Counted from the stretch's first letter, positions 1 to 64,000 are shown. The stretch is 64,000 nt of DNA from Phycisphaerales bacterium (GCA_003170415.1 PMZJ01000014.1:1-64000), one strand, 5' to 3'. Numbers and translations: made by a program. The notes: generated by a model not told the origin, from the letters alone.

Positions 1-303
1 TTTAATTTTCATATTCAATACTAACATTATTTTATTTTATCTTAAATATATCCATTATGCAATTATTTTGCTCGTGGATAACTAAAAACCACCTGATAAA
101 GGCGGTTCCGGAAAAAACATGGGTGGATTACTAAGGACGAGTATGACACTAAATTAAAAACCTAAAAGAAAAACAGGAAGATATTATTCTACAAAAAGAA
201 GAAAACGCGGCCTCCCATATTATTCACCGTCTTCTGCGATTTGCCGTGGCTAACGCCTATTCGAAAGGCTCGTCACTGGATAATCCAGGCAGCGTTAATA
301 ATA

Positions 304-374
304 CGGAGGGGGTATAAGACACCCCCTCCGGCCACCCCCATATAATACGCGGGGGGCACTTAGCGCCCCCCGCG
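304..374. repeat. Twin GC-rich hairpins, each a 10-bp perfect stem with a 7-nt loop
   Basis: cggagggggt-ataagac-accccctccg (304-330) and cgcggggggc-acttagc-gccccccgcg (348-374). Confidence 0.8.
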
Positions 375-419
375 GACACCCCCCTTGATGCACCACCGGA
401 CACACGTTTTCCCGCCGCA

Positions 420-495
420 GGTTCTCCCCTTGGCAACCCCTTTCCTTGGCTCTCTTTCACTCTAATGAAAAGGAAGTTGCTATAAGAGGAGAACC
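420..495. repeat. Large imperfect inverted repeat / structured intergenic element
   Basis: ggttctcc(420-427)/ggagaacc(488-495), gcaac(433-437)/gttgc(476-480), ttcctt(442-447)/aaggaa(470-475). Confidence 0.65.
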
Positions 496-625
496 AGCTC
501 ATCCGACTTTCCTGTGAGCAAGTCTGGGACAACATGTTAGCACGCTAAAGCTCGTAGAATTCACCCTCTATCCCTCTTCTACGGCCCCGGTGGTGTCGGT
601 TAAGAGTTGATTTTTACTCTTCAAG

Positions 626-928
626 TTAGAACAACTCCGGAGCAATCTCTTCAAGCATCTTGGGTTTCCAGTGCAGGTCTCTTTCGATATGAAGACCATA
701 CGGCCCACGAACACTTTCAAGCTCTGACAAGCTAAAGTACCCGAGTTCTTTGCAATGGCCTTCCACAAGGCCAAAGAAAGTGTCCTCGCCGTCGAATTCA
801 GTTGCCCACCAAGTCCAACTTGAATCCGGCGTAAAGAACTTAACTAAAACGATTGCCTTGCTGCCTTTACTTTCTTGTGAATACAAAGGCGGAAGCAGTT
901 TACGTATTTCTTCTGTTAATAGTTTCAT
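626..928 (-). CDS. DUF2958-type protein, typical of conjugative/integrative elements
   Basis: Translation ...LPPLYSQESKGSKAIVLVKFFTPDSSWTWWATEFDGEDTFFGLVEGHCKELGYFSLSELESVRGPYGLHIERDL matches remembered family pattern. Confidence 0.8.
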   Translation of the reverse strand: MKLLTEEIRKLLPPLYSQESKGSKAIVLVKFFTPDSSWTWWATEFDGEDTFFGLVEGHCKELGYFSLSELESVRGPYGLHIERDLHWKPKMLEEIAPELF

Positions 929-1091
929 TGATCGACCCTATCCTTTCTTGTCACAAATCCTGTACTCCAATTATTTGGTTTTTAATGTCCTGTCTTAACG
1001 TTAGCTCACAGGCCCATAGCAACAAGAAGGGCTAATTTGCCGCTCGTGTGTATTTACCCTTTCTTTTAGCGATCAATATGGCCAAGTAGAA

Positions 1092-2351
1092 TTGAAGGAT
1101 ATGGAAAAACAAAACAACAACCCAAACCAAATCACACAGTTTGCTATTACAAACTTCAGGGACATAAAAAAGAAATTCGGCATCAAACAAAAAGACCGCC
1201 GGGGACATATGTACATCGTGGGAAAAACCGGGACAGGTAAATCTACACTGGTTGAGAATATGGTTATCTCTGATATCAAGGCAGGTTCAGGACTTGCTTT
1301 AATCGACCCGCACGGCGACTTGGCCGAGGATATACTTGATTATGTGCCCGAGGAAAGAATCGAGGACGTGATATATTTCAACCCGGCAGATAAGGAGTAT
1401 CCTGTTCCCTTCAATCCACTGGAGCAGGTGCACCCGGATTACCACCACCTTGTAGCATCAGGGCTGATTTCCGTGTTCAGGAAGGTTTGGTCTGAGTTCT
1501 GGGGACCAAGATTAGAACATATCTTGAGGCATTGCATCCTGACGCTATTAGAGTGCCCGGGAAGCACTTTGCTGGACATACCAAAGCTTTTAACCGACAA
1601 GTATTTCAGGCAGGATATATTAAGCTGCGTTACGCAGCCCCAGGTCAAAGAGTTCTGGTTTAACGAATACGATAAGTACAGTGCCTACCTGAGGTCACAG
1701 GCCATTTCGCCTATTCTCAATAAAGTCGGGCAGTTCCTGGTAGCCAGGCCCTTGAGAAACATTGTCGGCCAGAGAAAAAACACCTTCCGTTTCAGGAAGG
1801 TAATGGATGAAGGCAAAATTTTTATCGCCAACCTGTCAAAAGGCAAGATCGGCGAAGATAATTGCTCACTATTGGGGGCAATGCTGGTAACACAGATACA
1901 GCTTGCAGCTTTAAGCCGGGCGGATATTCCCGAAAACAAAAGACAAGGGTTTTACCTGTATGTCGATGAAATGCACAACTTTATTACTTTGTCTTTTGCT
2001 GATATCCTGTCAGAGGCAAGGAAATACGGCTTAAACCTCACCCTGAGCCACCAGTTCATTGAACAGCTTGATGAAAAACTCAGAGCCGCAATTTTCGGCA
2101 ACGTGGGAACCACGATTTCTTTAAGGGTCGGGGCTGAAGATGCAAAATACCTGGCCAGGGAATTCTACCCGGTTTTCTCCGAAGAGGATATTGTGAATCT
2201 GCCCAATTACCATATCTACTTAAAACTTTTGATTGACGGTGCATCGTCTGCGCCATTTAGCGCCGTGACTCTTCCTTTGCCCGGAAAAGAAAAATCTTGC
2301 AAGAGCAAAGTTGTCAACTCATCACGAGATCGTTATGCTATGCCTGATTAG
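1092..2351 (+). CDS. Type IV secretion / conjugative coupling-type (TraD/VirD4/HerA-like) ATPase
   Basis: Walker A GKTGTGKST, LIDPHGDLAEDIL, Walker B-like YVDEMHNF. Confidence 0.8.
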   Translation: MKDMEKQNNNPNQITQFAITNFRDIKKKFGIKQKDRRGHMYIVGKTGTGKSTLVENMVISDIKAGSGLALIDPHGDLAEDILDYVPEERIEDVIYFNPADKEYPVPFNPLEQVHPDYHHLVASGLISVFRKVWSEFWGPRLEHILRHCILTLLECPGSTLLDIPKLLTDKYFRQDILSCVTQPQVKEFWFNEYDKYSAYLRSQAISPILNKVGQFLVARPLRNIVGQRKNTFRFRKVMDEGKIFIANLSKGKIGEDNCSLLGAMLVTQIQLAALSRADIPENKRQGFYLYVDEMHNFITLSFADILSEARKYGLNLTLSHQFIEQLDEKLRAAIFGNVGTTISLRVGAEDAKYLAREFYPVFSEEDIVNLPNYHIYLKLLIDGASSAPFSAVTLPLPGKEKSCKSKVVNSSRDRYAMPD

Positions 2352-2377
2352 AAAATTCATAGAAGAGGGTGTAGCTT

Positions 2378-3949
2378 ATGGCCAAAACAATTGCAAAACC
2401 TGTTGGTATTTGGATCAGGGTTTCCACCGAAGACCAGGCTCGAGGCGAAAGCCCGGAACATCATGAAAAGCGGGCCAAGTTCTATGCTGAATCAAAAGAC
2501 TGGCAGGTAAAAGAGGTTTATCACCTTGAGGCCGTGAGCGGTAAATCAGTAATGGAGCATCCCGAAACCCAGAGAATGCTGGCACATATAAAGAAAGGCC
2601 ATATCACCGGCCTTATTTTCTCAAAACTCGCCCGCCTTGCACGTAACACCAAGGAACTCTTGGATTTCGCCGACATATTCCGGGAATATAACGCAGATTT
2701 GATTTCCTTGCAGGAATCCATTGACACCTCCAGCCCGGCAGGGCGGCTTTTCTACACAATGGTAGCGGCCATGGCTCAGTGGGAAAGAGAAGAAATTGCC
2801 GACCGTGTCGCAGCTTCAGTGCCCATAAGGGCTAAACTTGGAAAACCGCTTGGCGGTGCAGCGCCTTTTGGTTACCGGTGGGATGATCACAAACTGGTTC
2901 CTAATCCCAAAGAAGCTCCTATCCGGAAGTTAATGTATGAATTGTTTCTAAAGCAACAACGCAAATTGACCGTGGCCAAGCTTCTCAATGAACAAGGTTA
3001 TAGGACCCGTGGCGGTGGAAAGTTTTCCTACACCAGCGTTTGCAGGCTTTTGCGTGACTCTACTGCAAAGGGGGTTCGCAGAGCCAACTATACTAAAAGC
3101 TTAGGTAAAGGCAAGGAATGGGTGCTAAAGCCCGAGAAAGAGTGGGTTTACACCGATATCGAGCCGATTGTTTCCGAAGAACTCTGGGGCCAGTGCAACC
3201 AACTCCTGGATGAACAGGAGAAAAAAAATCAGCGACCCGCCCGGAAAGCGGTTCATCTTTTCACGGGTTTTGCCTACTGCTATTGCGGAAACAAAATGTA
3301 TGTGCCGTCTGCCACGCCGAAATATATTTGTTACAAATGCCGGAACAAGATCAGAACCAATGATTTAGAAGAAATATTCCACCAGCAGCTTAAAAACTTC
3401 TTTTTCTCGCCAGTCCAGATCTCCGAGTATCTTGCGAAAGCCGACACCCAACTTAAAGAAAAGCAGCAGCTTCTTTTAACCCTTCAACAGGAACAACAAA
3501 AAATCCAGCGGGAAATAGACAAGACATATCAACTGTATTACGATGATAAGATAGATAAAGAAGGCTTCGGTGTAAGATACGAGCCCCTGAACGAACGAAA
3601 CAAGCAGATTGAAGAGCAGATACCTCAGCTCCAGGCCGGTATTGACTTTCTAAAGATTCAATACGCCTCCAGCGATGAAATTTTCCATGAAACAAAAGAC
3701 CTCTACTCTCGCTGGTCGCAGCTAAATCTTGAAGAAAAAAGGAAGATCGTCGAGTGTATTACCGAGAAAATCATCGTCGGCAAAGACGATATAACAATCA
3801 ATTTGAGCTATCTTCCTTCGTCAGTTGAAAAGATAGCAACTTCTCACCACAACCCTGTCCCTGCGGATACTTCGGGTCGGATTCCCGGCGGTGCAAATGC
3901 ACGCCGGGGCAGGTCGAAAGATATTTGTCAAAAATTTCAGGCCCGCTGA
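2378..3949 (+). CDS. Large serine recombinase (resolvase + recombinase + zinc ribbon domains)
   Basis: IRVSTEDQA N-terminus, GLIFSKLARLARNTKELLDFADIF, CGNKMYVPS..YICYKCRNK zinc ribbon, C-terminal coiled coil. Confidence 0.9.
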   Translation: MAKTIAKPVGIWIRVSTEDQARGESPEHHEKRAKFYAESKDWQVKEVYHLEAVSGKSVMEHPETQRMLAHIKKGHITGLIFSKLARLARNTKELLDFADIFREYNADLISLQESIDTSSPAGRLFYTMVAAMAQWEREEIADRVAASVPIRAKLGKPLGGAAPFGYRWDDHKLVPNPKEAPIRKLMYELFLKQQRKLTVAKLLNEQGYRTRGGGKFSYTSVCRLLRDSTAKGVRRANYTKSLGKGKEWVLKPEKEWVYTDIEPIVSEELWGQCNQLLDEQEKKNQRPARKAVHLFTGFAYCYCGNKMYVPSATPKYICYKCRNKIRTNDLEEIFHQQLKNFFFSPVQISEYLAKADTQLKEKQQLLLTLQQEQQKIQREIDKTYQLYYDDKIDKEGFGVRYEPLNERNKQIEEQIPQLQAGIDFLKIQYASSDEIFHETKDLYSRWSQLNLEEKRKIVECITEKIIVGKDDITINLSYLPSSVEKIATSHHNPVPADTSGRIPGGANARRGRSKDICQKFQAR

Positions 3950-4335
3950 TTGACCGAATCGATATTCATATAGACGTGCCTGCGGTAAGTTTCAATAAAT
4001 TACGTTCAAGAGCAAACCAGCTTGACTCGGCAACGATAAGGGAGGACGTGATGAAGGGGCGGGTGATTCAGGCGAAGCGTTTCAGCAATGGTCCCGGCAC
4101 GCCGGGGACCAACGCGAGAATGACGCACAAGCAGGTTGAGAAATTCTGCAAGCTGGATTCGTCGGGCGAGATGCTTCTCAAAGAGGCGATGATGGAGTTT
4201 GGTCTGTCGGCCCGTGCGCACGACAAAATCTGCAAGGTCGCCCGCACCATAGCGGATTTGGCCGGCTGTGAGGACATAAAACCGGAGCACGTGGCCGAGG
4301 CAATTGGTTATCGAAAGCTGGACAGAAAACTCTAA
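3853..4335 (+). pseudogene. comM: 3' fragment of ComM/YifB-like Mg-chelatase family ATPase, split by the integrative element
   Basis: Frame +1 reads PCPCGYFGSDSRRCKCTPGQVERYLSKISGPLIDRIDIHIDVPAV...ARAHDKICKVARTIADLAG; no 5' part in window. Confidence 0.85.
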
Positions 4336-4536
4336 ACTGTTGTCCAATTCCCTTTTGCTTGGTTTGAGTCCTGAAAGCATCTGTTTTTCATCCAATACCG
4401 CATTTAATATATAAGCTTAAGTCCTGCTACGGCAAGCGGTTACGTTTTTGTGTTTTTTGCTTAACCTGCCCCGTGCAGATGTCGATAGATAGTTGGCTGT
4501 ATTAATAATCGTTTTTTTGTGGCCGAGGGTTAAAAA

Positions 4537-4872
4537 ATGGGAATCCAGAACTGGTCGGAAAATATAGTTCTCGTTGACTTGCCCGCCGAACCGCTGATGG
4601 GTGATGAGCTAAAGGCCGTCGCGGACATTATAAAAGACAGAGGCGATTGCGACGTGGTGGTTGATTTCTCCGCCATTGACATTATAACATCATCGAGCTT
4701 ATCGAAATTTCTCAAGCTGCGAAAAATGTTGATGGACTGTGACCACCAGCTTATCTTCTGCAGTGTCGCGCCGGCCACGAAGGGCATCTTTGCCGTGACG
4801 GGTCTTGACGGCATCTTTAGGGTTGTTGACGACAAATTTGTCGCCCTTGCGGGTCTCCAGTTAGTCAGATAG
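4537..4872 (+). CDS. STAS-domain protein (anti-sigma-factor antagonist-like)
   Basis: VVVDFSAIDIITSSSLSKFLKLRKML...IFCSVAPATKGIFAVTGLDGIFRV. Confidence 0.75.
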   Translation: MGIQNWSENIVLVDLPAEPLMGDELKAVADIIKDRGDCDVVVDFSAIDIITSSSLSKFLKLRKMLMDCDHQLIFCSVAPATKGIFAVTGLDGIFRVVDDKFVALAGLQLVR

Positions 4873-4982
4873 TCAGAGGACAAAAGCATCCTGCGAAAAA
4901 TCGCCCCTGCCCAATAACGCTGCCTGCCCATGTGCTAATTTTCCCGCGATTGTCCGAAGACAAGAAAAACGAAACACTGATA

Positions 4983-6152
4983 TCAGGTATTACCGCGCAG
5001 TGATAAAACGGAGTTACATATCCGCTCTACGGCAAAATCGATTTCCTCTTCGGTGGTAAATCTTCCCATACTGAAACGGACTGCGCTTGACGCCAGGTCC
5101 TCATTTATGCCCATCGCCCGAAGAACATAGTTTGAGCCGGAGGTCCCGGATTCACAGGCCGAACTGGCCGAAGCGGCAACTTCAGGAGTTTTACCGAGCA
5201 GGGAAACGGCCTCAATGCCCCCAAACGAAACATTAACGGTATTGGGCAGGCGTTCAGAGGGGTGACCGTTTATCTGTATATCAGTGATAGCTTTTCTCAG
5301 GCCTGTTTCCAGTTTATCTCGCAGCGAGGAAGACACCGATGGTTTGTCGTCCAGTTCCTCTTCGCACAATTCACAGGCCTTGCCCAGTCCGACAATTCCC
5401 GGGACGTTGAGCGTTCCGCTGCGAAGGAAGTGCTCCTGTCCTCCGCCGTCGATTTGGGCGGTCAGCCGGACGGTGGGGCTTTTGCCCCGCACGTAAAGAG
5501 CGCCAACACCTTTAGGACCATAAATTTTGTGCGCCGAAAATGCCAGTAAATCGGCGTTTATCCGATTGACATTCACCGCGAGTTTCCCAATGGCCTGGGT
5601 GGCGTCGCAGAAAAACAGTATTCCGTGTTTTTTGCAGATTGCGTCGATTTCGTCCGCCGGGTTAATCGTTCCCACGACGTTATTCGCGAGCATAACGCAG
5701 ACAAGCATAGTTTGTTTAGTAATTGCTTCGGCCACTTGCTCCTGTGAAATACGACCAAAGGAATCAGGACGAAGCACAGTCAGCGAGAAACCCTGCTGTT
5801 GGAGCCGTTTGCAGGGTTCGAGAACGGCTTTATGTTCGATGGCGGAAACTATGATATGGTTGCCTCTTTCGCGATACGCCTCGGCTGCGCCTTTAATCGC
5901 AAGATTGCAGCCCTCTGTCGCGCCGGATGTGAAAATAATCTCCCTGGCGGAGGCGCCGATGAGTTTGGCTGTCTGATTACGAGCGGCCTCGACCATATCC
6001 CGTGCCTGGCGTCCCAGCGAATGACTTTCGCTGGAAGGATTCCCGAACGAAGAGGTGAGGGCAGCCATCATACTTTCCAGCACGCGCTTATCCAAGGGCG
6101 TCGTAGCGTTGTAATCGAGATATACGGGCCTATTTATTTTTGTCTCCATCAA
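4983..6152 (-). CDS. Cysteine desulfurase (NifS/IscS family)
   Basis: VYLDYNATTPLD, GNPSSESHSLGR, FSAHKIYGPKGVGALYVRG. Confidence 0.93.
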   Translation of the reverse strand: MMETKINRPVYLDYNATTPLDKRVLESMMAALTSSFGNPSSESHSLGRQARDMVEAARNQTAKLIGASAREIIFTSGATEGCNLAIKGAAEAYRERGNHIIVSAIEHKAVLEPCKRLQQQGFSLTVLRPDSFGRISQEQVAEAITKQTMLVCVMLANNVVGTINPADEIDAICKKHGILFFCDATQAIGKLAVNVNRINADLLAFSAHKIYGPKGVGALYVRGKSPTVRLTAQIDGGGQEHFLRSGTLNVPGIVGLGKACELCEEELDDKPSVSSSLRDKLETGLRKAITDIQINGHPSERLPNTVNVSFGGIEAVSLLGKTPEVAASASSACESGTSGSNYVLRAMGINEDLASSAVRFSMGRFTTEEEIDFAVERICNSVLSLRGNT

Positions 6153-6157
6153 GAGTC

Positions 6158-6937
6158 CTATGGCTCAAGGAACTCGAAATTTTTGTGAACACAGCAGGGA
6201 CAGTCGGCGTTCTTGTTCAGTTTAGAGACATCGATTTGCCTCACAATATTATTCCATACGTCCAAAACGAGCAGGCATTGTCCCGCTTTGTCCGGGTTGC
6301 CGGAGAGAATTTTTAACGCCTCCGACGCCTCGAACGCGGCCACCATAGCGACCGCCGGGCCAAGGACACCGGCTTGTCGGCAGGTTTGCCCATTGCACGC
6401 GGGAGGTGAATCGAGCAGGCATCGCAGGCAGGGTGTCCTGTCGGGGATTATGGTCATAACCTGCGCTTCTGTGCCGAGGACGCCGGCGAATATCCAGGGT
6501 TTGGATTTTTTTATCGCGCAGTCGTTGAGGATGAATCTTGCGGGGAAATTATCCGTTCCGTCGATAATCACATCGACGCCTTCGGTCAGCCGGTTCGCAG
6601 TCAGCCGGTCTATCCTCGCGAAGACCGTTTCTATTTCGCAATTGCTGTTAATTTCCCGCAGGTGATTTGCCGCCGCGTTTATTTTGAGCGTGCGTTCCTT
6701 TGCGTCTTTTTCGGTGAAAAGCGACTGTCTGTGTATATTGGTTAGGTCAACATAGTCATCGTCCACCAGCCGGATTCGCCCGATGCCGGCTCGGACGAGC
6801 AATTCCGCAACCCACGAACCCAATCCGCCGACGCCGACAATGAGAGCGCTGCTGTCAGCGAGATGTCGCTGGCCTTCTTCGCCAAAGGGCTTGAAGGTTA
6901 TCTGTCTTGCGTAGCGTGATAAATCCTGATTTTTCAT
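6158..6937 (-). CDS. ThiF/MoeB/HesA family E1-like adenylyltransferase
   Basis: RYARQITFKPFGEEGQRHL, LIVGVGGLGSW, CLRC...CPCC zinc cysteines. Confidence 0.92.
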   Translation of the reverse strand: MKNQDLSRYARQITFKPFGEEGQRHLADSSALIVGVGGLGSWVAELLVRAGIGRIRLVDDDYVDLTNIHRQSLFTEKDAKERTLKINAAANHLREINSNCEIETVFARIDRLTANRLTEGVDVIIDGTDNFPARFILNDCAIKKSKPWIFAGVLGTEAQVMTIIPDRTPCLRCLLDSPPACNGQTCRQAGVLGPAVAMVAAFEASEALKILSGNPDKAGQCLLVLDVWNNIVRQIDVSKLNKNADCPCCVHKNFEFLEP

Positions 6938-6977
6938 TTGCGGGGTTGATACCTGTTTTTTGATTCAACGTAACCCG

Positions 6978-8054
6978 TTACACGGGTGGCAATTTTTCTT
7001 TTATCCACCCGCCTCCGAGAAGACAATCCCCGGAGTAAACGACAGCCGCCTGACCGGGAGTAACCGCCTCTAATGGCTTGTCGAAACGCACCTCAAAGGT
7101 GTCTTTGCCTGTAATAATAACCTTTGCTGCTGTGCCGCGATGATTATAGCGGATTTTTACCGTTGCGTCGAATGAAGCCGGGACATCAATCTGCCAGTTT
7201 GCGCCATCGGCGGTCAAACCGCCTGCCAGCAGGTCTTGTTTCGTACCTATGGTTACGTCGGCTGTTTGCGGATTTATGTCGGTAACATAAACCGGATGCC
7301 CCGCCGCGATGCCCGTGCCGCGACGCTGACCGATAGTAAATCTGCCGTAACCGTCGTGCCTGCCGATAATTTTGCCGGATGTGTCTATGAAATTTCCCGC
7401 CCGAAGCGCCGAGCTATTGCGTGCCTCAAGCAATTTCGCGTAGTCGCCATCCGGGACAAAACATATATCCTGGCTGTCGGGCTTATCGTGGACTTCCAGC
7501 CCCAGCTCTTTGGCAAGATCTCTTACGGCCTGCTTGTTTTTCAACTGGCCGACGGGAAAAACAATCCTGTCCAATTTTTCGCGTGGTATGCTGAATAAAA
7601 CGTATGACTGGTCCTTGCCCGGCGCGAGAGCGGGAGCAATAGCCGGGTATCCATTATGATTTACAATTCTGGCATAGTGTCCCGTCGCCACGTATTGCAC
7701 GCCTAAGGCATCCGCTAACTCGAAGAGTTTGCCGAACTTGATTTTCTCGTTGCACCGAACGCAGGGGTTGGGTGTTCGGCCATTTTCGTAATCATCGATA
7801 AAGCTTTTTATTATGGTTTCAAAATCTTTTGTCGCCGACAGGGAAATGAACTTAACACCGAACTTTGCGGCGATTCGCCGGGCGTCAGCGGCATCCTGCG
7901 GTGTGCAGCAGGAGCGTGAGTTACTCTCGAAAGCGTGTTCCATTTGCAAACACAGGAAAACGGCTGTAACGTCGAATCCCTCTTTAAGGAGCAATGCCGC
8001 GGCCACCGCCGAGTCAACGCCGCCGCTAACAGCCACCAGCACTTTTTTTCGCAT
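6978..8054 (-). CDS. mnmA: tRNA-specific 2-thiouridylase
   Basis: VAVSGGVDSAVAAALLL, NPCVRCNEKIKFG, PDSQDICFVP. Confidence 0.95.
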   Translation of the reverse strand: MRKKVLVAVSGGVDSAVAAALLLKEGFDVTAVFLCLQMEHAFESNSRSCCTPQDAADARRIAAKFGVKFISLSATKDFETIIKSFIDDYENGRTPNPCVRCNEKIKFGKLFELADALGVQYVATGHYARIVNHNGYPAIAPALAPGKDQSYVLFSIPREKLDRIVFPVGQLKNKQAVRDLAKELGLEVHDKPDSQDICFVPDGDYAKLLEARNSSALRAGNFIDTSGKIIGRHDGYGRFTIGQRRGTGIAAGHPVYVTDINPQTADVTIGTKQDLLAGGLTADGANWQIDVPASFDATVKIRYNHRGTAAKVIITGKDTFEVRFDKPLEAVTPGQAAVVYSGDCLLGGGWIKEKLPPV

Positions 8055-8203
8055 ATCTGTATTTTGTATCCCGTCGAGCCAACAGGCCGTGCGGAAATGA
8101 CCCGCTAATGTTTCACCTGTTTTACAATGATTTTAGCTTACCTGGGTTTGTTTTCGAGGACTTTTTGGCATATCCGGCAGGGAACAGACGGGGTATGCGC
8201 AAA

Positions 8204-8253
8204 AAAACGACAATTGGAAGTCCCGTTTTTTGGGGAACGCCGATTGTCGTTTT
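8204..8253. terminator. Hairpin terminator (possibly bidirectional)
   Basis: aaaacgacaat(8204-8214)/attgtcgtttt(8243-8253). Confidence 0.6.
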
Positions 8254-8291
8254 GCTCGGCGAGGGCCGAGTCGGATTATAAGGTTACGAGA

Positions 8292-8651
8292 TTAGACGGA
8301 GGACTTTTTGTCTTTGCCTTTTTTCTTCCACCATCCCTGGTTGGCCGGCTCCTGCACCTTCTGTTCCCATTGCTCTCCCTGCTTGTCGAACTTGACCTTG
8401 TCCGCCTTTATATCAAGCACCTTGACTTCGTGGATTGTGTCGCCCTTGTGGAGCATCCGGTCCTCGATGAGGACAATCGGAGTGTCGTCGGAATACAAGA
8501 TAGCGGTTACTACTCCGAACGTTGGTTCGGAGTGTTCAACCACCACCTCTTTTTTGCCGTCTTTCGACGCCTGTGTGGCAATCTTCCAGCCGAGCATTCC
8601 GCAGATGGTTATAGCCGCCAACACGAGCCATTTTACTGTGCTTTTATCCAT
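8292..8651 (-). CDS. Small membrane-anchored hypothetical protein
   Basis: N-terminal TM segment; ORF followed by hairpin terminator. Confidence 0.55.
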   Translation of the reverse strand: MDKSTVKWLVLAAITICGMLGWKIATQASKDGKKEVVVEHSEPTFGVVTAILYSDDTPIVLIEDRMLHKGDTIHEVKVLDIKADKVKFDKQGEQWEQKVQEPANQGWWKKKGKDKKSSV

Positions 8652-8960
8652 AGATTCAGGCGGACCATATTGTTGTTAAAAAAAGACGCATTTTCGCCAA
8701 GTCCGCGACTCTTCCGTCAAAGCTCTGCGCCCAAACGCGCCGATAATAATCCATCGACGTTATCACAGTGTTCCTTAAATCCCCTCTATTTAATTGCTGC
8801 TATTTACACCTAAATGAGCAACGTCCGGGAAAACCCCGTTTGAACGGGCATAAATTCGGCGGGATTCCTCTAATTTGTAATATACGATTTCCCCGCCAAG
8901 TCCCTAACGGCTTTCGGGAAATAATTCGGAGAATAGGTGATGCGGCTGCGGCTGGCGGAT

Positions 8961-9506
8961 TTACATTGTGTGTTCTTTTTGCCCTTTGGGGACCGCTGTT
9001 TCCAGTCCCTTGCTGTTTTGGAAGGCAGGTGCGGAGTCGGCGGCATCTTCGCCGGGACGAGTCCGTCCGGCCAATTCCGCCATTGCCTCGCAGCGGATAA
9101 TCTTGCCGTAAAATTCGTCTTTGTCCAGCGTGTAAACCTTAAGGGCGTTGCTGGCCAGTGCCCAGAGTTCGCCTCTGCGGACAAGCTCGGCGAAGCACAG
9201 CCGGCGCATTTCGATATCCCTCTGGTCAGGCGAATTGGTTTGCTCAACGACACCTACTAAAAAGTTTCTGGCTAAAAGCTCCATACCGCCGGAAAGGTTA
9301 TGTTTTTTAACGATTGGTTTAGGGGGTTCGATGATGGTCTCGATTATTTCATCGTGGGCTTCCTGTTCGACGCGTTTGACGCGGGATTTGACCAGGCCAT
9401 AGATACCGACACCGGCGGCCAATATGACCACCATCAGCAGTTGAATCCAGAATGTTCCCTCGTCCTCAACCGCTCCCAGAACAATAACCGCAAGACACCG
9501 GCTCAC
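8961..9506 (-). CDS. Hypothetical protein, paralog of 9531..9935, N-terminal TM
   Basis: LSGGMELLARNFLVGVVEQTNSPDQRDIEMRRLCFAELVRR...VYTLDKDEFYGKIIRCEAMAELAGRT matches neighbour. Confidence 0.65.
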   Translation of the reverse strand: MSRCLAVIVLGAVEDEGTFWIQLLMVVILAAGVGIYGLVKSRVKRVEQEAHDEIIETIIEPPKPIVKKHNLSGGMELLARNFLVGVVEQTNSPDQRDIEMRRLCFAELVRRGELWALASNALKVYTLDKDEFYGKIIRCEAMAELAGRTRPGEDAADSAPAFQNSKGLETAVPKGQKEHTM

Positions 9507-9530
9507 ACTCCCTCGCTTGGCATACGCCGA

Positions 9531-9935
9531 TTAACCCTTTTGCTCAGTCCGGCGGGTAAGCTCCTTCATCGCCGCGCACTGAATGTCTTTGCCGTAAAGG
9601 TCTTTCTCGTCCACGGAGTAAACCGTCAGCGAGGAGCTGTCTATTTCGCTTTGCTGATTGCGACGAAGCACCTCATTGAAGCTGAGCCGGCGCATCGCAA
9701 CGTCGTTTTTGTCTTCGCCGTCGGTGTTTTCGATTACGCCCAGCAGAAAATCCATTTCGAGCATTTCCATGCCGCCGGCCAGGTTTCGCGCGTTCCTCGT
9801 CTTTTTTTCCATCGTCGCTTCTCCTGAAGTTTCTTCTGTTCCGCCCAGTTCAACAATCCTTGTTCCTGTGCTTTTACGGACTTCGAATTTTCTATCCCCG
9901 ATTCCAAATGCCATTTTTACATCCTCCAAAAACAA
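9531..9935 (-). CDS. Hypothetical protein, paralog of 8961..9506
   Basis: LAGGMEMLEMDFLLGVIENTDGEDKNDVAMRRLSFNEVLRR...VYSVDEKDLYGKDIQCAAMKELTRRT. Confidence 0.65.
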   Translation of the reverse strand: MFLEDVKMAFGIGDRKFEVRKSTGTRIVELGGTEETSGEATMEKKTRNARNLAGGMEMLEMDFLLGVIENTDGEDKNDVAMRRLSFNEVLRRNQQSEIDSSSLTVYSVDEKDLYGKDIQCAAMKELTRRTEQKG

Positions 9936-10078
9936 TACCTGCTCCCCCGGATTGCCGAGGCAACGTTGTTTTCATATTGCCCAGATTATACACCCGTGCC
10001 GGCAATCATACCAAACAAAATTTCAAACCTGCCGGTTCCCGGTTAGATTCTTTGCGTTGAGGGAAGAATTCTGGTATT

Positions 10079-10990
10079 TTGACGGTGATGGATGCGTTGG
10101 AACTTAATGGTGTGTGCAAATCGTTCGGGCAGGTTCGCGCGGTCGATAACCTGACGGCGAAGATTCCGGCGGGGAGCATTTATGGTTTTCTTGGGCCTAA
10201 CGGCGCGGGCAAGACCACGACTTTGCGGATGATTATGAGCATTATTCGTCCGGACGCCGGCAGCATAAGCGTATTCGGCAATAATTTAACCGAAAAGGCC
10301 AAGAGTCATATTGGTTATATGCCCGAAGAAAGAGGGCTTTATCGAAAAATGACGGTCAGCGGGATACTCGCCTTCTTCGGCGCTCTCAAGGGGCTGTCTT
10401 CGAGTGAGCTGGGCCGAGTTGTCCCGGCGTGGTTGAAGCGAATCGAGCTGAGCGACCGTGCGAATAAAAAAGTCGAGGATCTTTCGCGGGGTATGCATCA
10501 GAAGCTGCAATTCGCGGCGACGGTAATCAATGAGCCGGATTTGCTGATACTCGACGAGCCGTTTTCAGGGCTTGACCCGTTGAATCTTGATTTGCTCAAG
10601 GACATTATCCTTGAGATGAAGGGTAAAGGCAAAACCATCATTTTTTCCACGCACGATATGCACGGAGCGGAGACGCTTTGTGATTATATCCTGCTCATAA
10701 ACAAGGGCAAAATTATTCTCGACGGTAAACTGGGCGATATTCGTTCGCAGAAGGCGTCCAACGCTGTGATTGTCGAGGTCGAGGGTGAAACTGGTTTTAT
10801 AAAAACACTGCCAATGGTAACAAAGGTCGAGTCGCAGCAAAATACGCTGGAAATCACTCTCGGCAAAGGAGCCGACCCGCAGGAGCTGCTCAAGGCGATT
10901 GTGGGGAAGGTGCGCGTGCGGAAGTTCGAGGTTAAAATGCCGTCGCTGCACGAGATTTTCGTAACGCTGGTCGGAGCGAGCAATGCGTAA
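10079..10990 (+). CDS. ABC transporter ATP-binding protein (NatA-like)
   Basis: GFLGPNGAGKTTTLRMI, LSRGMHQKLQ, LLILDEPFSGLDP. Confidence 0.93.
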   Translation: MTVMDALELNGVCKSFGQVRAVDNLTAKIPAGSIYGFLGPNGAGKTTTLRMIMSIIRPDAGSISVFGNNLTEKAKSHIGYMPEERGLYRKMTVSGILAFFGALKGLSSSELGRVVPAWLKRIELSDRANKKVEDLSRGMHQKLQFAATVINEPDLLILDEPFSGLDPLNLDLLKDIILEMKGKGKTIIFSTHDMHGAETLCDYILLINKGKIILDGKLGDIRSQKASNAVIVEVEGETGFIKTLPMVTKVESQQNTLEITLGKGADPQELLKAIVGKVRVRKFEVKMPSLHEIFVTLVGASNA

Positions 10991-12251
10991 AATTATTGAA
11001 ATTGCCCGGCGTGAATACATCGATACCGTCAAGACCAGGACGTTTTTGCTTAGCTTATTGTTCACTCCCGTTCTTACTGTCGGCATAATTTACTTTACGA
11101 GCAGGATTTCCAGCGTTGAGGGCGGCCGGCCTCCGGTCAAAGTGGTCGTAACGGACTTATCAACGCAACTTGCGGGCGAAATAGAAGCTGCGCTCAGTAA
11201 ACACAACAAGTCAAATCCCAAAAGACAAATTATTTTTGAGTCGTTGCCTGCTAATGATGATGCTAACGCAATCGAAGAGCAGGGCAAGGCACAACTGCGT
11301 TCGGGCAGGACCGAGGCCTATATTGTTATTGACCAGAATATCATTGACGGGGCCGGCAGGGCGCATGTTTATACTTATAAGTCGAAGCCGACCACGATGG
11401 ACGCGACGTGGGCCGTCGAGGAATTTATCCGTAACGCCGTAGTCGCGCAAAGGTGCAAAGTCCGGAACGTTTCTCAAAAGCTTCTCGATGAGATTCGTAA
11501 TGTCCCAATCGAGCGGGTCGAGATTGGTGAAACGGCCAATGAGCAGCATGTGCAAAGCCAGGGTCAAACTACGGTCAAGATGATGGTCCCGTTCTTTTTC
11601 ATGTTTATGATATACATGGGAATCATGGGCATCGGCCAGCAGATGCTAAGCAGCGTAATTGAGGAGAAGAACTCGCGGATTATCGAAATGCTGCTTTCGG
11701 CGGTAAGCCCGTTCGAGCTTATGGCGGGCAAGATTTTCGGTCTGGGGGCAATCGGGCTGACAATTGTGGGCCTTTGGACTACAGTGTCTTACGGTTCGAT
11801 TGTATCGCAGGGCATCAGCGTGGATATTAGTGACAAGCTGCTGTTTTGCTTTGTGGTTTATTATATTCTCGGATTCCTTTTCTTTAGCGCACTGCTGGCA
11901 GCGATTGGCTCGGTTTGCAATACGCTCAAGGAGACGCAGGAGCTTATGATGCCCATAATTCTGATTATGGTGCTTCCGATGGTTGCGTGGTTCAAGCTCG
12001 TTCAAAGTCCCGACGGCATTTTTGCGAGGGTGCTATCTCTTGTTCCGCCCGTATCGCCGTTAGTGATGCCCCTGCGAATCTCCGCCGGCTCAAATGTCAG
12101 CAATATCGAAATTCTCGCTTCGGTGGGGTTATTGGCGGCATCAGTGCTTTTGATGATGTGGCTGGCAGGCAAGATTTTCAGGACAGGCATCCTGATGTAT
12201 GGCAAACGCCCATCGTTGCGTGAAATCTCCCGTTGGCTGCGAGCTACTTAA
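10983..12251 (+). CDS. ABC-2 type transporter permease (NatB-like)
   Basis: N-terminal IARREYIDTVKTRTFLLSLLFTP, EEKNSRIIEMLLSAVSPFELMAGKI, multiple TM; overlaps the ATPase gene. Confidence 0.9.
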   Translation: MRKIIEIARREYIDTVKTRTFLLSLLFTPVLTVGIIYFTSRISSVEGGRPPVKVVVTDLSTQLAGEIEAALSKHNKSNPKRQIIFESLPANDDANAIEEQGKAQLRSGRTEAYIVIDQNIIDGAGRAHVYTYKSKPTTMDATWAVEEFIRNAVVAQRCKVRNVSQKLLDEIRNVPIERVEIGETANEQHVQSQGQTTVKMMVPFFFMFMIYMGIMGIGQQMLSSVIEEKNSRIIEMLLSAVSPFELMAGKIFGLGAIGLTIVGLWTTVSYGSIVSQGISVDISDKLLFCFVVYYILGFLFFSALLAAIGSVCNTLKETQELMMPIILIMVLPMVAWFKLVQSPDGIFARVLSLVPPVSPLVMPLRISAGSNVSNIEILASVGLLAASVLLMMWLAGKIFRTGILMYGKRPSLREISRWLRAT

Positions 12252-12282
12252 ACTGATAGCCCGCGAAAACGCGATTCCACAT

Positions 12283-13017
12283 TTATCGTTGCTTCACTAT
12301 TGCGTCCGGGCCACGGATGTAATTTGGCGTAAGGGTAAGAGGGTCGGCGAATTGGCATTGCAGGGCAAGTTGCCAGCCGAGGCGGTGAATGTTGGCGGCG
12401 GATGGGTTCCAGAACTTTTCATCAAGCACGCGAATGTTTTTGTGGGCGAAGTTATCTTTGTAGAAAACCAGGCCTTCGCCAATCAGGGCGGTCGGTTTGT
12501 CGGAAAACCGAGCGAGAAATTCTTCTGCGGTAATTAGAGAATCAGGTAGAATCTTATGCCAGTTCACGTCGCTCGTGGCTCGTGACCCGTGACTCGGTTT
12601 GTCGTAAACTGCGATGAAGAACTGGCCTCGTTTGGCGTCGAGTATTACACCAAGTCGTTGGGAGTTGTCCTGAGGGCTTACATTAGCGGCGATGCAATCG
12701 AGGGTATCGACGGCGACGATTTTGGCGTTATTGGCTAATGCAATTGTTTTAGCGATGGTTACCGCGATACGCAGGCCTGTGAAGCTGCCTGGGCCTGCGG
12801 AGATATAGACGTGCTCGATTTGGTCCGGCTTTTTGTTGAACTGGTTCAGTAGGCCGACAATTGCGGGGAAAATCTCTGCGCTGTGTCTCATCGGGCCGGA
12901 GAAGTGGCTCTTGGCCAGGAGCTTGTCGCCCTGGGCGAGCGCGACCGAACCCAGCCGGCCGCTGGTCTCGATGGCCAGTATGAGAGGATTATCGAAATTG
13001 CCTGTATTTGTCGCCAC
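12283..13017 (-). CDS. tsaB: tRNA threonylcarbamoyladenosine biosynthesis protein TsaB
   Basis: LAIETSGRLGSVALAQGDKLL, HVYISAGPGSFTGLRIAVTIAKTIA. Confidence 0.9.
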   Translation of the reverse strand: MATNTGNFDNPLILAIETSGRLGSVALAQGDKLLAKSHFSGPMRHSAEIFPAIVGLLNQFNKKPDQIEHVYISAGPGSFTGLRIAVTIAKTIALANNAKIVAVDTLDCIAANVSPQDNSQRLGVILDAKRGQFFIAVYDKPSHGSRATSDVNWHKILPDSLITAEEFLARFSDKPTALIGEGLVFYKDNFAHKNIRVLDEKFWNPSAANIHRLGWQLALQCQFADPLTLTPNYIRGPDAIVKQR

Positions 13018-13081
13018 TATGGTTTTACACCCTTAATTAAAAAGAATAGCCAGACGGGATAATACACGACAACCGAGGTCA

Positions 13082-13123
13082 AATCAAAAAAAAACAGGCC
13101 CGGAGGTTTTTTCTCCGGGCCTG
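13082..13123 (-). terminator. Rho-independent terminator for 13194..13829
   Basis: caggcccggag(13095-13105)/ctccgggcctg(13113-13123), A-tract 13082-13094 (T-tract on minus strand). Confidence 0.85.
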
Positions 13124-13193
13124 AAATTCATCGAAACCGTTGCTCTTTCACTAAGGCCGTCTCATTACTTAATGATGGCGGGGTATCGTGAAA

Positions 13194-13829
13194 TTATTTC
13201 TTGTCGTTAGGATCCTTTGGTTGATTCGGTTCCATTTGGTTCGGGTCTCTCTTGTGATGATGCCCCTTGCCCTTTTCACCATTTTCGGCGGCGAGCTTTG
13301 TTTTATTCGGCTCGGCGGGCTTATTCACGTCGGCCGGCTTATTGATATCGGCGAATGTGCCGAAATCACTTGCACTGATGACGGTGGCCTTGTTCGGCTC
13401 AGCCGGTTTGTTGGGCTCAACGCTGTTCGGGTCTTTCTTGTGATGATGACCTTTGCCTTTTTTGCCATTTTCACCATTCTCGGCGGCGAGCTTTGTTTTA
13501 TTCGGCTCTGCCGGCTTGTTTACATCGGCGGGCTTGTTTGCCTCGGCTAAAGTGCCGAAATCGCTTGCGCTGATGATGGTGGCCTTGTTCGGGTCCTTAT
13601 CGCAACCCTTTTTGTTGGGGTCCTTATCTTTGTCGCAACCTTTGCTCTTGTCCGCTTCCGTATATTTGCTGAAATCGACGACGCCGATGGTGACCTTGTT
13701 TGGTTCAGCGGGTTTGTTGGCGTCGCCGGGTTTATTGGCGTCAACTGTTGCCGCGAGGCAGTTAGTCGCGACAAAGGCGACAGCTACAACTGCCAATACA
13801 GTTAGAAGTGTTCTTGTGTTCATTCCCAT
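13194..13829 (-). CDS. Secreted low-complexity repeat protein (NKPADVNKPAEPNK / GHHHK repeats)
   Basis: Signal peptide-like N-terminus; duplicated segment NKPADVNKPAEPNKTKLAAENGE(NG)KKGKGHHHKKDPN. Confidence 0.75.
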   Translation of the reverse strand: MGMNTRTLLTVLAVVAVAFVATNCLAATVDANKPGDANKPAEPNKVTIGVVDFSKYTEADKSKGCDKDKDPNKKGCDKDPNKATIISASDFGTLAEANKPADVNKPAEPNKTKLAAENGENGKKGKGHHHKKDPNSVEPNKPAEPNKATVISASDFGTFADINKPADVNKPAEPNKTKLAAENGEKGKGHHHKRDPNQMEPNQPKDPNDKK

Positions 13830-14183
13830 ATCCTTAACAATCTTGAGTAAAGTTTAGCCCGAATCGGCTCAGACACGTCCGAGAATCATATACTTTTTTC
13901 AGGTGGGAGCAATAAAAATCCGAAAATTTCAGAGGTTTTTTTCTGATAGTCGGTATCAGGGCGGGCAAACCCGCGTTTTTAAGCCAAAAATCGGGTTTTG
14001 ACAGATGTCCTGGGGGCAGAAAGGAAAACCCTGTAATCATAAAATCATCGAAAAATAATCCACATTAGTTGCGGGATGGCGTCAGGCGGTTTTTGGGACT
14101 CGGCGGAAGCGGGCGAAAAAGAAACCAGTGCCAATCAGTAAAATGGAGGCGGGTCAATTGCACGCTGTTGTGCAAGAGGGACA

Positions 14184-14696
14184 TCAGCGGCTGATTTTAC
14201 TCAATAAATCTTTCCTGGCCTGGACACGCAGCTTGGCGTTCTCATAGCATCTTTTTTCATCCGCTGTCTGGGGCAATATCGGGGGCACAGGACAGGGGTG
14301 TTTATCTTTATCAAGCGCCACAAAAGTCAGATGAGCCGTCGTGGCTCTAACCTGTTTAGCGGTGTAAGGGTCTTCGCGAATGACCTGCACGCCGACTTCC
14401 ATTGAAGTATGGCCGACGTAATTGACAGCGGCCTTCAGCACAACGTGGTCGCCGACACAAATCGGCTCTCTGAACGAGAGCGAATCGATGCTTGCCGTTA
14501 CGACCTCTTTGCCGCAATGCCTCTGGGCGGCCATTGACGCGACCATATCAATCCAGGCCACAATCGCTCCGCCAAAAGCGGTTCCGCAAGGATTGGCCTG
14601 ATTAGGCATCAACAAATACCTGCTCTCAACGGCACTATCGGATGGTTTTTTGCCTTCCATGCAGAGTATTTTAACCGTAGATTCCACAGATGACAC
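14184..14696 (-). CDS. Acyl-CoA thioesterase, hot-dog fold (YciA-like)
   Basis: LMPNQANPCGTAFGGAIVAWIDMVASMAAQRHC...VTASIDSLSFREPICVGDHV. Confidence 0.88.
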   Translation of the reverse strand: MSSVESTVKILCMEGKKPSDSAVESRYLLMPNQANPCGTAFGGAIVAWIDMVASMAAQRHCGKEVVTASIDSLSFREPICVGDHVVLKAAVNYVGHTSMEVGVQVIREDPYTAKQVRATTAHLTFVALDKDKHPCPVPPILPQTADEKRCYENAKLRVQARKDLLSKISR

Positions 14697-14758
14697 AGAG
14701 AATTCTTATTTTTTGACGCAGATTGCGCTGATTACGCTGTTTTTTTAGACACAGATTC

Positions 14759-14795
14759 AACCCGTGAGATGGCGGCTTTGCCTATCTCACGGGTT
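14759..14795. repeat. Palindromic hairpin repeat
   Basis: aacccgtgaga(14759-14769)/tctcacgggtt(14785-14795). Confidence 0.7.
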
Positions 14796-14901
14796 TAACG
14801 CCGATTTGCGCTGTTGAATAAGCTACGGGAACTGCATATAATGGCAAAAACAGGCGGTGTTTGGCGGTTTATGCATAATTGTTGGGCAGTAAAAAGAAAT
14901 T

Positions 14902-15282
14902 ATGAATAGCGAAAGCCAAGAAGTGAAGAGATTATTTAGTGAGTTGTGCGAGCGATCAAAACATTCTTTCCCGAAACACCGTCAATCGCTCGACGCACCA
15001 TCAAAACAGGGTGTATACATCATTCGAAAAGAAAAGACTGTTCTTCATATAGGTAGAACCCTGCGAGGCAAGGATGGCCTCTATCAGCGGCTTAAAAATC
15101 ATCTTCATAGCTCATCTTCATTTACGAATAATCACCTGCAAGGTAAAGGAGCAATCCTGCGGGAAGATGGATATACATATCAGTATATTGAAGAAAAAGC
15201 CCCGAGGAAAAGAGCGCTTCTTGAAGCTTATGCTACTGGGATACTATGTCCCGAGTACTTAGGATTGGTAGAGAAAATTTAA
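14902..15282 (+). CDS. GIY-YIG-like domain protein
   Basis: GVYIIRKEKTVLHIGRTLRGKDGLYQRLKNHLHSSSSF. Confidence 0.6.
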   Translation: MNSESQEVKRLFSELCERSKHSFPKHRQSLDAPSKQGVYIIRKEKTVLHIGRTLRGKDGLYQRLKNHLHSSSSFTNNHLQGKGAILREDGYTYQYIEEKAPRKRALLEAYATGILCPEYLGLVEKI

Positions 15283-15742
15283 GCTTCCTAATAAATAGCT
15301 CTTGAAAGCAGATACTATTTCGTCAGGGTCAGGATGCGTATTGAACAAGCCCTTCGATTCCGCTCAGGACATGTCCTTCGCTGAGTCCATTCTTAAAAAC
15401 TCACAAGAAAACAAGCCAAAAGCAAAAAAAGCGGCACAGCCCCTTCTTGAAGTAAATTCCTGAAAATCCTTGTTATTGGGCTAAAAACGAGGGTTTTTAG
15501 CGATCCTCGTGTTTTGTAAATAGCTAACCGTAAAAAATATTCATTTTTTTACTAAAAACAATTTGACATTTAGGATGATACATATAAAATCGCAGTAATA
15601 GTTAGGTTAGTAAATAACAACTAACAGGCAGAAGTTAGAAGGCAGAAGCGAAAAGGCAGCCGACGGGGACGGAGTGTAGTTGGATTGCGGATTGTTGATT
15701 GCAGATTGCGGATTGAGATTTCGGATTGTAAGGAGAAGTGAT

Positions 15743-16222
15743 ATGGCCAGGAGCAGGACCTTTCAAAAGATTAGCAGGGGGAACAAAGCGGAAGCGGATT
15801 TCAAGGACAGGATAGAGCTTCTGCGAAGCAGAGTGGGTCTGCTGACAGGAAAAGACCGTGCACTGATGAAAATATACCTTGAAAACTCCGGCACATTTAG
15901 CCAAATGGCGAGAATAGCGAGCGTGAACGAGGCGAACATCGCAAGGCGGATTCACAAGCTGGTTCGCCGGCTTTTAGACGGTCAATATATCACCTGCCTG
16001 CGGAATCGCGACGAATTTACACAAGAGCAAATCGAAATGGCGAGGGACTATTTTGTGGATGGACTGGCTATGGGGGAAATAGCCGACAGACACGAGATTA
16101 CGTATTACCAGGTGAGGAAGACGATGCGAAAAATTCAGCGGCTCACATACATATCAGATATTGCTGCCCCCGCAGTTTTGCTTCGCAAAACCAGGCGCGG
16201 GGACAAATCAAAGGAGGATTGA
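15743..16222 (+). CDS. Helix-turn-helix protein, first gene of orphan terminase-like locus
   Basis: RBS aaggagaag before ATG 15743; GKDRALMKIYLENSGTFSQMARIASVNEANIARRIHKL and MGEIADRHEITYYQVRKTM. Confidence 0.7.
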   Translation: MARSRTFQKISRGNKAEADFKDRIELLRSRVGLLTGKDRALMKIYLENSGTFSQMARIASVNEANIARRIHKLVRRLLDGQYITCLRNRDEFTQEQIEMARDYFVDGLAMGEIADRHEITYYQVRKTMRKIQRLTYISDIAAPAVLLRKTRRGDKSKED

Positions 16223-16225
16223 GCG

Positions 16226-16879
16226 ATGCGAAAGTTTTCCGTGGCAAAACAATTCGAGATTAATCCGCAAAGAAGCGAGCGCGTTACGACGGTGATGCGA
16301 ATGTTCGGCGTGGGAATCGACCGGCTGAAAGACCAGCGCACGACGCACGCCTGCACAGTCGAGGTCAAGGATGGGGATATCGTTTACATAACCGGGCCTT
16401 CCGGTGCGGGCAAAAGCGTGCTGCTGTGGGAAATGCAAACGATGGTAGCGGACGATGACAAAATCGTTATCGAGCAGATAGCTTTGCCTTCGGACAGGGC
16501 GGCGATAGATTGCGTGGGTGGGAAGGGGACGATTGACGGATTGTCCCTGCTGAGCTACGCGGGGTTGAGCGACGTGTTTTGTATGCTCAATGCGCCGGCG
16601 AATCTGAGCGAGGGACAGAAATACCGCTTTCGGCTGGCCTGCGCGCTGGCTTCGGGCAGGAAGTTCATATTCGCAGACGAATTCTGCAGCAATCTGGACC
16701 GAATTACCGCGGGCGTCATCGCATACAACGTCCGCAGGTTCGCCAAGCACAACGGCGTTACGTTTTTCCTCGCGTCGGCTCACGAGGACATATTGGCGGA
16801 TTTGCAGCCGGATGTGCTCGTCGTAAAAAACTTCACGGGCGAAGCGGAAGTCACATATAAGGGCAAAAGTAAAAAGTAA
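16226..16879 (+). CDS. Stand-alone ABC-type ATPase (no permease)
   Basis: Walker A ITGPSGAGKSVL, signature NLSEGQKYRFRLACAL, Walker B KFIFADEF, His-switch region LASAHED. Confidence 0.85.
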   Translation: MRKFSVAKQFEINPQRSERVTTVMRMFGVGIDRLKDQRTTHACTVEVKDGDIVYITGPSGAGKSVLLWEMQTMVADDDKIVIEQIALPSDRAAIDCVGGKGTIDGLSLLSYAGLSDVFCMLNAPANLSEGQKYRFRLACALASGRKFIFADEFCSNLDRITAGVIAYNVRRFAKHNGVTFFLASAHEDILADLQPDVLVVKNFTGEAEVTYKGKSKK

Positions 16880-16895
16880 AAGGGAAAAAGTAAAA

Positions 16896-17654
16896 ATGGA
16901 AATGTGTACGGTGGCGAGAAATCTTGAGATTGTGCGGGGGACGAGGGCGGATTACGAATCGCTTTCGCATTATCATTACCGCGAGCCGAATATGGGGCCA
17001 TACGCGGCGATTTTCGCGTTGAGGGGCAGTTTTAGAACCGCGGAACGATTGCAGACCGTGGGCGTGATTGTTTATTCGATGCCGACGGCGGGTGCGCAGA
17101 TGCGAAACTTCGCTACGGGCGAGTGTTTCGCCGGGCTGGATAAGGGTACACGTCTCAAGCTCATCAACAAGAACATCCGCACAATAAGCAGGGTGATTAT
17201 CGAGCCGAGGTTTCGCTCGCTGGGGCTTGCGGTCCGATTAGTTAAAGAAACGATGCCCATTATGAATGTCCCCTTTGTCGAGGCGCTGGCGGTGATGGGC
17301 AGGGCGAACCCGTTTTTTGAAAAGGCGGGTATGACCCGGTATGAGAATGACCCCCAGGCAGGCCTGGGGGCTAAACGGCTGATTGAGGCGTTCAGCGCGG
17401 TCGGCGTAAATGAGCAGGATTTAATTGACCCGGCGATTGTCCAGCAAAAGCTGGACAAGCTGAGGACAGAAGACGGAGGACAGAAGGCGGATTTTGTCGA
17501 AGAAGAAATGACGAGATTCCTTCAAAGCTATGGCCAAAGACGACTTATGCAGCCCGGCATCGTTCGCACAAGATTCGTCCTCAGCAAACTCACCGACAGG
17601 CCAGTGTATTATTTGTGGAAAAACCCGAACCTTCAATTGATTATTGATGATTGA
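16896..17654 (+). CDS. GNAT-like acetyltransferase domain protein
   Basis: ISRVIIEPRFRSLGLAVRLVKETMP...VPFVEALAVMGRANPFFEKAGM. Confidence 0.7.
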   Translation: MEMCTVARNLEIVRGTRADYESLSHYHYREPNMGPYAAIFALRGSFRTAERLQTVGVIVYSMPTAGAQMRNFATGECFAGLDKGTRLKLINKNIRTISRVIIEPRFRSLGLAVRLVKETMPIMNVPFVEALAVMGRANPFFEKAGMTRYENDPQAGLGAKRLIEAFSAVGVNEQDLIDPAIVQQKLDKLRTEDGGQKADFVEEEMTRFLQSYGQRRLMQPGIVRTRFVLSKLTDRPVYYLWKNPNLQLIIDD

Positions 17655-17668
17655 TTATTGGAAATTTT

Positions 17669-18322
17669 ATGAAGCACATAACACAGGCAATCGCATTGAA
17701 TAAACTTGTCGCGCATCCGGATAATCCCAACGTGATGAGCGATGCGACATTTCGCAAGCTGGTTCGCAATATCGAGCGGACGGGACTTTATGAGCCGATT
17801 GTCGTCAGGCCTCATCCCGACGAGAAAGACCATTCCGCCACGGCGGATAAATTCCAGATTATCAATGGCCATCACCGCGTAAAAGCTTTGGAGCGACTGG
17901 GGCGTAAAGAGGCGGATTGCGTCATCTGGGACGTGGACGATGAGCAGACGAGCATTTTGCTGACGACGCTGAATCGCTTGGCCGGCTCGGATACGCTCGC
18001 GAAGAAGATAGAATTGCTGAAAAAACTTACGGAGCGGATGGGAACAGCCCAGCTTGCCAAGTTACTCCCTCAGACGGCTAAGCAGATTGAACGGCTGACA
18101 AACCTGAAACTGTCCATCTCGCCCATCAAGGCCCAGGCGGAACAGTTTGCCATACCGATTGTGTTTTTTGTAACAAAGCAGCAGCAGGAGATTATCGAGA
18201 ATGCGATTGAGACAGCAGCGGGGGGCACTCGGAATGACAAACAGTCAAAGGCGCAGCGAAGGGCTGTGGCGATTACGGAAATAGCAGGCCAGTTTATGGA
18301 GGGCGAAAAATGCCGGATGTAA
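17669..18322 (+). CDS. ParB/Srx-fold N-terminal domain protein
   Basis: NKLVAHPDNPNVMSDATFRKLVRNIERTGLYEPIVVRPH...FQIINGHHRVKALERLGRKEADCVIW; ORF opens at 17651. Confidence 0.85.
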   Translation: MKHITQAIALNKLVAHPDNPNVMSDATFRKLVRNIERTGLYEPIVVRPHPDEKDHSATADKFQIINGHHRVKALERLGRKEADCVIWDVDDEQTSILLTTLNRLAGSDTLAKKIELLKKLTERMGTAQLAKLLPQTAKQIERLTNLKLSISPIKAQAEQFAIPIVFFVTKQQQEIIENAIETAAGGTRNDKQSKAQRRAVAITEIAGQFMEGEKCRM

Positions 18323-18747
18323 AACAACTTACAAAAAACGGTTCGACAAAGCTCACCGCAAGGCAACTTGCGGTGATTGATGATTTGTTTGCGGGCGAAC
18401 TCAATGAGCAGCAGGTTTTTGAAAAGCACAGGATTAACAAACGCGTTTACGATAAATGGCTGACAGAGGAGAATTTCGCGGGCGAGTTTGACCGGCGAGT
18501 GAAGTCAGCCCATCGGCAAAGCGAACTGATAATCGCAAGATTCGCGACCGTGGCCGCGGCCAAATTGGTGCAGTTGACCGAATCAACGAATCCCGAAACC
18601 GCCCGCAAGGCCTGCTTAGACGTCATCAACTATCTGCGGCAAAACAACCAGTCCTCGCCGGCCGAACAAACTGAAAACGAGCAACCGCCAGACCTCCCGC
18701 CGGAACTCGCAAGTCGGTTATTAGCTGCCCTGGCCGCGAGCGAATAA
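18310..18747 (+). CDS. Phage terminase small subunit-like HTH protein
   Basis: LTARQLAVIDDLFAGELNEQQVFEKHRINKRVYDKWLTEENFAGEFDRRV. Confidence 0.6.
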   Translation: MPDVKQLTKNGSTKLTARQLAVIDDLFAGELNEQQVFEKHRINKRVYDKWLTEENFAGEFDRRVKSAHRQSELIIARFATVAAAKLVQLTESTNPETARKACLDVINYLRQNNQSSPAEQTENEQPPDLPPELASRLLAALAASE

Positions 18748-18754
18748 AAAAACG

Positions 18755-18807
18755 AAGGGAGGCACTCGCTCTTTTAGGGTACTCATAATTTGTGAGCGGT
18801 CTCCCTT
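18755..18807. repeat. Hairpin H1
   Basis: aagggag(18755-18761)/ctccctt(18801-18807) with inner cgctc(18767-18771)/gagcg(18794-18798). Confidence 0.6.
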
Positions 18808-18988
18808 GTATTATCATCGCCTTCTGATTTTCGCTTCTTTGAGGCCTTATGCCTTGCGGACCCGCGAGTCCCATCACCATCCTCCACAGAAAGTATATGA
18901 CAGGATTCGGCAAAAGCAAAAAATATCGCGTGCGATTTGCAGAAAATTTGAATGGAATATTATCGGGCGGGGACAATACGAAATAAAA

Positions 18989-19052
18989 AAAGAGAGACGT
19001 AGGCCCAGAATGTCTCGCCCTCGCTTTCTTCCAAAGGGCACCGTCTCTCTTT
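18989..19052. repeat. Hairpin H2 with nested inner stem
   Basis: aaagagagacg(18989-18999)/cgtctctcttt(19042-19052); inner gccct/agggc. Confidence 0.7.
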
Positions 19053-19281
19053 ACGAAAAACTTTTTAGCATTAACCCTGCACCTATTTTGGAATCAACAC
19101 AGGTTTCCGCACCCTTCGGTACGGCAAATCCGACATCCCAAAACAGGCGCGGGGTGTTCATCCACTTACAATATACGTTTTATTTTCAGTTGGCCAAAAT
19201 CAATGCAGCAGAAATTTTTTGAGCAGGCGGGCGATTCCCGTTATAATCAGCCACTCGGCGAAATAGCCGGAAAGGAAAGAA

Positions 19282-19716
19282 TTGATGAAAATAGCGATTG
19301 GCGCAGACCAGGCGGGTTTCAAATATAAAGAGCAGATAAAAAAGTGGCTCATCGATAAGGGGTATAGCGTTGACGATTTCGGCACGGATTCGGAAAAGCC
19401 GTGCGATTATCCCGATATTATGAGGCCTGTGGCAAAGGCGGTCGCCGCGGGCAAATACGACCGTGGAATCATTTTAGGCGGCTCGGGCAACGGCGAGGCG
19501 ATGGTCGCAAACAGGGTCAAAGGCGTGCGATGCGCCTTGTGCTGGGATTTGCGTTCCGCTCGGCTGAGCAGGGCACACAATGATGCGAATACGCTGGCGA
19601 TGGGCCAGCGGATGATTGCGATTGAAGAGGCCCTTGAGATTGTCGAGCTTTGGCTCAATACCCCCTTTGACGGCGGACGCCACCTCACCCGTATTCAAAA
19701 AATAGATGCGGAATAA
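19282..19716 (+). CDS. rpiB: Ribose-5-phosphate isomerase B
   Basis: KIAIGADQAGFKYKEQIKKWL..DFGT...CDYPDIMRPVAKAV..YDRGIILGGSGNGEAMVANRVKGVRCALC. Confidence 0.92.
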   Translation: MMKIAIGADQAGFKYKEQIKKWLIDKGYSVDDFGTDSEKPCDYPDIMRPVAKAVAAGKYDRGIILGGSGNGEAMVANRVKGVRCALCWDLRSARLSRAHNDANTLAMGQRMIAIEEALEIVELWLNTPFDGGRHLTRIQKIDAE

Positions 19717-19776
19717 AGCTAAGTATAGTTAAGATTCAAATCACAAATTTTCAATTCTGGAATTCGGAGGCGTACT

Positions 19777-21261
19777 ATGACTAACGGTATCATTCTGCCG
19801 GTAAATGCGCAGGCCCAAAGTGTTTCCCGTTTGTATGAGTCGCTGCGGCGGGCAACGCCGATGACAAAAGACGACCTGAAAAACTACATCAAGGTTTTTC
19901 TGGGAATCGACGTGCCGGATAAGCGGATATGCCCGGAACACAACAGCCCGCTGGATTATCTCTTGCATAGTTTCAATTGCGATTTTTCGGATTCCAAACC
20001 AGCCAACGCGGATTGCGTCGTCTGGGCGAACCGTGGCGGGGGCAAGACGGAGCTGGCGGCTGCGGCGACGCTATTGGATTGCGTATTCAAGCCGAATTGC
20101 CAGGTTCGGATATTAGCCGGCTCAGAGGAACAGGCGGGAAGAATGTATCGGTATCTCACCGATTTCCTGCGGCTTGGCTTCGATAAGTTTCTCGCTGAAC
20201 CAATCCGTAAAGCCGGCTGTCGATTTGCCAATGGTTCTGCGGTCGATGTCCTCACGCAATCGCAGGCGAGTGTTCGGGGCCAGCATATCCAGAAGCTTCG
20301 CTGCGATGAGGTTGAGCTTTTTGATAACGATGTTTTTAACGCCGCGAAATTCACCACACAAAGTACCGATAGTATTATTGCCGGTATGGAGACAATCAGC
20401 ACAATGCACAAACCCTACGGTCTTATGCAAAAGCTCGTTTCCTCAGCGGCTAAAACAAATACACCTGTCTTCAAATGGTGCGTCTGGGAAACAATTGAGA
20501 AGTGCACTGACAGGAATTGTTCCCAGTGTTTGTTGTGGGGCGATTGCGCGGGCAAGGCGAAACAGGCAGCCGGCTATCTGAAAATTGATGACTGCATTAC
20601 GCAGATGCGCCGCAGCAGCAGGGCGGGCTGGGAAGCCGAGATGCTATGCCTGAAACCTAATCTCGAAAATGTCGTCTTTGACCAGTTTGATACGGCCATT
20701 CACGTCAGGCCAGTCGAATATGATGCAAATTTGCCTTTGTATCGCTCGCTGGACTTCGGGTTTACCAATCCCTTTGTCTGCCTGTGGATTCAGGTCGATA
20801 GCGAAGGCGTGGTGTGCGTGATTGATGAGTATGTGCGAACCCGCGCGACAATCGATGTTCATGCGGCGGAGTTGAAGACCAGAGTCCTTGGCGGTGAATC
20901 GCGAATCATAGCGACCTTTTGCGACCCGGCAGGCGCGGGAACCAATGACGTTACCGGCACAAGCGCGGTTCGTGAATTACGTTCGCTTGGGATAAACGTG
21001 CGTTATCGCAGAAGCGGCATCGCCGAGGGTATCGAGTCAATTCGCCGGGCGATACGTGATGGCGCAGGCAAAAGCCGATTTGTTGTCTCGCCCAAATGTG
21101 CCCGTCTGATAGAGGCCCTGACCTGCTATCATTATCCCGATACGCCAACAGGCGATGAACTACCACTCAAAGACGGCGTTTACGACCACCCCATCGACGC
21201 CCTGCGTTATTTCTTCATAAACTTTGAACATACCGCGCGAACAGGACATAGGATTTATTGA
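19777..21261 (+). CDS. Phage terminase large subunit-like protein
   Basis: CVVWANRGGGKTELAAAATLLD; RSLDFGFTNPFVCLWIQ; FCDPAGAGTND; DHPIDALRYFFINF. Confidence 0.85.
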   Translation: MTNGIILPVNAQAQSVSRLYESLRRATPMTKDDLKNYIKVFLGIDVPDKRICPEHNSPLDYLLHSFNCDFSDSKPANADCVVWANRGGGKTELAAAATLLDCVFKPNCQVRILAGSEEQAGRMYRYLTDFLRLGFDKFLAEPIRKAGCRFANGSAVDVLTQSQASVRGQHIQKLRCDEVELFDNDVFNAAKFTTQSTDSIIAGMETISTMHKPYGLMQKLVSSAAKTNTPVFKWCVWETIEKCTDRNCSQCLLWGDCAGKAKQAAGYLKIDDCITQMRRSSRAGWEAEMLCLKPNLENVVFDQFDTAIHVRPVEYDANLPLYRSLDFGFTNPFVCLWIQVDSEGVVCVIDEYVRTRATIDVHAAELKTRVLGGESRIIATFCDPAGAGTNDVTGTSAVRELRSLGINVRYRRSGIAEGIESIRRAIRDGAGKSRFVVSPKCARLIEALTCYHYPDTPTGDELPLKDGVYDHPIDALRYFFINFEHTARTGHRIY

Positions 21262-21306
21262 ACAGAGTCGGGGGATGCGCTGTTTCTGCGCATAAAATAA
21301 AAAAAA

Positions 21307-21353
21307 CAGGACTGGGTCGGAGGGAGGGGAGAAAGCGAGATATCCCAGCCCTG
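21307..21353. repeat. Hairpin H3 with purine-rich loop
   Basis: caggactggg/cccagccctg around tcggagggaggggagaaagcgagatat. Confidence 0.6.
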
Positions 21354-21608
21354 TTGTTGGTACAAAAAATTACGAAAATTGGCGTATATTGCCCAAGGGC
21401 GTGGAATATCTTGGCAAATTCTCGCCTCTACATCATTAACAAAATTATTCTACCATAGTCAGCCGGGTTCGACAAGGGGAATTTTCGGGAAAGACACGTA
21501 TTTTTTGCTTTCTTGGCCTCCCAAATCTACTCATTACAAGATATCCTTGCATTCGCGTAAAACCGATAGGTTCTGCATATAACCGCGGTATTTGCGGGAA
21601 AAAAGATT

Positions 21609-21652
21609 GGGCTGCGGTCAGGAGGGAGGAGAGGAGAGAATTACCGCAGCCC
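21609..21652. repeat. Hairpin H4 with purine-rich loop
   Basis: gggctgcggt/accgcagccc perfect 10-bp stem, loop caggagggaggagaggagagaatt. Confidence 0.75.
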
Positions 21653-21709
21653 GTGGTCATCGTTCGTAACCTATACGCGACTGGTTCGAATAGGTTCAGA
21701 AATCAATTG

Positions 21710-22834
21710 TTAATTTTTTCCATCAGCCCCGACGGCCTTCTCAGCCGATGGTTTTTGGAGTTCGCAAACCGGTTCTGGCGCAAGAGCGGAGCGGCGATCA
21801 GTGAGAATCTCGTGTGCCAAACTATAACCCACAGCCAGCAGGGTGGGCCCAAGAAAAACGCCGATGAAGCCGAAAGTCACGATACCGCCGAGGACGCCGA
21901 TAAATGTAACGATAAATGACAACTTGGAGCCCCGGCCGATGATGTAGGGCTTTATGACGTTATCAATTCCGCTGATACAGAATATGCCGTAGATAACCAT
22001 AAAAACGCCCCAGCCGGTGTATCCCTCTGCAAAAAGCCATACAGATGCGATTATCCAGATAACCGGCGGGCCGAAGGGAATAAAACCGAGGATAAAAGTA
22101 AGCGTCGCAAGCAGCATTGGGGAAGGCACTCTCGCGATGGCAAATCCTATACCAGCAACAATTCCCTGGGCCAAAGCCGTGCCTATCGTGCCGTACACGA
22201 CGCTTTGAACGGTTGTTTTTACGACATCCATCAGGTGCTGAGCATAGTCGCCGCTTATCCGCTGGAAGGCCTCATGAAGATTGGCGATAATGCCCTCGCC
22301 GTCACGGTATAGAAAAAACGCAATCAGCACGCTCATCGCGAGTGTGAAAACGCCCTGGGCAAAATTGAAACTGTATTTCAACAGCCACAGACCCACTTGC
22401 TCAAACCAGGGCTTAAGCCGGCTTAAGGCGGGCTCCGCATCTTCGGCCATGTTGGACCAATACTCGTTAATCTTCTCGCCTGCGTATGGAATGCGTTCGA
22501 CCCATGCGGGGGGAGGCAGCAATGCCGTGTCCTTATGGGTTTCAAGCCATTGCAGTCCTGAGCGGAGGTTTTCGGTGAAGGTCAGACCAATCACAAAAAA
22601 CGGCACGAAAAGCACGAGCAAAAGAACGATAGTCATCATCGCCGCGGTAAGATTGTGCCGGCCGCGAAACCATTTTAATAATAGCTCACGCAGTGGCCAT
22701 GTGACAAAACACAGGATAGCCGCCCAGAGAATAGCCAGGGCGAACGGCCGCAGTACAAGCGCGCAGCCGGCGATTATCGCGCCGATTAGGATTAGTCCCG
22801 CCATCTGTTCAATTCTTTGCTGGTTTTTAATCAT
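21710..22834 (-). CDS. AI-2E family transporter (PerM/YdiK-like)
   Basis: TM-rich; GFIPFGPPVIWIIASVWLFAEG...NVIKPYIIGRGSKLSFIVTFIGVLGGIVTFGFIGVFLGPTLLAV; ORF opens at 22921, likely ATG 22834. Confidence 0.88.
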   Translation of the reverse strand: MIKNQQRIEQMAGLILIGAIIAGCALVLRPFALAILWAAILCFVTWPLRELLLKWFRGRHNLTAAMMTIVLLLVLFVPFFVIGLTFTENLRSGLQWLETHKDTALLPPPAWVERIPYAGEKINEYWSNMAEDAEPALSRLKPWFEQVGLWLLKYSFNFAQGVFTLAMSVLIAFFLYRDGEGIIANLHEAFQRISGDYAQHLMDVVKTTVQSVVYGTIGTALAQGIVAGIGFAIARVPSPMLLATLTFILGFIPFGPPVIWIIASVWLFAEGYTGWGVFMVIYGIFCISGIDNVIKPYIIGRGSKLSFIVTFIGVLGGIVTFGFIGVFLGPTLLAVGYSLAHEILTDRRSALAPEPVCELQKPSAEKAVGADGKN

Positions 22835-23015
22835 TTTAATTCCCCTGTTTACCAACCCGCATGAGTATACAAATCTGGCTGCTGCATAGCAACCGCGAAA
22901 ACCGCTGCCTTCAGAAGCCAAAAACTGTTATCGGCGGAAATTGCTGATTGACGTGCGTCTATAGCAATCATAAACTTACAATTTTACGCACACTGGTTTA
23001 TTTGGAGATGCAGGC

Positions 23016-23891
23016 GTGGAAGAAGCTATTACCAAGGCCCGGGGACTGATTGAGGCGATGGAGTACATTCGCAAGTTCCGGGGCAAGATAGTGGTGGTGA
23101 AATTAGGCGGCAGCGTTCTGGACGACGAATGTCTGCAAAAGAAGTTGCTGACCGACGTGGCGTTTATGTTAACGGTCGGCATCAGGACGATAATCGTTCA
23201 CGGCGGCGGCAAGGCGATAACCCGCGCTATGAACGAGGCGGGCTTGGAGCCGGTCTGGGTCCAGGGCAGACGCTATACCGACGAGCGGACGCTGCGGATA
23301 GTCGAACACACGCTGGTTCACAGCGTAAATGACCCGATTTGCAAAGTGCTGGGTGAGCTGGGCTGCCGGACAATGCCGCTTCATACGCTGAGCAGTTGCG
23401 TGCTGTTTGCCGAGCAGTTGCGATTAGACGGGCCTGACGGTCGCAAAATCGATTTGGGTTTTGTCGGCAAGGTTACTGAAGTCAACGGTCAGCTTTTGAA
23501 AACGCTTTGCGCGGACGGGACGATACCTGTAATCGCCTCGGTCGCGATGGACCAGTTCGGCGGGACACTCAACGTCAACGCCGATACTGCGGCGGGCAAA
23601 GTTGCCGCGGCGGTCGATGCCGAGAAATTAGTAATGGTCAGCGATACCCACGGGATTCGCAGGGATATAAAAGACCCCAATAGCTGGGTGTCGAGCTTGA
23701 ATGAGCAGCAGATTAAAGAAATGATTGACGCGAAAATTATTACCGATGCGATGTTCCCCAAGGTCGAGGCGTGTTTAATCGCACTTGAGGCGGGCGTCAA
23801 AAAGGCGCATATTATCGACGGCCAGATTGAACATTCGCTGCTATTAGAGATTTACACCGACAAAGGCGTTGGAACGGAAATTGTTAAGTAA
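23016..23891 (+). CDS. argB: Acetylglutamate kinase
   Basis: VVKLGGSVLDDE, IVHGGGKAITRAM, LNVNADTAAGKVAAAV. Confidence 0.92.
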   Translation: MEEAITKARGLIEAMEYIRKFRGKIVVVKLGGSVLDDECLQKKLLTDVAFMLTVGIRTIIVHGGGKAITRAMNEAGLEPVWVQGRRYTDERTLRIVEHTLVHSVNDPICKVLGELGCRTMPLHTLSSCVLFAEQLRLDGPDGRKIDLGFVGKVTEVNGQLLKTLCADGTIPVIASVAMDQFGGTLNVNADTAAGKVAAAVDAEKLVMVSDTHGIRRDIKDPNSWVSSLNEQQIKEMIDAKIITDAMFPKVEACLIALEAGVKKAHIIDGQIEHSLLLEIYTDKGVGTEIVK

Positions 23892-23927
23892 GTCCGCCAC
23901 GGGCGGATAAAAATTGAGAATGGAGAA

Positions 23928-25121
23928 TTGAAAACAGAAATGACGACGCAGGAAACAATTGAGCTTTATAGTAAATACGTAATCGCGAATTACAAACGGC
24001 TGCCGCGAGTGATTGTTAAGGGTGAAGGATGTTATCTTTACGACGCCGAGGGCAACAAAATTCTCGATATGTTCCCCGGCTGGGCGGTCAGCGGAATCGG
24101 CCATTGCCATCCCAAGGTGGTCGATGCGATTCGCAAACAGGCAGGCGAGCTTTTGCATATCGATAACACTTTTTACTCGGAGCAGCAGGGCCAGTTGGCG
24201 AAACTGCTTAGCGAACGCGGCTTCGGCGGAAAGTGCTTTTTCTGCAACAGCGGCGCAGAAGCCAACGAGGGCGCTCTGAAGCTGGCGCGTTTAGCGACGG
24301 CAGACGGCAAATACAAATTCATTACCGCCGAAGGAAGTTTCCACGGCCGGACGTTTGCGACGGTTACGGCGACGGCTCAGCCCAAGTATCACGAGGGCTT
24401 CCTGCCGTTGCTGCCGGGTTTTGTTTATGTCCCCTATAACGATATAGCCGCCCTCGAAAAGGCGTTCACCGACGAGGTTTGCGCAGTGATGATTGAGCCG
24501 ATTCAGGGCGAGGGCGGCATCAACGTCGCGACGAAGGAATACGTCGAGGCGATTCGTCAGTTATGCGACGAAAAAGGCGCGGTGATGATATTAGACGAGG
24601 TGCAGACCGGGATGGGGCGGACGGGCAAGTGGTTCGCATATCAGTATCATGATGTTGAGCCGGATATTATGACGATGGCAAAGGCGCTCGGCGGCGGGGT
24701 GGCAATCGGTGCGATGATGGCAAAAGAGGAACTCGCTGCCAAATTAGTACCCGGCAAGCACGCCTCAACCTTTGGCGGCAACTGCATCGCCTGCGCAGCC
24801 GGTATTGCGGTCGTCGAGGCGATTGAAGAAGAAAACCTAATCGAAAACGCAGTGAAGATGGGCGAATACGCGAAGGAAAAACTCGAACAGCTCGGCGAAA
24901 AATATGACATCATCAAGGAAGTCCGCGGCAAAGGCCTTATGATTGGCGTGCAGCTTTCTTCGCCTGGCGCTGAAATAGTCGATAAGTGCCTCGCGCGGGG
25001 CCTGCGAATCAACTGCACGAACAACACAGTGCTGCGTTTTATGCCCGCGATGATTGTTACAAAAGAGCAAATCGATGAGGCGATAAATATCCTTGATAGT
25101 GTAATGGGCGAAAACAAATGA
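23928..25121 (+). CDS. argD: Acetylornithine aminotransferase
   Basis: FLDMFPGWAVSGIGHCHP-type start, MILDEVQTGMGRTGKWFAYQ, MTMAKALGGGVAIGAM. Confidence 0.92.
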   Translation: MKTEMTTQETIELYSKYVIANYKRLPRVIVKGEGCYLYDAEGNKILDMFPGWAVSGIGHCHPKVVDAIRKQAGELLHIDNTFYSEQQGQLAKLLSERGFGGKCFFCNSGAEANEGALKLARLATADGKYKFITAEGSFHGRTFATVTATAQPKYHEGFLPLLPGFVYVPYNDIAALEKAFTDEVCAVMIEPIQGEGGINVATKEYVEAIRQLCDEKGAVMILDEVQTGMGRTGKWFAYQYHDVEPDIMTMAKALGGGVAIGAMMAKEELAAKLVPGKHASTFGGNCIACAAGIAVVEAIEEENLIENAVKMGEYAKEKLEQLGEKYDIIKEVRGKGLMIGVQLSSPGAEIVDKCLARGLRINCTNNTVLRFMPAMIVTKEQIDEAINILDSVMGENK

Positions 25122-26029
25122 GACACTTTTTGTGCATAGGCGATTGTTCGACTGAAGAGTTAAACGAACTGCTCGATTTGAGCAGCTCGCTGAAGAAGCT
25201 CTATAAATCCGGCGGGCGGGACGTATGCCTGGCGGGCAAAGTTCTGGCGATGGTCTTCGAGAAGCCCTCACTGCGGACGCGAATCAGCTTCCAGGTTGCG
25301 ATGACCGATTTGGGCGGCAGCGCGATATTCATTCGCCCAGAAGACGTCGGCGGCATCGGCGCACGTGAGCCGATTAAGGATATGGCGCGGGTGCTCAGCC
25401 GATATGTTGACGGAATAATGGCGCGGACGTTCGCGCATAATACCGTTGTCGAACTTGCCAAATACGCGACGGTTCCCGTGATAAATGCGCTGACCGATTT
25501 GTCGCATCCCTGCCAGGCGATGGCGGACGTGCTTACGATAAAGGAACACATTGGCCGACTGACGGGTGTTAAGGTCGCGTTTATCGGCGACGGCAACAAC
25601 GTAGCGCAATCACTCGCTTTTGCGGCTGCGAAACTCGGAATGAAATTGGTTGTCGCTTCACCAAAGGGTTATGAGCTTGACTGGGGCGTCATAGAAAAAA
25701 CAAACGCCATCAAAGCCGACAGCGTCTCGATTACCAATGACCCTGTAAAAGCAGTTGCCGGCGCGGACGTCGTCTATACCGATACATGGGTCAGTATGGG
25801 TCAGGAAGCCGAAAAGAAAAAACGCATCAAGGCCTTCAAGGGTTTCCAGGTCAATGCCGAGCTTCTCAAATCCGCGCCTGCTGGCGTAAAAATTATGCAC
25901 TGTCTGCCCGCGTATCGCGGCCTTGAGATTACCGATGACGTAGTCGAATCGCCGAACTCGATTATCTTCGACCAGTCAGAAAACCGCCTGCACTTCCAGC
26001 GTGCGCTTGTGAAGAAACTGATGAGCTGA
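25118..26029 (+). CDS. argF: Ornithine carbamoyltransferase
   Basis: FEKPSLRTRISFQVAM, DLSHPCQAMADVLTI, VNAELLKSAPAGVKIMHCLPAYRG. Confidence 0.93.
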   Translation: MRHFLCIGDCSTEELNELLDLSSSLKKLYKSGGRDVCLAGKVLAMVFEKPSLRTRISFQVAMTDLGGSAIFIRPEDVGGIGAREPIKDMARVLSRYVDGIMARTFAHNTVVELAKYATVPVINALTDLSHPCQAMADVLTIKEHIGRLTGVKVAFIGDGNNVAQSLAFAAAKLGMKLVVASPKGYELDWGVIEKTNAIKADSVSITNDPVKAVAGADVVYTDTWVSMGQEAEKKKRIKAFKGFQVNAELLKSAPAGVKIMHCLPAYRGLEITDDVVESPNSIIFDQSENRLHFQRALVKKLMS

Positions 26030-26045
26030 ATAGGATAGCGTGACA

Positions 26046-26654
26046 ATGAAACGCAGGATACTTGTAGCCAGCACGAATTCGGGGAAGCTCAAAGAGTTGC
26101 GCGAGATGCTGGCTGGCGATATTGAATGGGTTGGCTTATCGGATTTTCCCAACGTCAGCGAGATTGAGGAGGATGGCAGAACATTTGCCGAGAACGCCCG
26201 CAAAAAGGCAATCGGCTACGCGAAAGCAACTGGCCTTTGGACTATTGCGGATGATTCTGGATTAGTGGTTGATGCACTGGATGGACAGCCGGGGGTGAAA
26301 AGTGCAAGATTCTCCGGCGTCAAAGATGCCAATCGAGGACTTATCGACCATAAGAATATGGCCAAGGTCTTAAAGCTGCTGGAAGGTGTGCCAAAGGAGA
26401 AAAGGACGGCTCGATTTATGTGCTGCCTGTGCCTGGCAAGCCCCGAAAAGGTTTTGATTGAGACGTCTGGCAAATTAGAAGGATTGATTATCGATAAGCC
26501 GATGGGCGAGAATGGCTTTGGATATGACCCAATTTTCTTCGTGCCGGAATCAAATAAGACGGTTGCCCACATGGCTTCCGTTGAAAAAAACGCTATTTCC
26601 CATCGCGGCAACGCCATTCGTTCGTTAAGGACTTATCTGGAGAAGGTTCTTTAA
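26046..26654 (+). CDS. rdgB: XTP/dITP diphosphatase (RdgB/HAM1)
   Basis: ILVASTNSGKLKELREML, TIADDSGLVVDALDGQPGVKSARFSG, GFGYDPIFFVPE. Confidence 0.93.
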   Translation: MKRRILVASTNSGKLKELREMLAGDIEWVGLSDFPNVSEIEEDGRTFAENARKKAIGYAKATGLWTIADDSGLVVDALDGQPGVKSARFSGVKDANRGLIDHKNMAKVLKLLEGVPKEKRTARFMCCLCLASPEKVLIETSGKLEGLIIDKPMGENGFGYDPIFFVPESNKTVAHMASVEKNAISHRGNAIRSLRTYLEKVL

Positions 26655-26659
26655 TCGGG

Positions 26660-27115
26660 TTACTTGAGGGCAAGCAATCCGAAATTTTCTTTTGGCGTCA
26701 GGACTACCCAGGCGCGCCAGTCGAATTTTTTTATGAATCGATGGGGAATCGGCCGGACGTCTTTTAGCCAGACCAGAACCCCGAATTGCGAACTTATTTT
26801 CTCCCGCCAGTATTGCTCATCGCCGAGGATTTGCTGATTGTATTGTTTTTGCATTTGGGCAATCTGCTTGGCGGTTAGGTTTTCAAAGTATTTCACCTTG
26901 TCAACTGTTGCCGTTGCCATAACAGGGCCTGAGCTTGCCTTGAGGAAGATTTTGTCGCCCGCGCTTACCTGCGAAAGCCATTTCTGTCTTGTCTGGTAGA
27001 GACGCGACTCGATTGTTTTTTTACCCGTTAGTATCGCGTCAAGATACGGCTTTTTCAAAATGGCTAAGTGATGATTCATTTCGTCTCTTATAGTAACAAC
27101 AGTGTCGTTTGGCAA
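26660..27115 (-). CDS. ASCH/PUA-like domain protein
   Basis: LAILKKPYLDAILTGKKTIESRLYQTRQKWLSQVSAGDKIFLKASSGPVMATATV. Confidence 0.65.
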   Translation of the reverse strand: MPNDTVVTIRDEMNHHLAILKKPYLDAILTGKKTIESRLYQTRQKWLSQVSAGDKIFLKASSGPVMATATVDKVKYFENLTAKQIAQMQKQYNQQILGDEQYWREKISSQFGVLVWLKDVRPIPHRFIKKFDWRAWVVLTPKENFGLLALK

Positions 27116-27160
27116 TAACTTTGACCGTTCACGCGGGCTGGTTTATAATCGCCGGACAAA

Positions 27161-27412
27161 ATGAAGGTAATTATTAAAAAGGTAATCGGTGTAATTCTTA
27201 TTATTGTTGGGCTTATAGCGTTGTTGACGCCTTTTACGCCCGGCTCCTGGCTTGCTTTAATCGGCCTGGAACTCCTGGGGATTCGGCAGTTTGTTTTCAG
27301 AAAATTTCTCAACGACAAACAAAGGACCGCCGCTGATAAATTTATGGATAAACTGCAATCCAGGTTCAAAAAGAAAACCAGCGACAAGACCGACGAAAAA
27401 CAATCGCATTAA
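27161..27412 (+). CDS. Small TM protein, PGPGW-like
   Basis: VIGVILIIVGLIALLTPFTPGSWLALIGLELLGI. Confidence 0.55.
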   Translation: MKVIIKKVIGVILIIVGLIALLTPFTPGSWLALIGLELLGIRQFVFRKFLNDKQRTAADKFMDKLQSRFKKKTSDKTDEKQSH

Positions 27413-27418
27413 AGATGT

Positions 27419-28423
27419 TTAACTGCGCCACTGGCGCTGTCTTTGCGTTGTTTTTTCGAGGACTTCCCGCACAGCACCCGTGTCTTCGGCAATCTGGAAA
27501 TCGAACATACCCACGGCGATAAAATCCGCGCCGTTTTCAAAGGCGTATTTGAAACCGCTTTTGGGTAGTATCGCGCCCGCGGCAAGCGTCTTGAAGGCAA
27601 TCCAGGGCTTCTCCTCGGTCCTGAAAAAGTCGATTGTTTCCTGTGGCTCGAGACAAAACATATTGTCGTGGATTTCATCGTGGTCGTCGGATTGTTTGTT
27701 GTCAACGGAGAACGGCTCGCGTTTATCCTTGGGATGGGCCGACCAGTATTTGTCGTGGTGGAAGGTCTTGACCCAGTAATCGGGCTCAATTTTGACCTCC
27801 CTGCATTGCTGCAGGACGTAAACTGAGTGACAGCCGACGCCCGCCTGTAAGCCATTCTTTCGTATGTGTTCGAGCGCTTTGGGAAGGATGTCTATTCGTC
27901 CCTTTTTCACACAGGAATCACAGGCCGCGCCGTGCAGGTATATCGTTGAGGCGCCTTTGTCCGCGGCCTGGTCGATATTGGCAATCGGGTTTTCTTCCGT
28001 TGGCTTAACGGATACGATTACCTGGAGTTTGCTGTCATTTAGTTTTTTGTACTTGTTGACGATGTCCATCTGAACTACGTCGATGATGATAGTGTTGATG
28101 CCGTATTGCTCCGCGAGGCGCAGCGTCTGGAAGATTTTCTCATCTGTGTTATACGCCTTGAACAGTTTCGATACATATATCAGGTCTCGTGCGTGCGCCC
28201 ACCCGCCGATGAGATTACCTCCCATAATCATCCTGCTGATTGTGAGGTTGCCGAGTTTGCCTGTGGGTATTTTGGCTTCATTTGCGGCGGGGGGTTTTAC
28301 TGTGTTTGGGTCGTTGCCGTCCTGCATTGCTGCCAGGAGTATTCTTTCTTCCAGCCCCATAATACCCGCGGCTCCCATGATTGAGCCGGCGATGAGGCCC
28401 CGACGAGTTATCTTGTGCGACAT
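27419..28423 (-). CDS. Tat-exported aldo/keto reductase-like protein
   Basis: MSHKITRRGLIAGSIMGAAG twin-Arg signal; GNLTISRMIMGGNLIGGWAHARDL; C-terminal GADFIAVGMFDFQI. Confidence 0.65.
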   Translation of the reverse strand: MSHKITRRGLIAGSIMGAAGIMGLEERILLAAMQDGNDPNTVKPPAANEAKIPTGKLGNLTISRMIMGGNLIGGWAHARDLIYVSKLFKAYNTDEKIFQTLRLAEQYGINTIIIDVVQMDIVNKYKKLNDSKLQVIVSVKPTEENPIANIDQAADKGASTIYLHGAACDSCVKKGRIDILPKALEHIRKNGLQAGVGCHSVYVLQQCREVKIEPDYWVKTFHHDKYWSAHPKDKREPFSVDNKQSDDHDEIHDNMFCLEPQETIDFFRTEEKPWIAFKTLAAGAILPKSGFKYAFENGADFIAVGMFDFQIAEDTGAVREVLEKTTQRQRQWRS

Positions 28424-28452
28424 AATATCGTCCTTTCTTGGGTGCAGTAGTA

Positions 28453-29061
28453 TTATACAAGATTCGGGAAGAGCCGGGCTATATCTTTTTTGAACTTTTC
28501 TATTGTTTCAAAGAGAATTGTTTGAAGCCCTGCCTGTTTTGCCCCGTCGATATTGGGTTGTTTGTCGTCGATAAAAAGGGCTTGGCTGGCCGGAATCCCG
28601 AGCCGGTCGAGAGTAAGGTCGTAAATTTTTCTTCCGGGTTTTGCTGTGCCTTCGAGACAGGATAAGACCGTTACGTCGAACGTGTCATATTTTAACTTAT
28701 TAATCAATTCAGCAACGGGCATTTCAGTGTTGGACAGTATCGCGATTTTGCAGCCGGCCTTTCGCAGCCGAGACGCCAGCGAGAACATTTCCTGCCTCGG
28801 TCTGTATGCCGCCGTGAATGCCTCCGTCCAGAGGGAATCGGCTTTCGGCATAGGCGCTTTGAGGCGTTTGGTCATATTCATCCAGAACTGCTGTTCGGTA
28901 ACTGTCCCGGTCTGGAAATCATTCATACATATATCGAAGGCGATTACGTATTGTTTTTCGCTGACGCCGAGCGCATTTGCGCAGTATTTGAATAAAGCCG
29001 GCGCCGGGTCCTCGATTAAGACCCCGCCCCAATCAAAAATGACTGCGTTTATTTTTTCCAT
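28453..29061 (-). CDS. HAD-superfamily hydrolase
   Basis: VIFDWGGVLIEDPA, CKIAILSNTEMPV, ALFIDDKQPNIDGAKQAG. Confidence 0.88.
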   Translation of the reverse strand: MEKINAVIFDWGGVLIEDPAPALFKYCANALGVSEKQYVIAFDICMNDFQTGTVTEQQFWMNMTKRLKAPMPKADSLWTEAFTAAYRPRQEMFSLASRLRKAGCKIAILSNTEMPVAELINKLKYDTFDVTVLSCLEGTAKPGRKIYDLTLDRLGIPASQALFIDDKQPNIDGAKQAGLQTILFETIEKFKKDIARLFPNLV

Positions 29062-29180
29062 AAGCATAAGAGCATACTGGCATGGGTAAATAATATCAAC
29101 GCCAAAGCGAGTAAGGATTATTGAAGATTGATAAAGGGAGTAGGGGCGGTTACAATCGCCGGTTCTTTTGCGGATATGTT

Positions 29181-29277
29181 TTGTCATTCCGAGCGAGGCG
29201 AAGCCGAGTCGAGGAATCTATTTTAATAGATTTCTCCACTTCGTCCCGACGAGTCGGGACTTTGGTCGAAATGACAA
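29181..29277. repeat. REPIN-like palindromic doublet (97 bp) with the same arm type as the GIY-YIG element at 47631-48065
   Basis: ttgtcattccgag...gtcgaggaatcta / tagatttctc...ggtcgaaatgacaa. Confidence 0.75.
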
Positions 29278-29308
29278 CAAACTTTTCCGCAGAGGAATGG
29301 ATTGAGAT

Positions 29309-30541
29309 ATGAAGCAAAATCTCGATAAACATAAGCTGAGCAATGGGATGATGTTGCTTGGCGAGCGGATGGAAGCGGTGGAATCGGTGGCGTTTAGTTT
29401 TATGTTGCCTACCGGTGCCTCGGTTATGCCGGCGGGCTGCTGTGGTGCGGCTAACGTAATATCGGATTGGATATTCCGCGGCGCAGGCGAAAGAGACAAC
29501 AGGCAATTAGGCGATGCCCTCGATGGGCTGGGTCTTCAGCGTTCGGGAGGCGTCGATAGCGCACATATCTCCGTCGGCGCGGCATTAGAGGCAAGCAACC
29601 TGTCTTCGGCGATTGATTTGTATGGCGATATAATACTTCGTGCGAAACTTGACGATGAGCAATTTGCCCCGGCCAGGCAGCTTGCAATCGAGGGCGTAAA
29701 GGGACTTGATGACGACCCCCGGCACAAGGTGATGCTGAAATTGCGGAAGCAGTTTTATCCTGAGCCGCTTGGCAGAAGCACCGCCGGCGAGATAGCCGAC
29801 CTTGAAGCCCTGACGCCCGAAACAACCAGGAAGATTATCGTGGAAAAATTCAATCCGGCGGGGATTATCTTTTCGGTCGCGGGCAAATACGATTTTGACG
29901 CGGTTGTGCGCCAGATGGAAAAGTTATTCGGCTCAAGTGCCGCCGGCCGGACCAAATCATTGAAAACAGGCGCGAGCGGCGGACGCTATAAACATATCCC
30001 CAATGACGGCGCACAGGTACACATCGGCCTTATGACGCCGACGGTTCTATTGCAGGATAAAAATTACTATAACGCGCGTATTGCCGTGGCGGTGCTGTCG
30101 GGCGGGATGGGCGCGAGGTTGTTTACAGAGGTCAGGGAAAAACGCGGGCTTTGCTACGCCGTCGGCGCGCAATACCACGCGATGAAAGAAGCGGCGGGGA
30201 TAACGTGCTACGCGGGAACAACGCCTGATAAGGCGCAGCAGACCTTCGACGTGATAGTCGCGGAATTCAACCGTTTGGCCGAGGGTATCAGCGAAGAGGA
30301 ACTTGGGCGGGCAAAGGTCGGGTTGAAATCATCGCTGATTATGCAGAGCGAATCATCCAGCAGCAGGGCTGGTTCAATCGCGGGCGATTACTATATGCTC
30401 GGCAGGGTGCGGGCGCTCGACGAAATCAAAGCTGAGATAGACAAGACAAGCGTCGATTCGGTGCTGACTTTCCTTCGCAAAAATCGGTTCAAGGATTTTA
30501 CGGTCGTAACAATCGGCCCCAGGGAGATAAAAGTTGAGTAA
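29309..30541 (+). CDS. M16 peptidase family protein lacking the HxxEH zinc motif
   Basis: KLSNGMMLLGERMEAVESVAFSFMLPTGASV; VLSGGMGARLFTEVREKRGLCYAV; expected HxxEH site reads CCGAANVISDW. Confidence 0.85.
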   Translation: MKQNLDKHKLSNGMMLLGERMEAVESVAFSFMLPTGASVMPAGCCGAANVISDWIFRGAGERDNRQLGDALDGLGLQRSGGVDSAHISVGAALEASNLSSAIDLYGDIILRAKLDDEQFAPARQLAIEGVKGLDDDPRHKVMLKLRKQFYPEPLGRSTAGEIADLEALTPETTRKIIVEKFNPAGIIFSVAGKYDFDAVVRQMEKLFGSSAAGRTKSLKTGASGGRYKHIPNDGAQVHIGLMTPTVLLQDKNYYNARIAVAVLSGGMGARLFTEVREKRGLCYAVGAQYHAMKEAAGITCYAGTTPDKAQQTFDVIVAEFNRLAEGISEEELGRAKVGLKSSLIMQSESSSSRAGSIAGDYYMLGRVRALDEIKAEIDKTSVDSVLTFLRKNRFKDFTVVTIGPREIKVE

Positions 30542-30548
30542 TCCCGGC

Positions 30549-31775
30549 ATGAAATTCAAAAGTCACAAGCTGAAAAACGGCCTGACGGTCATCGGCGAGG
30601 TAAATAAAAACGCCAAGTCGTCGGCTGTCGGGTTTTTTGTGAAAACCGGCTCACGCGATGAGGATTTGAAAATCAACGGTGTGTCGCATTTTCTTGAGCA
30701 TATGGTTTTCAAGGGCACGGAGCGACTCAGTCCCTTCGCGGTCAACGAGGCATTTGATAAAACAGGGGCGCAGTATAACGCCTTTACCAGCGAGGAGGGC
30801 ACCGTCTTTTATGCGGCGGTTCTGCCTGAGTATCTGGCGGAAATAACACAGCTCTGGATAGAGATGATGAGGCCGGCGCTGCGCACGGAGGATTTCAACA
30901 TCGAAAAGCAGGTCATCAAGGAAGAAATCGCGATGTACAAGGACCAGCCCAGTTTCGATGTGATGGACCGCTGCCGCGAGCTTTATTTCGCGGGCCATCC
31001 CTGCGGCCACAGCGTCCTGGGAAGCGAGGAATCAATAGACGCTATGACCGCCGAACAGATGCGTGGATACTTCTCTCAGCGATACGCCCCGAACAATATG
31101 GTCGTGGCGTTCGCGGGCAATTTTGAGTGGGAGCGAATTCGCGATATGGTCGAAGCCGGCTGCGGGGGCTGGAAAAACCAGGAAGTCAAAAGAACAATTA
31201 CCGATACGCGGGGCGCACGGGACAAACAACGATTAGATAAGGCCAACCTTACGCGAGAACATATTTGCCTGATGAGTCCGGCCGTCAGCGCTCAGAGTGA
31301 CAAACGGTTCGCTGCGTCGCTTTTGAGCGTGATAGTCGGCGATGACGTCGGCTCACGATTCTTCTGGGAGCTTGTGGATAAGGCCATAGTCGAAACAGCG
31401 TCTTTCGACTTTGCCCCGATGGACGGCACCGGCGCCTACTGTACTTACGTCCGATGCAGCGGCGAAAATACGGCCAAGACGATGAAAATAATCGCGAGTA
31501 TATTCGCAGACCTCACAAAGGCCGGCGTCACGGAAGACGAGCTTATAAAAGCCAGGAACAAGGTGCTAAGCGCGTTTGTGATAAAAAACGAGATACCGAT
31601 GGGCCGGCTGGTCGATTTGGGATTCAACTGGACGTACCTGGGACAATATCGACTGGTCGAAGATGACGTAAAGGCGGTTAAAGCGGTTACGGTAGCCGAG
31701 ATTAACGCGATTCTGAAAGAGTATCCTCCTGGCGAGTTCGCCCAGTTCTCCTTAGGCCCGGCGAAAAACGGCTAA
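30549..31775 (+). CDS. M16 zinc peptidase with intact HFLEH motif
   Basis: KLKNGLTVIGEVNKNAKSSAVGFFVKTGSRDED..GVSHFLEHMVFKGTERL; frame overlaps end of previous gene. Confidence 0.9.
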   Translation: MKFKSHKLKNGLTVIGEVNKNAKSSAVGFFVKTGSRDEDLKINGVSHFLEHMVFKGTERLSPFAVNEAFDKTGAQYNAFTSEEGTVFYAAVLPEYLAEITQLWIEMMRPALRTEDFNIEKQVIKEEIAMYKDQPSFDVMDRCRELYFAGHPCGHSVLGSEESIDAMTAEQMRGYFSQRYAPNNMVVAFAGNFEWERIRDMVEAGCGGWKNQEVKRTITDTRGARDKQRLDKANLTREHICLMSPAVSAQSDKRFAASLLSVIVGDDVGSRFFWELVDKAIVETASFDFAPMDGTGAYCTYVRCSGENTAKTMKIIASIFADLTKAGVTEDELIKARNKVLSAFVIKNEIPMGRLVDLGFNWTYLGQYRLVEDDVKAVKAVTVAEINAILKEYPPGEFAQFSLGPAKNG

Positions 31776-31875
31776 AAGCCATTTCACCACTGTCATTCCC
31801 TCGCACCTGTCCTGAGCTTGTCGAAGGAAGCGGGAATCCAGGGATTGTAGGGTGGGCTTCAGCCCACGCGGTATT

Positions 31876-32418
31876 CTAAATTACCAAACGGTACAATACC
31901 AAATGAGTAAGTTGTGTTGTTTCGATACTTGAAAATCCCGCCTGCTTGGCCCATGAAATTACCTTCTCGGGTTTTAACCTGTGCTCGATAGGCGGCCCGA
32001 ATTCCTGTTGCTCATACCGCCACTCAAGAATACTGACCCTTTTCCGGCAAACACGCCGTGCCTCTTTGAGCGCCTTTAAGTAATCATCGACCTCGTGCAG
32101 AACATATCCGAAAAATACGATGTCAAAGGATTGGTCCCGATACGGAATCGCTTCCGCCCCTGAAATTTTAAATTCGCCCTGCGGCACATATCGTCTCGCG
32201 GCTGCTATCATCTTCGGATTTATATCTATACCGCAAACCTTAAAACCCCTTCTGACGAAATGCTCCGCGAACAATGCCGTCCCCGTTCCCACATCAAGGA
32301 CGCTGCCTGCTTCAATTCCCTCCGAACTAAGGTCTATCACTCGTTCTATTTCGCTGCGTTCTATCCGCTCCGCCCGCCGCAGCTTCTCAATCTCGTCATG
32401 AAATATCCGCTCGTTCAT
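31876..32418 (-). CDS. SAM-dependent class I methyltransferase
   Basis: SVLDVGTGTALFAEHFVRRGFKVCGIDINPKMI; ORF opens at 32514, likely start near 32418. Confidence 0.82.
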   Translation of the reverse strand: MNERIFHDEIEKLRRAERIERSEIERVIDLSSEGIEAGSVLDVGTGTALFAEHFVRRGFKVCGIDINPKMIAAARRYVPQGEFKISGAEAIPYRDQSFDIVFFGYVLHEVDDYLKALKEARRVCRKRVSILEWRYEQQEFGPPIEHRLKPEKVISWAKQAGFSSIETTQLTHLVLYRLVI

Positions 32419-32652
32419 AAATAATAATAAATAGGGACACCTATTATTTCCTTCAAGTTTGGCCTGACATTTCTTAGCCGAAATCATATTACTCCAAATT
32501 GGCGGATTTAGCAAATCAGTACCTTCTTTGACAAGACAGGAGAATTTTCAAAAAAACGTGAGTAATGGAGGCGTTCTGCGCATAATAATTTTATGAAAGC
32601 TTGCGCTAAAGTCACCTGCCCAGCCAGTCGAAGATTCACAAAGCGAATAATC

Positions 32653-32690
32653 CCGCCTCCCGGAAGGGACGCCTGACGGCGTATGGGCGG
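32653..32690 (+). ncRNA. Candidate compact three-way-junction RNA upstream of a terminator
   Basis: ccgcc / tccc-ggaa-ggga / cgcc-tgac-ggcg / tatg / ggcgg all perfectly paired. Confidence 0.4.
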
Positions 32691-32707
32691 ATAAGATTGA
32701 TAGACGA

Positions 32708-32735
32708 GGGCCTGCGAGGAGGGCAGGCCCTTTTT
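32708..32735 (+). terminator. Rho-independent terminator
   Basis: gggcctgc-gaggagg-gcaggccc then ttttt. Confidence 0.8.
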
Positions 32736-32864
32736 CGTTGCGCTACAAAGGGTAAACCCTTATTTTTTGCCCCATAACTTATCTCGCCTTTTGCGATTAC
32801 TGCTTGAATCACACCTGCCCTGATGTTAAGATAGATAAAGTAGCGGGGACAGGGAAATTGACAA

Positions 32865-33290
32865 ATGGTCGAGAAAGAAAGACAAGCTGACGAATATAAA
32901 ACGCCCCACAGGCCTATTCTACGAGCAAAGGACATAATACCCGGAGCCGCCAGTCCAGCGGGCAAAGGCGACGGTGTTAGCAATACTGATATCCCGCGTT
33001 TTGACCTTGCCGAAGACATAATGGCGGAGCAGCGTCGGCTGACCGTCGTGCGTCGTAAAGGGCCGGGCAGCCCCGAACCGGTTAATCTTACCCCATCTCC
33101 TGATTTGCCATTGCCAGTGGCCATAATGGGCTTGGCCATCCCTTTGCCGAAAGGCGTCCCTTCCGGGACCGGTAGGCCATCCCAAAGCAGTCATAGCTTC
33201 TCAGAAGGGTTTAATGACATCAGTGACCCCATCATAGCGGGTATCGTGACCAGAGATATTGAACGGCTCTGCAGTGGTTTCTGGGCATAG
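32865..33290 (+). CDS. Hypothetical protein
   Basis: 141-aa ORF with TDIPRFDLAEDIMAEQRRLTVVRRKGPG segment; coding status uncertain. Confidence 0.45.
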   Translation: MVEKERQADEYKTPHRPILRAKDIIPGAASPAGKGDGVSNTDIPRFDLAEDIMAEQRRLTVVRRKGPGSPEPVNLTPSPDLPLPVAIMGLAIPLPKGVPSGTGRPSQSSHSFSEGFNDISDPIIAGIVTRDIERLCSGFWA

Positions 33291-33441
33291 ATTTTTAAAA
33301 GGGGTTTCACTTCATAGAGAATTTTTTCTGTCTCCCCTTGCTTTCTGCTGGAAGAAAGTCCTATAATTAACACCGCGAGTTCGATTTTTTGCCGCTTGAT
33401 TGAAAAATGAATACAGGAAACTTGTATTAAGGGGAGAGGAA

Positions 33442-33648
33442 ATGAAGCACACTTATACGTATTGCAAGGATTGCAAGTGGTGGTGTCAGCTTGCTGAGTA
33501 TGGGGCAAAGATGCAGCAGGGTGAGTGTCGCAGGTATCCGCCGGCGGTATTTTTCACCGGACGGGTATATCAGACCTTCTGCGAGGTGTCTAATCGCGGT
33601 TTTCCGATTACCGCCGAGGACTGGTGGTGCGGCGAATCGAAATTTTAA
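33442..33648 (+). CDS. Small Cys-rich (putative metal-binding) protein
   Basis: YCKDCKWWCQL...GECRRYPP...FCEV...DWWCGE; aggggagagga RBS before ATG 33442. Confidence 0.6.
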   Translation: MKHTYTYCKDCKWWCQLAEYGAKMQQGECRRYPPAVFFTGRVYQTFCEVSNRGFPITAEDWWCGESKF

Positions 33649-33770
33649 GCCGGCTTTGGCGATTTGGGGCTGGCCGGCAAAAAAATGTCATAAAACCGGT
33701 TGCAGAAATCAGCGAAGTCGCGCATAATTATAAGTTCGAAAAGCTTAAGTGCAATTTTGAAAGGCAATAG

Positions 33771-34505
33771 ATGGGTTCGGTGTTACAGGCGCTGGTAAAG
33801 CTTCAGAGCGTGGAGAACCGCCTGCGGGCGGCCAAAGCGAAGCTTGCCAGATGCAGAAGAAACGTCATCATACAGGAAAATCAGATTCGCACGCTTCAAA
33901 ACGCCCTCGAAGCAAAGAAAGAAGAAATTCAACTCACAACGATACAATCAGACCGTCTCGAGCTTGAGCTTAAGACTCGGGACGCGGATATTGCCAAGTT
34001 AAGGGCGTCGCTGAATACGGCCAGGACAAACAAAGAGTATGCGGCGGTGTTGACTCAGTTGAACACGACCCGGGCCGACAATTCCAAAATCGAGTCCCAG
34101 ATTCTCGATCTGATGAAGGATATCGAGGTTGACAACGCGGAAAGCCAGAAAATCCAGCAGCAGATTGATGAGCAAAAAGGAAAACTCGAACAGATCCGCA
34201 AGGAGTCGGAGCAGTTGGCGACCAAGTACGAAGCCGAGACAGACCAGATTCAGTGTGAGTGGGATGAGGCGGCCAAACAGGTGCCTGCCGAGCAACTGGG
34301 AATCTTCAAACGCGTCGCCGAGACATACGACGGCGAGGCAGTCGCCATTATCGAGCAGAACCAGGGCAGGACGGGCGCTTATTCCTGCGGGGGCTGTTTT
34401 ATGGGCGTCACCGACGAGTGCGTCAATCAGCTTATGACCAAAGACGATATAATTCGCTGTCCCAACTGCACGAGGATTCTGGTGCTTGTCGCTTCGCAGG
34501 AATAA
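33771..34505 (+). CDS. Coiled-coil protein with C-terminal C4 zinc ribbon
   Basis: Long heptad-like N-terminus; CGGCFMGV...CPNCTRILV. Confidence 0.82.
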   Translation: MGSVLQALVKLQSVENRLRAAKAKLARCRRNVIIQENQIRTLQNALEAKKEEIQLTTIQSDRLELELKTRDADIAKLRASLNTARTNKEYAAVLTQLNTTRADNSKIESQILDLMKDIEVDNAESQKIQQQIDEQKGKLEQIRKESEQLATKYEAETDQIQCEWDEAAKQVPAEQLGIFKRVAETYDGEAVAIIEQNQGRTGAYSCGGCFMGVTDECVNQLMTKDDIIRCPNCTRILVLVASQE

Positions 34506-34616
34506 ACGAATTAAGAATTGAGAATTAGGGATTCATAAAGACAAATGTCGGCCGAGTTTTAAATTCTAAATTATTCATTCTAAATTCTCAATTCAAAGTA
34601 AATTACGGAGAATACC

Positions 34617-35702
34617 TTGGCGGAGCATATAATCGCTCACATCGACGGCGGAAGCAGAGGCAATCCCGGGCCTGCCGCATCGGCGTTTGTGCTGACCGAC
34701 CCAAGGGGCAGGAAATTGCAGGCCAGGGCGTTTTTCCTCGGCGAAGCGACCAACAACGTCGCCGAATACACCGCTATCCACAAAGCCCTTGAGGCGGCAA
34801 GGTCGCTTGGGGCGGGACAAATCACAGTTTACAGCGACAGCGAATTATTAGTCAGGCAGATAAACGGGCAATACAAGGTAAAAAGCGACAATATAAGACC
34901 CCTTTTTGCTCAAACTATTGCGATGCTCGCCGAATTCGAGAACTGGCAGGTCAGGCATGTCTTCAGGGAAGATAATAAAAAGGCCGACGAACTTGTAAAT
35001 CGCGCCCTTGATGGTAAAAAAGATGTCGAAATGAAGATTGAGGGGGCCAAAAAAGTAAAACCCGTTCGACTCGGTGTGCTCATAAGCGGCGGCGGCACCA
35101 CGCTGATAAACTTGGTTGAGTGTATCAAGCAGGGCAAACTTGACGCCGAAGTGGCTGTCGTTATAAGCTCGCGTTCAACCGTCGCCGGCGTCGAAAGGGC
35201 CAATGCCGCCGGTATGAATGTGAAAATTATTCGCACCAAGGACCACCCTGATATAGATGAGTTCAGCAAATGTATAGAACGGGAACTGGTTGCCGCGAAG
35301 GTTGACCTTGTTGTGCAGGGGGGCTGGCTGTGCCTTTGGAAGATTCCAAAGCGGTATGACAACAGGGTAATGAATATACATCCGGCGATTTTGCCGAGTT
35401 TCGGCGGGCAGGGAATGTGGGGACATCACGTTCACGAGGCGGTTTTGAAGGCCGGCTGCAAGGTCAGCGGCTGTACCGTGCATTTTTGCACAAATGAATA
35501 CGACAGCGGGCCTGTTATCGTTCAGCGGTGCTGCTCCGTGAAAGATGATGACACGCCGGATACGTTGGCCGCAAGGGTATTCGAGCAGGAGTGCATCGCT
35601 TATCCGGAGGCAATTCAGTTGTTCGCTGAAGGCAAATTGGTTGTTGAAGCGGGGCGGGTGAGAATACTATCGCAGGGTAAAACACAGGCGGTGCGGATAT
35701 GA
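34617..35702 (+). CDS. Fusion: RNase HI-like domain + PurN-like phosphoribosylglycinamide formyltransferase domain
   Basis: HIDGGSRGNPGP...NVAEYTAI...VYSDSELLVRQI...REDNKKADEL then VLISGGGTTLINLVECI...NIHPAILPSFGGQGMWGHHVHEAV. Confidence 0.88.
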   Translation: MAEHIIAHIDGGSRGNPGPAASAFVLTDPRGRKLQARAFFLGEATNNVAEYTAIHKALEAARSLGAGQITVYSDSELLVRQINGQYKVKSDNIRPLFAQTIAMLAEFENWQVRHVFREDNKKADELVNRALDGKKDVEMKIEGAKKVKPVRLGVLISGGGTTLINLVECIKQGKLDAEVAVVISSRSTVAGVERANAAGMNVKIIRTKDHPDIDEFSKCIERELVAAKVDLVVQGGWLCLWKIPKRYDNRVMNIHPAILPSFGGQGMWGHHVHEAVLKAGCKVSGCTVHFCTNEYDSGPVIVQRCCSVKDDDTPDTLAARVFEQECIAYPEAIQLFAEGKLVVEAGRVRILSQGKTQAVRI

Positions 35703-36148
35703 ACAAACCACAGAAACGGATTCTGGCGAATTTTGCTGTCGTGCTGCTGGTTACCGCCACGGCGGTCGTCGGGATGGTTGAGTTGAAAAATATGGTCAAC
35801 CGTTCCGAGGCGATGCGGGCGATGGAAAGTTTGGGGCGGGTGGTTGGTGACTACAAGCAGAAAAACGGCTCGGTACCGCCCGAATCGTACGTGGACGGGA
35901 TTACAAAGTCGCTCGAAGGGCAGCTCCGGCTCGGCAATCTGTGTTACAGGGCGCAATGGATAGCGTTCGATTCGCCACCGGATACTATTCTTGCTTATGC
36001 GAGAAAGGACTATCATTCCCTGTTTTTCCGTCCCGGGGCGGTTGTGCTTCGGTTCGATGGTCGTATCGAGTGGATGGACAAGGCAAGTTTCGACAAGCTT
36101 ATCGCGGGTCAGCAGACGCCGATGGAGCTGGAAATGACGCCCAAATAA
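35699..36148 (+). CDS. Hypothetical membrane-anchored protein
   Basis: N-terminal TM; overlaps fusion gene stop (ATGA). Confidence 0.55.
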   Translation: MNKPQKRILANFAVVLLVTATAVVGMVELKNMVNRSEAMRAMESLGRVVGDYKQKNGSVPPESYVDGITKSLEGQLRLGNLCYRAQWIAFDSPPDTILAYARKDYHSLFFRPGAVVLRFDGRIEWMDKASFDKLIAGQQTPMELEMTPK

Positions 36149-36197
36149 TCGCTTTTCAGCGGGTCAGCCGAAAAGACCTCGCCTATACGGCTTCGGT

Positions 36198-38705
36198 TTA
36201 GACAATCGCCTTTTCGTTTTTGGCCGGTTGCTGAGGCGTTTCGAGTCCTTCGAGTTTGAGGTGCTCCTCGTCCTGCACGTCGATTTTGACGACGTTCTTG
36301 CCCTTGAATTCGCCTCGCAGTACCGCCTCTGCCAGCGGGTCTTCTATGTAGTGCTCGATAGCTCTTCGCAGCGGTCGCGCGCCGAATTCGGGGTTGTAGC
36401 CCTTCTCGATGACGAATTCCTTGGCCCGCTCGGTCAGTTCGAGCTTGAGACCGTGCTCGGTCAGCCGTTTGAATACCTTGGCAAGCTCGTAATCGACTAT
36501 CGTTCGCAGGTTTTCCCTTGAGAGTGGCTTGAAAACAATTATGTCGTCTACGCGGTTGAGGAACTCAGGTCTGAAGTGACGCTCGACCTCTTTGTGGAGC
36601 ATATCCCTCATCTTCTCGTAGTTTGCCTCGGGGGTCTTTTTGCCGAAGCCAAACCCGCTGTTGTTCTTAATCAGCTCGGCGCCGATGTTGCTTGTCATAA
36701 TGACGACAACGTTCTTGAAGTCGATGATTCTGCCGAAGCTGTCCGTCAGCCGGCCCTCATCCATTATCTGTAGCAGGATGTTGTAAACGTCCGGATGCGC
36801 TTTTTCGATTTCATCGAGCAGCAGCACTGAGTATGGTCTGCGTCTGATTCTCTCGGTGAGCTGGCCGCCCTCTTCGTAGCCGACGTATCCCGGAGGAGCG
36901 CCCACGAGCCGGCTGACGTTGTGCTTTTCCATAAACTCGCTCATATCCAGCCGGACAAGGGAGTTTCTGTCGCTGAACATAAATTCCGCCAGCGCCTGCG
37001 CCAGCAGCGTCTTGCCCACGCCGCTGGGGCCTAAGAAAATAAAGCAGCCCATTGGCCGGTTCGGGTCTTTCATTCCGCTTCTGCTGCGACGAACCGCCTT
37101 GGCGATTGCGCCCACCGCGTCATCCTGCGAAACAACCTGCTTGTGTATCTCCGCCTCAAGCTCGAGAAGTCGCTGCGTCTCTTTTTTCTCCAGCCGCGTC
37201 AAAGGCACGCCCGTCATATTGCTTACGACCTCGGCGATTATCTCCGGGTCAACTATGCCCGTCGCCTCCTTGTTTTCCTCGTACCAGCTCTTCTGCATTT
37301 GTGTCTTTTCGTTGAGCATTTGCTGGGCTTCGTCTCTCAGTGATGCCGCGCGTTCATAGTCGGCGTTGCGGACTGCCTCGTCCTTTTCGCGCTGGAGCTT
37401 TTCGATTTTCTTCTCAAGCTCCGCCATATTTGGCGGGGGGGCCATATTTTTCAGCCGGACCCTTGCGCCCGCCTCATCGACAACGTCAATCGCCTTGTCG
37501 GGCAGGCATCTGCCGGTGATATACCGCGTTGACAGCTCTACTGCCTGGAACAACGCCTCATCGGTGAACTTGACCCTGTGGTGTGCCTCGTAGCGGTCCT
37601 GAAGTCCCCTGAGTATCTCGACCGTCTCTTCTTTTGAGGGCGGTTCGACGATAATGGTCTGGAATCTTCGCTCAAGTGCGCCGTCCTTCTCGATGTGCTT
37701 TCTGAACTCATCGAGGGTGGTGGCGCCTATGCACTGCACCTCGCCTCTGGCAAGAGCGGGCTTAAGAACGTTCGATGCGTCGATTGCGCCTTCCGCGCCG
37801 CCTGCGCCGACCAGCGTATGCAGCTCATCTATAAATAATATTACGCTTTTAGCCCTTCGGACCTCGTTAATTACGGCCTTTATTCGCTCCTCGAATTGTC
37901 CCCGATACTTTGTCCCCGCTACCATCATCGCAAGGTCGAGCACGACTATGCGTTTGTCTTTCAAAATCTCCGGCACCTGCTTATTTATTATCTGCTGGCC
38001 CAGTCCTTCGACTATCGCGGTTTTGCCCACGCCCGCTTCGCCCAGCAGCACAGGATTGTTCTTTGTGCGCCTGCACAGTATCTGAATCAGACGCTCTATC
38101 TCGCGTTTTCTGCCGATGACCGGGTCAAGTTCGCCGTCGATGGCTAATTGCGTCAGGTCCCTGCCGAAACTATCGAGCGCCGGCGTCTTGCTCTTGGGTT
38201 TTCCCCCCATTGCCGCAGGTCCGCCCATTTTCATATCAAGTCCAGTCGGCTCATTCGTATCGACTCCGGCCCCAAGCAGATTCAGGACTTCCTGGCGGAC
38301 GTCCTCCAGCCGAAGACCAAGATTCATCATTACCTGCGCCGCGATGCCTTCGGTCTCGCGCAACAGGCCCAACAACAGGTGCTCCGTCCCTACATAATTA
38401 TGATTCAGCGACCGAGCTTCCTCTATCGCGAATTCGATTACCTTCTTTGCCCGTGGTGTATGAGGCAGTTTGCCCATCGTAACCATATCAGGCCCGCTCT
38501 TGACTAACTTCTCAACCTCAAGACGCAGCTTCTTTATATCCACGTCGAGATTTTTAAGAACGGTTGCGCCGACGCCGCTTCCTTCCTTGACCAAACCCAG
38601 AAGGATGTGCTCGGTCCCGATGTATTCGTGGTTGAAACGCTGCGCTTCCTGGTTGGCCAGCGCCATTACTTTGCGTGCCCTGTCTGTAAATCGCTCAAAC
38701 ATCAT
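36198..38705 (-). CDS. clpC: ATP-dependent Clp protease ATPase subunit ClpC
   Basis: Double Clp_N repeats, [31 protein letters not shown]-like linker. Confidence 0.94.
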
Positions 38706-39109
38706 TTACCTCGAGTTAGCAGTATTCAAAGTTTGTTCAAACGCCTTGACCCTTTGTGTTCTCCGCAGGTGCTATTCTACCCTGTTGGCTCGCCCTGTCA
38801 ACGATTGCTGCCCGTTACACAGGACTTTCCTTCTATATTCTATTGTCGAAGAGCAATCGTTGTTCATTTACCGGACTATACGCTCGGCATCCTGTTTTTG
38901 TATCGGCCAAAACCAGCAACGACTTGTTCACAAAAGAACACAAAAACCCTTCTTTTTGCGCAGGAAAGGCATATAAAAGAGGTCCCAGAGGTCCTAAAAA
39001 TTCACTCGTCCGCTATTTTCTTGCAGGGTACCCATTTTGTGTGTATAAATATCGCGAAGTTGAACCTGTTCACATAAAAAATAAAACAATTAATTAGGGA
39101 GACAGTACA

Positions 39110-41050
39110 ATGTTCAGACGCACGATTTCAATAACACTCGCCACAACAATTATATTGGCTTTGTTTGTTCCCGCACTTGTGCAGGGGGCCGACAAGGGCG
39201 ACGCCGTTTTAAGCATCGTTCCCGCTGACGCGATTCTCTTCGCCAGGATTAACAATCTCAATCAAGCCACCGGCAATCTCGACCAGTATATTATGGGCGT
39301 TTCGCCGATGCCGGTCTCAACGGCAGGTCTTATCAAGGGCCAGCTCGGCATGATGTTCGGCAACTTCGAACTTAAGGGTTTCGACGTCAATGGCTCCTTC
39401 GCGGCGTTCGCAACAGCCGAATCAGGCCAGACGGTTCCGGATATATACATCCTGCTGCCCGTTACCGATTACGCCCAGCTTACCGACCCCAACTTCCGTG
39501 TCAGCCAGCCCGATACCAATGGCATATCAGCAGTCGGAATGGGACCTTCGGGACAATTCTTTATCAAAAAGGTCAATTCTTTTGCGCTGATGACAAAGGA
39601 CTATAGCAAACTTGGTTCTATGGCCGCGACAATCTCCGGCGCAAAATTCGCAAACCTGGCTTCGTCTCTCGATGCCTCGCAGGCCAAACAGTCATCAAAT
39701 GAGCCGATATGGGCCTACGCGAATATGGTAAAAATCTCGTCGGTTTACAAAACGCAAATCTCCGATGGCCTGGAGGAAATGAGAAAGCACTTAGCCGACC
39801 CTGGAATGAGCATTCAGTCCCAAATCGATAATCTCGAAAAGAGCAAAAAACAGATAGCTGCCAAGGATCCCAACAGTCCGGCGATTGCTGTCTTCGATAC
39901 CCAGATTGAGTCTTTGAAAACCCAGAAGGCACAGGTACAAAAAAGTCCGGCGTTTATGGCCGGGCTTATGAACGCCTTCGCGGGCTATGCGAAAGATTTT
40001 ATGCAGCAGTCAAAGTCAATAACGCTTTCTTGTAATCCAAAACCCGCCGTGCTCAATTTCAGGATTGGTTTGGATGCCCTGCCCGGGACGGAAATGGCCG
40101 GGATGCTTGTCGCCGAAGGCGCAGCGAAAAATAACCCGCTTGTCGGCTACACCGAGGATGGCGCGGCTATGAATTTTGTCGGGCGTATGAATCATTCATT
40201 AGCCAAGAAAATTAAAGCCAAGGCCGTTGACCTGATAATGCAGATGACCGGAAAAGACGCCAATGACCCCAACATCGTCAAAGCCAAAAAGCTCTGCGAT
40301 GATTATACCGACGCGATGGGCGATTTTATTGTTTGCTCATTTAAGATTAACCCCGGCGCAAAGCCGATGTTCGACGCAAAATATGTTCTCGAAGTCAAAG
40401 ATGCCAACGCGTTTAACAAAGTGACTAATGAATTTGCCCGGACCTGGGCCGGCGGCGCATTCGGCGACCTCTACAAAAAGATGGGCATGGAAACCAGCTT
40501 TACCGTAAAACGCGGCGCGGAAAATTACAAGGGCGTTTCAATAGACGTCGCGAAATTGTCTATGAAATTTACTGATATCAATTCGCCCCAAGCTAAAATG
40601 CTCGAAGCGATGTATGGCAGCGGCTTTGAGTATCGCTGGGCGATTGTCAATGGCTTATGGGTATGCAGGATATCGAGCGACCCCAACGCCATTTACAAGC
40701 TCATCGACGAGGTAAAGGCGGGCACGCCCGCGCAGGTTTGTTCGGAAATGCAAAAGGCGATTGCCGTTATCCCGGACGCCGACAGCAAAGATGCCATAGT
40801 TACCTACAATTATCTGCGACTGATGAAAATGATGTCTGCTATGGGTACGATGCCGTTTACGATACCTGATGTGCCCAGCAAGAGCAATCTTGTCTTCGCG
40901 GCCAAAGTCGATAACGGCTCATTTGCCCTCGATTTCGCTTTGCCCAAGGAGCATCTCTCCGAGATGATGATGGCGTTTCAGATGATAATGCAGCAGCAAA
41001 TGCAAACGAAACCAGGCCAACCGGTGCCTGTGTCGCCAGCCGGCAAATAG
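39110..41050 (+). CDS. Secreted hypothetical protein
   Basis: Signal peptide MFRRTISITLATTIILALFVPALVQGA; 646-aa ORF. Confidence 0.7.
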   Translation: MFRRTISITLATTIILALFVPALVQGADKGDAVLSIVPADAILFARINNLNQATGNLDQYIMGVSPMPVSTAGLIKGQLGMMFGNFELKGFDVNGSFAAFATAESGQTVPDIYILLPVTDYAQLTDPNFRVSQPDTNGISAVGMGPSGQFFIKKVNSFALMTKDYSKLGSMAATISGAKFANLASSLDASQAKQSSNEPIWAYANMVKISSVYKTQISDGLEEMRKHLADPGMSIQSQIDNLEKSKKQIAAKDPNSPAIAVFDTQIESLKTQKAQVQKSPAFMAGLMNAFAGYAKDFMQQSKSITLSCNPKPAVLNFRIGLDALPGTEMAGMLVAEGAAKNNPLVGYTEDGAAMNFVGRMNHSLAKKIKAKAVDLIMQMTGKDANDPNIVKAKKLCDDYTDAMGDFIVCSFKINPGAKPMFDAKYVLEVKDANAFNKVTNEFARTWAGGAFGDLYKKMGMETSFTVKRGAENYKGVSIDVAKLSMKFTDINSPQAKMLEAMYGSGFEYRWAIVNGLWVCRISSDPNAIYKLIDEVKAGTPAQVCSEMQKAIAVIPDADSKDAIVTYNYLRLMKMMSAMGTMPFTIPDVPSKSNLVFAAKVDNGSFALDFALPKEHLSEMMMAFQMIMQQQMQTKPGQPVPVSPAGK

Positions 41051-41114
41051 ATAGATTGCGGTAAAAGAAAAAACAGGAAGTTGCTCACAAAGGATGATTG
41101 TGTGGCCGGCGGGC

Positions 41115-41381
41115 TTACTCTTCCCGGTCTTTATCATGGAGCAGCTTTTGCAGGTAGTCGTTTTCCCGGCGGGTAGCTTCAATATCCAAAAGAAGGTATT
41201 TTATACAAACCCGCAGGTAATCGAGCGATTCCCGCAGGCAATCGACGCTTGCCTGGAGTTCTTTCTGGTTTACTTCCGCCTTTTTGGCAAGGACTTCGAG
41301 GCGTTTAGATGTAGGGTCCGCGGCGCCTCCGAATTGCTTCACCAGTTCATTTAGCTCATCTGCCAGCCGTGCTTCATCCAT
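41115..41381 (-). CDS. Small coiled-coil hypothetical protein
   Basis: MDEARLADELNELVKQFGG...; ORF opens at 41405. Confidence 0.45.
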   Translation of the reverse strand: MDEARLADELNELVKQFGGAADPTSKRLEVLAKKAEVNQKELQASVDCLRESLDYLRVCIKYLLLDIEATRRENDYLQKLLHDKDREE

Positions 41382-41852
41382 CTCAGTACCCTCGCAAAAT
41401 CTCAAATCATTGCTGCCCGCTGTTTCGCCATCGGCACTGTCTCTATCTTATACGTGCAAAACACGTACCCGGCTGTAAGTTTAATCGATATTTGTTTCGG
41501 TGATTTGTCCGGTTGCGATAGCGGTTCGCAAGCCCCGTTTGTTGTATTGACCTTGAGTTTTGTTTGACTATGCACGAATACAGGCGATTTGCCGACTATG
41601 GCCGGGCGTTGCCAAAAAGCAACAGTTGGTTGCCGTTCTCAATTCACGGTTACCCTGTCATTTTCCGTTTATAACCTGTTGTGGCTATTACCCGCCTTAT
41701 GTTGCCATATGCCAACCCCTATGTTTACAAAAAGCAACACGTCCACGGTTTCAGTAAGGAAAACCGGGCTTAATACCATCCTGAAACTATAAAAGCAGGT
41801 GGCATCAAGAGTATGTGATCCTAATTTTTCCGAAAAATTTACAAAAAACCTC

Positions 41853-41883
41853 TTGACAAGACGATATACTGTAATGTAGTATA
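41853..41883 (+). promoter_or_regulatory. Candidate promoter/PadR operator upstream of padR-like gene
   Basis: TTGACA (41853-41858) and tatact-gtaatgt-agtata inverted repeat (41865-41883) overlapping the -10 region. Confidence 0.55.
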
Positions 41884-41938
41884 CTGGATAGTTGCGGATT
41901 TTGATTATGGTTAAGCAAATGGATGTTGGAATAAAAAT

Positions 41939-42277
41939 ATGAATCTTGAAAACTGGCAAACACAGCTTCGCAAAGGTCTTTTGGATATCGTTGTGCTGAA
42001 TCTTCTTAATCGCGGCCCGTCACATGGCTACGAAATGGTGCAGACAATGAAACGCATCGACGGGCTTGCGATTCGTGAAGGCAATATCTACCCGGTTCTC
42101 GCCCGGCTGCAAACCGATGGCCTGGTGACAAGCTACTCCGAGCCATCCACCGACGGCCCGCCACGAAAGTATTTTAAACTTACCGAAGCCGGGCAAAAAG
42201 CTCTTGAGGATATGAATAAGCACTGGGACCAGCTTATCAGCAGTTTGGAATCAATCAGGAAAGGAACCGGATTATGA
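41939..42277 (+). CDS. PadR family transcriptional regulator
   Basis: LRKGLLDIVVLNLLNRGPSHGYEMVQTMKRIDGLAIREGNIYPVLARLQTDGLV. Confidence 0.92.
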   Translation: MNLENWQTQLRKGLLDIVVLNLLNRGPSHGYEMVQTMKRIDGLAIREGNIYPVLARLQTDGLVTSYSEPSTDGPPRKYFKLTEAGQKALEDMNKHWDQLISSLESIRKGTGL

Positions 42278-43386
42278 ACGCTCAATACAGGCACAGCCAA
42301 CCAGGATATTTGATGATTCTTATCGGCGTGATTCTGCTCGTGGTCGCAGCGTTCGTGTGGGTTTACGGTCTGCAACCACTGGAGATAATTTTAGGCGCGA
42401 TTGGAATCTTTCTTCTTGCTTTTGGTTATAAGCTAACCGTCGAAATAAAAAACGGTTTCCTGAGATTCTGGTTTGGGCTGGGGATATTTTGGAAGAAGAT
42501 TGCTATTGAGCAAATTGTGTATTGCGAACCGTTCAGAGGGGTTTTCGCCGGCTGGGGCATTCGCTTTGTCTGGAACGGCTGGCTTTATAACGTTTCCGGA
42601 ATGAAGGCAGTAACCGTTGTCCTGAAATCCGGCAAAAAAATACACATCGGGACCGATGAACCTGTGCAGCTAATCGAGGCGATAAATTCGGTTTTGCATG
42701 GACAGGTCGGAGTTGAGTCAACACAAATGTGGAGTGAGGTCAAGGCGGATTATCTTAAGAGGGTGGAACAGGCATTGTCCGTTGCAAGGCATCCTCGCAG
42801 CTTTGAAATCCTGGCGGATGTGGGTAATCACCTTGACCGTCGGTTTACCGAACTCGAACCGCGGCAGCAAACATGGGAAAATTTTCAAAGGATTATTACG
42901 GAGATGGGCCCGCCGTCGGAGTATGCAGAGCTTGTAAACGAGGATAAGAAGTCCGGCAGGTTAAAACTTACTAAGCTTGAAATGAGTGCCATTGGCGTAT
43001 TGCTTGTTGTGTTTGGCGTGAGCGCATATTTTTACCCGCAGATGCCGGAAAGAATCGTAACCCAGTGGGGCTTTCATGGGCAACCGAGCAGTTATATGCC
43101 GAAACCCGTAGGTATGTTTGGAACCCCCGTCATTTTTGCGGTCTTAGTAATCGCTCTTATCGTTATACCAAGAACCGCTTCGGTATCTGTGAACATAGAA
43201 GGATTCAGGAGGTTTTATGGTGGTTTGTTAATCGTGTTTTCCATCGTTATGCTGGCGGTTCAATACCAGATAATTTTGTGGAACCTGGGAATAAAAACAA
43301 ATCCGAATGTGGTTGGTATCATCTCGGTATCTGCAATTATTGTCTGGATGGCCTTTCGGTTTTACCGGGCACGCCGACACAATTAA
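42274..43386 (+). CDS. Membrane protein with DUF1648-like segment
   Basis: TM helices; MPERIVTQWGFHGQPSSYMPK; translationally coupled to PadR. Confidence 0.7.
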   Translation: MNAQYRHSQPGYLMILIGVILLVVAAFVWVYGLQPLEIILGAIGIFLLAFGYKLTVEIKNGFLRFWFGLGIFWKKIAIEQIVYCEPFRGVFAGWGIRFVWNGWLYNVSGMKAVTVVLKSGKKIHIGTDEPVQLIEAINSVLHGQVGVESTQMWSEVKADYLKRVEQALSVARHPRSFEILADVGNHLDRRFTELEPRQQTWENFQRIITEMGPPSEYAELVNEDKKSGRLKLTKLEMSAIGVLLVVFGVSAYFYPQMPERIVTQWGFHGQPSSYMPKPVGMFGTPVIFAVLVIALIVIPRTASVSVNIEGFRRFYGGLLIVFSIVMLAVQYQIILWNLGIKTNPNVVGIISVSAIIVWMAFRFYRARRHN

Positions 43387-44660
43387 TTGTTTTGTGAAGC
43401 GGGATTTGCTACTCGGCCCAGGAACAGGATGCTGCCCGTCTGATTATCGCGAATCAAGAAGATAAAGGGATGGTCGGCCCTGAAGACCGGCGAGGGAGTT
43501 GGGATAGAGGTCAGTTTCATCGTCACGCCCGTGGCCGCAGCCGCTTCGGTGCCTTCTTCGTTTACCTCAACGTATGCCTTGTGGATGACAGCCGATATGA
43601 AAAGGTCACGATTACCCGTCATACCGGAAAAGTCCGCTTTTCCCGAAAACGCATCCGGCATTCCCATCGCACCAAGCACCTTGGCCAACTCAAACTCGCT
43701 TGTCATTTTGAACCTTGGGAAAAAGACCTGCACTTCACGTTTGTGAATCCTGGCCAGCCAGCCGGTGAGATTGTCGGAAACAAGCTCTTTTTCAAGGTCT
43801 TTGACGCCATCGGCCTTTTTAGGAAGCAGAACGACCATCGACAAATCGTTATTCACATAAGGCATCTCTAGTGCCTGAAGAATGTCTGTTTCCATATAGC
43901 CGAATTTTCCGGTCTGGTGCATCATAGGGGCATTTACGTTTTGGCCGCCTAAAAGGGTGAAGGGGGCATCCTGTGTTTGTTCGGGTTTGAACTGGCTTTC
44001 CCATTTGCCTTTGAAGTAAATGGCGTTTGTCAGGATAAGCCGGGTCATCGAATCGAGTGTTCCCGGCTTGATAAGCTCCTTTATCTTGTCTTTGGTTTTG
44101 TTTTCGACCCAGGCGTTGATTGTTTTTCGGGCCTCCTCGGTCTGCGTTTTGAAATCAACCTGCTCTAAATTGCCGTCGTAGTTTGTTTTGACGAGCGTCA
44201 AAAAGTCAGGCAGGAATTTATAATCCTTTTGCCCCCACAGCGCATTTGCGACTGTCAGCTCATAGCCACCTTTTTCGCCTGAAGCGTTTAATTGTTTGAT
44301 GATTTCGCCGAATGTATAGTGAAAGTGTGCGATGGAGTGCGACTTTAATTCATTATTGTTGCTGTCTGCGGATATCGGAAATTCGAGTGCTTTTGCCATC
44401 TGCTCTTCGGTTTGACCTTTAGCGCCTGCATAGACCATCGCCAAGGCCGTCGATATGCTGTATGGCGACAGGAAAAGATTGCCCTGCTGCCCTGCAAGTT
44501 TGTTGTAAAGCTCTAAGGCGAATTTGTTATTTCCCATAACAACCCCGTGCTGGCTTAAGGCCTCAGACGAAGAAAGGACCTTTCTGTCCTCGGCTGCGCA
44601 GCTTGTAATAATAATTACGAGCGAAATTGAAATCAGGCAGGTTATTTTAACCGGTTTCAT
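43383..44660 (-). CDS. Serpin (serine protease inhibitor family), secreted
   Basis: GNLFLSPYSISTALAMVYAGAKGQTEEQM; HKAYVEVNEEGTEAAAATGVTM; FRADHPFIFLIRDNQTGSILFLGRVANP. Confidence 0.95.
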   Translation of the reverse strand: MKPVKITCLISISLVIIITSCAAEDRKVLSSSEALSQHGVVMGNNKFALELYNKLAGQQGNLFLSPYSISTALAMVYAGAKGQTEEQMAKALEFPISADSNNNELKSHSIAHFHYTFGEIIKQLNASGEKGGYELTVANALWGQKDYKFLPDFLTLVKTNYDGNLEQVDFKTQTEEARKTINAWVENKTKDKIKELIKPGTLDSMTRLILTNAIYFKGKWESQFKPEQTQDAPFTLLGGQNVNAPMMHQTGKFGYMETDILQALEMPYVNNDLSMVVLLPKKADGVKDLEKELVSDNLTGWLARIHKREVQVFFPRFKMTSEFELAKVLGAMGMPDAFSGKADFSGMTGNRDLFISAVIHKAYVEVNEEGTEAAAATGVTMKLTSIPTPSPVFRADHPFIFLIRDNQTGSILFLGRVANPASQNN

Positions 44661-44780
44661 ATCAGCGTCTCCCTAAAAACTTCTTATATTACGCTTATTT
44701 GCGGCTATGTTGACAAGTCCGACGTATAAAGATTATAATGATTATACGGTTTCTTGAAAGCAATTATTTAAGGAGCAGCT

Positions 44781-45761
44781 ATGGAACTCGGAAAGAACAA
44801 CCCGGTGGGGAGCTTCAAGAATCTTTTTATTGTTTGCGGTGTTCTTGCAGTTATTGTGCTTGGGGCACTTGCCGCGGGCGCTTTTGGGAAGGACTCAGCC
44901 GGCATCACCAGCGCATTGGGACTGCTTGTGGCGTTATTCTCACTGATAACGCTGGTAGTCATCTTCATGTCATCCCTCAAAATGCTCGACCTTATCGACG
45001 ACGGCAATGCCAGAATAGATAAGGTCGCCGACGAGCTGGAGAAGCTCCGGCAGGTCGTCAATCAGGTCAACATCAGCACTCACGTCAGCGAAATGGCCAA
45101 GACAATCGCTTTCCGCGACAGCGACACTCAGACCCTCAGGGATGCCGTTTTTGACAGGCTGCAGCAAAAGGATTTTGAATCGGCTTACGAAATCATCGAC
45201 GATATCGCTCACAACACCGGCTACAAGAAACTCGCCGACCAGCTTAAGGTACAGGCCGACAAATACCGCAACGCCACCGACGTCGACAGAATGAGCCAGA
45301 TGATAACGCACATTGAGAAGCATTTAGATGACCATCAGTGGTCCAATGCCAGCGAGCAGATTGAACGGCTGATAAAAGAATACCCAACTAACGACAAGGC
45401 CCTGGCGATGAGACAGCGTCTGGTTGAAAAGAAAGAGGAACGCAAGAAGTTACTGCTCAATGCCTGGGACGACGCCGTAAAAAGACAGGCCACCGACCGG
45501 AGCATTGAAATCCTGCGGGAGCTTGACCAGTATCTTACGCCCAACGAGGGGCTCGCCCTGCAGGAAGGAGCAAGAGACGTCTTCCGCACCAAACTGCACA
45601 ATCTCGGCGTCCAGTTCTCACTGGCCATATCGGGAAAACAATGGGCAAAGGCGCTTTCGACGGGACAGGAAATCATCGTCGATTTCCCCAACAGCCGAAT
45701 GGCCGAGGAAATCCGCGAAAAACTCGACGCCCTAAAAACCCAGGCCGAAAAAAAGGCGTAA
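44781..45761 (+). CDS. Membrane-anchored coiled-coil/TPR-like hypothetical protein
   Basis: Two N-terminal TM helices, long helical C-terminus. Confidence 0.65.
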   Translation: MELGKNNPVGSFKNLFIVCGVLAVIVLGALAAGAFGKDSAGITSALGLLVALFSLITLVVIFMSSLKMLDLIDDGNARIDKVADELEKLRQVVNQVNISTHVSEMAKTIAFRDSDTQTLRDAVFDRLQQKDFESAYEIIDDIAHNTGYKKLADQLKVQADKYRNATDVDRMSQMITHIEKHLDDHQWSNASEQIERLIKEYPTNDKALAMRQRLVEKKEERKKLLLNAWDDAVKRQATDRSIEILRELDQYLTPNEGLALQEGARDVFRTKLHNLGVQFSLAISGKQWAKALSTGQEIIVDFPNSRMAEEIREKLDALKTQAEKKA

Positions 45762-45842
45762 AGAGTAACTTCGAAAATAACGCGCACAGCGGAAGTGATT
45801 GTTCATTTCGCAGGGGTAATGCGCGGCCCGGCAATCCGACTA

Positions 45843-46388
45843 TTACTGGAAGTTGAACAGCGACTGCGTTTTTACAATCGCTATCTGGTCGGGATACGCG
45901 GCGAAAGTGTGAATGTGAAGCTCGGTTTTTCTCGCCTCGAAATCGACGTAGCAGAATGGCTGCAGGCCGTCTATCTCAAGCTCGGGGAACCTGACGAATA
46001 CGCCCCGGTCCCGGCCGAATCGCTCAAGGTCGGCGAAGCTCTGCCGATACAGATTTACGCTGAGACGCTCAACCTGGAAATCGGTCATATAGCTGACGTT
46101 TTTGCTGAGCGTGCATTTGTGAGAGCGGGGGCCGTGGAACTGGAAACGCTCAATAAGTCCTCGCTCAGGCAGCATCTGGGTCGGTGTGCTGATGACCTCA
46201 GCCAGGCATACGTCGCCCGCGAAAACGCTCACAACATGCGTGCAGCCCGTAACCCAGATAAGCGCCTCGTACTTATCGCTTTTAAGTCGTCTGCTAGCGT
46301 AAATGTTGAACAGCTCCGGATGCAATGGTCTTTGGAATAAACTGAAGGCTAATTCCTCGATGGCTACATTGACTTGCGGCGATTCCAT
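45843..46388 (-). CDS. DUF2617-like hypothetical protein
   Basis: ELAFSLFQRPLHPELFNIYASRRLKSDKYEALIWVTGCTHVVSV. Confidence 0.5.
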   Translation of the reverse strand: MESPQVNVAIEELAFSLFQRPLHPELFNIYASRRLKSDKYEALIWVTGCTHVVSVFAGDVCLAEVISTPTQMLPERGLIERFQFHGPRSHKCTLSKNVSYMTDFQVERLSVNLYRQSFADLERFGRDRGVFVRFPELEIDGLQPFCYVDFEARKTELHIHTFAAYPDQIAIVKTQSLFNFQ

Positions 46389-46601
46389 AGTTCCTCAGGC
46401 CTTAAAATCTATTGTTGTAATCCGTTCCACAACCTCATTATACAAAAAAATAAGCACAAAATTCAAGCCAATTATCAGTATTGATAAGGGCGTTTCCGAT
46501 ACTTATAGGACGATTATTACACAAACCACGATTTCTAAACGGGTAACAGAAGGGGGGTTTTGATAAAAAATTTTATGGTTGGGCGGATATATCGTAGTTT
46601 T

Positions 46602-47519
46602 TTATCGCTGGAACATCAGGGCGTTAATCAAAGTTGCGATTATGTCGTAAAACGCGTGCGTTCCCGCCGTGATTCCGAAACCGCGTATGGCAAATAATGC
46701 GGCGAAATACACGCCTGCCGTTGTTCGGAATGCGAACTTGGCCCAGTCGAATAAATCGCCCTGGTTTGCCCGCCCGGTCAGGAAATCTATGTGATGATGT
46801 GCGCCGAAAAGACCGGCGGAAACAAGCACCGCGATGATGACAGCGCTGTGCTGATTTACTCCAATCACGTCCTGCAGCAAAAGCATTATCGCGCATATCA
46901 ATATCAGCCGGAACAACAACTCCTCGTAGATTCCCGCGCCGATACCTGTAACGATATCGGCAAGCAGTGATGATTGTGGCTTTGGCTTGGCAACAACTGC
47001 GGCCTTTGGCTGTTGATATTTTGTTTTTGCCGGCGTCGTGTTTTGGTGGGCTGCACACTGCACAACAATCGCCGTCGGCGTAACGTCGTTAATCCGGCTG
47101 TGCCTGGGTGTGGTCGTGCTGTTCAGAAACAAGCTCAGTACGATAAGCGGTATGGCTAACAGAATGCACTCAATCGTCATCGGCAGCATATCGCCTAACG
47201 AAACCCACCATGGTTTTTTCGAGACAAGCTGGTAAGCCAGCAGTATAACGACAACAAGTAACGCCGGTGTCGCCCAGAGAAATTTGCCGCCGAAGCCCAG
47301 GTATCGCAGTAAATCCTGCAGCCAGACAAACGCTACCACGCGAATTTGTGTCTGGCTGAGAACGTCGGTATTGATTAATATCGTCCCCAGCTCATAAAAA
47401 ATTATGAAGGGCAGCAGATAAACGATTGCATAGATGGGCCGGCTCGTTCGCTCCAGATACGAGTCGCGCGTGAATTTGAACCATTGATTCGATGAAGCTC
47501 TTTGTTTTCTTCTTGCCAT
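46602..47519 (-). CDS. CPBP family intramembrane metalloprotease
   Basis: GAGIYEELLFRLILI (EExxxR), SAGLFGAHHHIDF, AGTHAFYDII; TM-rich. Confidence 0.88.
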   Translation of the reverse strand: MARRKQRASSNQWFKFTRDSYLERTSRPIYAIVYLLPFIIFYELGTILINTDVLSQTQIRVVAFVWLQDLLRYLGFGGKFLWATPALLVVVILLAYQLVSKKPWWVSLGDMLPMTIECILLAIPLIVLSLFLNSTTTPRHSRINDVTPTAIVVQCAAHQNTTPAKTKYQQPKAAVVAKPKPQSSLLADIVTGIGAGIYEELLFRLILICAIMLLLQDVIGVNQHSAVIIAVLVSAGLFGAHHHIDFLTGRANQGDLFDWAKFAFRTTAGVYFAALFAIRGFGITAGTHAFYDIIATLINALMFQR

Positions 47520-47630
47520 TCCGTTGGCTACCTGCTTCCTTTAACCGCGATATTTTTTACCGCGGCAAAAGTTTACCTGCCCCTCGACCTAATTACAATA
47601 CTAAATTGATTGACGCGTTTATATTACTAA

Positions 47631-48065
47631 TGTCATTTCGAGCGAGCCGCAGGCGAGTCGAGAAATCTGTTAACATTTGGATAGGACATTTGATAGCATA
47701 ATAGCAGTATGAAAAACTTTCACATTTACATTATGTCCAGCAAAACTGGAACTCTGTACACTGGTATCACAAGTAATATCAAGAAACGTGTTTACGAACA
47801 CAAGAATCATCTTATTCCCGGTTTCACAGACACATATAACGTCAACCGACTGGTTTATGTTGAAATCTTTGGTGATGCCTTATCTGCCATCGCGCGAGAA
47901 AAACAAATCAAACGCTGGCGAAGGGAAAAGAAGGTGAAGCTTATCGATTCAACAAATCCCAAATGGGATGACCTTGCTGCTGACTGGTATTCTTAAATAG
48001 GCAAAGATATTGAAACAATTATTAAACAGATTCCTTGACTGCGCTTCGCTCCGCTCGGAATGACA
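47631..48065. mobile_element. Candidate palindromic-repeat-bounded element carrying a GIY-YIG nuclease
   Basis: Left arm tgtcatttcgagcgagccgcaggcgagtcgagaaatctgtt and right arm aacagattccttgactgcgcttcgctccgctcggaatgaca are imperfect inverted repeats flanking 47709..47996. Confidence 0.55.
47709..47996 (+). CDS. GIY-YIG superfamily endonuclease (UvrC/URI-type, stand-alone)
   Basis: FHIYIMSSKTGTLYTGITSNIKKRVYEHKNHLIPGFTDTYNVNRLVYVEIF...AIAREKQIKRWRREKKVKLI. Confidence 0.93.
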   Translation: MKNFHIYIMSSKTGTLYTGITSNIKKRVYEHKNHLIPGFTDTYNVNRLVYVEIFGDALSAIAREKQIKRWRREKKVKLIDSTNPKWDDLAADWYS

Positions 48066-48100
48066 TTCACAACTCTTTTCCGCAAAGGTAATTTGAAAAT

Positions 48101-48847
48101 TCATCGCGAAGCCGGCTGATTCACCTCGTTCGCCTCCGCCTTCCACTTCAATTTGCCGATGTCTTCGGATTTTATGAGTTTTACATCACCGTTGTTATAA
48201 AGGACAAATGCTCGCTGTCCTTCGTGATGCTCAACTGTGAAAAGTTCCGGTCCGCCGCACTGATTCCATCCTCCTTTTGTTTCGAAGAGTAAAACCGTAT
48301 CCGGCGGCGAATTCGGCTCACAATTGGGATTCATAGAATAATGACAACGTCCTTTGTCTCTATGTTTGATAGCTGCCGGGCAAATAAATTGTTCTTTTAC
48401 AGGCGAATCAAGATATTTGGCTATCTCATCACACCATTTGCCAGCATTTGGGTACTTTCCTTCATGGTTATAAGAATATAGTAGAAATGCTTTTCCAAGG
48501 CGAGACAAGTTATTTCCGCAACGAGATAAATCTGGAATCATATCGACAGATAGGAGGGCTATAGATACTATTGAAGCAATGATGATTAAGGCCGATATGG
48601 AGAATATCCGCCCTCTAATGATACCCTTCTTTCTTCTGACATGATTATATGCGATTATACCTAAGGCGGCTCCTGATAGAATAGATAAGAATGCTATCCA
48701 TGGTCCTGCTATATTGACAAATTCAGAGTGATCATAAGAGCAAAATGGTGAAAATGGGATGTAAAAACATAGTCCTGTTAATGCCACTAAGAGTGAAGCA
48801 ATAGCCAATTTTGAAATTGGCGGTTTTTTGTTTTCTGTTTCGCTCAT
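48101..48847 (-). CDS. Hypothetical membrane protein (DUF4190-like N-terminus)
   Basis: PISKLAIASLLVALTGL...ALGIIAYNHVRRKKGIIRGRIFSISALII. Confidence 0.6.
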   Translation of the reverse strand: MSETENKKPPISKLAIASLLVALTGLCFYIPFSPFCSYDHSEFVNIAGPWIAFLSILSGAALGIIAYNHVRRKKGIIRGRIFSISALIIIASIVSIALLSVDMIPDLSRCGNNLSRLGKAFLLYSYNHEGKYPNAGKWCDEIAKYLDSPVKEQFICPAAIKHRDKGRCHYSMNPNCEPNSPPDTVLLFETKGGWNQCGGPELFTVEHHEGQRAFVLYNNGDVKLIKSEDIGKLKWKAEANEVNQPASR

Positions 48848-48867
48848 TGGTTTCCCTTTACTCAGGG

Positions 48868-49404
48868 TTACTGTTTCGGGTTAGCCGCTTTCCAGTCATC
48901 GGTAAAATCCTTTACTTGCTCTTTTACGGTTTTTTCGATGGTGCTTTTGGCGGTTGCGACGGAGATGGCGCCGAACCTGCTCTGGCCGAACGATGGCCAG
49001 GTCTGTGCTTCTGTTTTTATAGTTGTGTCCCGCGACAAATTAACAATCTGCAAAAGCGACGACTGAACATTCATCGCGATGTTCAGGTTATCATTAGTCG
49101 CAGCAGCAACTTTGACCACCACGACATAAAGCCCAACGTCAGGTGTAGGTCTGGCAATTTCAAGGCCGGCGCTTTGCAGGGCAAACTCGACTTCCTGTTG
49201 GAGTGCGGTTTCTTTTAGAAAAGGCAGTGTGTCCGGCCCATCCCGCACAATTATTACCTTGACTGCCACGCCTCGCAATCCTTTCAGAGTCGATACCTTG
49301 AATTTGTCTAACTGCTGTTTTTCCGACGGACTGACGGCCAGGACAATCCCGGCAAGGCCAAGAAGAACCGTGATACAGCAATACCTGATAAGCGTTTTTC
49401 TCAT
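48868..49404 (-). CDS. Secreted hypothetical protein
   Basis: Signal-like N-terminus, overlaps the Mfd gene end on the same strand. Confidence 0.6.
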   Translation of the reverse strand: MRKTLIRYCCITVLLGLAGIVLAVSPSEKQQLDKFKVSTLKGLRGVAVKVIIVRDGPDTLPFLKETALQQEVEFALQSAGLEIARPTPDVGLYVVVVKVAAATNDNLNIAMNVQSSLLQIVNLSRDTTIKTEAQTWPSFGQSRFGAISVATAKSTIEKTVKEQVKDFTDDWKAANPKQ

Positions 49405-52400
49405 CGCTTTGTTCCTCCTAAAATTTTTCGGACAAAATTTACAAGTGTCTGTTGCTCGAAATAACTCTCCGGCAGATGCAGATAAATGGTTGTATCGTCG
49501 GCGATGGTGTATCTTGCCGCGACGTTCTTCAACAGCCGTTTCGCGTTTTTAGCCGCGTCCGCCGAAAACGAGAATACCAGATTGCCGCCGTGTGCCACAA
49601 TACGATTTATATCCAGCTTGTCCGCGGCGATGCGAAGCTCGGCAATACTCAAAAGAGATTTTATCTCCTCGGCCGGCGGGCCATAAACGTCCGCAAGCTC
49701 AGTTTCGAGATGACTCAGTTCTTCCGCGGTTTTTGCCACGGCTATTCTGCGATACACGTCCAGCCGGATTCTGTCGGCTGGGATATAATTTTTGGGGATA
49801 TATGCCGCGAATCCCAAATCGATATTTGCGGTCGGTGTCGCCTCCACTGGCTCACCTTTCATTTTCCTTACTGCGTTGGCCAATAGCTCGCAATACATCT
49901 GATAACCCACCATTTGAATATGTCCCGACTGCTCCGCGCCCAGTATATTTCCCGCGCCGCGAATCTCCAAATCACGCAGCGCAATCCTGAAACCGGCGCC
50001 GAGATGCGAGTATTCCTCGATGGCCTTGAGCCGTTTTGAGGCGATTGGCGTAATGGGACGAGACGCGGGAAGAAGCATATAAGCGTATGCCCTGTGTTTG
50101 TATCTGCCCACCCGGCCGCGCAACTGATGCAGTTCCGCTAAGCCGAATCGGTCCGCGTCGTTGATGATTATCGTATTGGCGTTGGGGATATCGAGACCCG
50201 ATTCGATAATCGTCGTGCAGACCAGCACGTCGGTTTGCCCTAACACAAACGCAATCATCGCCTTCTCCAGCTCGTGCGAGGTCATCTGCCCGTGGGCAAT
50301 CGCGACTTTGGCGTCGGGAACCAGCTTCTGAATCTCCCAGCATTTCTTTTCGATTGACTTGACGCGGTTATGAACAAAGAATACCTGTCCCTGCCTGTTC
50401 AATTCGCGGATGATGGTCTTGCGTATCAATTCATCGTTGTAGGTTGTAACGCTCGTAACGATGCTCCGCCGGTCGAGCGGTGCGGTCGCAAGTGAGCTTA
50501 TGTCCCTAAGCCCAAGCATCGCCATATGCAGCGTGCGAGGAATCGGCGTCGCCGTCATCGTCAGGATATCAACGTTTACGCGCAGTTTCTTCAGCTTCTC
50601 CTTGTGCTCTACGCCGAATCGCTGCTCTTCGTCGATTATGACCAGTCCCAAATCCTTGAACTTAACGTCGCCGCTCAACAGCCGATGCGTCCCAATCAGG
50701 ATATCGACCTTGCCCGCCCTTGTGCGGGAAATAATGTCCTTTGCCTGGGCGGTCGTTTTGAACCGGTTGAGCGATTCGATTACTACCGGGAAATCCGCGA
50801 AGCGTTCCGTGAACGTCCGGGCGTGCTGAATGCTCAGCACCGTCGTGGGGACAAGCGCCGCGACCTGCTTGCCGTTTTCGACCGCCTTGAATGCCGCCCT
50901 CATCGCAAGCTCCGTTTTGCCGTATCCAACGTCCCCGCAGAGCAGCCGGTCCATTGCCGTGGGCTGCATCATATCCCGCTTTATCTGCGCCGCGTTTGTT
51001 GTCTGGTCGGGTGTTTCCTGGTATGGGAACGATGCCTCAAATTCGTTTTGCCATTTCGAATCCGCCGGGAACGCGAATCCGCCAATCGCCTGGCGTTTCG
51101 CCTGAAGCTCTAACAATTCCACCGCCAGGTCCTTGACGGATTGCGCGACTTTTTCTTTCTGGTTTTGCCACCGCTTCGACCCGACCTTCGACAATTTGGG
51201 CCGCTTCGGGCTTGTGCCGATGTATTTCTGTACTAATCCGATATTATTCACCGAGACCTGCACCTTGACGCCGCCATCGTATTCGATTGTGAGATACTCG
51301 CCGGGGCCGTCCTTTTCCCTGATGGTCTCGATACCTAAGAATTTCCCTACGCCGTAAGAGCTGTGCACGACGTAATCGCCTTGTTGCAAATCTTCCAGCG
51401 TATCAATCGGCGTTGTCGCACGCATCGGCCTTTGCCTTCGCCTAAGCGCGAATTGCCCGAACAATTCATGATGGCTGAGAACCGTCGTGTTCAACGACGG
51501 TATCGCGAAACCCTGGTGAATGAATCCCTTGAGCAATTTGAATCTCGGAGGAATAGCACCGTGTTCCGCCGGAAGGCGTCCCTCACGGGACTGCCTGATG
51601 ATTTCGCTCACCCGGTCAATCTCCGCCTGGGCCTCGCAGTAAAGCAAAACCTCCTGCTCCTTTGCCAGCGAGACCAGTTCTGCCAGCGCCTCCTTGTGTC
51701 CCGCCCAAAGCGATGCTGCCTTGTGCTGATACTGCTGAACGCTCCTTATATCCAATTTGATAAATTCGTCCGGGTTTTCAGTCGCGAATCGGGAAATGTG
51801 AAGCTGTGTGAATCTTTCGAGTGATTTATGAATATCGGGCCAGTTGTAAAGTCGTTCTTTTTGCTCTGCTCGTTCGAAATAAACTTTTGCTACCTCCTGG
51901 CAGTCCGCCGGCTCATCTAAAATCACAATCGTATCAGCGGGCAGGATATTCAGGAAAAGCTCGCGCTCTTCCTGTTTGTCCCCGCATGTTGCCGATATGA
52001 TACTGACCGCCGATAACTGATGCGTCGATACCTGTGTATCCAAATCAATCGTCCGGATGCTTTCGATTGTGTCGCCAAAAAATTCAACCCTTATTGTCTG
52101 CGATTGTCCTATAGCATTGTCATTCCCGCGAAAGCGGGAATCCAGCATCGGCGCGTAAATATCCACGATTCCGCCACGTCTGGCGAATTGCCCCGGCAGG
52201 TCAACTTTGTCCGTCCGCTCGAATCCGTTGTCAATCAGCCACGCGCTTACATCCTCAGGTGTCGTTTGTTTGCCGGTTTGAAGCGACAGCGAACCGCTCT
52301 CGATAGCCGACAGTTTTGGTATGGGCTGACTTATCGCCTGAACCGATGCCGCTATGATTACGCCTTTATCTTTTTCACGAGATACGAGCGACGAGCAGCG

Positions 52401-52736
52401 AGCGACGATTTTGAGCCGGTCCGCCCGAATCTCATCGGTTGCGTCCGCTATTTCCTCTTCACCTTCCCATGCGGGCAGCAATTGAACGTCCTGGGTTCCG
52501 CCTGTGGTGCCTGCCCTGAGCGAAGTCGAACCAAACGTCTGCAAATCATCAACCGCATTATCCGCATCATCAATATGCGGACAAACGTAAATAATCGGCC
52601 GGGATAGCTGTTTTGAAAGATGTGCCGCCAAAAGGCGCGCAAAAGACCCCCACGTCCCAGCGACTTTTACCACCCCCCCGGTAGCGTCTAATCGCTGGCT
52701 CAGTTCGAAAATCGACTTGTCGTTGCCAAGCTCCAT
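49401..52736 (-). CDS. mfd: Transcription-repair coupling factor Mfd
   Basis: GDYVVHSSYGVGKFLGIETI, CGDVGYGKTELAMRAAFKAV, IDEEQRFGVEHKEKLKKLR, TATPIPRTLHMAMLGLRDIS. Confidence 0.95.
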   Translation of the reverse strand: MELGNDKSIFELSQRLDATGGVVKVAGTWGSFARLLAAHLSKQLSRPIIYVCPHIDDADNAVDDLQTFGSTSLRAGTTGGTQDVQLLPAWEGEEEIADATDEIRADRLKIVARCSSLVSREKDKGVIIAASVQAISQPIPKLSAIESGSLSLQTGKQTTPEDVSAWLIDNGFERTDKVDLPGQFARRGGIVDIYAPMLDSRFRGNDNAIGQSQTIRVEFFGDTIESIRTIDLDTQVSTHQLSAVSIISATCGDKQEERELFLNILPADTIVILDEPADCQEVAKVYFERAEQKERLYNWPDIHKSLERFTQLHISRFATENPDEFIKLDIRSVQQYQHKAASLWAGHKEALAELVSLAKEQEVLLYCEAQAEIDRVSEIIRQSREGRLPAEHGAIPPRFKLLKGFIHQGFAIPSLNTTVLSHHELFGQFALRRRQRPMRATTPIDTLEDLQQGDYVVHSSYGVGKFLGIETIREKDGPGEYLTIEYDGGVKVQVSVNNIGLVQKYIGTSPKRPKLSKVGSKRWQNQKEKVAQSVKDLAVELLELQAKRQAIGGFAFPADSKWQNEFEASFPYQETPDQTTNAAQIKRDMMQPTAMDRLLCGDVGYGKTELAMRAAFKAVENGKQVAALVPTTVLSIQHARTFTERFADFPVVIESLNRFKTTAQAKDIISRTRAGKVDILIGTHRLLSGDVKFKDLGLVIIDEEQRFGVEHKEKLKKLRVNVDILTMTATPIPRTLHMAMLGLRDISSLATAPLDRRSIVTSVTTYNDELIRKTIIRELNRQGQVFFVHNRVKSIEKKCWEIQKLVPDAKVAIAHGQMTSHELEKAMIAFVLGQTDVLVCTTIIESGLDIPNANTIIINDADRFGLAELHQLRGRVGRYKHRAYAYMLLPASRPITPIASKRLKAIEEYSHLGAGFRIALRDLEIRGAGNILGAEQSGHIQMVGYQMYCELLANAVRKMKGEPVEATPTANIDLGFAAYIPKNYIPADRIRLDVYRRIAVAKTAEELSHLETELADVYGPPAEEIKSLLSIAELRIAADKLDINRIVAHGGNLVFSFSADAAKNAKRLLKNVAARYTIADDTTIYLHLPESYFEQQTLVNFVRKILGGTKR
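52122..52141. repeat. Dispersed palindromic repeat (attcccgcGAAAgcgggaat) inside mfd
   Basis: Perfect 8-bp arms with GAAA loop; translates to DSRFRGND in Mfd frame. Confidence 0.75.
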
Positions 52737-52910
52737 AAATCGTAAATCACAGGCAGAGCTTCCGACTATTCTACGATTGTTTGCCTCATTAAGCCAGCCC
52801 CCGGCGCAGATACGGAATCATTGCAGATTTTTTAGTGTGCAAACGATATTCTATTATGGTAGAAAGACCGCCTTTCGTATCGTTCTGTTATTATTATTCG
52901 GTGAAGCAGT

Positions 52911-53813
52911 ATGTGGTTATATCTTAGTGCCCTTTCGGCTGTCTTTGTGGGGCTGTATGACGTATGCAGGAAAAGAGCCATCCACAATAATGCCGTAATA
53001 CCGCTGTTGTTCTTTGCGGTATTGATAGAAGCGGTGTTGCTTTCGCCCATTATCGTACTTTCTTCGGTTTCGCCTCACTTTTTGACGTCACTGGGGATAT
53101 TTATCCCGCATTTTGGCCCGCTGGCCCATTTCTGCTGCTTCATAAAGGCCCTTATCGTCGTTTCGCTCTGGCTGCTGGGTTATTTTTCCGTCAAGCACTT
53201 GCCTATTTCAATATATGCCCCAATCGGCGCTTCCGGCCCCGCCTGGACGCTGCTCGGCGCTATGCTGGTCTTCGGCGAACGCCTCACCCCTTTTCAGTGG
53301 GCCGCATTCGGCGTCTTATTTGTCTCCTACTATATCTTTTCTCTCGTCGGCAGCCGCGAAGGCATCGTCTTTCATACTAATAAATGGGTCATCCTTCTTG
53401 TCCTCTCGGTTCTCATCGGCGCCGGCAGCGCCCTTTACGACAAATACCTCGTCCACACCCTCGGCTTTTCCGCCGTAGGCGTCCAGGTCTGGTTTATGAT
53501 GTATTCGGTTCTCGTTATGACCTTTGTCCTGTTTGTTTTCTGGTGGCCGGTCCGCGCAAAACACACCCCATTCAAATGGCGCTGGAGTATCATCCTTATC
53601 GGTGCTTTACTGGCTGTTGCAGATGTCGCTTACTTCAAAGCGCTTGGTTATAAGGGGGCGATGATTTCGCTTGTAACCGCCGTCCGTAGCGGAAGCGTCG
53701 TTATTTCCTTCCTCGGCGGCGCGTTCATTTTCGGCGAAGTCCAAATCCGTCACAAGGCCGTCGCTCTCCTCGGCGTCATCATCGGCGTCCTTATGCTGCT
53801 GCTCTCCCGCTAA
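52911..53813 (+). CDS. EamA/DMT family transporter
   Basis: Ten-TM-like ORF; VFGERLTPFQWAAFGVLFVSYYIF; GAFIFGEVQIRHKAVALLGVIIGVLML. Confidence 0.85.
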   Translation: MWLYLSALSAVFVGLYDVCRKRAIHNNAVIPLLFFAVLIEAVLLSPIIVLSSVSPHFLTSLGIFIPHFGPLAHFCCFIKALIVVSLWLLGYFSVKHLPISIYAPIGASGPAWTLLGAMLVFGERLTPFQWAAFGVLFVSYYIFSLVGSREGIVFHTNKWVILLVLSVLIGAGSALYDKYLVHTLGFSAVGVQVWFMMYSVLVMTFVLFVFWWPVRAKHTPFKWRWSIILIGALLAVADVAYFKALGYKGAMISLVTAVRSGSVVISFLGGAFIFGEVQIRHKAVALLGVIIGVLMLLLSR

Positions 53814-53824
53814 TCACTCGGGTA

Positions 53825-55864
53825 CTATCTACCCAGCGATTTCTTTGCCGCCGCCACCACGGCATCGGTTGTTATCCCGAATTTCTCGTAGCAGACCTTG
53901 TAGGGAGCGGATGCGCCGAATGAAGACATACCGATAAAGATTCCCTTGTCCCCAATCCACTTGTGCCAGCCCAGTTCAACGCCCGCCTCAACCGCAACTC
54001 TCGCCTTTACGTCAGGCAGTATCACCGAATCGCGATACTCCTTGCTTTGCTTCTCGAATAATTCCCAGCAGGGCATACTTACCACTCTCGCCTTAATCCC
54101 TTCGGCTGTAATTTTGTTATATGCTTCGACTGCTAAAGAAACCTCCGAGCCGGTCGCCAAAAGCAAAACTTCCGGCTTATCCGCACCAATCAAAACATAA
54201 GCGCCTTTGGTGAGATTATCCGCCGAGGCGTATTTGGTCTGGTCGATAACGGGCAGATTCTGGCGAGTGAGCAGCAACGCCACAGGCCCGCCGCGGTATT
54301 GCAAAATAAATTTCCATGCCGCGGCCGTCTCGTATGCGTCCGCCGGCCTGATAGTCAGCAGGTTTGGTATCGCCCGCAGCGCCGCGAAGTGTTCTACCGG
54401 CTGATGCGTCGGGCCATCCTCGCCCACGCCGATACTGTCGTGCGTCCAGACGAAAATCGTCGGATAGTGCGATATTGCCGCCACCCGCACCGCGCCGCGC
54501 ATATAATCGCTGAATACCAAAAACGTCCCGCCAAACGCCCGCGTCAGCCCGCTTACCGAGATACCGTTCATAATCGCACCCATCCCGTGCTCGCGCACGC
54601 CAAAACGGATATATCTGCCGTCGCGTGAATTTGGCTGGAAATCCTTAACGTCTTTCCACCGTGTATTATTGGATGGCGTCAGGTCTGCGCTGCCTCCCAA
54701 TATAAAGGGCATTTGCGGCATAAGTGCGTCTAACGTTTTCCCTGATGCCGAACGTGTCGCAATCGCGTTGGGCTTGCCTTCCTTCACTACGTCAAATTTT
54801 GGCAGCAGCGAATTGATATCAACCGTGATTTTATTTTCAAAGGCGTTATTGAATTGTTCCGCTAACTGCGGATTTGCCGCCTCATATTTTTTGAACATCC
54901 GATTCCACGACGCCTCCGCTTTTTTGCCTTTGTCGATGGCCGTGCGGGTATGCGGCAGGACCTGTTCGGGGACAAAAAACGTCTTCTCCGGGTCCCATCC
55001 GAATTGCCGCTTGGCCGCTTTAATCTCGTCTTCGCCTAACGGCGAGCCGTGCGCCTCTGATGTATCGTGTTTTGTCGGGGCTCCGAAGGCAATGTGCGTG
55101 CGCAATTTAATTAGCGTCGGCTTATCCTTCGCGCGTTTCGCTTTTTTCAGCGCCTTTTCAAACGACGCCATATCGTTTCCGTCGCCCGGCACCTCAATCA
55201 CGTTCCACCCGTACGCCTTATATCGCTTCGCCGTGTCCTCGGTGAACGACAATCCCGTAACGCCGTCGATTGAAATGTGATTGTCGTCGTATATGACGAT
55301 AAGATTGTCGAGCGCAAGGTGCCCCGCTAATGAGCTTGTCTCGCTTGATATCCCTTCTTCGAGGTCGCCGTCGCCCACCGTAACATATATTTTGTAATCG
55401 ATAAGCGCAAATCCCTCGCGATTGAAATAATTGGCAGTGTATTTCTGCGCAATCGCCATACCGACCGCGTTTGATATCCCCTGACCTAACGGCCCCGTCG
55501 TCGCCTCAATACCAAGTTCAGGTTTGTATTCCGGATGTCCCGGCGTCTTGCTTCCCCACTGCCTGAAATTTTTCAGGTCATCTAAAGTCATATCATAGCC
55601 CGTCAGATACAGCAGCGAATAAAGCAGCATACATCCGTGCCCGCCCGAAAGTACGAATCGGTCGCGGTTGAACCACTTCGGATTGGCGGGATTGAATTTC
55701 AGATGCCGCATCCACAACGTATATGCCGCCGGCGCCAAACCCATCGGCATACCCGGGTGCCCCGATTTCGCCTTCTGCACCGCGTCCGCAGCCAAAAACC
55801 TTATCGTATCAATGCAAAGCTCATCGAGCTCGCTCACGCCTTTCACTCTTAATGCTTCACCCAT
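53825..55864 (-). CDS. tkt: Transketolase
   Basis: IRFLAADAVQKAKSGHPGMPMGLAP, VGDGDLEEGISSE, GVREHGMGAIMNGI, THDSIGVGEDGPTHQPVE. Confidence 0.95.
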   Translation of the reverse strand: MGEALRVKGVSELDELCIDTIRFLAADAVQKAKSGHPGMPMGLAPAAYTLWMRHLKFNPANPKWFNRDRFVLSGGHGCMLLYSLLYLTGYDMTLDDLKNFRQWGSKTPGHPEYKPELGIEATTGPLGQGISNAVGMAIAQKYTANYFNREGFALIDYKIYVTVGDGDLEEGISSETSSLAGHLALDNLIVIYDDNHISIDGVTGLSFTEDTAKRYKAYGWNVIEVPGDGNDMASFEKALKKAKRAKDKPTLIKLRTHIAFGAPTKHDTSEAHGSPLGEDEIKAAKRQFGWDPEKTFFVPEQVLPHTRTAIDKGKKAEASWNRMFKKYEAANPQLAEQFNNAFENKITVDINSLLPKFDVVKEGKPNAIATRSASGKTLDALMPQMPFILGGSADLTPSNNTRWKDVKDFQPNSRDGRYIRFGVREHGMGAIMNGISVSGLTRAFGGTFLVFSDYMRGAVRVAAISHYPTIFVWTHDSIGVGEDGPTHQPVEHFAALRAIPNLLTIRPADAYETAAAWKFILQYRGGPVALLLTRQNLPVIDQTKYASADNLTKGAYVLIGADKPEVLLLATGSEVSLAVEAYNKITAEGIKARVVSMPCWELFEKQSKEYRDSVILPDVKARVAVEAGVELGWHKWIGDKGIFIGMSSFGASAPYKVCYEKFGITTDAVVAAAKKSLGR

Positions 55865-55913
55865 TTCAATTTTCCCGCAAAAAGATTTATTGTCAAATTT
55901 AAATTACAAAACT

Positions 55914-55984
55914 CACCGCAGAGACCGCAAAGCACGCAGAGTTTACTTTGTCTTTTCTCTGCGGTCTCAGCGTGCTCGGCGGTT
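55914..55984. repeat. Dispersed palindromic repeat (caccgcagagaccgc...gcggtctcagcgtgctcggcggtta)
   Basis: Two imperfect inverted arms. Confidence 0.6.
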
Positions 55985-56113
55985 AACATCGACGAGCTAA
56001 AACGATAACCAAACAAGCCCGTTTTCGCAAGATTTTTGTTGTGCGTCCGGTATTTGACAAATCGCCCTCCGGCGGGGATAATCGATATCGGTTTACGCGA
56101 ATGGGTATGACGG

Positions 56114-56644
56114 ATGAACGGCGAAAACAAGCCAAAATACGATGTCTCCATAATCCGCCCGCAGATGCGGGCCGAGGATGTTTGTCTGAGAAGCAAACCC
56201 ATTGGCCTAGAGAAGTTGAAAACTCTCAAAAAAGCCCTTCAGGCCTTTCACACCCTCGAAACTATGGCAGTCAGCATATACAAATTCCAGCTCACTAAAG
56301 AAACCTCCGAATTGAACCGCCAGCTTATCGCCGCGATGTGCAACGAGATGACCCATCTCCAGGATTACCAGGTCAAACTTTACGAATACGGCTTCAGACC
56401 CGCCATTCTCAGGCCTGCCTATTGGATGGTCGGCTTCGTCTTTGGCTTCGTATCCCGTCTCCTCGGACCAAAAGCTATTCTGAAAACCGGTATTTGGGTT
56501 GAATCCAAGGCCGTAAAACATTATGCTGAACTCCTTGAAACCGTCGATTGGGACGAACAAACCAGAAAGATGATTGAAAAGGACCAGACCGACGAAAATG
56601 GGCATATCAACCGATGGCGAAACATGCTTGCCAAGATACGTTAG
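56114..56644 (+). CDS. COQ7-like ferritin-like di-iron protein
   Basis: LRAEDVCL..; ETMAVSIYKFQL; NEMTHLQDYQVKLYEYG (ExxH); DENGHINRW (ExxH). Confidence 0.65.
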   Translation: MNGENKPKYDVSIIRPQMRAEDVCLRSKPIGLEKLKTLKKALQAFHTLETMAVSIYKFQLTKETSELNRQLIAAMCNEMTHLQDYQVKLYEYGFRPAILRPAYWMVGFVFGFVSRLLGPKAILKTGIWVESKAVKHYAELLETVDWDEQTRKMIEKDQTDENGHINRWRNMLAKIR

Positions 56645-56694
56645 GGGTGTCAAAAAAATAAAATCTGCAAGTCATAATTTCAGGAGTGTGAAAA

Positions 56695-57615
56695 ATGAAA
56701 CGCATTGGGCGTCGTGAATTTCTTGCCGGCTCGCTCGTCGGCGCATCAGGTCTTCTGCTTGGCTCAACATTGACTGGGTGCGCGTCAAAAATTTCAAAAC
56801 CAGCGCAGGGCAAAACCTTTGACCCCTGGGAAATCGTTCCCCTCGGCAAAACCGGCATCAAAGTCACCCGCGTCGGCTTCGGCACAGGTATGAAGGGCGG
56901 AAGGCACTCCTCCAACCAGGTACGCCTCGGCAAAGAAAAATTCGAATCCCTTCTCCGCGAATCTTACGACCGCGGCTGCCGGCTCTTCGACACCGCCGAT
57001 ATGTATGGCTCGCATCCTTATGTCATCCCAGCCCTCCAGGGCGTCCCACGCGACAAGTTCACAATCGTGTCCAAACTGATGGTTTGGGACCCGCCCGCCG
57101 AAGAAAAAGAAAAACCCATGGTGACAATCGACCGCTTCCTCAAAGAATTGAACACCGACTACATCGACCTTCTCCTGCTCCATTGTATGATGGCTCCCGA
57201 CTGGAACAAAACCCTCAAACCATATATGGACGGAATGAGCGAAGCCAAAGCCAAAGGTAAAGTCCGCGCACTCGGCGTCTCCTGCCACTCGATGGATGCC
57301 CTCAAAGTCGCCGCCGAAGAACCATGGGTCGAATCCGTCCACACCAGGATCAACGCCACCGGCGTGGATATGGATGGCACGCCCGATGAAGTCGTCCCCA
57401 TCATCCGTAAAATTCACGATGCCGGCAAAGGCGTCGTCGGTATGAAGCAAATCGGCGAGGGGCACTATCGCAACGACCGCAAGCTTCGCGAGCAAACCGC
57501 CGATTTCGTCTTCAACCTCGGCTGTGTCTCCGCCGTTGTTGTTGGCTTTGAATCCATCGACGAAATAAAGGATTACGAGGACATCGTTCGCAAAACCCCG
57601 CGCAAAAACGCGTAA
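56695..57615 (+). CDS. Aldo/keto reductase with Tat lipoprotein-like signal
   Basis: MKRIGRREFLAGSLVGASG..LTGCASK; PLGKTGIKVTRVGFGTG; LFDTADMYGSHPYV. Confidence 0.88.
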   Translation: MKRIGRREFLAGSLVGASGLLLGSTLTGCASKISKPAQGKTFDPWEIVPLGKTGIKVTRVGFGTGMKGGRHSSNQVRLGKEKFESLLRESYDRGCRLFDTADMYGSHPYVIPALQGVPRDKFTIVSKLMVWDPPAEEKEKPMVTIDRFLKELNTDYIDLLLLHCMMAPDWNKTLKPYMDGMSEAKAKGKVRALGVSCHSMDALKVAAEEPWVESVHTRINATGVDMDGTPDEVVPIIRKIHDAGKGVVGMKQIGEGHYRNDRKLREQTADFVFNLGCVSAVVVGFESIDEIKDYEDIVRKTPRKNA

Positions 57616-57736
57616 TCCGGTTTCTTTAAAATATGTAGGGTGTGCTCTGCCTGTCCTGAGCTTGCCTGTGGTGAGCTTGTCGAACCAGTCGAAGGAGCAC
57701 ACCAGTTTGACTGAGGTCTCTGGGGCCAAAACCAAT

Positions 57737-59122
57737 TTACAGCAGCCCTAATCGTTCTGCTTCCGCGTACAGGCCGTAGTGTTTCATTTTCTTAAACAGC
57801 GTCGTGCGGTTTATGCCAAGCGCCTGCGACGTTTCCTGCCGGTTCCACTTGTGTGCCTCAAGTGCCTGCCGTATGATATTTTTTTCCGGTTCGGCAACCG
57901 CCTCTTTCAAATTAACCGCTTTGTACTCCCCGCCCCGGCTGACCTGCTCCTGCTTTACCGACGCCGGCAAATCATCCTGTGTTACGAAACTGTTTTTGCT
58001 CAGAAGCACCGCACGCTCTATCACGTTCTCAAGCTCCCGCACGTTCCCGGGCCACGGGTATCTCTCAAGATAACCCATCGCCTCATCGGTTATTCCCAGC
58101 TTCTTTTTGTTGTGCTGCCCGTTGTATATCTTCAAAAGGTGCTTCGCCAGTAAAGGTATGTCCCCGACCCTTTCCGATAATGCCGGCAGATTCACCGTCA
58201 CCACGTTTATCCGGTAATACAAATCTTCCCGGAACCTGCCCTGCTTTACCTCCTCAATAAGGTTTCTGTTCGTTGCCAATATAATCCGGGCATCTACCGT
58301 AATCGTCTTGTTGCTGCCCACCGGCTCAAATTGCCTGTTTTCAAGAACACGCAATAATTTGACCTGCAGCGCAGGCGAGGCGTTGCCAACCTCATCCAGG
58401 AATATCGTCCCCCCGTCGGCCGCGAGGAATTTGCCTTTCTTGTTCGCTACTGCGCCGGTGAAACTGCCTTTGACGTGCCCGAACAATTCGCTTTCCAGAA
58501 GTGTTTCAGGCAGGGCGCCGCAACTCACCTCCACAAACGCTTCCTTGCGTCTGCCTGAGTGGTGGTGAATCGCGCGGGCCAGCATCGTCTTGCCCGTCCC
58601 CGATGGCCCCGTCATCATAATTGTAGTTTTACTGTCGGCGACTGCCTCCACAAGCTCGAATATCCTTGCCATTTTGTAATCCTGGCTGAGGATGTTATCT
58701 AAGGAGTATCGCTGTTCGAGCTGGGAGCGTAAGCTGGCGTTTTCACTGATAAGCGACTGCTGTTTTATCGCGCGGCTGACCGCGAGTCGCAATTCGTCAT
58801 CGTTAATCGGCTTGGTCAGGTAATCGTAGGCCCCGGTCTTTATCGCCCTCACCGCGCTTTCGATGGTGCCGTAGCCGGTGATGACCACGACAACGGTCTG
58901 AGGGTAATTATGCCGTACTAAATCCAGCAATTGAAAACCGTCGCCATCGGGCAGATTGATTTCGGTAATGACTAATGCGTAATCCTGCTTTTCCAGTTCG
59001 GCGGCAGCGTCTTTGACCGTCGCGGCGACGCCCGTTTTGAAACCCTCGGCCTTCAAAAACTCCGTGAGGCAGTCGCGAATTACCTTGTCGTCATCCACCA
59101 CGAGAATTGTCTTTTCAGCCAT
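57737..59122 (-). CDS. NtrC-family sigma-54-dependent response regulator
   Basis: REC domain; MTGPSGTGKTMLARAIHHHSGR; GSFTGA; C-terminal Fis-type HTH; ORF opens at 59140. Confidence 0.93.
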   Translation of the reverse strand: MAEKTILVVDDDKVIRDCLTEFLKAEGFKTGVAATVKDAAAELEKQDYALVITEINLPDGDGFQLLDLVRHNYPQTVVVVITGYGTIESAVRAIKTGAYDYLTKPINDDELRLAVSRAIKQQSLISENASLRSQLEQRYSLDNILSQDYKMARIFELVEAVADSKTTIMMTGPSGTGKTMLARAIHHHSGRRKEAFVEVSCGALPETLLESELFGHVKGSFTGAVANKKGKFLAADGGTIFLDEVGNASPALQVKLLRVLENRQFEPVGSNKTITVDARIILATNRNLIEEVKQGRFREDLYYRINVVTVNLPALSERVGDIPLLAKHLLKIYNGQHNKKKLGITDEAMGYLERYPWPGNVRELENVIERAVLLSKNSFVTQDDLPASVKQEQVSRGGEYKAVNLKEAVAEPEKNIIRQALEAHKWNRQETSQALGINRTTLFKKMKHYGLYAEAERLGLL

Positions 59123-59579
59123 CGCTTTGCCCGACTCCATTTTTGGGCGTTCCCTGCCCGTGAACTGTTTTGAAATTTGAAATGATTTACAAGATCAATG
59201 ATAAGCGTTGCGTTGATTTTGTCAAGCATTGATGTTGACAAAAAACAACGTAATAGCATTGGAGACAGCCCCGCAGTGGCTTTGCTTATGGCAAAAGGGT
59301 GTAAAACTCGTTTATTTGAACTAAAAAGGCCAGTTTGGTTGTTTGGGCGGGGGAATGTGGGTGGGGGTATCAAAGGATGCAGAACCTTAGCCAATTTAAC
59401 AAGACGCAAAAAAACAAGAATTTCAGGCAATTTTTTGTTGACTTTACTATTACGTCTGATGTAAAATTAAAATCAAGAGAGTGTGGTGAAAAGGAAATGC
59501 ATATCTTTCCTTTATCACAAAAAAAGTTGTTACTAACCAACTTTAGCTCAGCGTCGCAGAAGAAGTAAGGAGTAGAGAG

Positions 59580-60314
59580 ATGATGAAGAGAGCGTACATT
59601 TGTGGTATAGGTCTTGCCTTCTTAATCGCTGTCATATTTTTCCCAATTGTGGCTGTAGGCCACCCGGTAACGATACAGTGCCAGATTACGGCGGGTAACA
59701 CCTGTATAAATGACGCTATCACAACCGGCTTGGATTGGGACTATATTTATGCTCATCCTGGTGAGGATCATTCCTGGAGCTTGCCGAGCACGATTGCTAT
59801 TGATCTGGGAGGTGGCGACACAGCATATATTGACGGCGTAGATATTGGGGTGGGATTAGTGGGAGATCCCTATATTGATTTCGGCTTTAGTGCGCGTGCT
59901 GGCAGAAATAGTGATACGCATTTTTCATTCACTTCAGATGTGCTGTCTATCGACCCGGCACTGTTTAATGCAGAGGGTTATGCCGCGACAGCGACAACAA
60001 AGCTACCTGCTGGCGCCACGCTGGCCGGGGATTTCACCGGCAATAAGGTTTTCCGCGCTGAATACAACGGTGGGACGGTATTCGCAGATTTGAGCCCAGC
60101 TGGCGTTTCTGACTCTGTTGGGGACCCCACGCCAATATCAATATCCGGTCAAGTATCAAGTATGCAGTCCATGTGGGGTCTTACTATATCTAAGGGAGGT
60201 AGTGCAAACGGCAGCAGCGACTTTACAATAGTGGGCGACACAATACCTGAGCCGGCGACGATGGCATTGCTGGGTCTGGGCGGGTTGGCTTTGATTAGAA
60301 AACACAGGGCATAA
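59580..60314 (+). CDS. PEP-CTERM-type exported protein
   Basis: Signal peptide and C-terminal TIPEPATMALLGLGGLALIRKHRA. Confidence 0.88.
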   Translation: MMKRAYICGIGLAFLIAVIFFPIVAVGHPVTIQCQITAGNTCINDAITTGLDWDYIYAHPGEDHSWSLPSTIAIDLGGGDTAYIDGVDIGVGLVGDPYIDFGFSARAGRNSDTHFSFTSDVLSIDPALFNAEGYAATATTKLPAGATLAGDFTGNKVFRAEYNGGTVFADLSPAGVSDSVGDPTPISISGQVSSMQSMWGLTISKGGSANGSSDFTIVGDTIPEPATMALLGLGGLALIRKHRA

Positions 60315-60338
60315 ATCTGAATTTTAGCTCGTAAATCG

Positions 60339-60371
60339 AAAGGCCGTGAGAAAACCTCACGGCCTTTTTTT
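60339..60371 (+). terminator. Rho-independent terminator
   Basis: aaaggccgtgag-aaaac-ctcacggccttttttt. Confidence 0.9.
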
Positions 60372-60460
60372 GTAACGCGCTGGTTCCAAAAATTGTTTTT
60401 TTGAGCCCAATCAGATAAAAAAGTCATTTGGGTTTGCTTATGGTCCCTGAGCCGGCTGGA

Positions 60461-61336
60461 TTACCCTCCAAACCACTCCCCCTCAAAGACCTCTACCGCT
60501 GGCCCTGTCATATACATGCAGTTGTCCTCCGTCGCCCAGTTCAATTGCAGTTGGCCGCCGGGCAAATGTGCCGTGGATGCCCGGTTACATCGGCCAGTAA
60601 TTGCCGCCGCAACACAGCACGCGCACGCCCCCGTTCCGCAGGCAAGTGTTACGCCGCTGCCTCGCTCCCATGTTCGCATCGTAAATCCGTCACGGTTTTC
60701 AATCTCGACGAAATGCACGTTTGTCCTTTTGGGGAACAAATTGTGATTCTCAATCTCCGGGCCGATAGTTTCAAGCTCGACCGCCGCGACGTCATCGCAG
60801 AAAAATACCGCGTGAGGATTGCCCATCGATACGCACGTCATAAGCAACCTTTCTCCCGCTGCCTCGATTGGATGCTCAATTACTCTTTCGCCGGCTAATT
60901 TAACAGGTATCTCTTTGGGCCGAAATCTCGGCTCGCCCATATTCACACAGACCCTCTGCACCTCTTTATTCCGCAAAGCTAGGCCGACAGTGAGAATGCC
61001 CGCGCCGGTTTCGATTTTGAACGACGCTTGGTATTTCGTCCCATTGCCCATTAAAACAGCCGAACCTGCTTTTGCCAATCTGTGTTCATAAATGTATTTC
61101 GCCACGCATCGAATCCCGTTGCCGCACATCTCCGCTTCGGAACCGTCCGCGTTGAATATCCGCATCCGTGCGTCTGCTTTTTTGGAAGGGCATATCAGAA
61201 TCAGGCCGTCAGACCCGACGCCGAAATGCCTGTCGCTTATCGCACGGGCAATTTTTGAAGGGTTAGCCACGCGTTCGTGGAAGCAATCCACGAACACATA
61301 GTCATTACCGATTCCCTGCATTTTCGTAAATTTCAT
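60461..61336 (-). CDS. dapF: Diaminopimelate epimerase
   Basis: FTKMQGIGNDYVFVDCF, EMCGNGIRCVAKYI, ERGSGVTLACGTGACAC; ORF opens at 61414, likely start 61336. Confidence 0.93.
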   Translation of the reverse strand: MKFTKMQGIGNDYVFVDCFHERVANPSKIARAISDRHFGVGSDGLILICPSKKADARMRIFNADGSEAEMCGNGIRCVAKYIYEHRLAKAGSAVLMGNGTKYQASFKIETGAGILTVGLALRNKEVQRVCVNMGEPRFRPKEIPVKLAGERVIEHPIEAAGERLLMTCVSMGNPHAVFFCDDVAAVELETIGPEIENHNLFPKRTNVHFVEIENRDGFTMRTWERGSGVTLACGTGACACCVAAAITGRCNRASTAHLPGGQLQLNWATEDNCMYMTGPAVEVFEGEWFGG

Positions 61337-61493
61337 TCGTTGTCTCCTACCTGTGGTGAGCTTGTTTATCCTGAGCTTGTCGAAGGAGTCGAACCATTGC
61401 CGGCCATTATACATCAGCCGACGGCTTTAGGAAATACGATTGTGGTCCGCACCGGGTTCTGCGGGGAGAGGCGTGCGTATTGTGTGGCGGGGG

Positions 61494-62330
61494 TTACGCG
61501 GAAAATTCACGTTTGCGGGTATTAAGCTGCGCCTTCAGGCGGAGAAGTATCGAAGAGTGCATTTGCGAAACCCGCGACTCCGACAAATCGAGCGTCGCGC
61601 CGATTTCCTTCATTGTCATTTCTTCGTAATAATACAAAACGACAATCAGCCGTTCGGCCCGTGTCAGGCCCTTCGTCAGGAGGTCCTTCAAGTCGCGCTT
61701 TTGTGCCTCGATAGGGGGGTCTTCGCTTTTTCGGTCCTTGATTATGTCGATTTCGCGGATGTCCTTCTCGCCTTCATCGTCGCCGTACTGGCTGTCGAGC
61801 GATACTATCCCCACCGCGTCGGCGTCCTGCTGCAATCGTTCAAAATCCGTGATGTCCATATCCATCTCTTCCGCCAGCTCTTCCTTGCGGGGCTTCCGGC
61901 CGAGATGTGCTTCCAGCGATTGCTTGGCGCGGGACAACTGGTGCGCCCTGGCCCTGACCAATCTCGGCACCCAGTCCATACTGCGAAGCTCATCAAGAAT
62001 CGAGCCGCGTATGCGGGGCGAGCAGTATGTCTCGAATTTCACTCCTCTGCCCGGGTCAAACGCGTCGATGGCGTCCATCAATCCGAAGGTGCCTGAGCTG
62101 ATTAGGTCGTCGAGTTCCACCTTGCCCGGCAGTTTGGTGTGCAGGCGTTCCGCTGTGTATCGAACAAGATAGCGGTAGTGCTCCATCAAAAGGTTGCGGT
62201 TCTGCTCATCGCGGGTTTTATGGTAATGTTCCCAGACGCGGTTGATATCAATCTGCCCAGAGCGAGCAGTGTCGGGTTGCTGATTGGTCTTCACAAGATT
62301 CCTCCCTGAATTTTGTCCAAGATTAGCCAT
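61494..62330 (-). CDS. Sigma-28 (FliA/WhiG-type) RNA polymerase sigma factor
   Basis: VELDDLISSGTFGLMDAIDAFDPGRGVKFETYCSPRIRGSILDELRSMDWVPR; YYYEEMTMKEIGATLDLSESRVSQMHSS. Confidence 0.92.
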   Translation of the reverse strand: MANLGQNSGRNLVKTNQQPDTARSGQIDINRVWEHYHKTRDEQNRNLLMEHYRYLVRYTAERLHTKLPGKVELDDLISSGTFGLMDAIDAFDPGRGVKFETYCSPRIRGSILDELRSMDWVPRLVRARAHQLSRAKQSLEAHLGRKPRKEELAEEMDMDITDFERLQQDADAVGIVSLDSQYGDDEGEKDIREIDIIKDRKSEDPPIEAQKRDLKDLLTKGLTRAERLIVVLYYYEEMTMKEIGATLDLSESRVSQMHSSILLRLKAQLNTRKREFSA

Positions 62331-62560
62331 CTCGGTTTATGACCCTTAATAAGTCCTTATGGTTTTACTGCCGAGTCCTATAACAACTCGACTGTTTATT
62401 CATCAACGACAAGTCGCTGTCATCTCGATAAAACGACGCATATCCACATCCCTTATCGGTCTTTTCGCCGGCGACTTTAATTAAACCTTTCTGTGTCCGC
62501 CGAGGCTGATATTCATTTTTAACTTCGCCCCCACGCTTTGCGAAGCAGTGGGGGGTGCGA

Positions 62561-63061
62561 TTAATTGAAGCAACGTCCCGGACAGGATTCGTTCACCTGT
62601 TTTTGTCTGAGCAAATCCACCGCTATCCGCTGATTGAGCGAATTTTCCAGCATTTTGATTATCTGGCACCGCAGGTATTCGTTTCGGTTTTGTTCGAAAA
62701 GCATCCTTGCCTCTTCGTCGATTACCGGCGTTACCTCAAAGTCGCCATTTGCTCCGAATTTGACGTTCTTGCCGTCCTGAAGCACGAGCCGGTGGTTGCA
62801 CGCGTGTTCCGCCAGCGCCTGCGCCATCAACCTCGAAAACTCATCCACCGGCAAATCCCTGGGCGCAAAACCAGCCGTGTGCATCGTGTTTACGTTTTGA
62901 ATAAGGACTTTTTGCCTGCTCTGCGTGAAATTGATTATCTTGAGCAGGACCTCGGTGATATTATCCGTAGTTATTGTCGGCAGGTTCATATTCGGCCTCC
63001 CAGGCAACCTGCCCACATCCCGCATCGCATTTTGGCCGCTTCCCTGTTGCGTGGCTTCCAA
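62561..63061 (-). CDS. FlgB-like flagellar basal-body rod protein (tentative)
   Basis: INFTQSRQKVLIQNVNTMHTAGFAPRDL...FEQNRNEYLRCQIIKMLENSLNQRIAV; next to sigma-28 gene. Confidence 0.5.
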   Translation of the reverse strand: MEATQQGSGQNAMRDVGRLPGRPNMNLPTITTDNITEVLLKIINFTQSRQKVLIQNVNTMHTAGFAPRDLPVDEFSRLMAQALAEHACNHRLVLQDGKNVKFGANGDFEVTPVIDEEARMLFEQNRNEYLRCQIIKMLENSLNQRIAVDLLRQKQVNESCPGRCFN

Positions 63062-63155
63062 CTCAGTCGAGTCGCGAAGAACGATGACCTTTTTCTCATC
63101 CCTGCACCTTTCCTTTTCATCCCTGTTGGGCCTCGGCCTCTGTGCCGAAGGTCCG

Positions 63156-63464
63156 TTAATTATTGATTGGGCCGCCGTTTTCCTCCGGCCGCACCGTTTG
63201 CTCTTCTCTGCTTAATATCTTCCTTATTTCAAAAAGCGACTTCGTCTTCTTCATTTCCATAATCCGGCCCAGTCGCTCGAAAACCGATTCGTCATACAGC
63301 CGATGTCCGCCCTGCGTCCACTCAGCTTCGCGGATTAATCCCATCGTTGTGTAGTTGTGGATTGTTTGCCTTGAAAAGGGAGTGTACCGAACCAGGTCGC
63401 CGATTCGATACAGCTTGACGGGCACTCTGAGCATTACACCTGTTGACCTTGTTCGCATTACCAA
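63156..63464 (-). CDS. MerR family transcriptional regulator
   Basis: LYRIGDLVRYTPFSRQTIHNYTTMGLIREAEWTQGGHRLYDESVFERLGRI. Confidence 0.88.
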   Translation of the reverse strand: MVMRTRSTGVMLRVPVKLYRIGDLVRYTPFSRQTIHNYTTMGLIREAEWTQGGHRLYDESVFERLGRIMEMKKTKSLFEIRKILSREEQTVRPEENGGPINN

Positions 63465-63507
63465 CGGTTGCTCCTCTCGGTTTTATTGCCGGCAGTGTTT
63501 AAAATGA

Positions 63508-63533
63508 ATTTTACATTTTGTAAAATGTAAAAT
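63508..63533. promoter_or_regulatory. Palindromic operator candidate upstream of merR-like gene
   Basis: attttacatttt-gt-aaaatgtaaaat, perfect 12-bp arms. Confidence 0.6.
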
Positions 63534-63742
63534 CTATTATGTTTGGCGTCAAGGGTTTTTTGGCTTTTTTTGAAGTTTTTTTGAAATATTTTTGAATTCG
63601 TTTTCTGCCCAATCCGGTGTCCGATAATACTTAGGTTTCAATCACCGATTTGTCCTGGGGATAGTTGTTTTCCACCTTATGTGCCGCGGTCAGGCAGCCG
63701 ATATAGCAGCAAACACTATTACCCGGTAAGCATATAAATACT

Positions 63743-64000
63743 ATGGGACGAAACAGCACCAAATCGAATGGACACACGGAAACCGGCGCCCCCGTTGTTT
63801 CTCTGCTTGAGCAGATAACGCCGCTGGCCCGGCAGATAAACTGCTTAGATATCGAGCGTATCGCCACAATTTGCGTCCGAAAGATTCCCAAGCTTCTCGA
63901 TGCCCGCCTCGCGTCCCTCTATATTCTTGACGAAGCCAGCGATATGCTCCATCTCCAGAAAAATAACCACCCGTACCTCATCAATAAAATCGTCTCGCTG
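63743..64000 (+). CDS. N-terminus of a GAF-like sensory protein, truncated by window end
   Basis: Open frame MGRNSTKSNGHTETGAPVVSLLEQITPLARQINCLDIERIATICVRKIPKLLDARLASLYILDEASDMLHLQKNNHP to the last base. Confidence 0.6.
   Translation, partial: MGRNSTKSNGHTETGAPVVSLLEQITPLARQINCLDIERIATICVRKIPKLLDARLASLYILDEASDMLHLQKNNHPYLINKIVSL

Follow-up and report, generated by a model that had tools for sequence, protein, structure and literature searches.

A conserved terminase locus in planctomycetes as the putative packaging half of a split, gene transfer agent-like particle system

The window analyzed here, a stretch of 64,000 nucleotides from a Phycisphaerales bacterium (GCA_003170415.1, PMZJ01000014.1:1-64000), carries a compact set of genes that resemble the DNA-processing and packaging genes of tailed phages (Table 1). 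We found the seven open reading frames and the short junctions between them exactly where the first-pass annotation had placed them, and profile searches of all seven proteins supported each of the proposed names to varying degrees. The support was firm for the terminase large subunit (TerL), the ABC ATPase, the ParB-like protein, and RpiB, while the terminase small subunit (TerS) and the GNAT protein were named via phage-family profiles. The GNAT protein matched the Pfam GNAT family only at 0.1, so that its identity rests on the phage-family profile and on motif A (RFRSLGLA), which is conserved among relatives; its structure model was of low confidence (mean pLDDT, 56). In sequence searches of the PDB, this protein had no credible match, and TerL had none beyond a weak one to a terminase.

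Table 1. Genes of the packaging locus, in window coordinates, and of the virion cluster on contig C16 of the same genome (G000).
Feature	Position	Strand	Profile match
HTH/sigma-region-4-like DNA-binding protein; packaging-module gene 1	15743..16222	+	UPF0122/YlxM-like HTH, E=4e-6; phrog_323 regulator, 7e-5
Stand-alone ABC ATPase	16226..16879	+	ABC_tran, 2e-10; phrog_293, 4e-28
GNAT-type acyltransferase, paired with the ABC ATPase	16896..17654	+	phrog_886, 1.7e-12
ParB/Srx-fold protein	17651..18322	+	ParB_N, 8e-8; phrog_723/3264, ParB-like
TerS, terminase small subunit	18310..18747	+	phrog_2538 TerS, 3.4e-6
rpiB, ribose-5-phosphate isomerase B, host gene	19282..19716	+	LacAB_rpiB, 2e-56
TerL, terminase large subunit	19777..21261	+	phrog_2, 1.8e-20; Terminase_6C, 2e-6
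SPP1-type portal	G000:C16:130940-131836		PF05133; phrog_64, 5e-23
Scaffold protein	C16 cluster		PF06810, 3e-8, slightly below Pfam's own cut-off
SU10-type major capsid protein (MCP)	C16 cluster		SU10_MCP, E=1e-85
Connector-sized protein, 218 residues	C16 cluster		
Several tail-like proteins	C16 cluster		without family matches
Coiled-coil protein with one TM, 92 residues	C16 cluster		
Lipoprotein	C16 cluster		

The Walker A and nuclease motifs that had been claimed for TerL are present, and its Walker A and B residues and nuclease aspartates (D326, D383, and D474) are at least 97% conserved over 77 aligned rows, so that TerL is an intact motor-nuclease rather than a relic. The ABC ATPase keeps its Walker A, signature, Walker B, and D-loop motifs (21 rows), and the ParB-like protein keeps G73, R76, and a TLNRL motif (29 rows). 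The locus thus couples an ABC ATPase, with its catalytic motifs intact, to a GNAT protein in a DNA-processing context, the arrangement that characterizes the predicted ABC-GNAT DNA-modification cassettes. For the HTH gene, the open reading frame begins with a TTG at position 15680, but the proteins of relatives begin with MARSR, which matches the ATG at 15743 and makes this the most likely start. The ParB-like gene probably begins at an ATG at position 17669, within the open reading frame that opens with the TTG at 17651.

The order HTH-ABC-GNAT-ParB-TerS-(other genes)-TerL was kept in many relatives, often with aspS downstream, and the HTH gene held its first position and TerS its place directly after ParB; the grouping can therefore not be ascribed to chance. 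The rpiB gene, which had been counted as a member of the locus, encodes a host enzyme and lies close to TerL in a number of families within the order. We take it to be a long-standing chromosomal neighbor adjoining the packaging locus, not a component of it.

The first-pass annotation had described this locus as free of virion genes, which is true of its neighborhood but not of the genome. A virion cluster (locus L142) lies at approximately 130.3 to 141.7 kb of contig C16, on a different contig from the packaging genes, and holds the only SPP1-type portal match and the only capsid gene of the genome, together with scaffold, connector-sized, tail-like, coiled-coil, and lipoprotein genes (Table 1). 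The earlier proposal of a domesticated packaging module was right about the origin but incomplete. The tail-hub-like gene of this genome has an in-frame internal deletion of approximately 240 residues, and the structure model of its product was of low confidence (mean pLDDT, 44). Tail-like genes were found in the majority of genomes from the window's family. In the genomes that we read outside this family, the cluster is reduced to a six-gene core, namely portal, scaffold, MCP, k3, k6 (with a TM), and k15 (a lipoprotein), some of the small genes being missing from individual genomes. Five such genomes that were read closely (G010, G062, G063, G069, and G071) had no tail genes beside the capsid cluster, and no sheath, tube, tape measure, or integrase gene was recognized in the planctomycete capsid cluster.

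To describe the distribution of both halves, we used samples of 99 genomes from the window's genus, family, and order, 298 from its class, and 392 from its phylum. Among the 99 genomes, TerL was detected in 82 at the reporting threshold (80 after weak matches were dropped), MCP in 71 (70 of them real), and the SPP1-type portal PF05133 in 66, with one match each; TerL and MCP were nearly always single-copy. MCP was further detected in 131 of the 298 class genomes and in 56 of the 392 phylum genomes, some matches of the latter being weak and the clear ones including genomes outside the class, at 47 to 52% identity. Across the class, 122 genomes had both TerL and MCP, 139 had neither, 30 had TerL only, and 7 had MCP only (p=1e-44, a value that is overstated because the test takes related genomes as independent, although its direction is not in doubt). 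The conserved portal-scaffold-capsid cluster that co-occurs with TerL thus fits an earlier suggestion that the locus is a gene transfer agent (GTA) part encoded in pieces. The 30 of 152 TerL-positive class genomes in which MCP went undetected, some with only distant TerLs, exceed what MAG incompleteness easily explains, while any single absence in a MAG can equally be an assembly gap. A packaging gene lay within 50 kb of a capsid gene in 22 genomes, and in G010 TerL directly follows the head cluster (portal-scaffold-MCP-k3-k6-k15-TerL); overall, the distance between the halves ranged from 3 kb to 1.1 Mb.

We also searched for the HK97-type capsid PF05065 and the portal PF04860. They were found in 14 and 7 of the 99 genomes, respectively, as sporadic prophages, and neither was found in the window's genome in searches in which the Caulobacter control was positive. 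An element of the RcGTA kind was therefore rejected.

Both halves have been inherited vertically with their hosts. The identity of TerL drops with kinship, from 79 to 92% in the genus to mostly 60 to 75% in the family and approximately 50 to 65% in the order, close to that of the DNA-repair gene mfd. IQ-TREE distances from 28 genomes correlated with those of Mfd at a Mantel r of 0.936 for TerL and 0.865 for MCP, values that none of 2,000 permutations reached. Of the splits with at least 95% support, 4 of 6 for TerL (one conflicting) and 5 of 5 for MCP were common to Mfd; branches with little support varied freely among the trees, as short single genes would lead one to expect. Purifying selection, which the first-pass annotation had proposed to examine, was evident from the dN/dS ratios of TerL (0.05 to 0.12), MCP (0.10), and portal (0.09), and the GC content of both halves is near that of the host. 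No integrase or replication gene was recognized among the neighbors scanned at either half. A mobile, patchy, multicopy distribution with a phylogeny incongruent with that of the host, as expected of prophages, was not observed, and for the family as a whole a decayed prophage was rejected, as the TerL and MCP trees follow Mfd; the virion part has nonetheless been lost in close relatives, as described below.

No close phage relatives were found. Phage TerLs were approximately 22 to 36% identical over part of the protein, the best phage MCP was 32% identical, and a scan of viral contigs with the ABC ATPase gave no match. In IMG/VR, a close capsid gene was present on a single contig, which also carries radical-SAM genes of bacterial type and looks like a piece of planctomycete chromosome.

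Taken together, the co-occurrence of the two halves, their vertical inheritance, the intact catalytic sites, and the scattered loci are most simply accounted for by a split GTA-like system. The tailed-phage derivation of the terminase, portal, and capsid genes, their spread over several loci, their descent with the host lineage, and the purifying selection acting on them match published features of GTAs (PMC11841831). Judging from sequence, we put the probability at about 0.72 that the locus is the packaging half of an ancient, domesticated, split tailed-phage particle system working like a GTA. This system is probably an undescribed, host-owned GTA that has been inherited across planctomycetes like ordinary chromosomal genes.

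It is also conceivable, though unlikely, that the terminase/ABC/GNAT/ParB module is kept because it has gained a second host function that does not depend on the virion (immunity, or the processing or modification of DNA), with the virion genes themselves on the way to being lost. In two genomes of the window's genus, G001 and G003, the portal and MCP were not found although the packaging module was kept. In G003, unrelated genes occupy the former virion site after dinG, where the C-terminal 44 residues are all that is left of k15. The TerL of the capsid-less G003 is still constrained (dN/dS, 0.05 to 0.12), and across the class TerL without MCP is more frequent than the reverse (30 versus 7). 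However, TerL would look constrained for some time after a recent loss, purifying selection also acts on the portal and MCP, and the halves co-occur overwhelmingly in a test that took genomes as independent.

An ordinary, widespread temperate phage family that integrated repeatedly and partly decayed would explain why every part is of tailed-phage origin, and telling GTAs from remnant prophages by sequence is difficult (PMC11841831). We regard it as improbable, since the gene trees follow the host, most genomes have a single copy, the neighbors aspS and rpiB recur, the halves lie up to 1.1 Mb apart, no integrase was seen among the neighbors scanned beside either half, and the closest phage or IMG/VR relatives reach only approximately 36% (part of TerL) and 32% (MCP), the contig with bacterial genes excepted. 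Packaging genes without adjoining virion genes, in an operon that opens with a regulator-like HTH gene, are also reminiscent of a phage satellite (PICI-like), or of a defense island, that hijacks helper particles via its own terminase. Vertical inheritance throughout the order, a portal/capsid cluster of its own in most genomes, the failure to see an integrase among the neighbors scanned at the locus, and the lack of a specific PADLOC match render such an element very improbable. The PADLOC search, which returned only generic ABC and ParB matches and a marginal GIY-YIG match, gave no match to characterized defense proteins beyond generic domains, so that the conflict or defense system once suggested for this locus was not borne out.

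If the split GTA-like system operates as we infer, it may be induced, perhaps via the HTH gene, after which the ABC, GNAT, and ParB proteins would process or chemically modify the DNA before packaging, as predicted for phage ABC-GNAT pairs. TerS and TerL, the latter with its catalytic residues intact, would then cut chromosomal DNA and pump it via the portal to fill the capsid. Lysis or envelope passage might conceivably be the task of the TM and lipoprotein genes, and the putative particles would carry host DNA to sibling cells. What speaks against the GTA reading is that delivery into recipients is needed, yet the five closely read genomes are without tail genes by the capsid cluster. The 30 class genomes with TerL but no detected MCP also count against it, as do the loss of the virion cluster in G003, whose TerL is still constrained, and the tail-hub deletion in the window's genome. 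In the window's genus, the particle may thus be failing, or the packaging genes may serve a second purpose. We tentatively consider, as a possibility more doubtful than the GTA reading itself, a planctomycete GTA that arose before several classes of the phylum diverged. It would have a minimal six-gene head core without adjacent tail genes, another delivery route, and an ABC-GNAT-ParB base-modification cassette that marks packaged host DNA, for example, against restriction in the recipient. A GTA of the age seen here, with portal and capsid families unlike those of RcGTA and a tie to a predicted DNA-modification cassette, would be an independent origin; it would also provide sequence handles for finding further GTAs and make the chemical marking of packaged host DNA a testable question.

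Verified GTAs are few, being known from Alphaproteobacteria, Brachyspira, Desulfovibrio, and Methanococcus (PMC11841831), and how common unrelated GTAs are is an open question; we found none reported for Planctomycetota in the open-access literature that we searched, which omits some journals. The planctomycete system resembles RcGTA of Alphaproteobacteria in its domesticated tailed-phage genes over several loci, deep vertical inheritance, and purifying selection (criteria in PMC11841831), but its portal is of the SPP1 type, its capsid is of the SU10 type, and ABC-GNAT-ParB genes stand beside the packaging genes. Iyer et al. (2013, doi 10.1093/nar/gkt573, as cited in PMC7824862) predicted that a GNAT protein coupled to an ABC ATPase acylates a DNA base. 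The planctomycete pair, likewise a coupled ABC ATPase and GNAT protein in a DNA-processing context, presumably belongs to the family of this prediction, but its genes are separate, stand beside ParB and terminase genes, and are fixed in bacterial chromosomes.

Among phages, the SU10 type represented by Sporosarcina phage Lietuvens shares the portal-scaffold-MCP order, with an MCP that is 32% identical over 94%, but this phage also possesses an integrase, terminal repeats, and a complete tail made with sheath, tube, and tape measure proteins. The SSU5/nickie-type phages show a ParB-ABC-x-GNAT-x-DNA-binding-TerL order, with ABC and GNAT proteins that are 38 to 40% and approximately 25% identical, respectively. 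These are real phages, with portal and capsid genes directly after their TerL, whereas the planctomycete cassette is chromosomal, with its ParB gene after GNAT and its capsid genes at another locus.

G003, a close relative in the window's genus that keeps the terminase large subunit (TerL) without portal and major capsid protein, is a case in which the capsid half has been lost. At its empty virion site (L267), unrelated genes separate dinG from a 44-residue relic of the lipoprotein gene k15. In an IMG/VR contig catalogued as a virus (L260, IMGVR_UViG_3300031673_016560), the capsid cluster adjoins radical-SAM and other bacterial-type genes; this contig is likely host chromosome misclassified as virus.

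We found the major capsid protein gene, mcp, to be split at codon ~48 to 61 in four class relatives (G099:C106, G240:C1, G156:C41, and G145:C33). The two parts are ~7 kb apart in G099 and ~12 kb apart in G240, and lie on opposite strands with ~1.6 kb between them in G156, while the first part alone was found in G145. Perhaps a site-specific element within the gene causes the split, and such an element could possibly be a regulatory switch.

Short repeats of the final ~30 TerL residues were found ~1 to 3 kb downstream of terL in G002, G023, and G045, as if its 3′ end were an integration site of elements that rebuild the gene. At six loci of relatives (L048, L062, L081, L091, L094, and L103), an HTH protein gene, perhaps ImmA/IrrE-like, lies immediately 3′ of terL, followed in some by the gene of a small protein judged by eye to be PIN-like; the two are possibly a toxin-antitoxin or regulatory pair.

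Coordinates of the features in the window and in G003
Feature	Location	Strand	Basis or detail
T4SS-coupling/HerA-like ATPase	window 1092-2351		Pfam
Large serine recombinase	window 2378-3949		Pfam
ComM/YifB, C-terminal part	window 3925-4335		Pfam
Secreted-looking protein	window 13194-13829	-	PAEPNK/DVNKPAEPNK-like repeated motifs
Empty virion site	L267 (G003:C37:16001-36000), locus positions 12.1-19.2 kb		

The secreted-looking repeat protein is of low-complexity composition. At the contig end (window 1092-4335), the C-terminal part of ComM/YifB adjoins the HerA-like ATPase and serine recombinase genes, and comM is probably the insertion target of a mobile element there.
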